DNA from: Globomyces pollinis-pini
Taxonomy: Eukaryota > Chytridiomycota > Chytridiomycetes > Rhizophydiales > Globomycetaceae
Length of the DNA stretch: 52,214 bases
NCBI GenBank assembly: GCA_025399215.1
Contig: MU621160.1
Location: forward strand, 16,576 to 68,789
Reading direction: 5' to 3'
The position numbers and the translations under genes were made by a program. The notes below the pieces were generated by a model. It was not told the origin of the DNA. It made no database searches and saw only the letters and a program-made list of their open reading frames with translations. Every line of letters begins with the position of its first letter. The stretch's first letter is position 1. Shown here one piece after another: positions 1-52,214 of the stretch.

Positions 1-2613
1 AATGGTGTACCAGCCCATTTGTTTAACGTTGCAGAAACACTAGAATGTTCTAAATATCTTCCCTTTACTCCAGATCGGAATATCTTTCCTTTAGGAACCC
101 AAGGAGATATCAATAAAGTAGGAACGCGAACACCCAAACGATCAAACTTGAAATCACCCGAGGCTGGTTTGATTGGAAAGTTGTCTGGAGCGGGTATGTT
201 TTCTGGAGGTGTGACGTGATCGTAAAATCCACCATGCTCATCATCTAAAGTTATCACCAAAAAAAAGCCTTACAAGTTATCATAAATAATGTTTGATTCC
301 ACTGTGGAGAAGCTCGTAAAGACTCATATACTTCTTTGACAAATAGTTCACCATCGTTTAGATTATTTGGTGGATGGTTGTCCTAACATTAGTCTAAACC
401 ATTGTATACATTCTTTTGATAGTCAGGTTCAAGGAAAGTAAATTGAGGTAAGTTTCCGTTACGGGCATCCAATTTAAATTGCGGGAATGATTTGATTTTC
501 TCCAGATTCTTTGGATCACGTAAACCAGCATACAAGATTGTTAAAGGAGCTACCCCATCGTAATACGATCCCCACGTTTTGCCATTCTCTTGCAGATTCT
601 CAAAGTTTGTTTTACAGTCCAAAGGAATCACTGGTAGATTGCTATTCTTCGTCATTCCTTTTGAAGTTGCACAATGTAAGAAATGCCGATTTGGTTGGGT
701 AGGGCCAGGCACAGAAGAATACCATTCATCAATTATAGAGAATTCTTGCGCCAATTTATATGTTATTGGCAGTGTTGGCTTTCCATGCGCACCCATAACT
801 TCAGAAAGAGCCTCGTCGACTGGAAGCTTTAACTTGACAGCAACCTTTTCAGCATCTGATGCGAATCCACCCATATTCGGCTTCTTTCCTTCAGTGGGCC
901 CCTGTTCTCCATAGAGTTGTTCTGTTACTTCCCACAGCTCATGACCAGGATCAACCTTTGAAGAAAGTTTGTCATATGGTCTCACCCGAATAGCAGTACC
1001 ATTCGTTGAGTAGTTCACTTCATTTCCTGTTAACCCATTCACATTAGGATTAATCCCATCTAGCTTAAGTCGCCCAAGAAAACTATCAAAAGATCGATTT
1101 TCTAATATTTAGAATGAATAAAGTTACCCAGCATGAGTACAACGATGTTCTTAATCGCAGGATTCACTGGATCGGTGTCTTTGAGCTCAATCACGGGTGG
1201 AAGTGTATCTACTGGGGTAGTAGTCGGCGTCGCTGTCGTTGTTGGAGTAGGACGGTCGAATTGGACACATTTATCACAAAATGGACAACTGATTGGTGCA
1301 CTGAAAGATTTCAACGTATACTTCTTGCTAATCAACAAACTAATGATTTCAAAATTGATATCTGACTTTCGACTTAAGCTTGTCTTCAATTGATTTTCCA
1401 CTTTGCATTCTGACAAGATTCCAGATTGGATGTTTTTCGATAAAGCATTATCTAATTCTAGATTGAATTGAAATTTAAGAGCTGCGAATAAAGCAAACTT
1501 GAATCGAAACATGGGAATCAAGTGTGCTGCAATATCAGTGTTAATATCTTCAGTAGTTTTGGATTTAATCTGGGGGTTAAAGATAGCTTCTGTAGTTGAT
1601 GCAAGAGTCGGTTTAGCGAAAATACCATCATTGGATGAGATAACATAACTGAAAGGAACTTCGAGGCTGTAAGCTAAATCCAAGTTCGTTTTTGAAACAG
1701 CTTTATACGCGATACCACTATCAACATCAAACGATGGAGTAAAAGAAAATATTGCGGGCACTGTTACAGCATTCAAAGGTATAGAGGCCAACGTCTTGCG
1801 AACATGCATGTCTTGATCGATTTCTTCCATTGTGTAAGTTACATTAACGTTTCCATTTAAGGTTCCCAACAATGATACTTTGTATGCTTTCACACCAACG
1901 AGGTTACCATGAATCTCGATTGTAACAGTTGCATCACCATTGGTATAGCAGTCGACGCAATCAATGTTCATACGAGGACCATTAGCCAGATTGATTTTGG
2001 GTTCGATTACTCGTCTGTTTAGTGTATCATAATTTATACCGAGGCTATAATTCAAACTAGCCTCAGCTCGCTTTTGAAGCGATGTAGGGGTGTTAGATAT
2101 ATTGAGAATGTAGTTGTCAATCAATTCACTGGTCACAAGAGCAGAAGATTTAGCTTCAAGAACGGATCCATAAAGTTGCAATTCTAAAACCTTCAATGCT
2201 GTGACTTCATTCCTGCCATTACAGTTCCATTCGTTTCCAACCATAAGAGCGAAACCAGTACCAGTAAACTTAGTCCATTCGTCAAATGCAGCTTTTGCGT
2301 GTATTTGATTATCAAATGTAAGATTTGCATGGCTTTCATCACATTTGACTTTGGTGACTTGAGGAAAGTTGGCCACGTTTAAGGTTGGGAGTTTGGTATC
2401 AATAACCAAATTGGCATCAACGGTTTTTTGTTTCGTTTCGACCGTGTACATGGCCTTAATAGAATTAAGTGGGGAATATCCTTCACGAGTTACTGGAACT
2501 GCTGTCATTAACTTTGGTTGGAGATTGACGTGATCAACCGAAGTTACCGTTTTTTGAGTCTTGCATTTTTTCCCCACTACCAAAAGTGAAAGCAGCAGAT
2601 AATAGCAAATCAT
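1..2613 (-). CDS. Secreted phosphoesterase (phospholipase C / acid phosphatase-like) with DUF7029/DUF7223-type N-terminal half, copy 1, 3' end missing
   Basis: Minus-strand gene cut by the left window edge. Exons read as 2613-1128, 1101-410, 382-274 and 244-<1, with introns of 26, 27 and 29 nt. The start at 2613 gives a hydrophobic signal peptide ([13 protein letters not shown]). About residues 50-450 form an extracellular beta-rich region resembling the fungal DUF7029 and DUF7223 pair, ending in a CPFCDKC motif and a Thr/Pro linker. After the linker the phosphoesterase family (PF04185) begins at NIVVLMLENRSFD, the E of that motif being built across intron 1. Later family motifs [17 protein letters not shown] and DEHGGFYDH are present. 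Known members hydrolyse phosphodiesters or phosphomonoesters outside the cell; the substrate here is unknown. The closest relative is the next gene, which is complete. The domain names come from recall of family patterns, not a search. Confidence 0.85.
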
Positions 2614-3125
2614 TTATTCTAATTTCTTCCTTTTTTCGAGTACCTGAAAGGGTTTTATATGTGAATTGGTGGAATGGTGGTACCAAACCGGGCCACATGA
2701 AAACTATACCACGTTTATCTGAAAAAATTCCTTGAACATTGAAAATACGAGAATTTGTGCAGAAAAAAGTCTCCATGGTTTGTTTTTATGAATCTCTAGA
2801 TATTTGGTTAGTTTCTTCTTGTGTTTTAATGGTAAAAGGTTTATCCCGGCCCGTTCTTTCTGGAACGTGTTGAAAGCAACGGTTAACTCGGCCTTTCTTA
2901 TTTTAATACTTTAATTTCTCCACCATGAAGCATAATTTGACTATTTGAAGTATTTCTATCTCCTAGTTGCCCTCAGGTAAAAAGCTGCCTGTGGTCTTGC
3001 AAAGTTACTTCAAATCATTTAAAGCACTTCGCTTCGTAATAGTATCAATTATGCGGATGACGTTTTGTACCTTAAGCGTTACAATTGGTAATTCAGAGAT
3101 ACAGTATAATGCAAAACTTTATTGA
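2614..3125. other. Spacer between the two phosphoesterase genes
   Basis: 512 nt without a supported gene; it should hold the promoter of the left copy and the 3' end of the right copy. An open frame reaching 2776 on the minus strand is only an overlapping out-of-phase reading of the upstream region. No repeat or RNA gene was recognised. Confidence 0.6.
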
Positions 3126-5871
3126 CTATAACGAGAATCGTTTGATACAATCCTGTCTTGGTTCTTTAAGATGGTTTGCTGCTCCTTGAAATGGAACAGC
3201 CCAAGCATCACGTTTGGTTAAGAATGGTGTACCAGCCCATTTGTTTAACGTTGCAGAAACACTAGAATGTTCTAAATATCTTCCCTTTACTCCAGATCGG
3301 AATATCTTTCCTTTAGGGACCCAAGGTGATATCAATAAAGTAGGAACGCGAACACCCAAACGATCAAACTTGAAATCGCCTGAGGCTGGTTTGACTTGAG
3401 AGTTGTCTGGAATAGGTATATTCTCTGGTGGAGCTACATGGTCATAAAACCCACCATGTTCATCAAACGTGATAAGAAATAAGGTTTGATTCCATTGTGG
3501 AGAAGCTCGTATAGTTTCGTATACGTCTTTCACAAATAATTCTCCTTGATGGATGCTATTTGGTGGATGATAATCCTAGAAGTTAGTTTTATAGAATTGG
3601 TTTACATTCTTGTTGAAATCTGGATCAATGTAGGTGAATTGAGGTAAATCACCATTTCGTGCATCAATCTTAAATTGTGGGAAAGATTTAATTTTTTCCA
3701 AATTTTTTGGGTCTCTCAATCCGCTATACAATAGGGTTGATGGAGTAATGGCATCGAAATAGGCTTTCCAGGTTTTACCATTTTCCTGAAGGTTCTCGAA
3801 ATTGGTCTTACAATCAACGGGTATAATTGGAACATCATTGTTTTTGGTAATGCCTTTTGATGTAGCACAATGCAAGAAATGACGATTTGGTTGGGTAGGT
3901 CCGGGGACGGATGCATACCTAAATACATTAGTAAATAGAAATAGATACCAGTCATCAACTATAGCAAACTCTTTTGCCAATGCATAAGTAATTGGAAGTG
4001 TTCCTGGTCCATGGTATCCCATTTCTTCAGATAGGCCTTCATCAATTGGTACTTTCAAGGTTTTAGAAACATCTTCGGCATTGGATGCAAATCCACTCAT
4101 CGTTGGCTTTAATCCAGCAGTTGGACCCTGTTTGCCATAAATCTGTTCGGTGACCTCCCACAGTTCATGCCCAGGATCGAACTTGGAGCTATCGCGTGTA
4201 TTAGGGTGAACCTTGATTGATGTTCCATTTCTTAAAACATTTGATTCATTTCCAGTCAAACCATTCACGTGTGGATTAATGCCATCTAATTTCATTCGGC
4301 CAAACATGTTATCAAATGATCGGTTTTCTAGAAATTAATTATGACAGTTTACCTAACATCAAGACAACAATATTTTTGATAGCAGGATTGACTGGATCGG
4401 TGTCTTTCAATTCAATCACAGGTGGAAGAGTATCTACGGGGGTACTAGTGGGAGTAGCAGTGGTGGTGGGAGTAGGTCGATCAAAGACAGTACATTTATC
4501 ACAGAAAGGACAACTAATTGGAGCCCCAAAAGTTTTCAAAGTGTATTTCTTGCTCGTAACCAAACTGATCACTTCAAAGTTAATATCTGTCTTTCGGCTT
4601 AAACTGGTTTTCATTTGGTTAAACACTTTACAATCGGAAGATTGACCAGATTGAATAGTTGCTACCAACGCATTATCAAACTCCAAGTTTAATTGAAATT
4701 TAAGGACAATGAAGACAGCAAACTTGAAACGAAACATTGGTATTAAGTGAGCTTCGACATTTGTGTTTATATCTTCTGTACCTCTGGACTTTACATTTGA
4801 TGTGACAATTAAGTCAGTGTTTGTGGTGACAACAGGTTTTGCGAAAAGCCCATCATTGGATTTCACGGAATATTCAAAGGGATATTTCAAATTGTATGCC
4901 AAATCTAAATCAGTTTTGGTATCAGCTTTGTATGCCACTCCACTGTCTACATCAAAAGAAGGAGTAAAGGAAAAAATTGCTGGAACAATAACAGGTAAGA
5001 GTGGAATGGAAGCTAGCGTTTTACGAACATGCATATCTTTATCGATCTCTTCCATAGTATAAGTTACATTCATATTTCCATTCAAGCTTCCAAACAAAGC
5101 AACTTTATATGCTTTTACTCCGAAAATATTTCCATGAATTTCAAGCTTGACTGTTGCTTCACCGTGGGTATAGCAGTCTCCACAGTCAATGTTCATACGT
5201 GGTCCATTGGCTAAATTGATTTTAGGATTGATTACTCGCTTGTTCACTGTATCGTAGTTCACACCTAAGCTATATGCATATTCTCTTTCTAACCTTTTTT
5301 GAATTGAAGGAGAAGCGTTTGTCAAATCAAGGTTAAAATCTTCCACCACATCACTTGTCTTCAAGGCAGTTGCTTTAGCTTCAAGTGTGGATCCGTTCAA
5401 AGATACTTCCAAGACCTTCAAGACAGTAACTTCATTCTTTCCATTACAATTCCACTCATTTCCAACCATAAGTGCAAAACCAGCGACAGTGGATCTTGAC
5501 CATTCATCGAATGCGAGTTTTGCGTTTACTTCGCCATCAAATGAAAGGGTAGCGTGACTTTCATCACATTTGATGTTGGTGATTTGAGGAAAATTGGCCA
5601 CGTTTAAGGTTGGTATTTTGGTATTTATCAACATGTGTGCATTCACATTATTTTGCTTCGAATTTACTTCAAAATTAGCTTTAATTTGTGATAAAGGTGA
5701 ATATCCCTTTCTAACTGCTGGTACTGGATACATATATGTGGGGTTGATGGGAGGTGTTTGTATTAACGCCTTTGGTTTTTCGATACTATCCACGTGTTCG
5801 ACAGCACATTTGTCTGCCACCACTAAAAGTGGTAGCAATAAGCAAATAACTCTTATAATTTCTATGTTCAT
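3126..5871 (-). CDS. Secreted phosphoesterase (phospholipase C / acid phosphatase-like) with DUF7029/DUF7223-type N-terminal half, copy 2
   Basis: Complete 886-residue paralogue of the gene at 1-2613. Exons 5871-4353, 4327-3949, 3918-3606 and 3575-3126 (introns 25, 30 and 30 nt). Signal peptide at the start (RVICLLLPLLVVA), a beta-rich ectodomain with paired cysteines (CGDCYTHG, CPFCDKC), a Thr/Pro/Ser linker, then the phosphoesterase domain: ENRSFD near residue 510, [30 protein letters not shown] and a C-terminal region with [11 protein letters not shown]. The protein ends at TAG 3126-3128. The second intron has a length divisible by three and no stop, so retention would add ten residues without breaking the frame. 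Tandem position and high identity to the left copy indicate local duplication. A TATATAA-like sequence lies about 25 nt upstream of the ATG on the coding strand, a weak promoter hint. Confidence 0.88.
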
Positions 5872-6765
5872 CTTTACTATTTTCCCTGAAAGAGGGATGA
5901 TTATATAAGCACAGAAGCATCTGAAACAGTATCACGTTGTACTGAAAAAAGATTTCATGAAAGAGCCTGCTGAATTAAACGTGATGAACAACCCCCAAAC
6001 CCCTACCATCGTGGGTTACATCAAAGAACTGCTTGTCAATGCGCTGCAATTCCGATTTACCTGTTTGAAAGAACGCGTGCTGGCTTCTACTATGCATGAT
6101 TCATGTATTGTACCTGAACTGTTATGATACAGTGAAGATTCGTAGTTGTCAATTGGTTTATAGAAACGTGGATAGAAGTTGAAAAACATCTTGCAGGGGT
6201 TCTCCTATTTGTACCTCAATGTGCTCAATCACAAATAAGCGGTTGCTAACCTCAGAGAAACTGATTTTGAAGTATTCTAACTAACAGCTACTTCACACTA
6301 TGAAGTATTACATGAATGAAAAGTTGCTTAGAACAAGTCCAAACCCGAACCAGATTTTGCAATTAAAAATACACTTAGGCCCATCCTCTTTTATCTAATT
6401 TAGGCCAGTCATATGTGTATTGTTTCTTGAAAACCTGAGAAATTTAATTTAATTTTAAAAACGTTTCATTGACCCGGAATTGGATAGATTGCGTTCTCAT
6501 GTGATTTACGGTTTCCTTCAGAAATACCTGACTTAAAGTACTTGTCATTCATCAAAATATCCTACTTTTCTTGTCCGCTATTTCATTTGATTATTCCGTT
6601 GTGTAACTCGTGAGGGGAATTCTTTGTGACCATCTGGTTAGTTCATTGACAGTCGTGAGACACAAAAAGGGTTTCGGTACAGAATCGCCCGACTCTCATT
6701 AAAAGTCAAGTGATATTAAACTTGTGATTCTTTTTATATACAATGAACTTATATTGATAAACATT
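5872..6765. other. Gene-free interval of 894 nt
   Basis: Lies between the 5' end of the right phosphoesterase and the 3' end of the PP2A subunit gene. Stops are dense in all frames, and I found no coding stretch, tandem repeat, tRNA-like box pair or clear hairpin. Confidence 0.6.
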
Positions 6766-8272
6766 TTAATCCTCCTGTGAGTTTGGATCAACATCAGGTT
6801 GAGGTCGAGTATCGTATTCATGAAAACCCATAAAATCATATAGAATATTGAAGATTGTATCGCCTTGTTTACAATTTTGCAGATCTACAGATCAGTTATT
6901 AAATATTTAACCTTTGAGTGTAATAATGTCATGAACTTGGGGATTGGCCATATCAAATATCTCATTCTACCATTGTCAGTGCGCTTGACTATAATTACAA
7001 TAATATTTTGTCTAGGTGTATCTTCGATTCCAGCTGCAAACATTCGAATAGAAACATCCTGAGATTGAATATTTTCAAGGTTACTTTTATAAAATAAGCT
7101 ATTGTAGATTCATCCAAAAATCCATCTTTTTTGACATCAAAGATTGGAAACATCCATGTTAATCCTTCTTTTGTATCTGAATGTTCCATCGCCAAAACGA
7201 AGTCCAAATATCCAACAAAATCCTTTTGAAATTCAATAAAATGGTTAGTTTACCAATTGACCATTATAAGTTTGTTTTTCAGCAAAAAGCCTTTCAATAA
7301 ACGATTTTGTCAATCGTCCACCAAGATATCTACTCAACTCTTTCTTATCGAGCATTCCACTTTTAGAAACATTCATTTGCATGAAATTATCTACCGAAAT
7401 GAAATCATAATGCTTACTATATACTCTTTTTGTGGACTTTGCTGAGAACCAATTTAGATCCCGAATATCTTTTGGTAAATCCGGATCTCGAAGCTCCAAC
7501 AATTCGTTAAATACATTAGATAATGCCAATGTTTCAATATTCACTCGTCCAAGTCTTTTAGGATCCAAAAAGAAAGATAATTTTCTTGTACAGATACATA
7601 GATAATATGGTTTAAATCCATCTACTTGTGAACCAAGATGTAATCTTGGCATCATATCTTCAAAAAACAAACCCAATTCCTATTATGAAAAGTCAATAGA
7701 AAGTTAAACAAACCTCATCGGTAATAAAACCTGGAAATTCACGACCATAGTTACTTAAATTAAATAACATATCAATATTAGTATCTAAATTGATTGAATC
7801 CATTAATAAATAACAAAAATTACTTGAACGATCTAGATAATCAAACAACGCATCGGAAGATATTAAACGATTTTGATTTGGTTTAAATCTTAAAAACAAT
7901 GAAGATTTAAAATAAACCTTAGCTTTTGAAGTCACCAATGAACCAATTTTTAAGAAATTATCAAATGTTAACCACTACAATAAAAAATCAATAATCATCT
8001 TTCCATACAAAATTTCCAGATATTTTTTCAGAATGTTCAATAATCAAATCTCTAATGGAATCCATTTCATAACTTTGAAGTAATTGATCACGAATCCGAT
8101 TTAGCTTTGTTTTAAATACTAACTTGGAATAATTTTTTGTTAGATCTCGTTCACTTGTAATTTTCTTTCTATAGAATTTTGGAATTTCTTGTTGTTTGGC
8201 TGGTTGAAGCTTGTGAGGTTTTGGATTGTTTATCGCTGCTATAAGTTTTGATTTCAATAATGCTGTTGACAT
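6766..8272 (-). CDS. PPP2R3C: Serine/threonine protein phosphatase 2A regulatory subunit B'' gamma (EF-hand)
   Basis: Seven exons (8272-8009, 7974-7714, 7679-7254, 7222-7085, 7058-6999, 6966-6912, 6884-6766), six introns of 26-34 nt, 440 residues against about 453 in human. Family landmarks follow the human/plant TON2 order: YRKKI in the N-terminal part, FDNFLKIG, a RKLSFFLDPKRLG stretch, the diagnostic LLELRDPDLPKD and NWFSAKSTKRVY, an EF-hand type segment (MNVSKSGMLDKKELSRY), YLDFVLAMEHSD, a second EF-hand like loop (DVKKDGFLDESTIAYF) and EIFDMANP near the end. Known role: targets PP2A to centrosomes or basal bodies and to the cortical cytoskeleton. The start at 8272 was chosen because the longer reading begins at a TTG. 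Retention fits a flagellated organism. Confidence 0.9.
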
Positions 8273-8391
8273 GGCTTTAAACGCGTAAAAAAACAATTCT
8301 ACAATTTCGATTGCACGAAACTAAAATATCAATAGATATTCATATGTATCATTAAAACAGTACTATAAGTGTATATTTCATTAAATCAATA

Positions 8392-9937
8392 CTAACTACC
8401 TAAAGAATGAAGTTCCACCTCTAACTTTAGAGAATTCGATAGTCGATTGGTAACATTAGATTCAATACTTGGGTTTCGATATAATTCTTCACTAGTCATG
8501 GTATCATTTGCAAATAAGGAAGATCGTCTATTGTTTCTACGAGGAGTCGATTTAGAAGGAGATGATGGCACTTGAAGCGGAAAAAAACTAGATGGTGTTG
8601 TTGCACGAGGACTTGAAGAATAGAATGAAGTGGGTCGAACCATTGGGCTAGATGGAACCCCAATAGTTTGATTTCGAGTCGGTGACAATGGAGGATTCCA
8701 TAACTCATTATGATCGGTATTCCAATCATTTGCTCTACTCCATTCTACATATTCATATTTATAATCATTTACCTTCTGATCCAACTTCAAGATCATCCAC
8801 AGGTTTGTAATCATCAACATTTTTATAGGTAATCATATAAACCCCTAAAATCAGTAACATCAATAAAAACCTAAAAACATGCTAAAAACTCCAAGCAAGA
8901 CGATAGGGTTCGTCCTTGAGAAATCATGATATAGAATAGAAGATCCAATGATACTGAAAGTGGTAAATAATACAAAATTAGTTGGAATCACTTCAACAGA
9001 ATCGAATCTAACATATGAGAATAAATAAACAATTACGAGCTTAACGCTTTGTTCAAGAAATGGATCTGGGTAACAGCAGTAGAGGCAGTTATAAAAATAC
9101 ATAAATAAGATACCCAATATTGTAATAGACCATAAAAATAGAGATTTAACAAACTTGAAACAGCCTTGACAGATAATACTGTAAATCCACCTTGATCATT
9201 AAATCCAAAATCAAATTACCAAACATGGAAGCAATCAACAAATCAATAAAAATATATTTCTTTCCAATTTCAGTATCCGAATATTGTAATAAAATCGACA
9301 CCACAATTACATTTAATATAAAATAACAAATGAATAAAGGTTGTGAAATTAAGGATTCAATATCACCAGCTGTCAAAGTAGGTTCTTGAGTATTTGTACT
9401 AACTGCTAATATACATATTGTTCCTGCTATTGAGAATAACATTCCAATGAAATCTTGTACACGAAATCGTTCTCCCAGAAACATGGGTGCAATAATAGTA
9501 TTACTGATCTACATTTATATAACAGAATGAATTAGTATCATGAATAGGGTATACTAGTGCAACGGTTCCTAAAGGTGCTACTAGAACTGGAGGTGCGAAT
9601 CCTGACAGTAATCAAATAGAGATTTATTACCTTGTAAAGTTAATTGAAATTAAATACCATAAGCTGCAAAATTCCCCAACTCTCCAAAGATCATCAATGC
9701 CATACCAACCCACCATAACTTTGATTGTAGGTATGACTGTGTATTCTGAACTCCATCACCCGTCTCTGTTAATTGTTCTGGTTGATCTGAAAGACTATTA
9801 TGAACATATTTTTGTATATTCAAAGCACAAGATATACAAACATTTCCAACTATATATCAGTGGGTTTTCTTGATAAGCTAACCGATTGCTACTGTGACTC
9901 CAATGATGGGATGTATATTTGAAATGGTATCTTCCAT
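8392..9937 (-). CDS. NIPA-family magnesium transporter
   Basis: Eight exons (9937-9883, 9849-9658, 9601-9555, 9508-9220, 9190-9037, 9007-8871, 8844-8773, 8744-8392), seven introns of 26-56 nt, 432 residues. The protein has the NIPA/DUF803 layout of about nine membrane segments: start IGVTVAIVGNVCISCALN, then WWVGMALMIFGELGNFAAYG, FAPPVLVAPLGTVALISN, MFLGERF, GFTVLSVKAV, AVTQIHFLNKALS and NFVLFTTFSIIGSSILYHD. All are recognisable in order, which also fixes the splice sites. A soluble Ser/Pro-rich tail of about 125 residues follows (SPTRNQ, SSPRATTPSS), probably cytosolic and phosphorylatable. Known members move Mg2+ across plasma or endosomal membranes. It lies 119 nt upstream (in transcription terms) of the PPP2R3C start on the same strand. 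Confidence 0.88.
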
Positions 9938-10265
9938 GGATAATCTAAGTGAAATTGGGAAAAAACTTCAAAGAGTTCCAAATTCAAGTTGGTTGTTACA
10001 CCAAGGTCACAAACGAATTTAGGTGGAAAATATGAGGATTGATGTTGATTTAGTTTTTATTAATGTGGGAAATAGTGAGTGTAAGTAGATTCTGTTGGAA
10101 TTTCTCATTAGACCTGATACTTTTAATTACAAACTGTATCTGTGATATTTATGGAATTAAATAATACATGTATTTGATTCCATCCAAAAGGTTTTATTAA
10201 TACTATACGTTTACTTTGATTTGATTTATGCTTCTGACGTGTTTATTTTTTTATCACAGTAAACA
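9938..10265. other. Divergent promoter region, NIPA / DRC12
   Basis: 328 nt between two divergent start codons. It is AT-rich with no open frame; presumably carries both promoters. No specific site was recognised. Confidence 0.5.
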
Positions 10266-11147
10266 ATGCCACCAAAGAAAGCCAAAAAAACCAAAGAGAA
10301 ACCACCAGAAGGTACCATTTTGAATTCCCATAACAAAAGAGGATTCACCTGAATTAATCTTACAAGAAAAACTCCTCAAAGTCACAATTGAAAATGAAGC
10401 TTTACAACGTGAACTAGGTTAAATCCATTCACTAATATCTAGGTAAATGATTCCATTGATAAACCAAAACAAAAATAGAAACAAAAAATGAAATCAATGG
10501 TAGATTAAGGTTACAAATTCAAGATCAAAAACAACGAATCAATTATTTAGAATTACAAATTGAAATGAGAGCTCAAGATCGACTTGATCTCACTTCAGAT
10601 ATGTCAAGACAATATAAAACCATGCAGTCTGAATTAATATCAGAAGTAAATCGATTAGAAAGTGTATCTTATGAATTACATACCAAATTAGGTAACCATA
10701 CATCTATTGATAGGACGTGTCTTACCTGTTTATTTCGCGACATTATCATATATAATAGAGATATTTAATCTTTATAGCACAATTACAAACGGCATTTACA
10801 GAAGCTAAAAAGAACCATGAGGAAGGTAAACGATCAACATATAACACATCAGAAATACAACAAAAAGAAGCTAATTTGGAAGAACAACAGATGAAGATGA
10901 CATACATGACCAATGAATTTGAAAATATGTTATCAGTAATTGAAATTTTATACATAATTCACAAAAATTAAAGGAAACGTTGAATAAAATTACTAGAAAA
11001 TTGGATTTGGTATCCAATCGATGGAAAGAAAATGATGAGACTTCATTGGCTGAGAGTAGTTCGCGTAAATTGGAAGATTTTCAATTAACGAGATTGGTAA
11101 ATGATTCTTTTATTCATGTTGACTTATAGGCTCTTGGTTCCAAATAA
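10266..11147 (+). CDS. DRC12: Dynein regulatory complex subunit 12 (CCDC153-like) coiled-coil protein
   Basis: Six exons (10266-10311, 10340-10417, 10479-10691, 10778-10935, 10974-11096, 11130-11147) give 211 residues, matching the roughly 210 of human CCDC153. It begins with the family's basic MPPKKAKKTKE. A central coiled coil contains the line RAQDRLDLTSDMSRQYKTM, equivalent to the MSRQ core of the family, followed by EQQMKMTYMTNEFENML and a C-terminal WKEND segment close to the human WDG position. Known role: a subunit of the nexin-dynein regulatory complex on axonemal doublets. Introns are 28, 61, 86, 38 and 33 nt. The presence of this gene is strong evidence for motile flagella. Coiled coils are easily over-matched, so identity rests on the shared N-terminus, length and motif order. 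Confidence 0.75.
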
Positions 11148-11253
11148 TATATTCTTCTATATCCAATTATATTGTCATTGTCATTCTTTAGAGGTGTTTG
11201 CGAAGATGGTGAGTTTGAACTATTCAATTCACTCTGGGTAAGAATAAAGTAGA

Positions 11254-11628
11254 TGGAGAAGTGAAGAAGCAGAAGTAATCAAAAATGGAATCATTGGTCG
11301 ATTTGATTTCACATATATCGATAAGCAGTGGATTTGTACTGATTCAAAACTTGATGATGAATATCGAATACTCAATCCTTTTCCCGCTAAAATGTCTTAT
11401 GAAAGTAGATATCCGTTATTTTTGGCGGATCTAAAGTACAATGAGAGTTATTATCATAGCACATATGTTGCTCGTCTAAGAGGGAAATGTAACGCTGTCA
11501 TTGATGGAAAACACAAATCTGGATTAATGGAAACATTATCTAATGTACTAGTCTGTATTGTAACCAATTTCGTTTATCACCAAGGATCAGCACTTTCACC
11601 TGTATTCTTCATATACAATGAACTTTAA
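11254..11628 (+). CDS. Unidentified reading frame, possibly the last exon of an unknown gene
   Basis: An open frame of 124 codons in AT-rich DNA, with the first ATG at 11392 and a codon-like look in the residues before it (EVIKNGIIGRFDFTYIDKQW). No upstream exon joins it with consistent phase: the only near acceptor (ending 11252) would need a donor I cannot support. I recognise no family. It may be a 3' exon of a decayed gene or chance; it lies in the region of pseudogenes and repeats that follows. Confidence 0.3.
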   Translation, partial: WRSEEAEVIKNGIIGRFDFTYIDKQWICTDSKLDDEYRILNPFPAKMSYESRYPLFLADLKYNESYYHSTYVARLRGKCNAVIDGKHKSGLMETLSNVLVCIVTNFVYHQGSALSPVFFIYNEL

Positions 11629-12376
11629 GTACCGTTAGTGACCAATGATTTTCCTTATCTGACTCTCTTTGAGGCCACTGCTGCTTACTGTATTGGTTTG
11701 AGGGAAACAAGGATTTGTAACACAGAGATTCAAGAAGTCATACCATATATTAATAGTTAAATCAATCATGAAAGGTTAAAGTGAAATGAAATCTGTTGCA
11801 TTTATGATTGAACTTTGGTGTTTGATTCAAGGATTCTTCAGATTACTCATCTCTATACATACCCATTCCAATTCCAAAATCTATTAGAGTTTTGTTTCAG
11901 CTGTCTATCTGGCAAATTCAGTCTATGTACGGACATCGATGAAATGATTGGAATACGCTTATTTAGTGATTCGTTTGGAATTGGTTATATTAATTCGGAG
12001 TAGCATGATTGTATCGATACATTGAAAATATAGTTGAGATCCAACATTCTTGTTGAAATGCTTCTTTTAATTTCCAAGGAATGCTTTGTTGAGACTGAAG
12101 CAAATCAACATATGCTCAGAGAACGATGTCGTGCATAACCCTGAACAGTTGATGATGACTTTAGCATGACTACCACTGCAGAACAATAGTGAATTGAATA
12201 TCCTGCCTGCAACAGTGATTTGAATATACTCCAGAGTTAAATGCATTAATTCCATAATTCCCTAATAATCCCCTTACCATCCCATCCAGTCTAGTGTCCA
12301 CTTCACTCCAGTATATCTTCTTTAACTTTTCCTATGTCCATCAATTCCAAAAGTTTTCAAAAGAAAAACAAAAGCA
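11629..12376. other. Gene-free interval of 748 nt
   Basis: Only short, unconvincing frames on both strands (for example 11815-12003 plus and 12067-12255 minus), none with family resemblance or splice support. No repeats were seen. Confidence 0.5.
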
Positions 12377-12704
12377 GTGACCATAATTCAATCTGAACTT
12401 CACTTTTACAAAGAACAGGATAAACAAGGAATTCCAAGATGGATGACTTTCTACAGATCTGAATGTGGATCGAATTTCGATTTATGTGATTTACTGCATT
12501 GTCCAGAGTGTAAAATGCTACGTTGTTCCTCTTGCATGTCCGAATTTCGTGCATATGCTTACTGCCCTTCATATTTGTTTGAAGTTCCTTCAGCAACAGC
12601 TAAAGCTGAGCATGGTTGTTGTAGTAGAAATTGTTTTGTATTTCCTCCTTGTATATCACCTTGTCATTGCAAATGATAGTCTTTCAGGTTCCGGTATCAG
12701 GTAG
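12377..12704 (+). pseudogene. Decayed fragment of dynactin subunit p62 (DCTN4) zinc-finger region
   Basis: Residues from YRSECGS through the paired-cysteine block (CPECKMLRCSSCMS) to LFEVPSATAK and CSRNCF follow the N-terminal zinc-binding region of dynactin p62/DCTN4, including the hallmark FEVPSA. The family's CPxC before LFEVPSA reads CPSY here, removing a zinc ligand. Just after CFVFPPCIS the family-like continuation (LVIANDSLSGSG) is in the next frame, so a one-base shift has occurred; the original frame stops at 12676 and the shifted one at 12704. No further p62 sequence was found downstream. I read it as a truncated, frameshifted copy or relic exon. An unrecognised small intron at the shift is possible but no GT..AG pair suits it. 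Confidence 0.6.
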
Positions 12705-13000
12705 AAAAATTCTAGAAGTAAGTTTTTTTGAACTAACAATAGTGACTTCTAAAACCAATCAAACTCTGGTTATTATCTGTTTTTCACTCCAAAAGCTTGA
12801 CAATTAGACTAAACTTCAACATATTAAAAAATATTAATGAAATCCATCATTCTCATTCAACAACGTACTCTGAGATAGTATGCTGAGCTTCCGTATACCT
12901 TGACAATCAAGTCACACGCATAAAGTGTACCAAATATTCAAATTCGTTTGATGTCCATTTTCACATGCAGTAAATGAAAACGCGTCAAGTCATTTGATAG
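12705..13000. other. Gene-free interval before the repeat block
   Basis: AT-rich, stop-dense in all frames; nothing recognised. Confidence 0.5.
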
Positions 13001-13055
13001 AGACATTGACTTCAGGCGTAGTTCTTATCTCAAGACATTGACTTCAGGCGTAGTT
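13001..13055. repeat. Two direct copies of a 23-nt sequence, period 32
   Basis: The 23 nt starting agacattgacttcaggcg occur at 13001-13023 and again, identical, at 13033-13055. It is the first of three different tandem repeats within 800 nt. Confidence 0.85.
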
Positions 13056-13416
13056 ATTATCCCCTGTAGCGAGGCTTATGAGGCGTTGACGTGATTGTTG
13101 ATCAATTTAAAAAAGGGAGATAAAATCGGTATAGATCAGCATTCATCTCAAGTATTCAAGTATGGGCAATGGAAGAGGATTCAAGACATAGAAACATGTG
13201 GATTTTGATGCGAAATGCTGTAACGTTTTGGTAATACAAATTCGAATCACCGTAGGTTTTAAGCTAGCCGATCTTTGATATCACTACCAGTAAAGCAGCC
13301 AATGGTAAACACTATTGGTAGTTATTAATGTTTAGGAAATCCATCAAACCTGAACTACTGTGACGAAACAAGCCTTTAAGGAATCCGCCTTCGGGATGAA
13401 CACGCAAGTCGTGTTC

Positions 13417-13672
13417 GTGGAGACTGCTTCGGTACCTCGGGCTTTAGTGGATACTGCCCCGTAGAGCGGCGCGTTTGTGGAGACTACTTGGGACCTAGTC
13501 CTTTGTAGATACTGCCCCAGAGAGTAGTGCGTGCTTTGTGGAGACTGCTTGGGACCTTGTCCTTTTAGTAGATACTGCCTCTTCGGGGATAGGCGCATTT
13601 GTGGAGACTGCTTGGGATCTAGTCCTTTAAGCGGACACTGCCTCAGGGATAGACGCGTTTGCGGATACTTGT
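13417..13672. repeat. GC-rich tandem repeat, about 60-nt unit, four copies plus a partial
   Basis: Units start with gtggagactgctt or a close variant at 13417, 13477, 13538 and 13601, with a degenerate fifth start at 13661; lengths are 60, 61, 63 and 60 nt. Each unit contains a second related half (gtggatactgcc-like), so the original period was perhaps 30 nt. Base composition is much richer in G and C than the surroundings. Unit lengths not divisible by three argue against a protein repeat, although one strand is open across it. Confidence 0.85.
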
Positions 13673-13700
13673 TTCGTCGCAAATAGTTTGGAGAACACTA

Positions 13701-13763
13701 GCTTTATTGTTGCGGATGCCGGCTTTACTGTTGCGGATGCTGGCTTTATTGTTGCGGATGCTT
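13701..13763. repeat. 21-nt tandem repeat, three copies
   Basis: Units gctttattgttgcggatg + 3 nt at 13701-13721, 13722-13742 and 13743-13763 differ only at one or two positions. It directly follows the 60-nt repeat and shares the tgcggat word with its last partial unit. Confidence 0.85.
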
Positions 13764-14174
13764 TTATTTTCTTACTGTTGGACAGTACTTAATCCGAGGG
13801 GGAGCTTTAGTGGAATTGACCACACTGTCTTGTAGAAGAGATCTGCAATTCGTCACTCCGGTTACGTTGTAGCTGGGGCGGATTACTCCTCCAAGCTTCG
13901 CGCTAAAACAAAAACAAAAAAAAAAAGCTTAATAAAATGAATTGAAACCTCAAATCGTCTTGCAAAATTTAATTGTTTCTTCATTAGTTTTGCTGCTTTA
14001 CTCTCTGCTAATTAAAATTTATATGTTCATATCGAGTTCACAGATCTCTGCAAATTTCAGGAGAGTTTAACAAATTCGTTCAGAAAGGACTTCCAACTTG
14101 GACAATAATTTGATCAATGTAGTTCATTTATATTTAATATTTGGCCTTCAAATAGGATACAACAAGCAGCACAC
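13764..14174. other. Non-coding tail of the repeat block
   Basis: A GC-richer stretch to about 13900 ends in an A-rich run at 13908-13925, as a poly(A)-like tail might, then returns to AT-rich sequence. No open frame. It could be the 3' end of a repeat transcript or retroelement, which I cannot prove. Confidence 0.35.
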
Positions 14175-14734
14175 ATGCTATTCCGTATACAATTGAATGC
14201 GACCTGGACTGCAAAACGAGCTATTAAAAGAAATCTATTATGTGCCTCTCACCCTTTTTCCATTGACAAATGTATAATGTGTGNNNNNNNNNNNNNNNNN
14301 NNNNNNNNNNNNNNNNNNNNNNNNNNNNNNNNNNNNNNNNNNNNNNNNNNNNNNNNNNNNNNNNNNNNNNNNNNNNNNNNNNNNNNNNNNNNNNNNNNNN
14401 NNNNNNNNNNNNNNNNNNNNNNNNNNNNNNNNNNNNNNNNNNNNNNNNNNNNNNNNNNNNNNNNNNNNNNNNNNNNNNNNNNNNNNNNNNNNNNNNNNNN
14501 NNNNNNNNNNNNNNNNNNNNNNNNNNNNNNNNNNNNNNNNNNNNNNNNNNNNNNNNNNNNNNNNNNNNNNNNNNNNNNNNNNNNNNNNNNNNNNNNNNNN
14601 NNNNNNNNNNNNNNNNNNNNNNNNNNNNNNNNNNNNNNNNNNNNNNNNTGAATATCATCTTGGAATTTATCGCGAAGACTTATTGGAGATACGCCCGAAG
14701 ACTATGGGAATATCGCACTGATATATCCTTGTAA
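14175..14734 (+). mobile_element. Possible LINE-type reverse transcriptase C-terminal remnant spanning an assembly gap
   Basis: Left of the gap the frame reads LNATWTAKRAIKRNLL...DKCIMC, which resembles the zf-RVT segment (W-x-L, then a CxxC-type end) that follows the reverse transcriptase domain of LINE elements. Right of the gap one of three frames reads FIAKTYWRYARRLWEYR, similar in style to the region after that finger, and stops at 14734. The match is by pattern only; too little is visible to name a clade. The 365 unknown bases would hold the diagnostic rest of the finger. Retroelements commonly cause assembly gaps, and the repeat block just upstream fits. Confidence 0.3.
14284..14648. 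other. Assembly gap (365 N)
   Basis: All bases are n. Reading frames drawn through it have no meaning. Confidence 1.
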
Positions 14735-14955
14735 ATTTTCCACCAACGTCAAAGCTGCTATTGCGGTATGGCACTCTGTTAGTAGAGATAGTGATTAAAA
14801 TATCATAATAAAAAAAAAAAAAGAAAAAATCGTGAAAGTGTATAGTTCCTTGTATTTATGGATAACCCAGTACCAATTGGAATTGATTCAAATTGAATAT
14901 AAACTAAAATGATTTGAAATAAAATTAAATATCAAAGGTTTGCATCATAGATTTA

Positions 14956-17686
14956 TTACCGATACAATTGAAGATCGGAATACTTGAAGGTAGAAGCACA
15001 GAAGACACACGTATTCAATTGCATCAACAAAAAAGTGATGGGTTGAGTTTCAAAGACCTGATTTTGAAACCATCGATACTTTAATCCACAATCACTACAT
15101 GTTTTAATAACAGGTGTATCAATCAATAATAGGGATAATGGACATTGTTCTAGGGTTAGTGTCATGGTAAGTTACTCCAGGTGTGATGATGGATACATTG
15201 ATGGGGTGATTGATTCGTGATGGGTTCGTTACAGATTGCACATGGTTGTATGAAATTGGATTCGATAATGATTTTCATGTTGTTAATGGTTTGATTAGAT
15301 AAACAAGGTAAGAGTTTGTCTACCAACTCTACCACATCAATATTCTCACTTTTCCACATACAGGCCAAAATATATTCATTATTTCCTACAAATGAGATTT
15401 CAATAAAAAAACCATCTAAAGTTTGATTGGATAAATTGAGAGATTGGTATTGTGCAAAAAGTTTGGTTAAAATGCCTCGCCAATAGAATTCCCGGATAGC
15501 TTGTTGATGTTGGGTCAACACATCAACCTGATCTATCATTTCATCTTGGTTCCAATGCGGTTGTGTGACGGCATATATGTATGTGATGTATTGTAAGCAT
15601 CGGATCGGTATGGGTGGATTCGTCACATCTACAAATTCCATCCTACTATTTAATAATACTAGCATGTACAAATGTTTGTTCATTTGGTAAAATCCTAATA
15701 ATAATTCATTGTAGCGTGCTAATTGTTGATTGATGGTATATGATTTTTGTTGTAAATCATACAATAGTAATTCCCAGAATACTTTACGAGGCGCCGACTG
15801 GAAATCTATAATAAGATCAAATTTGGTTACTAGACGGGTTGGTTAAATACGTTTTGAGAACGCAAAGTGTGTCGACGGGATGGTTAATCGGTCTAATACT
15901 GATGTTTGTTTTAATTTGGTGATCTGTCAAGTATGCCATATAAATGAATGATGTAAGTCTAGACTGGTCAGCGAATATCTTGAATATGGTCGTGATAATA
16001 TTTAATGATTAAGGTAGTTCAGAGGTTAAGGTATGTTTTAGCATATCATAGAGATAGTAGCTTAGGGTGTTTAACATCAAACGAATGAACGATATATATA
16101 CCTGTATGAAATGAAATCATAAAGGCCATGTGGACTAGCCAACACACCGTAAACTTGAAACTCTTCTTTATCCGGCCCAAAACCATCTATATCTCCATTA
16201 ACATCTTCATCCTCATCCTGTGAATCATTATCATTATCAGCACCATCTGATAAAAACGATCGTAATGCAGCCGTCTCATCCGAAACTAGTGAGATAGACA
16301 CTGGTTGTGTGGTGTACGATAAATTCAACTGTATACCGTTGGCGGTGTATATCCTGATGTGGTTTTTGTTGTACCAAATGCCATCTAGATGGTTATAGTT
16401 GATTAGTGTACGTGTAATGGTTCCAAATGGAGCGACGTAACAATCTGTCGTGGATTGGCTTCCGATAGCTGTGATAAACAATCTGTTAGATTTGGCATAT
16501 GCGACTACAATCTAATATTAGATGTTTGGGTTAGATTACCGAAGAGGACTATGGAGTTAAAGTTGAAGCGATTACAGTATCCGGCTAGAGTATTATTTTT
16601 TAAAAAAAAAACCTTGTTCTATATTATCAATGGTGAATCGATTACTGAATCCTATTGTTATTGTTGAACTGAATACTATGTTTATCTAAAACATTATGAA
16701 TGATAGTATTACTTGATCCTAAGAATTATCTACATTATATAATTACTGCATTAGTCTATAATGTGATTAATATTATTATTATTACTGCATTAGTCTATAA
16801 TGATATTAGTATTATATAATTACTGAATTAGTCTATAATGTGATTTAGCAATAGTAAAATTACGTATTCCTAAAAATGAGATGACATTGTTTTACAAAAT
16901 CTTTAAAGGAGAGAAAAGAAACAGGGGTATTATCGGCAAGAGCTAAATCATGGAGTTTCAAGACGGATAAATCACCATTTAGGTTGTATATTTTACAAAG
17001 AGAGACAGTTCCATCAGCAAATCCAGTTAAAATATAAGCAAACTGAATATTATTTTGATCCAGTTGCCAATCACTCCAAAGAATATTTGTTAACCAAGCA
17101 TTATGTAAATGAATTGATAATTTTTGAGAAATCATTTCCATGGATTGATAACTATGGGTTTAAGTATAATTGAATACCTGAGGATGACGAGATGGCCTGA
17201 AGTAGAACCGATAGCTAGTAAGGTAGATAAGAAAGGTAAGGTTGAATGATTTGACCAACAACAAGATTTCAGAGTATTTTGAGGTAGGGAAATGAAAGGT
17301 TGTAAATCACAGTTCTAAGAATGAGTAATATGTATTACTGTAGACCATTTATCGATCTCAGGATTAGCTGGTGAATTGAATAAATAGATACGATTATGAG
17401 TTGATATGATAGCCAACACGTCCCAGATGGTACACCAATGAGAGTAACGAGGAGCTTCTTGAGCTACGATATGATGATCAATATTCCAAGGATGCTTTGA
17501 AATTAATTTTTGAGAAGGTAGATTAGCGAGAGAAGAATTGATAGCTATAGAATTTAAAGAAGGGGAGATGATGTTAATATTTAGGGAAGAAATGGTAGCT
17601 AAACGTAAAGAATTAGACCAATTATTTGGTAATGAATGAAAAGCTTGAGGTTTTTTAGGTATTGAAATGGTATGATTGAAATCCAT
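14956..17686 (-). CDS. GTF3C4: TFIIIC 90-kDa subunit-like protein (WD40 propeller plus C-terminal zinc finger)
   Basis: Exons as read: 17686-17339, 17314-17178, 17151-16896, 16869-16864, [optional micro-exons 16832-16824, 16794-16786, 16755-16747, 16718-16713], 16685-16613, 16584-16540, 16504-16102, 15958-15831, 15805-15176, 15149-14956; 739-750 residues. The N-terminal half has propeller features (HWCTIWDVLAIISTHNRIYLF, CCWSNHS...LLAIGSTSGHLVIL, ILTGFADGTV) and the SPHGL motif of the TFIIIC90 family. The C-terminal 100 residues carry CAICNEP, HTWKQCPLSL and CSDCGLKY, the family's zinc finger (C..C - H.W.RC - C..C). Known role: part of the TFIIIC factor that recruits Pol III to tRNA genes. 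Two parts are uncertain: the repeat-expanded intron zone at 16712-16863 and a 143-nt intron at 15959-16101. The ATG at 17686 was preferred to an upstream TTG. Confidence 0.78.
16719..16863 (-). repeat. Intron-shaped tandem repeat inside the TFIIIC90 gene
   Basis: On the coding strand four consecutive segments each begin gtaat and end tag, at 16863-16833, 16823-16795, 16785-16756 and 16746-16719 (31, 29, 30 and 28 nt), separated by a 9-nt word actaatgca (once actaattca). Period is 38-39 nt. Every junction is in phase 0, so any number of the 9-nt words could be kept as Thr-Asn-Ala micro-exons or the whole zone could be one long intron. Confidence 0.8.
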
Positions 17687-17833
17687 TAAAAAAAATAAAA
17701 AACAAGTTACAAACAACCAATTCTATTAACTAAACTACTCAGTAACTAGTACTATTAGTATAACAACAAACTAATAACTAGTTACTACTACTAGTTACTA
17801 GTAGTTACTAGTGGTAGTGATAGTTCTGATCAA

Positions 17834-17855
17834 AAGTGGCTTTCATAAGCCACTT
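17834..17855. promoter_or_regulatory. Perfect 9-bp inverted repeat in the divergent TFIIIC90/BET promoter
   Basis: Arms aagtggctt and aagccactt with a 4-nt loop lie in the 207 nt between the two start codons. The same interval (17740-17820) is full of actagt/ agttactagt words. A palindromic binding site for both genes is possible; only the symmetry is seen. Confidence 0.4.
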
Positions 17856-17893
17856 ACTTCAACTCTCTCTTCAATTTTTCATCATTTTATTAT

Positions 17894-19861
17894 ATGACTG
17901 TGGAAGTTAATATCGATCAACTGTAATCATTTTAAACTAATTAAAAAAGAAATTCTATCGTACCTGATACTATAGATCAATCTATCATGAAAACTGATGG
18001 TATCACTACTAAAAACTAAAATTTTATCAGATCTGGAAAAGGATGTAGATAAACCTATAATCAATGAAAATATAGTATCTAATAACTCTCCTATTATCCC
18101 TTTAAATGTATGTTCATGACTTTAACATATAGAATACTGATAATAATGTAAATACAAAAAAATTAATCATTATAGACTTCTAATGTCGATAATATCCCTA
18201 ATGTAACTTAAAAATATACTAACTTTAGACCTCTAATGATCCTCACAATAATGTACAAATTATATCTAATTCAATAGTTTGCAAATAAAGAACTGGTCGA
18301 TCCAGCTTTAATCAAAGAACAATTAAAATGGATCACTACAGTCATTAGAAATATGAAGAAAAAGAAAGAAGCAATCATCTTTTTGACTCCTGTAGATCCT
18401 GTTAAATTAAATATTCCCACTTATTTTACTGTCATCACTCATCCAATGGATATATCCACCATTGAAAAGAAATTATCATCGGGTGTTTATAAAAATGCTC
18501 AAGAAGCTATTGCGGATGCTCATTTAATGCTAAATAACTGTTTAGTCTTTAATGGTGAAGATTCTGTCGTTTGGGCTAGTGGAAAGGTTTTATTAAAATG
18601 GTTGGAAAAAGAACAAGAAAAAATTCCTAAAACTTTGAAAAAACCAGATTATAAAAAGAAACGTGTTTCCGATATTGGTCTAGTAATATTAGATTTGTTT
18701 GAATTTTTCTTCTTTAGGGAATACGCGAATCTATATCTGATAGACCAAAACGTGATATTCCTACCACTTCAACTGATAGAATACGTACAAGAACAAAAGA
18801 ATCTTCTTTGGAATTGAAATTTGCAAGTCATATATTGGTAGAAGTAATGAAACAAAAATGTGAAGCTTTCAATTGGCCTTTTCTTTCTCCTGTTGACCCT
18901 GATCTCTTGGGAATCCCTCATTATCGTACGATCATCAAACATCCTATGGATTTATCCACCATAAAAAAGAAATTGGATAGTGGAGAATATGATTCTTTGG
19001 TAGATTTTGAAGATGATTTTAGATTGATGTTGAGTAATTGTTACTTATTCAATCCTCCCGAAACAGCTGTTTATCAATGTGCTCAACAATTAGAAAAATG
19101 GTTTGATTCAAAATTATTAGATAAAAATTCTTTTCTATCTCAATATGGTGATGTATCAAAATCCAGAACAAAATCAACTCATGATTATTCCTCAGAAGGA
19201 AGTGATGGTAACACTCCATAAATTTAAATAAATTTAGATTCTGATTTGGAACAAATTAAAGCACTCAAAGATCAAATCACAGTCTTGCATGGACAAATTC
19301 AAGTTTTGATGGAAAAACGATCAAGAAAGAGAAAGAGGAAATTATCAACCTCAAATGCAAGTAATGGTATAGGAGGATCAGTACCTGCCTTTGTAGGCAA
19401 ACCAAAATCAAAACCAAAATCGTCAGAGAAACGATCCAAAAAGAAACGATCATACCCACAGAGTAGTGATGATGAAAAAATGCCGGAAACAGATGTCACT
19501 TATGAACAAAAGAGAGAATTATCCGATAATATCAATATATTACCTCCAGATTTACTACCCCAAGTATTTGAAATCATCAAAGAAAGCAGTGGTTTAAATG
19601 TAAACCTTTTGAAGTTAACAATATCTAGGCGGTAGCTGATGAAGAAATCGAACTCGATATTGATTCCTTACCCAAGCATGTATTGTGGAAATTATATCTA
19701 TTTGTAAAGAAACATACAAGACCACCCAAAAAAGCTAAATATGAGGATGAACAAAACGTGGCCCCAGGTCAAGGTAATAGTGGTTGTTTTTTAATAGGCT
19801 AGTTGCTGCATCAAGTTCTTCTGAATCCGATTCTGATGATTCAGGTAGTGCTAGTGATTGA
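17894..19861 (+). CDS. BET-family double bromodomain protein (Bdf1/Brd-like)
   Basis: Eleven exons (17894-17922, 17950-17999, 18031-18107, 18133-18147, 18176-18202, 18229-18252, 18278-18682, 18718-19207, 19238-19599, 19629-19773, 19803-19861), 560 residues, introns 25-35 nt. Domains: acidic Asn-rich N-terminus; bromodomain 1 (FLTPVDPVKLNIPTYF, THPMDISTIEKKL, LNNCLVFN); bromodomain 2 (WPFLSPVDPDLLGIPHY, KHPMDLSTIKKKL, LSNCYLFN); a coiled-coil motif; a basic KRSRKRKRK/KKKR stretch; the NET domain (TYEQKRELSDNINILPPDLL...DIDSLPKHVLWKLY); and a C-terminal SSSSESDSDDSGS tail as in animal and yeast BET proteins. Both acetyl-lysine-binding Asn residues are kept. Bromodomain 2 has the WPF shelf, but bromodomain 1 has IIF there. 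Role: reads acetylated H3/H4 and supports transcription initiation. Head-to-head with TFIIIC90. Confidence 0.93.
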
Positions 19862-20119
19862 TACTTTATGGGCACTCTTTGACTAATTAAACAATAATCA
19901 ACTTTTCAAGCCAATTTTTATTTTTTATGTGTGTTATTATTGTTTATGTTAATTGGTAGTCTTGTCGGATTGGCTTGAGAGGTTGATGGTTTAATGAGTT
20001 GAGTTTCAAATGCCAATTCTGACTACTTTAATGATTCTTGATCCCATCATATTTTTAAATTCCTTCTTGATTAATAATTACCAACCTTGACAAACATTAA
20101 CTTTATAGATGATTTTGAA

Positions 20120-20946
20120 ATGGAACAGTCTCCTTTACCAAAAAAGTCTATTAAGCCTGCCAAGAGTTCAACGACCAAAACCGAACCTACCAAAAAACCA
20201 GGACGACCTAGTAAAACCTCCAATTCCACTACACGTATGGTAGTGTATAACTGATACGGTAGGGAAACGCGGATCGACCCCACCCATACCCATCCGAACC
20301 GAAAAAGGTGATTGTACATCTTATGGAGAACGACCAGCTTTACCTGTTGTCTTACCTCCTGGTACTATCTTGGATATCCCATCTACATCAACCACTATTG
20401 AATCCACTGTAACCACCCAAGTTAAAAAAACCATTCCAGTAAAAAAAAATGATAACCAATTTTATGATTAGCCTATACAACGTAAAGATGATTCCTTACT
20501 TGATTCTGCATGGAGTTTACTAGAAGAATTAAAAAAACCAGAAGTAAACGATGATGAAGAAATCTCACTATAGATTGAAACTGTACCGATTGAAGAAAGT
20601 ATAGTAGAACCACGTGAAGGATTATCAGCCTTTGATACTGCCAATACAACCTATGAACCTTTTGCGCACAACAATCCATCCCCAGTAATCCAATTCCAAT
20701 TTTCTAACACCCTAGATTATACCAACTTTAACGATAGGAGAATTACAACATTACAATACGATTTTAGAAGAATTCGAAACCGAACATGATTTAAATGATC
20801 GTGAAGAAATTGATGGTATTCAAAAACGGGTATTTGAAATGGATGTTTTAAGAGATGATTTCGTACCACTTGAAGATTGGTTATTGAATACTGAACGGGA
20901 TTTAAGTTCGGATGAAGATGGTGCTGTTGAAGATGAATCGGATTAA
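20120..20946 (+). CDS. Unidentified acidic protein with an AT-hook-like N-terminus
   Basis: Five exons (20120-20234, 20263-20438, 20472-20543, 20574-20684, 20716-20946), four introns of 28-33 nt, 234 residues. The N-terminus is Lys/Pro-rich with KKPGRPSKTS, close to an AT-hook core (GRP flanked by basic residues), then KRGSTPPIP. The C-terminal third is acidic and probably helical (IGELQHYNTILEEFETEHDL, FVPLEDWLLNTERDL) and ends SSDEDGAVEDESD. Two introns are 33 and 30 nt, so the frame continues through them but each ends in an in-frame TAG. I do not recognise the family; a nuclear chromatin-associated role is a guess from the AT-hook and the BET gene upstream. An earlier 5' exon is possible because an acceptor-like tag lies just before the start. 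Confidence 0.65.
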
Positions 20947-21237
20947 TTTTTTTTTATTTGTTCAACTTGGTTTTTTTTTTTAAATAGATTTTGTTGATAA
21001 TAGTATCCAGCATCCAGTGTTTTTCTACTAAGTATATGGATGATATTGAGATTGAAATTCATGGAAAGGCTGGGTTGTATCCGTCTTTAGTTGAATATTG
21101 TATATTTGAGAAATTGTAGATTGTTTGTGGGCGTAGTGGAAAACTTCGCCAGCTTTTGATGAATATAAAGAAATCCAACTTTACCAAAAATCAAAAACCA
21201 CAAAAAACCAATACCCAAATTATAAAAACGTTATCAA

Positions 21238-22070
21238 ATGAGTAAGATAAACCCATACAATCCAAATACAACATGTATTCCAGTCAAGAATATCGGATCT
21301 TGTTTACCATGGACACTTCAAGATTTATATATTGATAAAGAAGCAATTGCTGATGTATATGATATGCCACAAAATGCTGTTACAGGTAATCAAATTCAAC
21401 TGATGTGTAGCTGAAACTTGGGAATGGGGTGTTATAGGTGCATCATCAGCTAATTCAACTTCTAGTCAATTATTAAAATGGTGGGATTGGGTAAATGATT
21501 CATATTAATTGTTCTAGATTCAATGTACTGGATATAAAGGAGAATATATCAGATATTTGAAATCTTATACATGTTATACTGATCTATTTGTGATTTCGGC
21601 TGGTTGTAATAATGACATACCCATTCAATCAGTACCTCCACTTTGTCAAGATTCTTGTTCAATTATGGGAACAGCTATTTCAGATATAGTAAAAAGTCCT
21701 ACGTTATGTACTACAACACAAAATGAAAAGGCATTGGAAAATCGTCAAAAAGCATTAAAGGCTACTGAGAATTGTAATGCTGTTGGTCAATTATCACATT
21801 TCCAAGGACAAAATCAATGTATAGAGGGTGTTGGTTTGAAAAATTGGGCTTCGGATCTGACTACTTGTGGTAACTTTCAACGATTGATTCATTTTAGGGT
21901 TTGGTAATGTTGATCAAGCTAAAAAGTTTTGTTCACTAAAGGAAAATTTGGAATTAAAGTGTTGTGAACAATTCAAGAAAATCTTTAATCCTTTTCTACG
22001 TAACATGATTTTCATAGTGTCGGGTGGATTATTGCTATTTTATGGACTTTTGGCCATATTGTGTTGTTAG
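21238..22070 (+). CDS. Cys-rich ectodomain / single-TM protein, short form without SH3 (family member A)
   Basis: Exons 21238-21385, 21411-21490, 21518-21869 and 21898-22070, introns 25-28 nt, 250 residues. The body matches the ectodomains of the two SH3 proteins at 23667-24849 and 25170-26381: C-x-SIK/VKN...SC(L/S)PW near the start, WEWGVIGA..., QCTGYKGEYIRY, YTCYTDLFVISAGCNN, PPLCQDSC, CGGFGN...CSLK...CC. After a final membrane segment (MIFIVSGGLLLFYGLLAILCC) it stops at Cys-Cys. No clear N-terminal signal peptide is seen, unlike the SH3 members, though the cysteine pattern implies an oxidising compartment; the start may be mis-set or the C-terminal TM may act as a tail anchor. Opposite strand to the other three members. 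Confidence 0.8.
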
Positions 22071-22251
22071 GGAACAACGTGTATCTCAAGAATATTGTCA
22101 TCAAAATTGAAGATTTGGTATTGAAATGTTGAAATAAACTATTGAACTTCATAATTTAAACAAACTGTTGATTAATATTCCATGAAACGCGATGTCAAAT
22201 AAAAAAGTTCAATGAACTAAAATATAATGAGAGTATATATTTAAAAAACTC

Positions 22252-23083
22252 CTAACAGCAAAAGTATGCAATTAAAGCAAACAAAACAAAAACACCACCT
22301 GTAGCTATAAACACCACGTTACGTGTCAACGAAGGGACTTTTCGACTATCACAACATTTATCGTTTTTGTTGTTTTTACAATATTCAATCGCCACCTTTT
22401 CATCCGAGAAACCTAAATAATGAATCATCATCAATCTTCCATACCACAAGTTTTTTGATCAGATTCAATTCCATTTATACAAAATGATTGAGATTTAAAA
22501 GCATTATTTCCATCAGCTACACCATTACAAGATTCAGCAGCATTGACCGCATTTTGACGATTTTCTAATGCTTGTGGATGTTGAGTTGCAGTACATAATG
22601 TGATATTGTTTATCAATGATTTTATTGCAGCACTAAAATCAATATAAAATTATTAATAAATTACCCATAAGTATCACAAGCTTTTGTACATAGTGGAGGA
22701 ACAGAAGCAGGTGATAAATTATTACAACCAGCAGATAATACAAATATATCCGTATAACAATCATAAGAACGAAAGTATTGTACAGGTTCACCATTATACC
22801 CAGTACATTGAATCTATATAATCAATTAAATGATAATTATTATACCCAATCTGCCCAACTCAATATTTGACCACTATTCTGCTTTCCACTAGTAGCACCA
22901 ATGATAGCCCATTCCCAAATCGTAGCATTATCTAATACCATCAGTATCAAATCAAAATTCACCTTTAAGTACATTTATATCGATATCATAAGTTTTTGAG
23001 ATGACCGAAGTATCAATAAAAAGGCCAGTATTATAAGGAGCACAAACGCTAGTGTCCTTTATCGATAGACAGCTATTAGACAT
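22252..23083 (-). CDS. Cys-rich ectodomain / single-TM protein, short form without SH3 (family member B)
   Basis: Exons 23083-22963, 22931-22846, 22813-22665, 22632-22445 and 22412-22252, introns 31-32 nt, 234 residues. Convergent with member A and its closest relative: MSNSCLSIKDTSVCAPYNTG start, WEWAIIGATSGKQ, QCTGYNGEPVQYFRSYDC, YTDIFVLSAGCNN, PPLCTKACDTYG, CGFSDEKVAIEYC...CC, then one TM (VVFIATGGVFVLFALIAYFCC) and stop. Like A it lacks an obvious signal peptide and the SH3, and ends in Cys-Cys, a possible palmitoylation site. It carries one intron more than A (22633-22664, in the CDTYG codon). Confidence 0.8.
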
Positions 23084-23666
23084 TGATTAAAATTCAAATG
23101 AAATTTAAAGATAAAGAAATTCGGAGTTTTCAACGTCAAGGTCAAAAGTGAGGGCTTTGAAGGAAACTCAAAGGCACAACCACACCTCCTTTGAGTTCAA
23201 GAAAATTAAAAAGAATTTGTTGATGGATTATATGGGATATAGATGCAAGTGATTGTTGCTATTGGTTGGTGTGTGATTGATGGTATTGGTTTGTAAATGT
23301 CAATCTAGCAATGGATTCCTGATGAATTACAAAGAAATTACTTTATATCTTTAGATACCTTTATTAATACAACCATCAATCACAATAATTGCTCTTTATC
23401 CTACTTTGAATCCTCTTCATTGGTTTATTCGGCTGACGAAAAACACTGCCTTCGCCTACCACACTGCCTTGACTCTCAGGCTAGTGTAATAATCATTAAA
23501 CACCGGACACACAACTAAAGAGTCCATACCGAAGCTATCTAATGTACTTATTATGATATCTGTAAATTCAAATATGACAGTGAGCAACACTCTTTATAAT
23601 TGCAATGAGATATAAATACAAAGAAACTTTAAATTCATTATCATTTTATTGCAAAACCTGTCCAAA
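23084..23666. other. Spacer between family members B and C
   Basis: 583 nt with no supported gene. A short GC-richer patch near 23430-23540 contains two related cactgcctt words but no longer repeat. Confidence 0.5.
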
Positions 23667-24849
23667 CTACAACTTTTCCAAGAACTTCAGACATACTTTT
23701 CCGAAATCACCAGTTGTTAGATTTTGTGCGTCAGCCCATGAATCTATACGTTAGCAAACATAAAAATCTATTTACCATCTGCTATTTGACTGACTAAAAT
23801 AACTTGACCAGGTTCTATCGACAATTCATCAGGTAATTTAGCATCATACTTATAGATGACTTTAAACTGACCATTGTTTTGCTTATTTTTACTAGTAATG
23901 ATACCAGTTCGAACAGGAACAAAAGCAGGAACTTGTCGTGCTTGTTTTCTTGCACGTCGAATTGGTTGAACTATCGCAAATGCTAGCACTCCTACAATTA
24001 CAACTACTATAGCTGCTGCACCCATCACAAATGTGGGTGAGGAGAAGAATGAGTTTTGCTGATCGGCAGATGATTCTGAAGTTCCAACAGCTTGATACAT
24101 CATCACAACTCTTTGAAGCGCGGATAGCTCCCGTCTAGGTTGACCTCCTTCAACAGCTAATTTAGAAACTGACATTCTGGAGCAACATGGAGCAGTAGGA
24201 TATTTAGCACAATATAGGTTGGCTACTTTCTCATTTCCACTAAAACCTAACAATAAATACTTGAATTCCAATTACCACATGATTTCTGATCACTATCAAT
24301 TCCATTTAGGCATTCGGATTTATGATTAAACATTATAGCCTGGCTAATCTTTTTACATGAATCAGCACCTTTGACTGCATAACTTCTTCTAGTTTGTGTT
24401 ATTGAATCCGTTGTTTTAGGGCATTGCTGTTCATCTTTCATTAACTGGTTTAAAGCAGCTCCATATTCGTCACAGACAGTATCACATAATTTGGGTATGG
24501 AATTTGGGGGTGAATTATTACAAGAACTTGATAATACAAAAATGTCAGTTAAACACACATAAGATCTGTAATACTGAATTAAATCACCAGTATACTTTGA
24601 ACATTGTGCCCAATTTTTCCATAATTCTGCTTGTTTCTGACCACCTGAAGTGATATCGATGACCAATTGATCCCAAGTTTGTAAATTAAATTGAGATTTA
24701 TCTTGTATTCCATAAGCATCTGCTAAACGATTTAAATCAATTGATAAATCGATTTGATTCCAAGGAGAACATGATTTTGAAGATTTAATTGAAATACAAT
24801 TATTTGAAGTGGATTGAACAGCCAGTAATTGTAACAATATTGTAAACAT
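23667..24849 (-). CDS. Single-pass membrane protein: Cys-rich ectodomain, TM, cytoplasmic SH3 (family member C)
   Basis: Exons 24849-24276, 24246-23776 and 23743-23667, introns 29 and 32 nt, 373 residues. Signal peptide (MFTILLQLLAVQS), an ectodomain of about 230 residues with regularly placed cysteines (NNCISIKSSKSCSPW, AQCSKYTGDLIQYYRSYVC, CDTVCDEYG, CPKT, CGFSGNEKVANLYC...CC), a Ser-rich stalk, a TM of about 23 residues near 275 (MGAAAIVVVIVGVLAFAIV), a basic stop-transfer RRARKQ and a C-terminal SH3 domain (FKVIYKYDAKLPDELSIEPG, ISQ/DSWADAQN, GKVCLKFLE). An intron splits the SH3 at the conserved DG/W position. Architecture recalls yeast Fus1-type membrane SH3 proteins; ligand unknown. Confidence 0.85.
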
Positions 24850-25169
24850 TATTCACAATCAATTAAATGAATTTAAACTTTCGATAACTGGAAGGTTTTG
24901 TTTTTAACGTTGAAAGGCTGAGAAATTAAAAACGTAAAAACCCAGCCGGTCGTTACATACGCCTTTGATTTCATTACGTCATAATTTTTAAAGGATTTTA
25001 AACTACAATCTAAATAAATATTCATACTTTTATATCAAAATAACTCAAGCGCGTTAACTTAACTTAATTGAATATACAAAAATAAGAACTAATCATCTAT
25101 TTTTGAAAGATGCGAGAATATCCAAATTGGATTAAAACATTAAACAAGTTAAAAAAAACGATTTTTATT
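24850..25169. other. Spacer between family members C and D
   Basis: 320 nt AT-rich DNA without a reading frame; expected to hold the promoter of C and the 3' end of D. Confidence 0.5.
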
Positions 25170-26381
25170 TCACTTATCATCAAGTCTTTCCATAAAAGTA
25201 ATTGAAGCCATGCCTACTTTCCCACTACGTACATTCTGCCCTCGACCCCATCCATCATCATTTAGAATATCAAAAATGACAATATCATCCACTTCCAAAT
25301 CTAATTCATCAGGAAGTTCTGCTCGATATTCAAATTTAACACGGCATCGTATTCCTTTACTTACTTGCTGAATAGAAGGCGGTGTTAATCTTCCACTAGT
25401 GGATTTGTCTAGACTGGTGGTAGAAATGTTTGTAAGTGGAGGAGGAACGTATCCATGTTTCTTTTGACGGTTTACAGTAACATATCCCGCAGCTCCAACA
25501 GCGGCTAATCCCAATGATGCAAGTCCACCAATAAATACTGGTGATCCAAAGAAAGTACCGCCTCCGTCACTAGAACCCGAATTTGACGATTCTGACCCTT
25601 GAACTGCTTCCCACATCATCACAGCTCTTTGAATTGGTGATAATGATGACCTTTGATTCGATCCTTGCGATTTTGCTACATGCGAACAACAAGCTGCATT
25701 TGGGAAATTCTGACAATATGCTTGTGCAATAGTAGCGTTACCTCCGAAACCTATGAAAATAAGTATAAATCATGAAAACACTTTACCACATGATTCCTGG
25801 TCTGATTTAATTCCTGGTACACATTGTTCCTTCAAGTTGAAATATGATGTTTGTGATAATTTTTGACATGAATCGGCAGCTCGTAATGCAAAAGATCTTC
25901 GCTTTTCAACAGCAGCAAGTATTTTTTGATCTTTGACAGTTGGACAATCAGCATTATTATTCATCAAAGTAGTTAAAGCACCACCATAGTTGGTGCAAGC
26001 TTCAGAACATAATGGAGTCATTTGAACTTTACCAACATTACAACGAGCTGATAAAACAAATATATCCGTTAAACAAACATAAGAGCGATAATATTGAATC
26101 AATTCTCCATTATATCCTGAACATTGTGCCCAATCTTTCCACATTAAAGCTTGAGTTTGACCACCCGATGTAGTATCGATGACAGCCTTTTCCCAAGCAG
26201 CAGCATCCAGTTTATCTGAGTCTTTTAAACCATAAGCTTGTGCAAGTTTTGTAGAATCGATGTATAAATCATTACCAGACCAAGGGGAACAAGCATTAGT
26301 TGATTTAATAGACTGACATCCATCAGGAACTTGCGCTATAACTAATGAAAGAGTAGCAATAAAAGTAGTAGCTAACAACAT
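25170..26381 (-). CDS. Single-pass membrane protein: Cys-rich ectodomain, TM, cytoplasmic SH3 (family member D)
   Basis: Two exons (26381-25787, 25750-25170; intron 36 nt), 391 residues. The ATG at 26381 gives a good signal peptide (MLLATTFIATLSLVIAQ); an upstream frame extension begins with TTG and was not used. Ectodomain motifs parallel member C (CQSIKSTNACSPW, AQCSGYNGELIQYYRSYVC, YVCLTDIFVLSARCN, CSEACTNYGGAL, CGFGGNATIAQAYC...CC). Gly-rich TM near residue 250 (GGLASLGLAAVGAAGYV), Pro-rich linker (YVPPPLT), then an SH3 of about 60 residues (CRVKFEYRAELPDELDLEVDD, DDGWGRGQN, GKVGMASITFME). No intron in the SH3, unlike member C. Confidence 0.87.
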
Positions 26382-26844
26382 AAAGTTCAAAGAAAGTTCA
26401 AGGCTGGTTTATCAAACAATCAACTGCGCCGAATAAAAACTGCAAACGGTCTGAGTTACGTCAGTCTTTGAGTTTGCATGTCCCTTGTAAAGTAGTAATT
26501 ACTAGTACTATTATCAATAGTGTAACTACATATCATCAAAGGTGTAACGAAATACTAGTAGTGAATCACTATACCATCACTTTTAGTGATGTTCTGTTTT
26601 TTATTAAATGTTTGTAAAATAAACCATAATGAATATCTGATTGATTTAAAGTATAGACAATAGTGTAATAATTAATTATTGAATGATGGTCTAACTTATT
26701 CCTTTCATTTAATTACTGGTTGTACATTCATTCACTGAATGATAGTGAGTATGATTATCGTTTCTAAAGAATTCTTTGGTAGTTGTTTAATTCATAGTAA
26801 AGTCATTAGTTTATCAACACTTGAAGTTTTCCAATTTACATCAA
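26382..26844. other. Divergent promoter region, family member D / RP2
   Basis: 463 nt without coding sequence. A 7-bp perfect inverted repeat (catcact, 3-nt loop, agtgatg) lies at 26575-26591 and several actagta words occur nearby, as in the TFIIIC90/BET interval. Confidence 0.45.
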
Positions 26845-27938
26845 ATGAGTGTATCAAGAAAATCTACAAAGAAAAGATACACCACTGAAGAAATCTCTTT
26901 TAATAATTTAACTGGACTTCATTATAAACCACCTAATTCTTTCCCTGATCTGATCCCTTTTTCAATTGAAAACTGTTCAGTAAAAAATTACTACTAAATT
27001 ACTTTAGAATGCTACGTTATTGGTCTTAGATACTTTAGCTCAATGCACTGTGGACGAATCAAAAAATTCTTTTATTTTTATTGGATGTTGTGATGGTCCT
27101 ATTTTTATAAGAGATTGTCACGATTCTACCATCATCACAGCCAGTAAACAATTACGTTTGAAGAATTGCCATCGTTTAAATCTATTCATTTACTGTAGCA
27201 GTCAGCCGATTATAGAATTATCTACTGAAATTCAATTCTCACCATTTTGTTTTTATTACCCAGAATTACTAGGTACAACATTGAATTTAGTTCATGAATA
27301 GATCAATTTGAAAAATTGAAGATGAACGTATTTAATAATTTCTGGAATCCGATATATGATTTCAGTGATTCGACTGGAAAGAATTGGACAATTGGAAAGG
27401 TACACAAAGATGATGAACCAATTTTTAGGATAAATTAATTGAATACCCAACTACACCTCAACTAGATATACTGGGCATACAACTTGACCAATCAAGTAGT
27501 ATAGTGCCTTATACATTTGGTAATTTATATCAGAACCATCTCAATGACTTTAAAAAAGTAAGATTAATGTTTTTTTATCAATAGATCTACATAATATTTT
27601 CGTTTTTGGATGCAAAAGCAACACTTTTATATTTAAATGGTATAACGGTATACATTGTAACCGGCTAATGTTAGGTTCAACTGTTACACGCAACTTATGA
27701 TGAAATGAATAGTAACGCGAGTTTATTTCCAGATAAAGTCAAGGAAATCGCTCAAGAACAAAGTAATTTAAATAGAAAACTTAAATGAATAGAAGGATGT
27801 CATGTGTTATTGGTAGGACGATTGGATGATGAAGATCTCATTTTCAACGCACCAGATCCCCTCATTGTGGTATGCGATGATCAGTTGGAGAATATCATGG
27901 CATTAGCATCCTTGCTGTTTAACAATAAAACAAATTAA
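26845..27938 (+). CDS. RP2: RP2 homologue: TBCC-domain GTPase-activating protein for ARL3
   Basis: Seven exons (26845-26979, 27008-27272, 27302-27399, 27429-27557, 27585-27647, 27675-27762, 27793-27938), introns 27-30 nt, 307 residues. The TBCC/C-CAP beta-helix is clear: IENCSNATLLVLD, FIFIGCCDGPIFIRDCHD, LRLKNCHRLNLFIYCSSQPII, FYYPELL, then the RP2-specific FNNFWNPIYDFS...NW. The arginine of FIRDC corresponds to the arginine finger that stimulates ARL3. The C-terminal part matches the NDK-like domain of RP2 (SSIVPYTFG, LLHATYDEM, HVLLVGRLDDEDLIF). Known role: releases lipidated cargo at the cilium base. The N-terminus (MSVSRKSTKKR) lacks the Met-Gly-Cys acylation signal of animal RP2. Confidence 0.9.
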
Positions 27939-28078
27939 TATTTGGGACTGTATCCATGAGTCACTTTTCGCAACAAAGATTCACATTCAAGCCACTTGGG
28001 GGGTATGTTTTGACACTGATCAGTCGCACAAAATTTTAGTATAAGTAAACACAATACAAACAATCCGATTTTAACGAA

Positions 28079-28891
28079 ATGTACAAAATATTGATCTTGA
28101 TAGCAAATTGTTTGGCAAGCCCAATAGAGGCTATCTCAGGACGTCAGACTGTTGGTAGTGCACCAGACTCGACTTACATCGTTAATGGTGTGGATGTTTC
28201 CTCTGTAGATAAATACCCTTGGATTGTAGGTTTATATTTCAATGGCAATTCTTTACCGTTTTGTGGTGGTGTCCTTTTGAATACAAATACAGTTTTAACA
28301 GCTGGTCATTGTACTGTTGGTCAATCTGCTTCAAATATTCAAGTGGTAGCTCATCGTTTAGATTTAAGACAATCTCCACAGTCTGAAAATGCTGCGATAT
28401 TCAATGTTGTCTCTCTTAGAACTCATCCCGGCTTTGATTCTTCAAATGGTTGGAGTATTAGAAATGATATCGGAATTCTGAAGGTGTCGTTAGTATCTGG
28501 AGTTGCACCAACCAATCAAATTATCTTGGATCGTGGTGGATTGACCTCCCCTGGTACATATTTAGTTACTGCTGGATGGGGACGTACGTCATTTAATGGT
28601 CCACAAAGTCCAATTCTGAAAGAAACAACCGTTCCAATCACCACAAATGACGTTTGTTATTCAGCTTATCCACCGTTACAATCGAATCCGACTTCTTTTT
28701 GCGCTGGTTACGATGATGGTCATACTGATGCTTGTAACGGTGATTCAGGTGGTCCTCTCTTTCAACCTCAAGGTAACTCTGCTGTCCTTGTAGGATTGGT
28801 TTCTAGCGGCTTTGAATGTGCTAGACCAAACAAGCCTGGAGTGTACACAAAAATATCGTCATTGCTGAATTGGATCTATGAAAATCAATAA
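28079..28891 (+). CDS. Secreted trypsin-like serine protease (S1 family)
   Basis: Single-exon gene, 270 residues. Hydrophobic start (MYKILILIANCLAS), short pro-segment, then IVNGVDV at residue 34 as the mature N-terminus. Catalytic triad His77 (TAGHC), Asp130 (RNDIGIL) and Ser223 (GDSGGP); Asp217 six residues before the Ser predicts trypsin-type Lys/Arg specificity. Six or more cysteines sit at chymotrypsin-fold positions (FCGG..GHC, FCAG, ACNGD, FECA). The residue before IVNG is Tyr rather than Arg/Lys, so activation may not be by trypsin-like cleavage. One of the few intron-free genes here, together with the hydrolase pair. Likely extracellular digestion. Confidence 0.93.
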   Translation: MYKILILIANCLASPIEAISGRQTVGSAPDSTYIVNGVDVSSVDKYPWIVGLYFNGNSLPFCGGVLLNTNTVLTAGHCTVGQSASNIQVVAHRLDLRQSPQSENAAIFNVVSLRTHPGFDSSNGWSIRNDIGILKVSLVSGVAPTNQIILDRGGLTSPGTYLVTAGWGRTSFNGPQSPILKETTVPITTNDVCYSAYPPLQSNPTSFCAGYDDGHTDACNGDSGGPLFQPQGNSAVLVGLVSSGFECARPNKPGVYTKISSLLNWIYENQ

Positions 28892-28983
28892 AATATACTC
28901 TAATGTTTCTCAATACTTGTTGATTATTATTACCAGACATGTCAATAAATTTATTAGAAAGTTGTGTACAATTTGCAAACTAT

Positions 28984-30231
28984 TTAAGGTATTTTGTAAT
29001 TGGGTGTTAAAAGTGATAGAATATCCGTAATTGAAATAACCCCAACTGGAACATCATCTTTAGTAATCCAAACACGATGAATATGGTATTCAATAATCAT
29101 CTCCAATGCATTAAGAATCATTTCATTTTCGAGGACACTTTTAACTTGATCTGGTGTTATATAAGGATTGACAGACATCTTCTGTTCGAGATACTTGAAA
29201 ACAGGGTATTGTAAAGTTTCCAATGTACTTAGAGTCAACCCTCTAACATCTGATGCACTTAAACTTCCAATCAATTCACGATCTGCATTAACAATTGGTA
29301 ATGCACTAACTTTGTGTAAGTGTAACCAACTAAATCGAATTAAGAATGCATAGAAATTACCGAAATGCTGATACAGCATTGAATGTAGATGGTACAGTGA
29401 CAGTGAAGGCTTGTTGGCTGTATTTCGAACGATGTAATAATGATGCTCTTGATACTGGTAGTCTAAATAATGTTTTCAGACTACTTTTCAATAGCTCATT
29501 AACTCCCATTTTCAATTCATTCCATAAATACGAGATAAGATCGGTTTGAGTTAAAATAATCACGTTTGAAGATACATTTCTAGTAGTATCATCCCAAACT
29601 AATACGCGATGATGATTTCCATTAGAAAACAAACATAATAAATTTGCAATCGTATCTTTTGAATTCAAAATCCAAGTATCTGTTGATTCAAAAGTAGTTC
29701 CAATTAAATCTTTAATCTGATTTGAATTAATAATAGATTAAGTTTACTGGAGTCGAATACCAATTAAATTCTTCCTTGGCATAATCAATATCCACAATCA
29801 TATCATCTGAATCTTCATCTCCACTATTGGGTTAACTTTTTTTAAAGTACTGAAACATGTTCTGGAACACAGTACTATGGTTAGACAATCAATAACATTT
29901 ACCCAACTAATAGATCGTAAACACTGACGATTCCGCTACATTGTTAGTTCCTTCATTTTGTACCAATAAGATTTTAAACCACTATCCCCTGCGACGCGAT
30001 ATACTGGAACTGCCAATATATTTTCTTTTCGCAACAACTCTAAAACTACTCTAATTAGCCTGTTCTTAATATAAGCAAACCTTTTCCCAGTGGTTCATTT
30101 TCTTTAACTTCGATTAAAGGTTTGATAGATCCTTGCACAATATGCTTGTTTTGAATCACGTAAGTGATTGGCATTTGATCCAGTAAATCATACAACGATT
30201 TCACTGTCGTTTCTATTGCTTGGGCAGTCAT
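28984..30231 (-). CDS. Four-CBS-domain protein, AMPK-gamma/SNF4-like
   Basis: Six exons (30231-30081, 30045-29964, 29935-29903, 29823-29748, 29716-29361, 29329-28984), 347 residues, introns 28-35 nt except one of 79 nt. Four CBS motifs can be followed: VLELLRKENILAVPVY...GIVSVYDLL; TIANLLCLFSNGNHHRVLV...ILTQTDLISYL; FNAVSAFRWLHLHKVSALPIV...GSLSASDVRGL; and ILNALEMIIEYHIHRVWI...GVISITDILSLL. This two-pair layout is that of AMPK gamma, which binds AMP/ADP/ATP, but overall similarity looks low and plant PV42-like proteins share the layout. The 79-nt intron 29824-29902 contains an exon-like stretch with an in-frame TAA, so splicing it out is required. Start at 30231 is the first ATG; a TTG lies 12 nt upstream. 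Confidence 0.78.
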
Positions 30232-30490
30232 TTGTACAATCAAAACTGAAAAATGATATTCTATTGAAACTTTTATATTTCATTATGACTCATTGTACCT
30301 CAAAACTCGTGAATGTTATTAATCCTACATGACTCTTACATCCAACAGATCTTGCATTTATAAATCAATGATCCCTTATTACTAACGTATTGCTTATAGC
30401 CTTGGGTCCAATTTCTAGATGTAATATTGCCCCAAACTGGGATGAAACCAAAGTTTACTTAAAATGAGAAACTTTAGGCATTGAGATTTA

Positions 30491-30964
30491 ATGCTTATCT
30501 TTGATTTACTAATTTTGAGCATTGGTGCCAACGCAGCTACATATGGTTCACCACCAATCAACATGAATTCTGATTTCTGTTTCCCAAAGGGAGACTCACG
30601 GGCAGATAGAAATCCTTCTCATTGCTCCTATGGTAGTAAAGGTGGAAACGACAGAGAAAACAGGCATGACCGCGATAATACAAGTGATCGTAGAATATTT
30701 TGTTGGCCAAAGACTGATTCACGGGCGAAAAACAATCCAAGAGAGTGTGCAAGGTATCAAGACCATGACGAAAACAGATATTATGGTGATGTGTTCTGTT
30801 TCGCTGATTCTGATGTACGTTCAAAGAGGAATCCACCAGAATGTGATCGGAAATACAATCGACGTTGCAGAAATTGGCTTTGGGGTTGTACTCTAGATGA
30901 TTACCGTCGATACTGCACGGAGGATGGATACTATTGGGATGATGATCGACGTGATTGTCGTTAA
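30491..30964 (+). CDS. Small secreted protein with three equally spaced Cys repeats
   Basis: Single exon, 157 residues. A signal peptide (MLIFDLLILSIGANA) precedes three repeats of the form C[FW]xxxDSRxxxNPxxC at residues 30-45, 71-86 and 103-118 (third: CFADSDVRSKRNPPEC). In each the two Cys are exactly 15 apart and the DSR and NP pairs fall at the same offsets. A fourth Cys group (CRNWLWGC, YC, DC) closes the protein. The linkers are very hydrophilic (HDRDNTSDRR). I know no family with this motif; secretion and disulphide-stabilised repeats suggest a surface or effector-like protein, which is inference only. Confidence 0.75.
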   Translation: MLIFDLLILSIGANAATYGSPPINMNSDFCFPKGDSRADRNPSHCSYGSKGGNDRENRHDRDNTSDRRIFCWPKTDSRAKNNPRECARYQDHDENRYYGDVFCFADSDVRSKRNPPECDRKYNRRCRNWLWGCTLDDYRRYCTEDGYYWDDDRRDCR

Positions 30965-31013
30965 ATAAAACCTAATACCAAAAAATAACGATATTGCTTT
31001 TGTTTATGAATTA

Positions 31014-32197
31014 TTAATTTGTATTTCTATACCAATCTCTAACAAACTTGAGTTCAGAATCTTCCCCTGACCCATATATAGAAATTTCACGTTGTCTTGA
31101 ATCATATTTGATAGTATAAACTACATTTTTATCATCTACAGTAATGTTTTGCTTTAAAAAGTCCAGGACTTTCGTCCCAAAGTTCAAACACACATGTCGA
31201 TCCCATAGATTTTCACTTTTGGCTATTCTTGGTAAGTCATCTGTTTTCCAGTGTTTGATTGATTGTAATGTCCCAACATCGTCTCTAAAGCCAAAGATAA
31301 TATTTGGAACCCCAGCAAGGTATGATTGCGCCCATGTTTTTAATAATTTAAATCTAAGGAGTTAGAGTTCTTATACGTTACCTATGGAAACTATTTTTTT
31401 GTTGGGGTGTTTCGATCACTCTATGCGTCTTTAACTCTGCATATAGTGAACTTATTTGCTCATTATCTTTTGGAGGTCCTAAAGATCAGCTAAATTACGT
31501 TGCTACTTAAAATGCAGTCCACTTCTCCTCCAAGTACCACCTCATGAGTTCCCAATTTTGATTTGAACACACTGCCTACACCATAAATTCTACAATCAAC
31601 TCACAATATTGTACATTGGTGTTTACAATGCCAACATCATCTGATGAGTCCTGTCCAAAGGATTTGGTGAATTCTTCTTCAAATTTGTATCCATAATACA
31701 TAAACAACTTATGTGATTCATTGGATCCGAATTTTGAGTTGATTTTATCAATACTTTCATGTTCCTCCAAATAAATAGTTCCATTATATAAAGTTGCACC
31801 TAATTGCCAGTCTAGCGCATTAGTTTGTTAAAAAGCTACCATCTCTGGGACAATAAGGGGTAGTAATGATTTTGGTAAAGATTCCTCTCCAAGTACAGAA
31901 CTGAGGATTGGTTTGAATGTCTTCAATTGATTTCAATAGAGCATCTATATGTTCCGGTTTTGGATCTCTTTCTATAAATTTGTTTGGATATCCAGTATTA
32001 AGATCGATTGGTAAAGGTCTGTCATTAAATATATTCAGAGATTTGGTTGAATTCAAATGCAATTCCCTAGTTTTATCATAAGAGAAATGCGTTAATTCTT
32101 CAGGTTTAGAGTATTTTGAAGGGTATTTTAAATCATTAATTCGGGGACATACAAAGCTAACGAACGTAGAGTTTGATGTTTCCAATTTTTTGAACAT
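31014..32197 (-). CDS. RAI1: RAI1/DXO-family decapping nuclease
   Basis: Five exons (32197-31840, 31811-31605, 31575-31507, 31478-31382, 31353-31014), introns 28-29 nt, 356 residues. Family motifs in order: CTWRGIFTKIITTPYCPRDG, LGATLYNGTIYLEEHES, YYGYKFE, LGGEVDCI (catalytic E and D), the ELKT metal/nucleotide motif, and KLLKTWAQSYLAGVPNIIFG with the family's FR. Known role: removes incomplete or NAD caps from RNA and, as Rai1, partners the 5'-3' exonuclease Rat1. The start at 32197 (MFKKLE) is the first ATG; a longer reading begins at TTG. Every active-site motif I can recall is present, so it should be active. Confidence 0.92.
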
Positions 32198-32435
32198 GGA
32201 ATCAAGAAAGAAAACTTGGACAAGCAACCTAATGAAATAGATAAGACTTGGATGATCATCACCCTTTATTTAATCATAATACATTTTATAGTCACTCTAT
32301 AGCCTGTTGTAAGAAAGCTTAAGTTTTGTATTGGTGGGGAATGTATTACTGAATACCAATTACATTTCAGTTCATCAAGGTAAATATACAACTCAATTGG
32401 TTCAGTAAATTAATTAATATCGGTTACTATATTCA

Positions 32436-32990
32436 TTATGTGGATTTTGGTTTAGCGACTCCATAAGGTAGTTTACCTTCCACTGCTCCTTTCAAGTTAT
32501 ATGCACAAACTAAGTATCCTTTATGTTCAGCACATCCAAGCATTCCTGTGTTTTCCCACATAACGTTCAAGTAAGGTTTTGCATTCTTCAGATCTTCTTT
32601 TTCTACTGGCTCTCCATTATCATGCCAGTGCTTAACTCTACCATTGAGAATTATAAATTTTACGTTTGCATCCAGGTTTTTACAGCATGGGCACAAGATG
32701 TTGTTTTGGCAATATTGTATCCAACAGTTTTTGATTCTGTAACAGTATGATCCTTTGATTCAAGCGCTTCTTTGGCCCAAACTTTAGCCATAGCTTCGGT
32801 ACTGATATCCCAAATAAGTGGAGGAACACCCTAAAGGTTTAGTAAATATCAATAATACTTTGGAAGCTCTAGCTTTGTTGTGTGAGTCCAGACAAATTTT
32901 TGCGAATGGGGTTTTAAGTTTATGTGCAGGAGCAGATTCGGCTGCCTGATAATGATGTGCTAGACGATGATAATGAACAGCTACTGACAT
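32436..32990 (-). CDS. CAP/SCP (PR-1-like) domain protein
   Basis: Exons 32990-32859, 32830-32664 and 32637-32436, introns 28 and 26 nt, 166 residues. CAP signature parts: CLDSHNKARASKGVPPLIWD, AMAKVWAKEAL, a D-H-T-V segment, VGYNI, AVKTWMQTVKHW, YLNVMWENTGMLGCAE and YLVCAYNLKG. The domain usually begins after a signal peptide; here 32 mostly hydrophilic residues (MSVAVHYHRL...) precede it with no hydrophobic core. It may be cytosolic or lipid-associated like GAPR-1, or a 5' exon may be missing. Function of CAP proteins in fungi includes sterol and lipid binding. Confidence 0.82.
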
Positions 32991-33193
32991 TTTGATTGTT
33001 AAGATTCTTCATACAGATTGTTAACCTGTTTCGCCAGAAAGCCACAACTTCGCCCTTCATTGCCAAGCATAGTGCGATCTGGGACGTATCAGGCTTAATT
33101 AGGATTGATTAAATGTATTGGTGTTTCCCCTCAATGTGTTTGTTTCGACACTTGGCAATCCAATTTTAAACATTTTATTAAATTACACACGAA

Positions 33194-35825
33194 TCAAGCG
33201 TACCGTTTGGACCTTCCATTTTTGGCGCTTGGATAACCTTTCGAGCTTCTAGAGCGTGTCTTATCTTTTTTTAAAGAATCTAAGCTTCCTTCAGCAGATG
33301 TTTGCACAATTTCTCCAAGCAGATCAGAAGATACAAATACTTCACCAGTGTCTTGTGATAACACGTAGTCTAATGCTCCTTGTAATGGTGATATTTGTTG
33401 CCCACCTTTTCTTGGTGCTTCATTTTGTAAGGTAGTTCGTTCCGGCAACTCCAACTAGAAATGTTTAAAATAGTTGAGAATACCTGTAGAGTCGCTATAT
33501 TATCACCTCTGTATCTTAAGTTAGGGTCGCCCATAGATAGAACGAGTTTTACGTACTGGCAAACAGGTCTTTTGATAGTGGGTACAGATATAGGTCTTGC
33601 TAATCCTGTTTCTCTACCCCTTGCAGTTATTTTTTTCAAAGTCCAATCATCTTTTTCTTCGTTGTACACGGTCTGCTTTTCCAGTTTCATTTGTTCCTCC
33701 ACTAAAATTAAGTCATTTACTGCATACATGGGATAAAATTTTCTGTAATCGTCATTTTAAGTGCTAATTCCCTTGATAATTCACGAATTGTATCAAGCAA
33801 ATCTTCTCTTTCTATTCTGAATTCGTCCTTTACATCATTTATCTCCTCTTTAACTTCTTGTAATTTACTCCATAGTTTTTTCAACTTTTTGGTCTTCACA
33901 TCAACTTCTTCTTGAAGGGATGAAAAGTTTTCTTCTAGTTGAAGCTGAGCTTCTTGTTTTACTTCCAGTCTTTTTTCCAGGACTCTTTCACGCCTTTGCT
34001 CTTCTTGAATACGTAATTCCGTCTCTTGCAAGATCCTCTCTTGTTCGTTGATTTTTTCTTCAATGTTGACTCCACCAATTAATAACTTTCCTTCCATGGC
34101 TTTTAACTTCAGAGCGAGCATTTCTCTTTCTTGTCTCTCGGCATCTAAATCAGCTGCTCTTCTTTCTAGTTCAGCAGCAATGCGTTGTCTTTCCTCGACA
34201 ACCATGTCTTTGGATGCCAGTAGAGCTCGCTTTTCCGCTTCAACTTCTTCTTGAAGTTTAGCTATTGTTTCGGGATCTAAAGTTGCCAGAGGGTTGACTT
34301 CTTTGTTTTCTGTAGTGTCTTCAATATCAGACTCTTCTTCTTCTTCCTCTTCTTCATCGTCTTCTGATTCTATTTCACTCGTATCTTCAGTTATTCCATC
34401 CTCCACTGGATCGATTTGTTCCGCTGGACTGTCTATATCTCTCTCAATGGCAGCCTTTTGCTTTTTTACTTTTTTCTTCACAGTCTTCTTCACGATTTTG
34501 GTAACTACTCTTGGAGCAGTCCCTCCTTTTTGTCTGGCTTCCAGTGCTTGCCTGAGTCTTTCAATTTCTACTTGATATTCACGTAGCATAGCGTCTTTTG
34601 GATCCTCATTGATTACTGGTTTATTTTTAATATTTTTAGCTCTATTTGCGTATCTCAATGTAGAAAGAGTTTCTTCGTAGTTGTAACTTGCGGGACTGAG
34701 TGTAGCAATCATCAGCGTTCTAACTTGTTAATGAAATGAGTTACTTTGCATTTCCACCCAGTGAATCTTGTAATAAACCTGAAAAAATCAGTAAAGTTTT
34801 TGTTACGAGTTAGTTTAGAGTCACGATAAGGTATGTGGGAAGATTTCCCATCTACCAATGCTGAAATACAGTTTCCCAAAGCTGAAAGTGATAAATTGAT
34901 TTTTGTAGCTTCTTTAAGACGATCCCCAGTAGCTCCTGTTTTGGATTGTCTTTCTGAACCAGCTAAATCTACTAGATTTAGTTTCCCACTGATATATTTT
35001 TCTTCTCCATCCTCTCCAACTTCTGAAGATTCGATAGTAATGGTGAAAATAGAATGCGATCTCGAAGAATTCTGATTCATTAACGTGGCACCGACCGATC
35101 TAGCCTTATTTCCTATCTCCATCAGGTGTTCAAGTTCTTCTACAGATTTCACCACCACTGCTGATAAATCTTTAACAAAGACCCCGGTATCTGGATTCTC
35201 CTTTAAATCTAGTCCACCTTTTGGATGTTTGTTAGGTTTCACCAATAGATCTTTCACCTCTTCATTATAAATTTCCAGGAATGAAACACGCACCAGAAAC
35301 TTTTTGTGACCAGTTCTTTCAAATTGTAAACCTGATGTGTTTCTTACCTCGAGATATGATCGAATATATGATGAAAACATTGAGGTATGATACCACGTAG
35401 ATGGGGCACTTCTGGAACACCTTGCATAGAAAACGTTTTACCAGTTCCTGAAATCATTACGTAAATTCATATCAAGTACCTGTCTGACCATAAACAAAAA
35501 CCTATTTTATATGTTAACATTAGTTTTTGTCTTACTGTTCCATTGAAACCTCCTAAAGCAGCATCTACAATTACTCTTGCAGTTTCATTATAAACTTGTG
35601 CCTAGAAAAAATGAATTACTCCTTATATAATTTTACTTGGGTAGAATCTTCGTCAAACACTGCATCAAACGAAAATGTTTTCATGTCATTAGATGCCTTT
35701 GGATTTGATAGCATTATCATTCCTTTTTTCTTATCCATTTCAGCAACTTTGGAATGTCCTGCTGCCTTCTCCTTTTCATTAAATGGTCTACATCGTCCAA
35801 CTACGATAACATTCTCAGATACCAT
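33194..35825 (-). CDS. KIF3A: Kinesin-2 motor subunit (KIF3A/FLA10 type), anterograde intraflagellar transport
   Basis: Nine exons (35825-35637, 35601-35536, 35501-35480, 35447-35348, 35315-34807, 34778-34745, 34719-33728, 33701-33484, 33454-33194), introns 25-35 nt, 796 residues. Motor domain at the N-terminus: [10 protein letters not shown]-loop GQTGTGKT at about 90-97, NSSRSHSIF (switch I), LVDLAGSE (switch II), ending [22 protein letters not shown], the kinesin-2 neck. An acid-rich stretch (Glu/Asp run at residues ~370-385) follows a basic [10 protein letters not shown], then a long coiled coil whose [32 protein letters not shown] and ENFIP motifs match KIF3A rather than KIF3B. The basic tail ([18 protein letters not shown]) parallels the human KIF3A end. 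Implies a functional flagellum. Confidence 0.93.
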
Positions 35826-36137
35826 TTCTAACACGCGAAAAAAGTTAAACGTCAATGAAGTAGATAATCAACAATTTCCTCATTTATTAAACATCATTGA
35901 GAATATTGATGATTATCAACTATGAATGCTTGGTGAATGGTAATCGTGTTTTTTAAAGCACATAATTATAATGTATCTTTAATATTCCATCATTATTGAA
36001 GTATTACATCGAATACTATTGCAGCATTGCTCTCCTTTCACTGTTAACATAGATGTGTTACGTAATCCATCAAATCGTTCAAGTCACATTGGTATTTTTA
36101 CGATAACGAAAAAACATTTTTAGTCAATTAGTTTTCA
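35826..36137. other. Divergent promoter region, KIF3A / AMT
   Basis: 312 nt, AT-rich, no open frame of note and no recognised element. Confidence 0.5.
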
Positions 36138-37474
36138 ATGGTATGTTAGATCATTCAATATAAAGAGTGAATGGGATGATATTAATTAACTGTATTAGCT
36201 CTCAAAAACTGTAAATCAGTTCATCAAGAGATCCTTCTCAATTAATGCTATTGCATCCAGCAAGAAAACTCAATTATACGACTTTCATCTTGCGAATGGT
36301 GGGAAAATGGTTGATTTTGCTGGTTGGGATATGCCAGTGCAATATACTAGTAAAGGTGTTTTAGCATCACATCTTTGGACGAGAGAAAAGGCTTCATTGT
36401 TCGATGTTTCTCATATGCTTCAAACTAGGTATGTCTATGATGGCCAATTGATATAAAGATGGACTGGAGCAGATCGAACTAAGTTTTTGGAATCATTAGT
36501 GGTTGCTGACCTTGTCAATTTACCAGTTGGATCATCCACTCTCTCTTTATTTACAAATGAAAATGGTGGAATTATTGATGACACTGTAATCAACAAGCAA
36601 GACGAAAATGCATTTTATGTTGTAAGCAATGCTGGTTGTGCGGATAAAGATTTGGCCCACATTCGTAGTCAACTTGAAAAATTCAAGGCTAAGGGTGGAG
36701 ATTGTCAAGTAGATGTATTGGATCACTTATCTTTGGTTGCTTTGCAAGGTAATTCATCAACAACTTCTTATCGTTTTAGGCCCAAGTGCTGTAAAAGTGG
36801 TTGAACAATTAACTGGCGCTGATTTGAGCAAATTCGCGTTCATGACATCACAACAGATGGACATAAAGGGAATATCTTGTTATGTATCTCGTTGTGGTTA
36901 CACTGGAGAAGATGGTTTTGAGGTTGCAACTTGATTATTAATATTAGATTTCTGTTAGACATGAAGATGTTGTTAATCTAAGTCAATTGTTCCTTGATCA
37001 TCCTGATGTTGAATTGGCCGGTTTGGGTGCAAGAGACAGTTTACGACTTGAAGCTGGCTTATGTCTCTATGGTCATGACTTGGATGATACTATTAGTCCA
37101 ACTGAAGGTGGGCTAACTTGGACTATTGGGCAACGCCGTCGTACTGAAGGAGGATTCTTGGGAGCCGATAAAATTATTCCACAGATAAAGGGAGGGGTTA
37201 GCAAACGAAGAGTTGGTCTTGTTGTTGAAGGTGCCCCAGCTAGAGGTAATATTCAACACCTAATATTATTTTAGAACATGCAGAAATTTATTCTAACGGA
37301 GAACTAATCGGAGCTGTGACCAGTGGTTGCCCATCTCCATGTTTGAAGAAAAACATTGCAATGGGTTATGTTAAACATGGATTTCACAAACAAGGAACTG
37401 AATTGGAAGTGAAAGTTAGAAACAAACTCCAAAAAGCCAAAGTGACAAAAATGCCGTTTGTTCCAGCATCGTAA
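36138..37474 (+). CDS. GCV1: Mitochondrial aminomethyltransferase (glycine cleavage system T protein)
   Basis: Six exons (36138-36140, 36199-36428, 36459-36748, 36780-36922, 36948-37245, 37275-37474), 387 residues. The first exon is only the ATG; after a 58-nt intron the reading continues as a basic, amphipathic presequence ([20 protein letters not shown]) and the family start [26 protein letters not shown]. Further hallmarks: [62 protein letters not shown] and the C-terminal [17 protein letters not shown]. Reaction: transfers the aminomethyl carbon from H-protein lipoamide to tetrahydrofolate, releasing ammonia, in the matrix. Other introns are 25-31 nt. Confidence 0.93.
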
Positions 37475-37517
37475 TTAGACTTTTATTTTTAATCCGTTCT
37501 AGGTATCACCGTATTGT

Positions 37518-38601
37518 TTAAGATCTCAGTTTCTCAATTCCAAGAGAAGCTCTGATTCTATTAGTTTCTTCAATACTAATTGATTCATCATTTGTTCTTG
37601 TATTTTGCGGTTGTGTATATCCTTCATTTGTTCTCGCATTTGTCGGTTGTGTATTTCCTTCGGATGAGTTTGGATCAACTATTGGTTTTTCCACTTTTTT
37701 AAATAATCCTTTGACTTTCTTTTTTGAATATTTCTTCTTCTTTTCTTTATGCAGTGGATCAATTTCTTCCAACGGAATTACGATTTCTGGTTCCGACACC
37801 TCTTGTTCCGGTTCTGGCTCTGGTTCTGGCTCTTCATAATTGTCTATTTCTTCCTCCAAAGGTGAGATACGTGGCTCCAAATCTCCAGCATCCTCAAGTA
37901 TATAACGCTTAGTCAATCTTGGTAAAATAGTATCACACACACGATCTTCTGTGAGTAATTCATCAATGAATACGTCCATGTACGTTAATTCAAAAGTCCC
38001 ATCTACAGTTAAAACAATTTGAATATTACTTGGCATCCTTTTTCTAAGCTTTCTTTTGTCTAATAAGAAAGGTTCCAACGTTTTATATATTTCAACTGAA
38101 GTTCCTGTTAGTCGAATATAGAAAGCTGCCAGCGCCGTTAGATATCTAAAATGAACAATTTAAAATGCTTTACTTGAAATCTGGATCATCCAAATAGAGT
38201 TGCAGTATTTCTTTTTCTGGTTGTATTTGAAGTAATTTCAATGTGCATGCTAAAAATTCACTTGGTCTCTGATTTCCCCATTGACCTCCAATAGCTTTCA
38301 AATCAACTAAATTCAATTTAATTAAACTACTTTACCTTTAAGATTAATAAGAAAGAATAAGAATTACCTCCTCGATCGACCATGATCTCTGCATTGACAC
38401 CAAACATTTTCTCCTTCCAATACAAACATTCATAAATACGTTCTCTCATAATTTTTTCAATGAGAAACTGAGGGTCTTGGCCATGGACCGTCCTTCGTTC
38501 AAATCCTAATGACTTTTGATCCTGCATCCAATAGTTAAAGAATTTTCATTTTTTGACTAGTGGCTTACTGAGTTAAACATTCCAGTAATTCTTTGCTTCA
38601 T
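37518..38601 (-). CDS. PRP38: Pre-mRNA-splicing factor PRP38
   Basis: Four exons (38601-38569, 38521-38368, 38306-38174, 38145-37518), introns 47, 61 and 28 nt, 315 residues. The PRP38 domain is clear: TVHGQDPQFLIEKIMRERIY, YWKEKMFGVNAE, DLKAIGGQWGNQRPSEFL, KLLQIQPEKEI, FKYLTALAAFYIRLTG and YKTLEP...LRKR. It is followed by TYMDVFIDELLTEDRVCDTILPRL, then an acidic EPEPEPE run and a Lys-rich tail. Known role: U4/U6.U5 tri-snRNP associated factor needed for spliceosome activation. Its longer-than-local introns are of note in a splicing factor gene. Start codon lies 27 nt from the divergent PEX4 start. Confidence 0.93.
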
Positions 38602-38628
38602 TTCGTCAAGCGTTCAATTCAATTGGAA

Positions 38629-39184
38629 ATGTCTTTAATAACAAGGCGATTGTTGAAGGTATGACTCTACATTCGGTTTTACCCTGATTTTTTTGGAACA
38701 AAATGCAGTTTATTTGATTGAATTTGAATAACTTTTGTAGGAGTTGCAAGATTTGAAAAAGATTGAATCGACGGATATTCAATTAGCACCTGTAAATGAT
38801 GATTTGTTTAATTGGACTGCAACGTTGTCTCAAATTGATGTTCCTTACCAAAATACATCATTCACCATTTTAATTCAAGTTCCTGAAAATTATCCAACAG
38901 TTCCTCCTAAAATTAAATTCAAATCAAAAATATGTCATCCAAATATTCATTTTCTTACTGGTGAAATTTGTCTAGATCTACTATCCACTCAATGGGCACC
39001 AACTTGGACTCTTTACTCTACTTGTGTAGCCATCAAGTTGTTATTGACGGTATAAATACTTTATATAATTTTGTAGGACCCTGTACCTGATTCTCCATTA
39101 AACTGTGATGCAGCCAACTTGCTACGAATTGGAGATATCCGAGGATATCATTCATTGGTTGGATATTACCAGAATAATGAATAA
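38629..39184 (+). CDS. PEX4: Ubiquitin-conjugating enzyme E2, peroxisomal PEX4-like
   Basis: Three exons (38629-38658, 38741-39049, 39077-39184), introns 82 and 27 nt, 148 residues. UBC fold markers: MSLITRRLLKELQDLKK start, VPENYPTVPPKIKF, CHPNIHFLTGEICLDLL with catalytic Cys87, and W near the THR-like WAPTWTL. The C-terminal NCDAANLLRIGDIRGYHSLV is the feature that separates Pex4 from other E2s. Role in known fungi: mono-ubiquitinates Pex5 at the peroxisome for receptor recycling together with Pex22. Slightly shorter than yeast Pex4. The HPN motif is intact. Confidence 0.85.
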
Positions 39185-39315
39185 TATACTTTTATTTATC
39201 ACATATAACCGTTGTATTGTGTGCAAAATATGTTTATTTGAATTCAAGCAATATCCCGAATATGAGCAATCATTTATACAATGTATAGGTTTAATACAAC
39301 CTATCTCCTTCCTAA

Positions 39316-40140
39316 TTAATCTTCTTCACTATCTGATATATCCTGTGAATGGAACAAAGAAATATCTTTTTCCAAAAAATTCGAAATCTCATTCAGATCT
39401 ACATCGGATTCTGACTGTATCCCTTCCTACCACATTAAATATATACAAAATACTTGTATTTTTGAAAAATTGTGTAAGGCAGGTGATATACTTTCATCAT
39501 CATCATTGAAACTATCAAAGTTTGAAAATAATCTACTTGGAAAGTCATCCAATCTGTCGACATTGGTATTTGAACATGGAGATGACGGTAAACAAGATAT
39601 ATCTGGTGATTCTACCATCAAAGGAGTTGTTGAGATCTCATTCTCTTCTTTACGTTGTTGATTAAGGGAATTGTTAACTTTTATGGATTCAATTGATATT
39701 TCTTGTTTATCATTTCCATTATTATCTATTTCAATGTTAACCATCGTAGATTTGTTTGTAATAGTTCTAACTACAGTGTCTGTTGTTATGATATCCATTT
39801 CCATCTTTAAATCAGATTCTAAAGTATCTACTTTCAAATCTTGCACTCCAGCTTCATTGCTTTGATTTTGACTTATAACAGTAGATTTAAACTTGTCGGT
39901 GTTTCTCGGAGACTGCACAACTTGACAAGGTTGGGATTGATCAGTTTTCATTTTCAACCCCACTTCATTTATATGGTATTGAATCGATTTCGATATTCTT
40001 GGATGGTAGAAAGCTGGTTGTAAATGATGTCGTTTTTTCAGAAATACTGGACGACCATTTTGAAATGATTCCTTGATGAGTTTAATATCCTTTAGAAATT
40101 CCTCTATCTCTTGCCTGGATTGGGCATGCTGTGATCCCAT
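39316..40140 (-). CDS. Unidentified acidic Ser/Asn-rich protein
   Basis: Two exons (40140-39454, 39426-39316; intron 27 nt), 265 residues. The N-terminus (SRQEIEEFLKDIKLIKES) looks helical and is followed by a basic patch (FLKKRHHLQPAFYHPRIS). The rest is low-complexity with many Ser, Asn and Thr and two acidic ends (SNFDSFNDDDES, HSQDISDSEED). No domain is recognised. The ATG at 40140 was chosen because the frame above it contains no better start; an upstream exon cannot be excluded. A nuclear protein is plausible from composition only. Confidence 0.6.
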
Positions 40141-40341
40141 TGATATGTTTGTCCTTCTGGTCTGAAAAAGACAAGTGAAAAGTTTCGGATTGAAACTTAA
40201 GGAAATATACAAAACACAATTGTTTATTATATGAAATGCATTTATAAGTTAGGGTAGTTAAGAGTAAGCGATGCATTTCTCAAGTCACGTTTTACCGTTT
40301 CCACATTATTTGTCAATCGGTCTCGGCTTTTGATTGAAAGG

Positions 40342-43300
40342 TTAGGATCTAAGAGGTTCATAATTCCAAACAAAATCTAGATTATAAGTAGATTTGTCCA
40401 ATACCGTCCCAAATTCATCCACTGAAGTGTGTTGATAACCAATTATTGATAATATTAACTGTTGAAATCCTTCCGGATCACACAGGATCAATGGCAATAA
40501 TGGCCTCGAGAATGACCATTGGGTTTCCAATTCATTTGTCATTAACCGTTCAAAAATCACATTTCTAAATGAAGCTGCTTGTGTAGATACATTGACATCA
40601 AAAAACATTGGGAACGTTGGATATGCGTGTGAAAATATACTATTGACAATTGTAAGGGCATTTGAAGACATGCTATTGTCCTGGCACTCTATAATCTGAA
40701 TTGCATTTGTCAGCAATTGATTTAGAGAAGGTTCATTGATACTTGCCATTAAATAAGTCATATAATCCGATGTCATGGATACCCACAGACCAAAATACGC
40801 CTTCTGGTTAATTCTATATTTTTCTTTACATTTCCTAACTTGGGATATTGCTACATAATTTAGCAAATTAAATCGCTACCTGTAGTTGTGTAGAATTCAC
40901 TGAATTTGAAAATAAAAATACCGATTGCACCATGCGTTCTAATGAATCATCTTGGTATAATTTAAGAATTCCAAATGGTACTGCACGACTTGAAATCAAG
41001 AATTTGAATGAATCACTGGAATTATTTGAAACTGCTTACAATATAACACAAAGCGGTTTCAATATAAATTTCACCCATACAGATTCATCACCAGTTTGGT
41101 AATATGGTTCAAGTTTGCCAATTTGGTTAGTAATGATTTCAGTGGTTTCCCGGAAGAGCAAAATTCTAATCCTATTAGCAAACATTCTATTACCCATATT
41201 CACCACATGTATCAAATTGCATCCGACTACCCTTGCTCTTCGTCAATTCACGAAAGAACTTCAACATATTGAGTGAGCTTCGAGCTTTGGATGAATCCGA
41301 TTGCGCTAAATACTCATTGAAAAGGGGTAGATGAGGTTGCAACCAGAGAAAAAAGGACTTGTAAAGTTTCAAAGTCAAGATAGAGGTAAGAATACCCCTT
41401 AACTTGTAAACTACTAAAGTAATTTCGTCGAATTGTTCCTGGGGGTGACAATTGCTCAACACATTTTGGAATGGCCGCAACAGATTTTGCAAATTGGTTT
41501 CTGAATTATCAGTATAATGATCAGTTAGAAATAATCTTCCAATACTTTCAAAAAGCTAACATTAAAAAATAAAAATATTACGAGCATAATTGATTTAGAA
41601 TGTTCATGGCTTGCCACCGAAAAAGCTGTGATAATGCCACTTTGTTCAATATAACTCAGCAAATTAGCGGACTGTAATAGTTTGCACGTATGGACCCTAA
41701 AGAATAAGTCATATTTCAGGATACCCGTTCACCAATTCTTTAAAAAGCATAGAAGCTTGCAATGCTAGTTTTTCTGAAAATGTTTGTTTAATATAGTACA
41801 TACTAGAATTAGAAGACGATATTTTACACTCGATGGACAAAAAACACCACAACTTGCTCTTGAGACTTCAAATGAGAATGAGCTGCCAGCGTTTCCCACG
41901 TTTTAGGACAACTAGATCCGTCCCCCGCTAAGGAAAATAAATAGCTAAAATCTTACTCAGATACGTCTGCTTAAACTGTTCAAAAAACTGAAGAACCGCT
42001 ATTTCAAGATGCTCTTCACATGGGTTTGCAACAGATTGTAATACTTTATACTCCAGGAAAGCAAAAATCGAGCCGGATACAAACCCATCAGTTCTATCTT
42101 CATCTTCAGTTGCTTGGTAAGAAATTCTGAAAAAGTTATTATCTGATGATTCAGTACCTATGAGAAAGTACTGATGAGAATAATGATATGGTCCTACAAT
42201 TAGCAAAATTGAAATTACCATGCAATTTCAACAAATTCTTGTCCGCTTCTCCCATTGCCGTAAATATTCAATCTGTTCACAAGCTCTTTTGCAATCAATT
42301 CGTATCCTGTTTTTCTGAGGAATTTACCCAAACTTGGCAGCAGTTGTTGCAAAGCGTTTTCTTCATCAAAATAAAGCCTCTCTGATGTGTTAAATTACCT
42401 ATTTACCTAGCATATTTGCATTTTGATGGATCAATACAGACGTAAACTAAAACATCAAAAACGTAGAATTACAAGTTTCATTTTCTCTTGTTGTTCGACA
42501 AAAAACGGATGTTCTGATTCTCTCAATTGACACCAAATCTGTACCAAAAATATTAAATCGTTACAATCTGCCTTTGATTATGTTAGATAAGTTGTCGATA
42601 CCACAGATATGAAAGCCATAGAAAAGGAGTAGAAAGATTCAAACATGACAGAGATATTCTCGATCTTCTTCATATCCGACCCATATACTGTTGTAAATCT
42701 TAGCAATAATTTTAGAAATTCTGACATTAAGCCAATGTTATTTACCTGATCTTGCTGTTTCATCAAAGTTTCTCCCCAACAATTGATGGACTATAATAGA
42801 GCATTGTTTTAAGTGTTCTAACCGTTCAGTATCTACAAAGAGTGATCGTCGGGCACCCATAAAAAATCCGATTATTTCTAATAGTTGCACCGTTAATTTA
42901 CCAGGTAAAAGCTATTAAATTATAAATATTTTGACTATTACATCAAGTGATGACGCGAAGAGCTCAATTGGTTTCTCTTCAATGACGAATTCCTTCCAAG
43001 ATGCCGGAATTTGTACAGCACTTTGCATTCCTTCGCTGTCCTGGTCTGCAACAGTCCCCAAAAAATCGTAGCTAACACAAGCATTGACAATTTTTAATAA
43101 AAGTTCTGAAATCAAATTGACAGTTTAACTACCTGTTGTTGGGGATGCAGAAGGAACGGATTGTTTATACATGCTAAACGAAGCCAAAAGAAGCTGTTTT
43201 AAATGATTGTCTCTAAATTGTATAGCTGTTTTCCTATGCTTTGAATAATGTAAAATGGAGGAGGTTGGAGGATTCATTTCTACTACAGTGGCTAGAAGTA

Positions 43301-43791
43301 ATTCTAAATTTTCAATTCGCGGTGATTGCTAAAAGAATAATTGGTATATAAAAACATACTTGAGTTTCAGTCAGCAATGTGTTAAATCGATTTGGATAAT
43401 CCTCACTATCTAACCAACCCAAAACACTTGATATTGCAGTTATGTATGGAACTGTTTGTAATGTTGTAATTTGCACCAATTCAGCTTTTGTAAATAGATG
43501 ATGCTTAGTACACAGTAGTGATTTCAAGTGAGTGATTGCTAGTTTCCGAACATATTCACTCTTTGAATAATTATACAATTCGAAAATTATAGTCAGCAAT
43601 GGCATTAAACCATCGTGGGATACTGGTGATTTGAATATTTCCAAGAGTTGATTTTGCAGAGATTGTATATTTGAAGGTTCAGCGTACTGGAACTGTAGAC
43701 ACACTGCATTACTAAGTAATTGTTATATAACCTGATTCCTAATTAACAAGTACCGTTTACCTTTTTCAATTTCTTGTATATTTTGTTGCAT
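40342..43791 (-). CDS. XPO7: Exportin-7 / RanBP16 (importin-beta superfamily)
   Basis: Nineteen exons: 43791-43761, 43703-43360, 43328-43133, 43105-42942, 42911-42746, 42720-42602, 42571-42473, 42446-42407, 42381-42219, 42193-42158, 42126-41957, 41927-41828, 41802-41725, 41696-41582, 41555-41194, 41171-41040, 41015-40880, 40850-40830, 40803-40342. Phases close to give 977 residues (human about 1087). Matches along the whole length include DFLGTVADQDSEGMQSAVQIPASW, LEIAVLQFFEQFKQTYL, VVYKLRGILTS, SKGSRMQFD, ILLFRETTEII and the C-terminal QWSFSRPLLPLILCDPEGFQ. Known role: Ran-dependent nuclear transport of proteins. Eighteen introns of 22-57 nt, seventeen of them 31 nt or shorter; the shortest (41172-41193) is 22 nt. 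Confidence 0.92.
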
Positions 43792-44081
43792 TGATTAGAA
43801 CAATTCAAATGTTAACTTCAGTTTTTTTGATCAAGACACGAAATTCAGTTTCATATGGAAAACACCAAAAACAATTCAAAGCTATTCTGGAAGCGAATTA
43901 GTAAACATTGATACCAGTGATTTAGGGTGGAATTCATCTAATGGATTCAGTCAAATGACATTTGGTATTACATTTTTACCTTCCATTCTTTTTCTACGAG
44001 CTAGTTAAGAGGTTTATTTACTTCATAGTTGATTCTTTCATAAAAGAAAATGGGATAACGATAACTTAAAAAATGATTCAT

Positions 44082-45041
44082 TTATTGCTTCAAAAACTCA
44101 TCCAAATCTTCTAGTAATTTGTCAAGATATCGGTCGTCATGAGAAAAGAAATGGTCAGTTCCTTGATACACAATCAATTTACCATGTTTGCTTGCTTCAA
44201 GCCAAACATTTTCTGAATCGCGGTGATCTTTCGAACCATTGATGAAGAGAATTCGTCCATCATATTTGGGAAGCGAAATCCTTGGGTTGGAGGCTTTCAG
44301 GATTTCAATGTGCTTTTCTGCTTGATTAAAGAAAAATCCATGACTCAATGCCATTTCTTTTAGTAAAGTGTCAGAAATGTGGCCATTTCCTTTCGCTTGA
44401 GACACCATTCCTTTCAGCATCGACTCAGCACTCATCAATGGAATCACAAGCCCCATACCATATAATCCCAAAGATGCGGCCATTCCTCTTCCTGCACCAA
44501 CACCTTGACCAGCCATAAGAATTGCCGCTGAGGAAAAGACACTGGGGTGGGATCCAAGTAGTTCCATTCCGATATATCCTCCCAAAGAACCCCCAACATA
44601 TATTGGCTTTTTTCCATTGTAGTCCGAAGCATATTCCTTGGTGACACTTAAAATCGTGTTGATGGCAGATTCGAGTGACAATGGAGTGTCCATTAAACTC
44701 CCATGGCCAGGAAGATCCATCAATATGCATCGATACTTGCTGCTTAACTTTCGTGCATGGACTGCAAACATTGTTCTACAACCACCCGCTCCATGCACAA
44801 ATACAATGGATGGACCTTCACCTCGTTCCAATCCAATTACTTCTACCGATTTGGTGTAATCTAATGATGACAGTTTAATAAAACATGATTTGCAAAATGA
44901 TTTAATTTGATTATCAGTTTGATCGTTTGATAATGCATAGTTTATACAATTCGAACAGAAATGCTCTCCACAGCCAGGTTTCTTACATTCATAAAGACTC
45001 TGAGTCCATCCTGCTTTCAGATTGCATGATTTGCAAGACAT
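44082..45041 (-). CDS. FYVE-like zinc finger fused to alpha/beta hydrolase, copy 1
   Basis: Single exon, 319 residues. Residues 3-53 carry paired cysteines (C3, C6, C19, C24, C29, C32, C50, C53) with the FYVE-like core GCGEHFCSNC, but without the basic RHHCR patch that binds phosphoinositide. Residues 75-319 are an alpha/beta hydrolase: oxyanion HGAGG at 83-87, MDLPGHG, nucleophile Ser152 in GGSLGG, Asp272 in INGSKDHRD and His297 in GTDHFFSHDD. So the catalytic triad is complete. Substrate unknown; an esterase or lipase acting at a membrane is a guess. Tandem with a near-identical copy 191 nt away, same strand. Confidence 0.85.
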   Translation of the reverse strand: MSCKSCNLKAGWTQSLYECKKPGCGEHFCSNCINYALSNDQTDNQIKSFCKSCFIKLSSLDYTKSVEVIGLERGEGPSIVFVHGAGGCRTMFAVHARKLSSKYRCILMDLPGHGSLMDTPLSLESAINTILSVTKEYASDYNGKKPIYVGGSLGGYIGMELLGSHPSVFSSAAILMAGQGVGAGRGMAASLGLYGMGLVIPLMSAESMLKGMVSQAKGNGHISDTLLKEMALSHGFFFNQAEKHIEILKASNPRISLPKYDGRILFINGSKDHRDSENVWLEASKHGKLIVYQGTDHFFSHDDRYLDKLLEDLDEFLKQ

Positions 45042-45232
45042 TTAGGAAATCGAGTGATCGGTGCTTTTTTATGGTCTTTGATAGGTAGAAAAGTATCAAG
45101 CATACTGTACATAGATGGATATGGTCCATCGTGGTTCTGGTAGTAAACATGGAGATACTAAAACAATTGACCACAATACACTTGGTCATATCCATTAAAA
45201 CTAATGGTTTACCCATTAAATCGGAACATTTA

Positions 45233-46195
45233 TTATGGATTTTTCAAAAACTCATCCAAATCCTGGATTAACTTGTCAAGATATCGGTCGTCATGAGAAA
45301 AGAAATGATCAGTTCCTTCATAAACAATCAATTTACCATGTTTGCTTGATTCAAGCCAAACTTTTTCAGAATCGCGGTGATCTTTGGAACCATTGATGAA
45401 GAGAATTGGCCCTTCGTATTTGGGTAAAGAAGCTCTTGGGTTAGAGTGTTTGAGAATTTCAATATGCTTTCCCACTTGATTGAAGAAATATCCATGGCTC
45501 AACACCATTTCTTTTAGTACTGCATCAGATATGTGTCCATTTCCTTTTGCCTGAGAGTTCATACCTTTGAGCATTGCCTCTGCGCTAAGCGATGGAAACA
45601 AACTTCCCATAACAAACAATCCCAAAGATGCAGTCATTCCTCTTCCTGTGCCCACATCTTGTCCAGCCATAAGAATTGCAGCTTTGGAAAACACATCAGG
45701 GTGGGATCCAAGTAGTTCCATCCCGATATAACCCCCTAAAGATGCCCCAACATATATTGGCTTTTTTCCATTGTAGTCTGAAGCATATTCCTTGGTGACA
45801 CTTAAAATCGTGCTGATGGCAGATTCGAGTGACAATGGAGTGTCCATCAAACTGCCATGACCAGGGAGATCCATCAATATGCATCGATACTTACTGCTTA
45901 GCTTTCGTGCATGGATTGAAAACATTGTTCTACAACCACCCGCTCCATGGACAAACACGACAGATGGTCCTTTACCTCGTTCCAAGCCAATTACTTCTAC
46001 CGATTTGGTGTAATCCAACGATGATAATCGAATAAAGCATGATTTGCAAAATGATTTTATATGATTATCAGTCTGATCGTTTGATAAAGCATAGTTTAAA
46101 CAATTCGAACAGAAACGCTCTCCACAACCAGGCTTCTTGCATTCAAACAGACTCTGAGTCCATCCTGCTTTCAGATTGCATGATTTGCAAGACAT
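45233..46195 (-). CDS. FYVE-like zinc finger fused to alpha/beta hydrolase, copy 2
   Basis: Single exon, 320 residues; same cysteine pattern and hydrolase as the copy at 44082-45041 and most likely its duplicate, differing in scattered residues (CGERFCSNC for CGEHFCSNC; nucleophile elbow GASLGG for GGSLGG). Triad residues are all kept. Divergence is mostly in the lid-like region around residues 180-240 (GRGMTASLGLFVMGSLFPSLSAE). The N-terminal 30 residues are almost identical, so the finger is under constraint or the duplication recent or recently converted. Confidence 0.85.
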   Translation of the reverse strand: MSCKSCNLKAGWTQSLFECKKPGCGERFCSNCLNYALSNDQTDNHIKSFCKSCFIRLSSLDYTKSVEVIGLERGKGPSVVFVHGAGGCRTMFSIHARKLSSKYRCILMDLPGHGSLMDTPLSLESAISTILSVTKEYASDYNGKKPIYVGASLGGYIGMELLGSHPDVFSKAAILMAGQDVGTGRGMTASLGLFVMGSLFPSLSAEAMLKGMNSQAKGNGHISDAVLKEMVLSHGYFFNQVGKHIEILKHSNPRASLPKYEGPILFINGSKDHRDSEKVWLESSKHGKLIVYEGTDHFFSHDDRYLDKLIQDLDEFLKNP

Positions 46196-46369
46196 TTAGG
46201 AAAAGAAACGGTAACGAGAACTATTATCTCCACACTCGAATACTTTGAGACTGAGGATCCACGAATATAATGAAATATAATTTAAGGATATCAGCGTTCA
46301 TTTTAAGAGAAGAAATTTACTGAGTAATGAAATATCAATAAAAACCTTTCCAATAATTTCGCTCAACAA

Positions 46370-47230
46370 ATGACCGATATTAGCAAAGGTACTCTCGAAA
46401 CTACCATAATCAACCGAAAGATTCTTTATAGCTTACACTAAAGTAGTACTGATTCATAGGAAAGATATTGGACCTGTTTGCAAAACTTGATGATGCTACA
46501 AATAATTCAAGATTTGAGGATCCAAAGATTGAGAATCGTGCATCAACCTTTAGAATATATACCTGGCCTTTAAAACCCAAAAAGCTTTCTGTTTACGAAT
46601 GTGCCTGTCGAGGATGTAATCCGTTGGTTGTGATTCTTAATGTGATTAGGGACGAATATTGGGATTGATACACTCAAATGCTTAGATTGTCATGCTACAA
46701 CAGTGATAAATGTTCATGATATGTTGGATCAAAGTGTAGATACTACTGAATTGTTACAAAATCCTCACAATGAAGGATGTTATTGGAAGCATATCATACC
46801 AAACACTCTTCGACCCAAAATCATCAATAGGAAACTTTTCGTTAATCGGTTATTGACATTCAAAGATGCTGTAGTTTCACCCTGTATACTCTCTGATCCT
46901 AATATTGATCAAAACTTGCAGACTCTTTCTAATTCAGTAAACAATGACAATTTGGATTATTTAAAGCTTTGCCTGTTAAACTGGGATATCACTCCGCATG
47001 GTATTTGACTTAACCTAAGATTATTTCTAGGTGTGAAATGTACAGAATGCTTTCGCGATTGTGCATGGGAATTTCATAGAGATGGATTTGACGTTATTGA
47101 AGAACATGGGTAAGATGATTGGATTGGTAATTACTAATACGGCAGTCATTGGTGTAGTTGGAGGGATCCCACCGAATTCAAGTCATTATACAAAATCATC
47201 ACTCGTAACGAATACCAAGTCCATTCGTAA
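46370..47230 (+). CDS. ZC3HC1: C3HC zinc-finger protein, NIPA/ZC3HC1/Rsm1 family
   Basis: Five exons (46370-46388, 46460-46615, 46650-47000, 47031-47109, 47158-47230), introns 71, 34, 30 and 48 nt, 225 residues. The first finger is typical: TWPLKPKKLSVYECACRGW, with GW formed across an intron, then DTLKCLDCHAT, and NPHNEGCYWKH. A second partial finger follows (VKCTECFRDCAWEF). Known members sit at the nuclear basket and bind TPR/Mlp (animal NIPA was also described as an F-box-like protein). The protein is shorter than the human 502 residues, as the yeast/fungal forms often are. Do not confuse with the unrelated NIPA Mg transporter at 8392-9937. Confidence 0.82.
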
Positions 47231-47327
47231 TAAAAGAAATCTTTATAGAAATTTGATTGATTCTGACTGTATTGAAGTGTCAGCATAAAGTATTTTTCTT
47301 TTTTTTTTTCTTGAGTACCTCAGTAGG

Positions 47328-48087
47328 ATGATTTTGGAGAACCAGGAAAACAGAGATATATCTAGACTATGGAGAGTCTATCGAACAGTTCATGAAATGG
47401 TTCTAGACCGGAAATACAGAGTATCAAAAACCGAACTGGATATCTCACTAGATGAGTTCAGAAGCCTTTACTCACATGGAGGCAGTATCGAGTAATTTTG
47501 AATTTTTAACCGAAATTAGTCGTCAGCGACTGAGTTTCTTGGTTGAAAATGAATCATCTTCTGAAGACCGATTACTTGTGTTTTTTAGTGATGAAGAAAG
47601 TCTTGGAGTAAAACACATCAAAAAGTATACAATATCTGCAAATTAATTATCTTAGAATTTGTGAAAGAATGGTATCACAGCAAGTGTTCAAGGGAATATT
47701 GGTGTATCAAAAAGGTCTTACCCCTTCAGCAAAAAAAACTGTTGTCCAAGACATGGCACCAAAGTATATGTTGGAATTGTTTTGTGAAGATGAATTGTTA
47801 GTGAACATTACCAAACATATTTTAGTTCCTCCACATGAAGTTCTTACTGCAGATGAAAAGAAGACGTTATTGCAAAGATAGTAACTAAACTTATATTTCT
47901 GACATCGATAGTCGACTAAAAGACACCCAATTACCAAGAATTCAATCAAGTGATCCAATTGCAAGATATTATGGCTTGAAAAGAGGGCAAGTTGTAAAGA
48001 TCACTAGACCTTCTGAAACTGCTGGACAGTAAGTTGCATAGATTTCTAAAATACTTTAGATATGTTACCTACAGGTTCTGCTTCTAA
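47328..48087 (+). CDS. RPB5: RNA polymerase I/II/III shared subunit RPB5 (ABC27)
   Basis: Five exons (47328-47491, 47520-47624, 47656-47880, 47912-48028, 48060-48087), introns 28, 31, 31 and 31 nt, 212 residues, the normal family length. Jaw domain: [49 protein letters not shown]. Assembly domain: [56 protein letters not shown]. Part of all three nuclear polymerases; binds downstream DNA at the jaw. The C-terminus is almost identical to other eukaryotes. Confidence 0.96.
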
Positions 48088-48275
48088 TAAAATCTAATAG
48101 TCCCTACTCAAATTATATTTTCTTGTCACGTTTTAGATAATTGATTCTTAGAAAGTGAAGTTAAATCTACTGAAAAAACTAAAACTCATAGGATGAAATA
48201 CCCTGACCAACAAACAATACATAATAGTGAGACGAGATTTTAACAGTAAAATTCTTTATTAAATATGTTCAGTAG

Positions 48276-49797
48276 TTAAAGTGCCTCAGCTACCTTTGCA
48301 TCTATCACACGTTTAGTAATTTGTCTATAAGCAAGAAAGAGGTTGAGAACACCAGTAACACCGACCCATATGAATAACACGCCAACATAACTTCCCATTT
48401 TATGGCATTGAGTTCCAAATGTCAGGCATCTGAATCCCTTAACAGCGTATGTCAAGGGAAAGGCATCGGATACATATGTTAGCTTATCCATCACAATAGG
48501 GTCTAAGATGGCGTTGGAAGTTGCCAACTGCATAATCAGGAATATCGATGGGATCATACTGTAGTTGTCAACTCCCATCAGATTAGCAAAAATGCAACAG
48601 AATAAAGACGAAGTAAGGGTAAATAGCCAGCCAAAGAGTATGTAATCCATCGATGTTGAATTTCCAACAATGAATGGAGTATTTGAACCATTTAATACAG
48701 AGAGCGTACCAAAGAAGATGACAGATGACACAAAAGAAAAGAAGATTACCATAAAAGCGCTTGAAATCAAATATCGTATTTTGAATCTTGGTTGATGAAT
48801 TTGTGGATGTAAATAGATGAATCTACTTTGGTAGATTTTGAACAATAATGTGGTCACAATCATACCACCTAACCATAATACAATTGCTCCAACATAAGTA
48901 GAAAAATTGTGTCCATAATGATTCACTGGATGGATATTGTTATGGATTAACCATATTGGTTTCAATAAGAACTCTGGTACTACAATCAAGTCCAAATGAC
49001 CGTTTGGAGATTTTTCGGCCTGTGACACCAATTTTGACCCAAAAGTGTATGAGACATTATCCATAATTGTTTGAACGGCACGAGTGATGATTGATACCAC
49101 TGTAAACTGTCTTGCTTGATCGTAAGTAAACTGAATTGTCATGTTAAATGCATTTGGATTAATATGATGAGAGGTCTTGTTCTCCAAGTTGGACAGAAAA
49201 GCATTGCTGAAATTAGAGGGAATAATGATAGCAGCCCAATAGTCACCAAGACCAACTCTGTCGTTCAAGTCATTTGCGTTGACATTTGATTCAATAGATT
49301 CCCATTTCAATGTTGAATGAAATGGAGAGTTTTCATTGAAGAAACTACCCGAGATCAGTTCACCCAATGTTTGATTATTAGTAAATCCAAGTAGTTTCTG
49401 CTGAACTTCTATTGGGTATCCAGTGAAGTCAAAACCATTATCTTGATTCAGGATTGCAACAGGTACATTTTTTAGCTTTGAAATAGGATCCCATAGACAT
49501 CCGAGATAGAAAACACCATAAAGAATGACAATGATTGCTATATGTTAGACAAGATACGAATTTACCCAGAAAGAGGGTCAGTAAAACAGCAATACTTGGT
49601 GTGACAATTTTCGAAGTTATCATTTCGAGTTTTTTGTGGTTCTTCACTTCATACTGTGGTGCCTTTTCCACGTCGATTGCTACAGCATCTCGAACTGTCG
49701 GAGTAATGACATTTTCTGTATTCAATGATGTTACATCACTTTGATCATCACTGACAATGTTCACAGTTTCTTTCTTTTCTGTATCAATGGTACTCAT
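48276..49797 (-). CDS. SNG1/DUF3533-type multi-pass membrane protein
   Basis: Two exons (49797-49566, 49537-48276; intron 28 nt), 497 residues. A hydrophilic N-terminus of about 60 residues, one TM (IVILYGVFYLGCLW), then the diagnostic NVPVAILNQDNGFDF and a long extracytoplasmic domain with several N-glycosylation sites, and five TM segments from about residue 290 on (VGAIVLWLGGMIVTTLLF, VIFFSFVSSVIFFG, WLFTLTSSLFCCIFANLMG, FLIMQLATSNAIL, GVLFIWVGVTGVLNLFLAY). This is the layout of the SNG1/DUF3533 family and of bacterial YhgE/Pip, related to ABC-2 permeases. SNG1 gives resistance to nitrosoguanidine in yeast; transport role unproven. Confidence 0.85.
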
Positions 49798-50319
49798 GAT
49801 ATTGATCTTTAGATACTAATCTTTAGCACTTTAATAGTATTTCTATTCGGACCGCTATATAGTTAGTATTTCGGCCTTACACAAAGGTGAAACACTTAGA
49901 ACTAAGTTGTAAAGTGGAATTGTGTTTGAGGCTTTGCCTACGTTAGTTAATTGACCGAAAGCCAACTAAATCAAAAGAGTAACGATAAGCAGGTATAGGC
50001 TGAAAGATCAAATCTCCAACGTAAGCATTGCACCATAAAAAACATTTACCACGATCCAAAAAAAGAGTGACCTGACCCACCAAACACAAGTCATTTAATA
50101 CTGCATGTGTGGTACATCTGACCAAAATGATTTTGATTGACATTGCCTGAAGCGTTTCAAAGGAATCCAGAATACTGATGTAGATTGCTTTCAGTGTTTC
50201 AAACTTGATCCAAAGAATAAGCTGTTTCATGGTGGATAACTATGGAAAACTATGGGATAGGTGAAACTAAGATAATATAAAAGGCCAATTATCCTTGGCA
50301 TAATCATCAATTTAATCAA
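49798..50319. other. Divergent spacer, SNG1-like / aldo-keto reductase
   Basis: 522 nt. A 95-codon ATG-started frame on the minus strand (50230-49943) has no family resemblance and overlaps the promoter of the reductase, so it was not called. Confidence 0.5.
50276..50284 (+). promoter_or_regulatory. TATA box candidate upstream of the aldo-keto reductase
   Basis: A canonical tataaaagg lies 36-44 nt before the ATG at 50320. Position and sequence fit a TATA element with a short 5' leader; no transcript data are available. Confidence 0.45.
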
Positions 50320-51371
50320 ATGACTACTACCAAAATCACTATTCGAATCAAACCTTCTGTGAACAAAAACAATCTCAAAACTATTGTAAAGCGCCAACTT
50401 GGGAAAAATGGTATCGTTTACGTTAGCTAATTATCTTAGGTCCATTTGTCTCACCCATAGGCTTGGGAGCTATGGGAATGTCTTCAATATATACAACCAA
50501 CAGTACAAATGAAGATGAGCATCTGAAGGTCTTGAATGCGGCCATTGACATGGGCTGTACTTTCTGGGATACTGCCGATGCCTACGGACCCTTCACCAAT
50601 GAGGAGCTTATTGCCAAAGTTTTAAAAACACGTCGTAATGAAGTGTTCATTTGCACCAAATTTGGATTCGTCATCACAGAGAATGGGTTTGGAATCAGTG
50701 GTACTCGTGATCATGTCAAGAAGGCATGCAATGATAGTCTCAAAAGATTGGGAATTGATCAGATCGATTTGTACTATCAACATCGTCCAGACCCAAATGT
50801 GGAGATTGAAGAAACAGTGAAGGCGATGGCTGAACTGGTCAAAGAAGGGAAAGTGAAATATTTGGGATTATCAGAGTGTACTGCTGATCAAATCAGAAGA
50901 GCATACAAAATTCATCCTATTCACGCTTATCAAGTTGAATTTAGTCCATGGCACCGAAATATAGAAACTGATGGACGACTCCAAGCATGTCGTGAGTTAG
51001 GAATCGCCATCATCGCGTACTCACCACTTGGACGAGGATTCTTGACTGGTGCCATTCGCTCCCTTGATGATCTTAAAGATGGTGATTGGAGAAAGAATAA
51101 TCCTAAATTCCAACCAGGAACGTTTGAAAAGAATTTCAAATTGGTGGAAGCATTTGAGAAATTGGCAGCCAAGAAAGGAGTGAAACCTTCTCAATTGTGT
51201 TTGGCATGGGTATTATCTCATGGAACAGATTTCATTCCTATTCCAGGTACAAAGCGATTGTCATATCTGGAAGAGAATTGGAAATCAAAGGACGTGACAC
51301 TTTCTGCCGAAGAGCTTGCTGAAATCAATCAAATCATCTCTGAAATTCCAATCGAAGGTGCTCAATATTGA
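50320..51371 (+). CDS. Aldo-keto reductase, copy 1
   Basis: Exons 50320-50410 and 50440-51371 (intron 29 nt), 340 residues, stop TGA. (beta/alpha)8 reductase signatures: RQLGKNGPFVSPIGLGAMGM start, DTADAYG (catalytic Asp and Tyr), ICTKFGF (Lys), YYQHRPDP (His), YLGLSECTADQIRRA, YQVEFSPW, AYSPLGRGFLTG and the NADPH-binding IPGTKRL. This is the pattern of the YakC/AKR13-type group; it reduces aldehydes or ketones with NADPH, exact substrate unknown. The first exon encodes a variable basic leader (TTTKITIRIKPSVNK) ahead of the conserved start. Followed by a second copy 404 nt downstream. Confidence 0.93.
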
Positions 51372-51775
51372 ACTCTTTAATAAATAACTGTTTTTGTAAC
51401 CAATTATGTTTCATGGTCAGTTTTACCTTGAACATTATGTGAGACCATCTTGTTTGATTGGCTACACAACTCAATACAAAGGAACAGATAATAACTATAG
51501 AACTACGAGAAATGCTTTAATTCATTACTACTATTAAAGAATCCGGATCAAATACACGTAATCTACACCAAAAAGTTCTTAGTGCGAGATGATGGAAGAA
51601 TATCTCAAATTATGAGATAAAGCTTGACGTAATATTGAAATATAGTACCCAAATTAAGAATCCAAATTCTAGACTTTTTCACTCAATTCAATTTTTCGGC
51701 CTTTTGTGTTCATCAGTTTTCCATAATTTTCCACTTCAAAAACTGGAAAGAAATTTAATTGAGAACCTTCACAAA
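51372..51775. other. Spacer between the two aldo-keto reductases
   Basis: 404 nt AT-rich; no gene and no TATA box like that of copy 1 was found. Confidence 0.5.
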
Positions 51776-52214
51776 ATGGCAACCAATCAGAAAAATACTG
51801 TATATGATACTAAAAACAACACCACTGTTAAACGACAACTTGGGAAAAATGGTAGATCTCACTTGGTCTAATTGCTTTAGGTCCTTTAGTCTCACCCATC
51901 GGCTTGGGAGCTATGGGAATGTCTGCCTTCTACACAACTAACACTACCAGCGATGATGAAAACTTGAAGGTCTTGAATGCAGCTATTGACATGGGTTGCA
52001 CTTTCTGGGATACTGCTGATATTTATGGACCTTTTACCAATGAAGAACTCATTGCCAAGGTTTTAAAAACACGTCGTAATGAAGTGTTCATCTGTACCAA
52101 ATTTGCTCTAAGGGTTGTTGACAATAAGCGTGAAATCTGTGGGAAACCAGAATATGTCAAGGAGGCATGCAATGATAGTCTCAAAAGATTGGGAATTGAT
52201 CAGATTGATTTGTA
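51776..52214 (+). CDS. Aldo-keto reductase, copy 2, cut by the right window edge
   Basis: Exons 51776-51851 and 51881->52214, intron 29 nt at the same codon as in copy 1 (after GKN, phase 1). Conserved start (KRQLGKNGPLVSPIGLGAMG), catalytic DTADIYG and ICTKFA are visible; the sequence ends at IDQIDLY, just before the His motif. The leader (ATNQKNTVYDTKNNT) is unlike that of copy 1. A run of differences after CTKF (ALRVVDNKREICGKPEYVK) contrasts with near identity on both sides. Confidence 0.88.

Follow-up and report, generated by a model that had tools for sequence, protein, structure and literature searches.

A candidate tandem array of ultra-short introns and in-frame micro-exons in a TFIIIC90-type gene of the chytrid Globomyces pollinis-pini

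The window analyzed here, a stretch of 52,214 nucleotides on contig C71 of the 18.5-Mb, 459-contig assembly of Globomyces pollinis-pini (a chytrid of the Rhizophydiales), carries on its minus strand a TFIIIC90-type gene (15000-17686), recognized by a zf-TFIIIC domain and by the public model P0001 (BC833DRAFT_404525). Its start codon lies at 17686, and the 3' part and end of our model are less certain. A hand-joined model of 633 amino acids matched zf-TFIIIC (PF12660) at 1.1e-7, with 32.2 bits against a cut-off of 23, revealing the C-terminal zinc finger that marks a TFIIIC90-type subunit. Because this match exceeds the Pfam cut-off, the C-terminal domain supports the name TFIIIC90 under which the gene was originally predicted. 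TFIIIC90-type subunits also feature an N-terminal beta-propeller; the N-terminal part of this protein scored 14.1 bits for the propeller family PF23726, below its cut-off of 30, and no beta-propeller domain match appeared at 1e-3. A single-sequence structure prediction of P0001 gave a pLDDT of 30.5, too low to use, and the sole protein homologue retrieved was P0001 itself, from G. pollinis-pini, leaving none usable to check the loop described below.

The public model was recovered exactly on the DNA. Within the region of interest it uses exons of 9, 6, 9, and 9 nt, merges several units into longer introns (e.g., 101 and 67 nt, although other splits may yield the same protein), and reads through two of the introns that we describe. 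Further downstream it goes out of frame and ends before the zf-TFIIIC domain, which lies beyond its early end, within 15000-16101 on the minus strand; hence, P0001 may not be fully transcript-based. At 16385-16411 on the same strand, a 27-nt stop-free GT..AG stretch, a multiple of three in length, is spliced in P0001 and kept by our parser. An intron of 143 nt (16101-15959) appears in P0001 and in our parse with a 600-nt intron ceiling, and is considered uncertain.

Elsewhere in the window, several neighboring frames resemble one another. Two adjacent and very similar minus-strand frames with a cysteine-rich N-terminus (44082-45041 and 45233-46195) appear by eye to be tandem duplicates, the former matching alpha/beta hydrolase families. 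The minus-strand frames at 1102-2613 and 4339-5871, the latter matching DUF7029/DUF7223, are similar by eye, each being followed by a similar shorter frame, and at 23768-24849 and 25170-26390 (minus) lie two adjoining pairs of similar frames that, as judged by eye, probably encode related membrane proteins ending in an SH3-like part. At 13410-13669, a 63-nt repeat in about four tandem copies overlaps an open reading frame. On another contig (C437:5651-5785), a tandem 36-nt repeat containing TTAGGG is perhaps subtelomeric.

Between 16895 and 16512 on the minus strand, within about 380 bases, our gene-finder parses placed 11 GT..AG introns in succession, each 25-31 nt long (26, 31, 29, 30, 28, 27, 25, 27, 28, 27, and 28 nt in order), separated by ten micro-exons of 6, 9, 9, 9, 6, 9, 6, 6, 9, and 9 nt that encode EY-TNS-TNA-TNA-DQ-INI-DS-NK-PDT-SSS. 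Intron 1 (16870-16895; score 7.25, percentile 0.66, percentiles being ranks among 530 other parsed introns) shares its donor with P0001 and precedes micro-exon 1, GAATAC (EY, 16864-16869). Intron 2 (16833-16863; 5.37, 0.33) leads to micro-exon 2, ACTAATTCA (TNS, 16824-16832), identified by sequence reading as well as parsing, and intron 3 (16795-16823; 7.05, 0.62) leads to micro-exon 3, ACTAATGCA (TNA, 16786-16794). The same word recurs after intron 4 (16756-16785; 6.57, 0.53) as micro-exon 4, ACTAATGCA (TNA, 16747-16755), also seen by sequence reading and in the parse; P0001 has a single TNA exon, which is either micro-exon 3 or 4. Following intron 5 (16719-16746; 6.21, 0.46), micro-exon 5, GATCAA (DQ, 16713-16718), is identical in P0001, as is intron 6 (16686-16712; 7.04, 0.62), and P0001 continues reading from micro-exon 6, ATAAACATA (INI, 16677-16685). 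The weakest member is intron 7 (16652-16676; 1.53, 0.04), followed by micro-exon 7, GATTCA (DS, 16646-16651), by intron 8 (16619-16645; 7.56, 0.71), and by micro-exon 8, AACAAG (NK, 16613-16618), both micro-exons being supported by sequence reading and parsing; introns 7 and 8 are those read through in P0001. Intron 9, with the odd donor GTTTTT (16585-16612; 6.27, 0.49), and intron 10 (16549-16575; 6.62, 0.54) are identical in P0001, which reads micro-exon 9, CCGGATACT (PDT, 16576-16584), and micro-exon 10, TCCTCTTCG (SSS, 16540-16548), in another phase. Intron 11 (16512-16539; 4.76) has an alternative acceptor ending at 16505, which yields a 35-nt form with a score of 5.54 and is the one used in P0001. 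The original prediction had described only three of these micro-exons, which stand, and the array proved longer than it had proposed.

Phase 0 applies to all 11 array introns and, elsewhere, to 255 of 632. The earlier statement that every junction is in phase 0 holds once the 26-nt intron at 16895-16870 is also removed; otherwise the reading goes out of frame and meets stops. The accompanying claim that skipping units leaves the frame intact was borne out for every subset of micro-exons (1024 of 1024 combinations).

These parses were obtained with a gene finder that was self-trained on about 250 kb of the Globomyces genome and had no rule for micro-exons and no exon-length prior except a constant cost per intron. 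Intron seeds between coding stretches numbered none under strict thresholds and 181 under looser ones, with a peak at 24-32 nt, and the first model used the 91 of these that measured 23-36 nt and had usual acceptors. Three rounds of retraining, for which the window was supplemented with twenty 10-kb stretches, resulted in 107 genes and 543 introns, with an intron ceiling of 80 nt. The training introns, each with both neighboring exons of at least 40 nt, numbered 428 (median 29 nt), of which 423 measured 23-38 nt and the rest 46, 64, 64, 69, and 76 nt; no array intron was among them or among the 91 seeds. An enlarged sample comprised 26 loci including the window, with 135 genes and 645 introns.

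Unprompted, the first, cruder model placed 10 introns at the array, 9 of them identical to those described above, and an unforced parse by the retrained model recovered all ten micro-exons. Forcing the 391 nt from FLSFKDF to VAYAKSNRLF to be read in frame gave 11 phase-0 introns and ten micro-exons with a score of 16.3. Dinucleotide shuffles of these 391 nt were parsable in 333 of 400 cases, with a mean score of -28.1, a best score of -2.6, and a maximum of 8 introns and 4 micro-exons, none reaching the real score. Among intergenic 391-mers, 369 of 400 were parsable, with maxima of 7 introns and 4 micro-exons, and 7 reached the real score, these pieces perhaps being unrecognised coding sequence. 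The observation is confirmed as real and exceeds chance under in-frame parsing, with the qualification that near-repeats among the array units make the 11 introns less than fully independent as evidence. Making introns costlier (1/300, 1/500, and 1/1000) left 10, 10, and 9 introns, intron 7 being dropped at the first two costs and then intron 8, while the last intron took its 35-nt form. With the end frame left free, the parser likewise chose the 35-nt intron 11 (acceptor 16505) and left the downstream frame.

The array introns resemble those of the rest of the genome. Ten of the 11 fell at percentiles 0.23-0.71 of the 530 other parsed introns, intron 7 being the exception, and all except intron 7 exceeded 3.64, the 99th percentile for the 4442 GT-AG pairs that lie within the predicted coding regions of 60 of the 107 genes. 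Of the 21 single introns that measured 39-80 nt, 11 had good signals. We rejected a strict ceiling on intron length, as 10 of the 21 long single introns measured 63-80 nt with good signals. Under a 600-nt ceiling, 42 of 651 introns exceeded 80 nt and the number of genes fell from 135 to 101, which suggests that many of these long introns probably join neighboring genes.

Exons as short as those of the array also occur elsewhere in this genome, a hint that the pieces of the array are exons. The enlarged sample contained four exons of 6 nt, every one of them in the array, and seven of 9 nt, of which six were in the array. Four patterns searched across the whole genome, a rough survey in which many matches were plainly not introns, gave 6, 32, 21, and 22 matches against 5, 117, 103, and 126 in a backwards control, and therefore no enrichment; 3 of 6, 4 of 32, 2 of 21, and 0 of 22 fell in the array. 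Of six whole-genome matches that appeared real, five gave gene models with a 6- or 9-nt exon (loci L030, L033, L031, L029, and L032, of which three encode PHD, HORMA, and CybS domains), and the sixth, on contig C13, gave no gene model. The 9-nt exon in the PHD finger is required for its domain match (PHD_2, 33 bits with the exon and lost without it), the 6-nt exon in the HORMA domain raised the score from 189.7 to 202.4 bits, and the 9-nt exon in CybS changed it little (120.3 with and 117.5 without). Matches on C177 and C277, considered as shared 9-nt exons, were rejected because they proved to be coding sequence, named by eye as ABC transporter, with one intron there.

The parses also contained abutting introns, in which AG meets GT with an inner exon of 0 nt. 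There were 17 such junctions in 645 parsed introns, and inner exons of 1-3 nt never occurred. Four abutting introns stand in a row at L007:2529-2652, in a gene that we take to carry Sen1-like helicase motifs, and three at L013:6657-6748. Acceptable AG|GT splits arose in about 10% of shuffled interiors, so that about three would be expected among the 17 abutting and 15 single introns of 46-76 nt (binomial 7e-10). The protein does not distinguish between an abutting pair of introns and a single longer intron. Only 3 of 17 neighboring pairs were alike at P <0.05 against shuffles, and mutual duplication was thus not shown for most.

Part of the array bears the marks of recent tandem duplication. 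A tandem-repeat search detected 2.9 copies with a period of 39, and three recognizable copies of a 38-39 nt unit lie at 16738-16776, 16777-16815, and 16815-16853 on the minus strand (100, 90, and 79% when compared with the reference copy). They are composed of GT..AG stretches (31, 29, 30, and 28 nt) and the word ACTAAT(T/G)CA (Thr-Asn-Ser/Ala), joined at CA|GTAAT and TAG|ACT, so that three units, across introns 2-5, carry whole introns along with exon sequence, as expected of intron multiplication. The 38-39 nt tandem unit originally reported, a 28-31-nt GT..AG intron plus a 9-nt word, was thereby recovered in three copies (16738-16853). The mean pair score among introns 2-5 was 7.0, compared with -0.19 (sd 1.49) in matched random sets of genome introns, only 1 of 500 of which reached it, which supports the view that these four introns share ancestry and that an intron-plus-codons unit was probably duplicated in tandem there. 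A segment of 35 nt comes back after 77 nt with a single mismatch (34 of 35 positions identical), whereas 32 of 35 positions match at a lag of 39, a hint that two units were duplicated as a block. The DNA itself shows the repeat, an in-frame parse, agreement with the other introns of this genome, and the shared ancestry of introns 2-5.

Tandem duplication of introns, as originally proposed, stands for introns 2-5, which are more alike than 499 of 500 random sets, whereas the remainder have diverged too far for their origin to be read. The multiplication may, as was also proposed, still be in progress. Introns 1 and 6-11 as a group showed no likeness beyond chance, 177 of 500 matched random sets being as similar, and derivation of the whole array from one unit is accordingly not supported. 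This leaves a substantial chance, somewhat short of even, that most introns arose by separate gains in a low-complexity coding loop and that only units 2-5 were copied, an account that concerns origin alone and is compatible with the splicing that we favor. Several observations weigh against it: all 11 introns share one phase; 8 of 11 start with GTAAT compared with 81 of 428 training introns (binomial 1.6e-4, copied units included); and introns 7 and 8 are weakly like intron 10 (P 0.002 and 0.007, among 55 pairs). Additionally, a 181-base query (16700-16880) matched only itself in the 18.5-Mb assembly with simple repeats skipped, revealing no dispersed source from which separate introns might have come.

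The predicted array peptide of 26 residues, EYTNSTNATNADQINIDSNKPDTSSS, is unusually hydrophilic. Only 2 of 26 residues are strongly hydrophobic, compared with 41% of 312 control residues taken from shuffled parses (binomial 2e-4), and N, T, S, D, and Q make up 69%, compared with 31% in the controls (8e-5), the residue classes having been picked after the peptide was seen. When the TNS/TNA/TNA copies were counted once, 2 of 20 residues were strongly hydrophobic (P 0.003). This composition suggests retention as a protein loop and renders doubtful the earlier notion that the micro-exons are a by-product of intron multiplication.

Removal of the whole region 16895-16512 as a single intron (about 384 nt), its internal GT..AG sites unused and the tandem repeat inside it decayed, would give the protein KDF-IVVAYAK and appears improbable. 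Such an intron would join the two coding stretches in frame without a loop, and longer introns may exist in this genome, given good single ones of up to 80 nt and the possible 143-nt intron in the same gene. However, its log score was -8.0, about 24 log units below the 16.0 obtained with all 11 introns; the parser kept all 11 when introns of up to 600 nt were permitted, 423 of the 428 training introns measured 23-38 nt (under a model ceiling of 80 nt), and the phase-0 units, the codon-multiple spacers, and the polar peptide would be left unexplained. Omitting only micro-exons 2-4 scored 3.1. About as improbable is a mixed structure near P0001, in which one TNA exon, the DQ exon, and the 9-nt exons at 16584 and 16548 would be used, several other units skipped, and 16685-16613 read as one exon. 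This structure is the public annotation, has an open read-through exon, and matches the parser in reading through introns 7 and 8 at very high intron cost, but it scored -5.5 (about 21 log units lower) and loses both the frame and the zf-TFIIIC domain further on.

We therefore regard 11 separately spliced introns with ten micro-exons as the likely best reading of the array, judging from the DNA. More fully, the locus is probably a tandem array of separately spliced tiny introns and ten in-frame micro-exons that has grown in part by unit duplication. Each of the 11 ultra-short spliceosomal introns would be removed singly, and the ten micro-exons of two or three codons would then encode a 26-residue polar loop of the TFIIIC90-type protein. 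Whole units of an intron plus 9 nt were probably duplicated, by slippage or unequal crossing-over, in at least part of the growth of the array, with the latest duplications presumably spanning introns 2-5 and the other units possibly having a similar origin. Two features make such growth possible: with most introns of this genome measuring 23-38 nt, one unit of about 38 nt holds an intron in full, and since the introns are in phase 0 and the exons are whole numbers of codons, each gain or loss of a unit is frame-neutral.

Among the systems compared here, the closest precedent is the set of repeat-expanded introns in CNN00420 of Cryptococcus neoformans, where the mechanism is already known. As that report describes it, the gene contains repeats of about 107 nt with six introns, three of them identical, documented by ESTs and strain variation, and what expanded within a population was a repeat that includes a whole intron (PMC2395259). 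Both cases involve introns multiplied in one gene through a repeat of a whole intron with exon ends; the Globomyces array differs in its 38-39-nt units, its 25-31-nt introns, its 6-9-nt micro-exons, and its eleven introns, and in being known from DNA alone. In the tandem genomic duplication model of Rogers, a new intron arises from an exon piece holding AGGT, and the same source terms the copying of an existing whole intron "multiplication," as in Arabidopsis TOUCH3 (PMC4974935). Tandem duplication provides the splice sites in both, but the Globomyces array appears to have copied an existing intron whole and does not follow the AGGT scheme as outlined there. The micro-exon genes of Schistosoma are described as having short exons in runs, mostly of a length divisible by three, with a shortest exon of 6 bp in the text or 3 in the abstract, introns of about 100-5000 bp, and secreted proteins (PMC10526429). 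Our parse shares the run of short exons, with ten of 6 or 9 nt, and differs from that description in its introns of 25-31 nt, in place of long ones, and in its confinement to one stretch of a transcription-factor subunit. Stwintrons are described as complex, nested fungal intervening sequences removed by several splicing reactions (PMC7138796). The Globomyces region is likewise a complex fungal intervening sequence whose removal would take several reactions, whereas its best parse, among the non-nested readings that were scored, consists of consecutive introns leaving codons between them. Ciliates share tiny introns across the genome (PMC5014332, PMC9505925), and the openings of those abstracts mention no tandem array with micro-exons. 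Unlike introner-like elements, the query 16700-16880, which covers part of the array, has no similar copies at many genome sites, simple repeats being skipped. No array of this kind was recognized among the PubMed Central matches listed, a weak result that mostly excludes the subscription literature.

A broader reading, which we advance as speculative and rather unlikely, is that the array represents a length-variable protein loop built of splice units. Taken with the abutting introns (17 junctions in 645 parsed introns), it would suggest that the multiplication of introns as whole units is a general means of intron gain in this lineage, and one still at work. The units would then act as frame-neutral cassettes, their gain or loss in the DNA and their skipping in the RNA each shifting the loop by two to three residues, with 1024 in-frame isoforms possible. 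The origin of new spliceosomal introns has long been a question, and few cases are both recent and datable. In this fungal gene intron copies, some recognizable and some perhaps diverged, adjoin one another in one short stretch, so that turnover of units could be sought between strains. Exon definition is usually thought to need exons far longer than 6 nt. If spliced as parsed, the array would also provide a test of how the spliceosome pairs its sites when introns are shorter than 32 nt and exons measure 6 nt.
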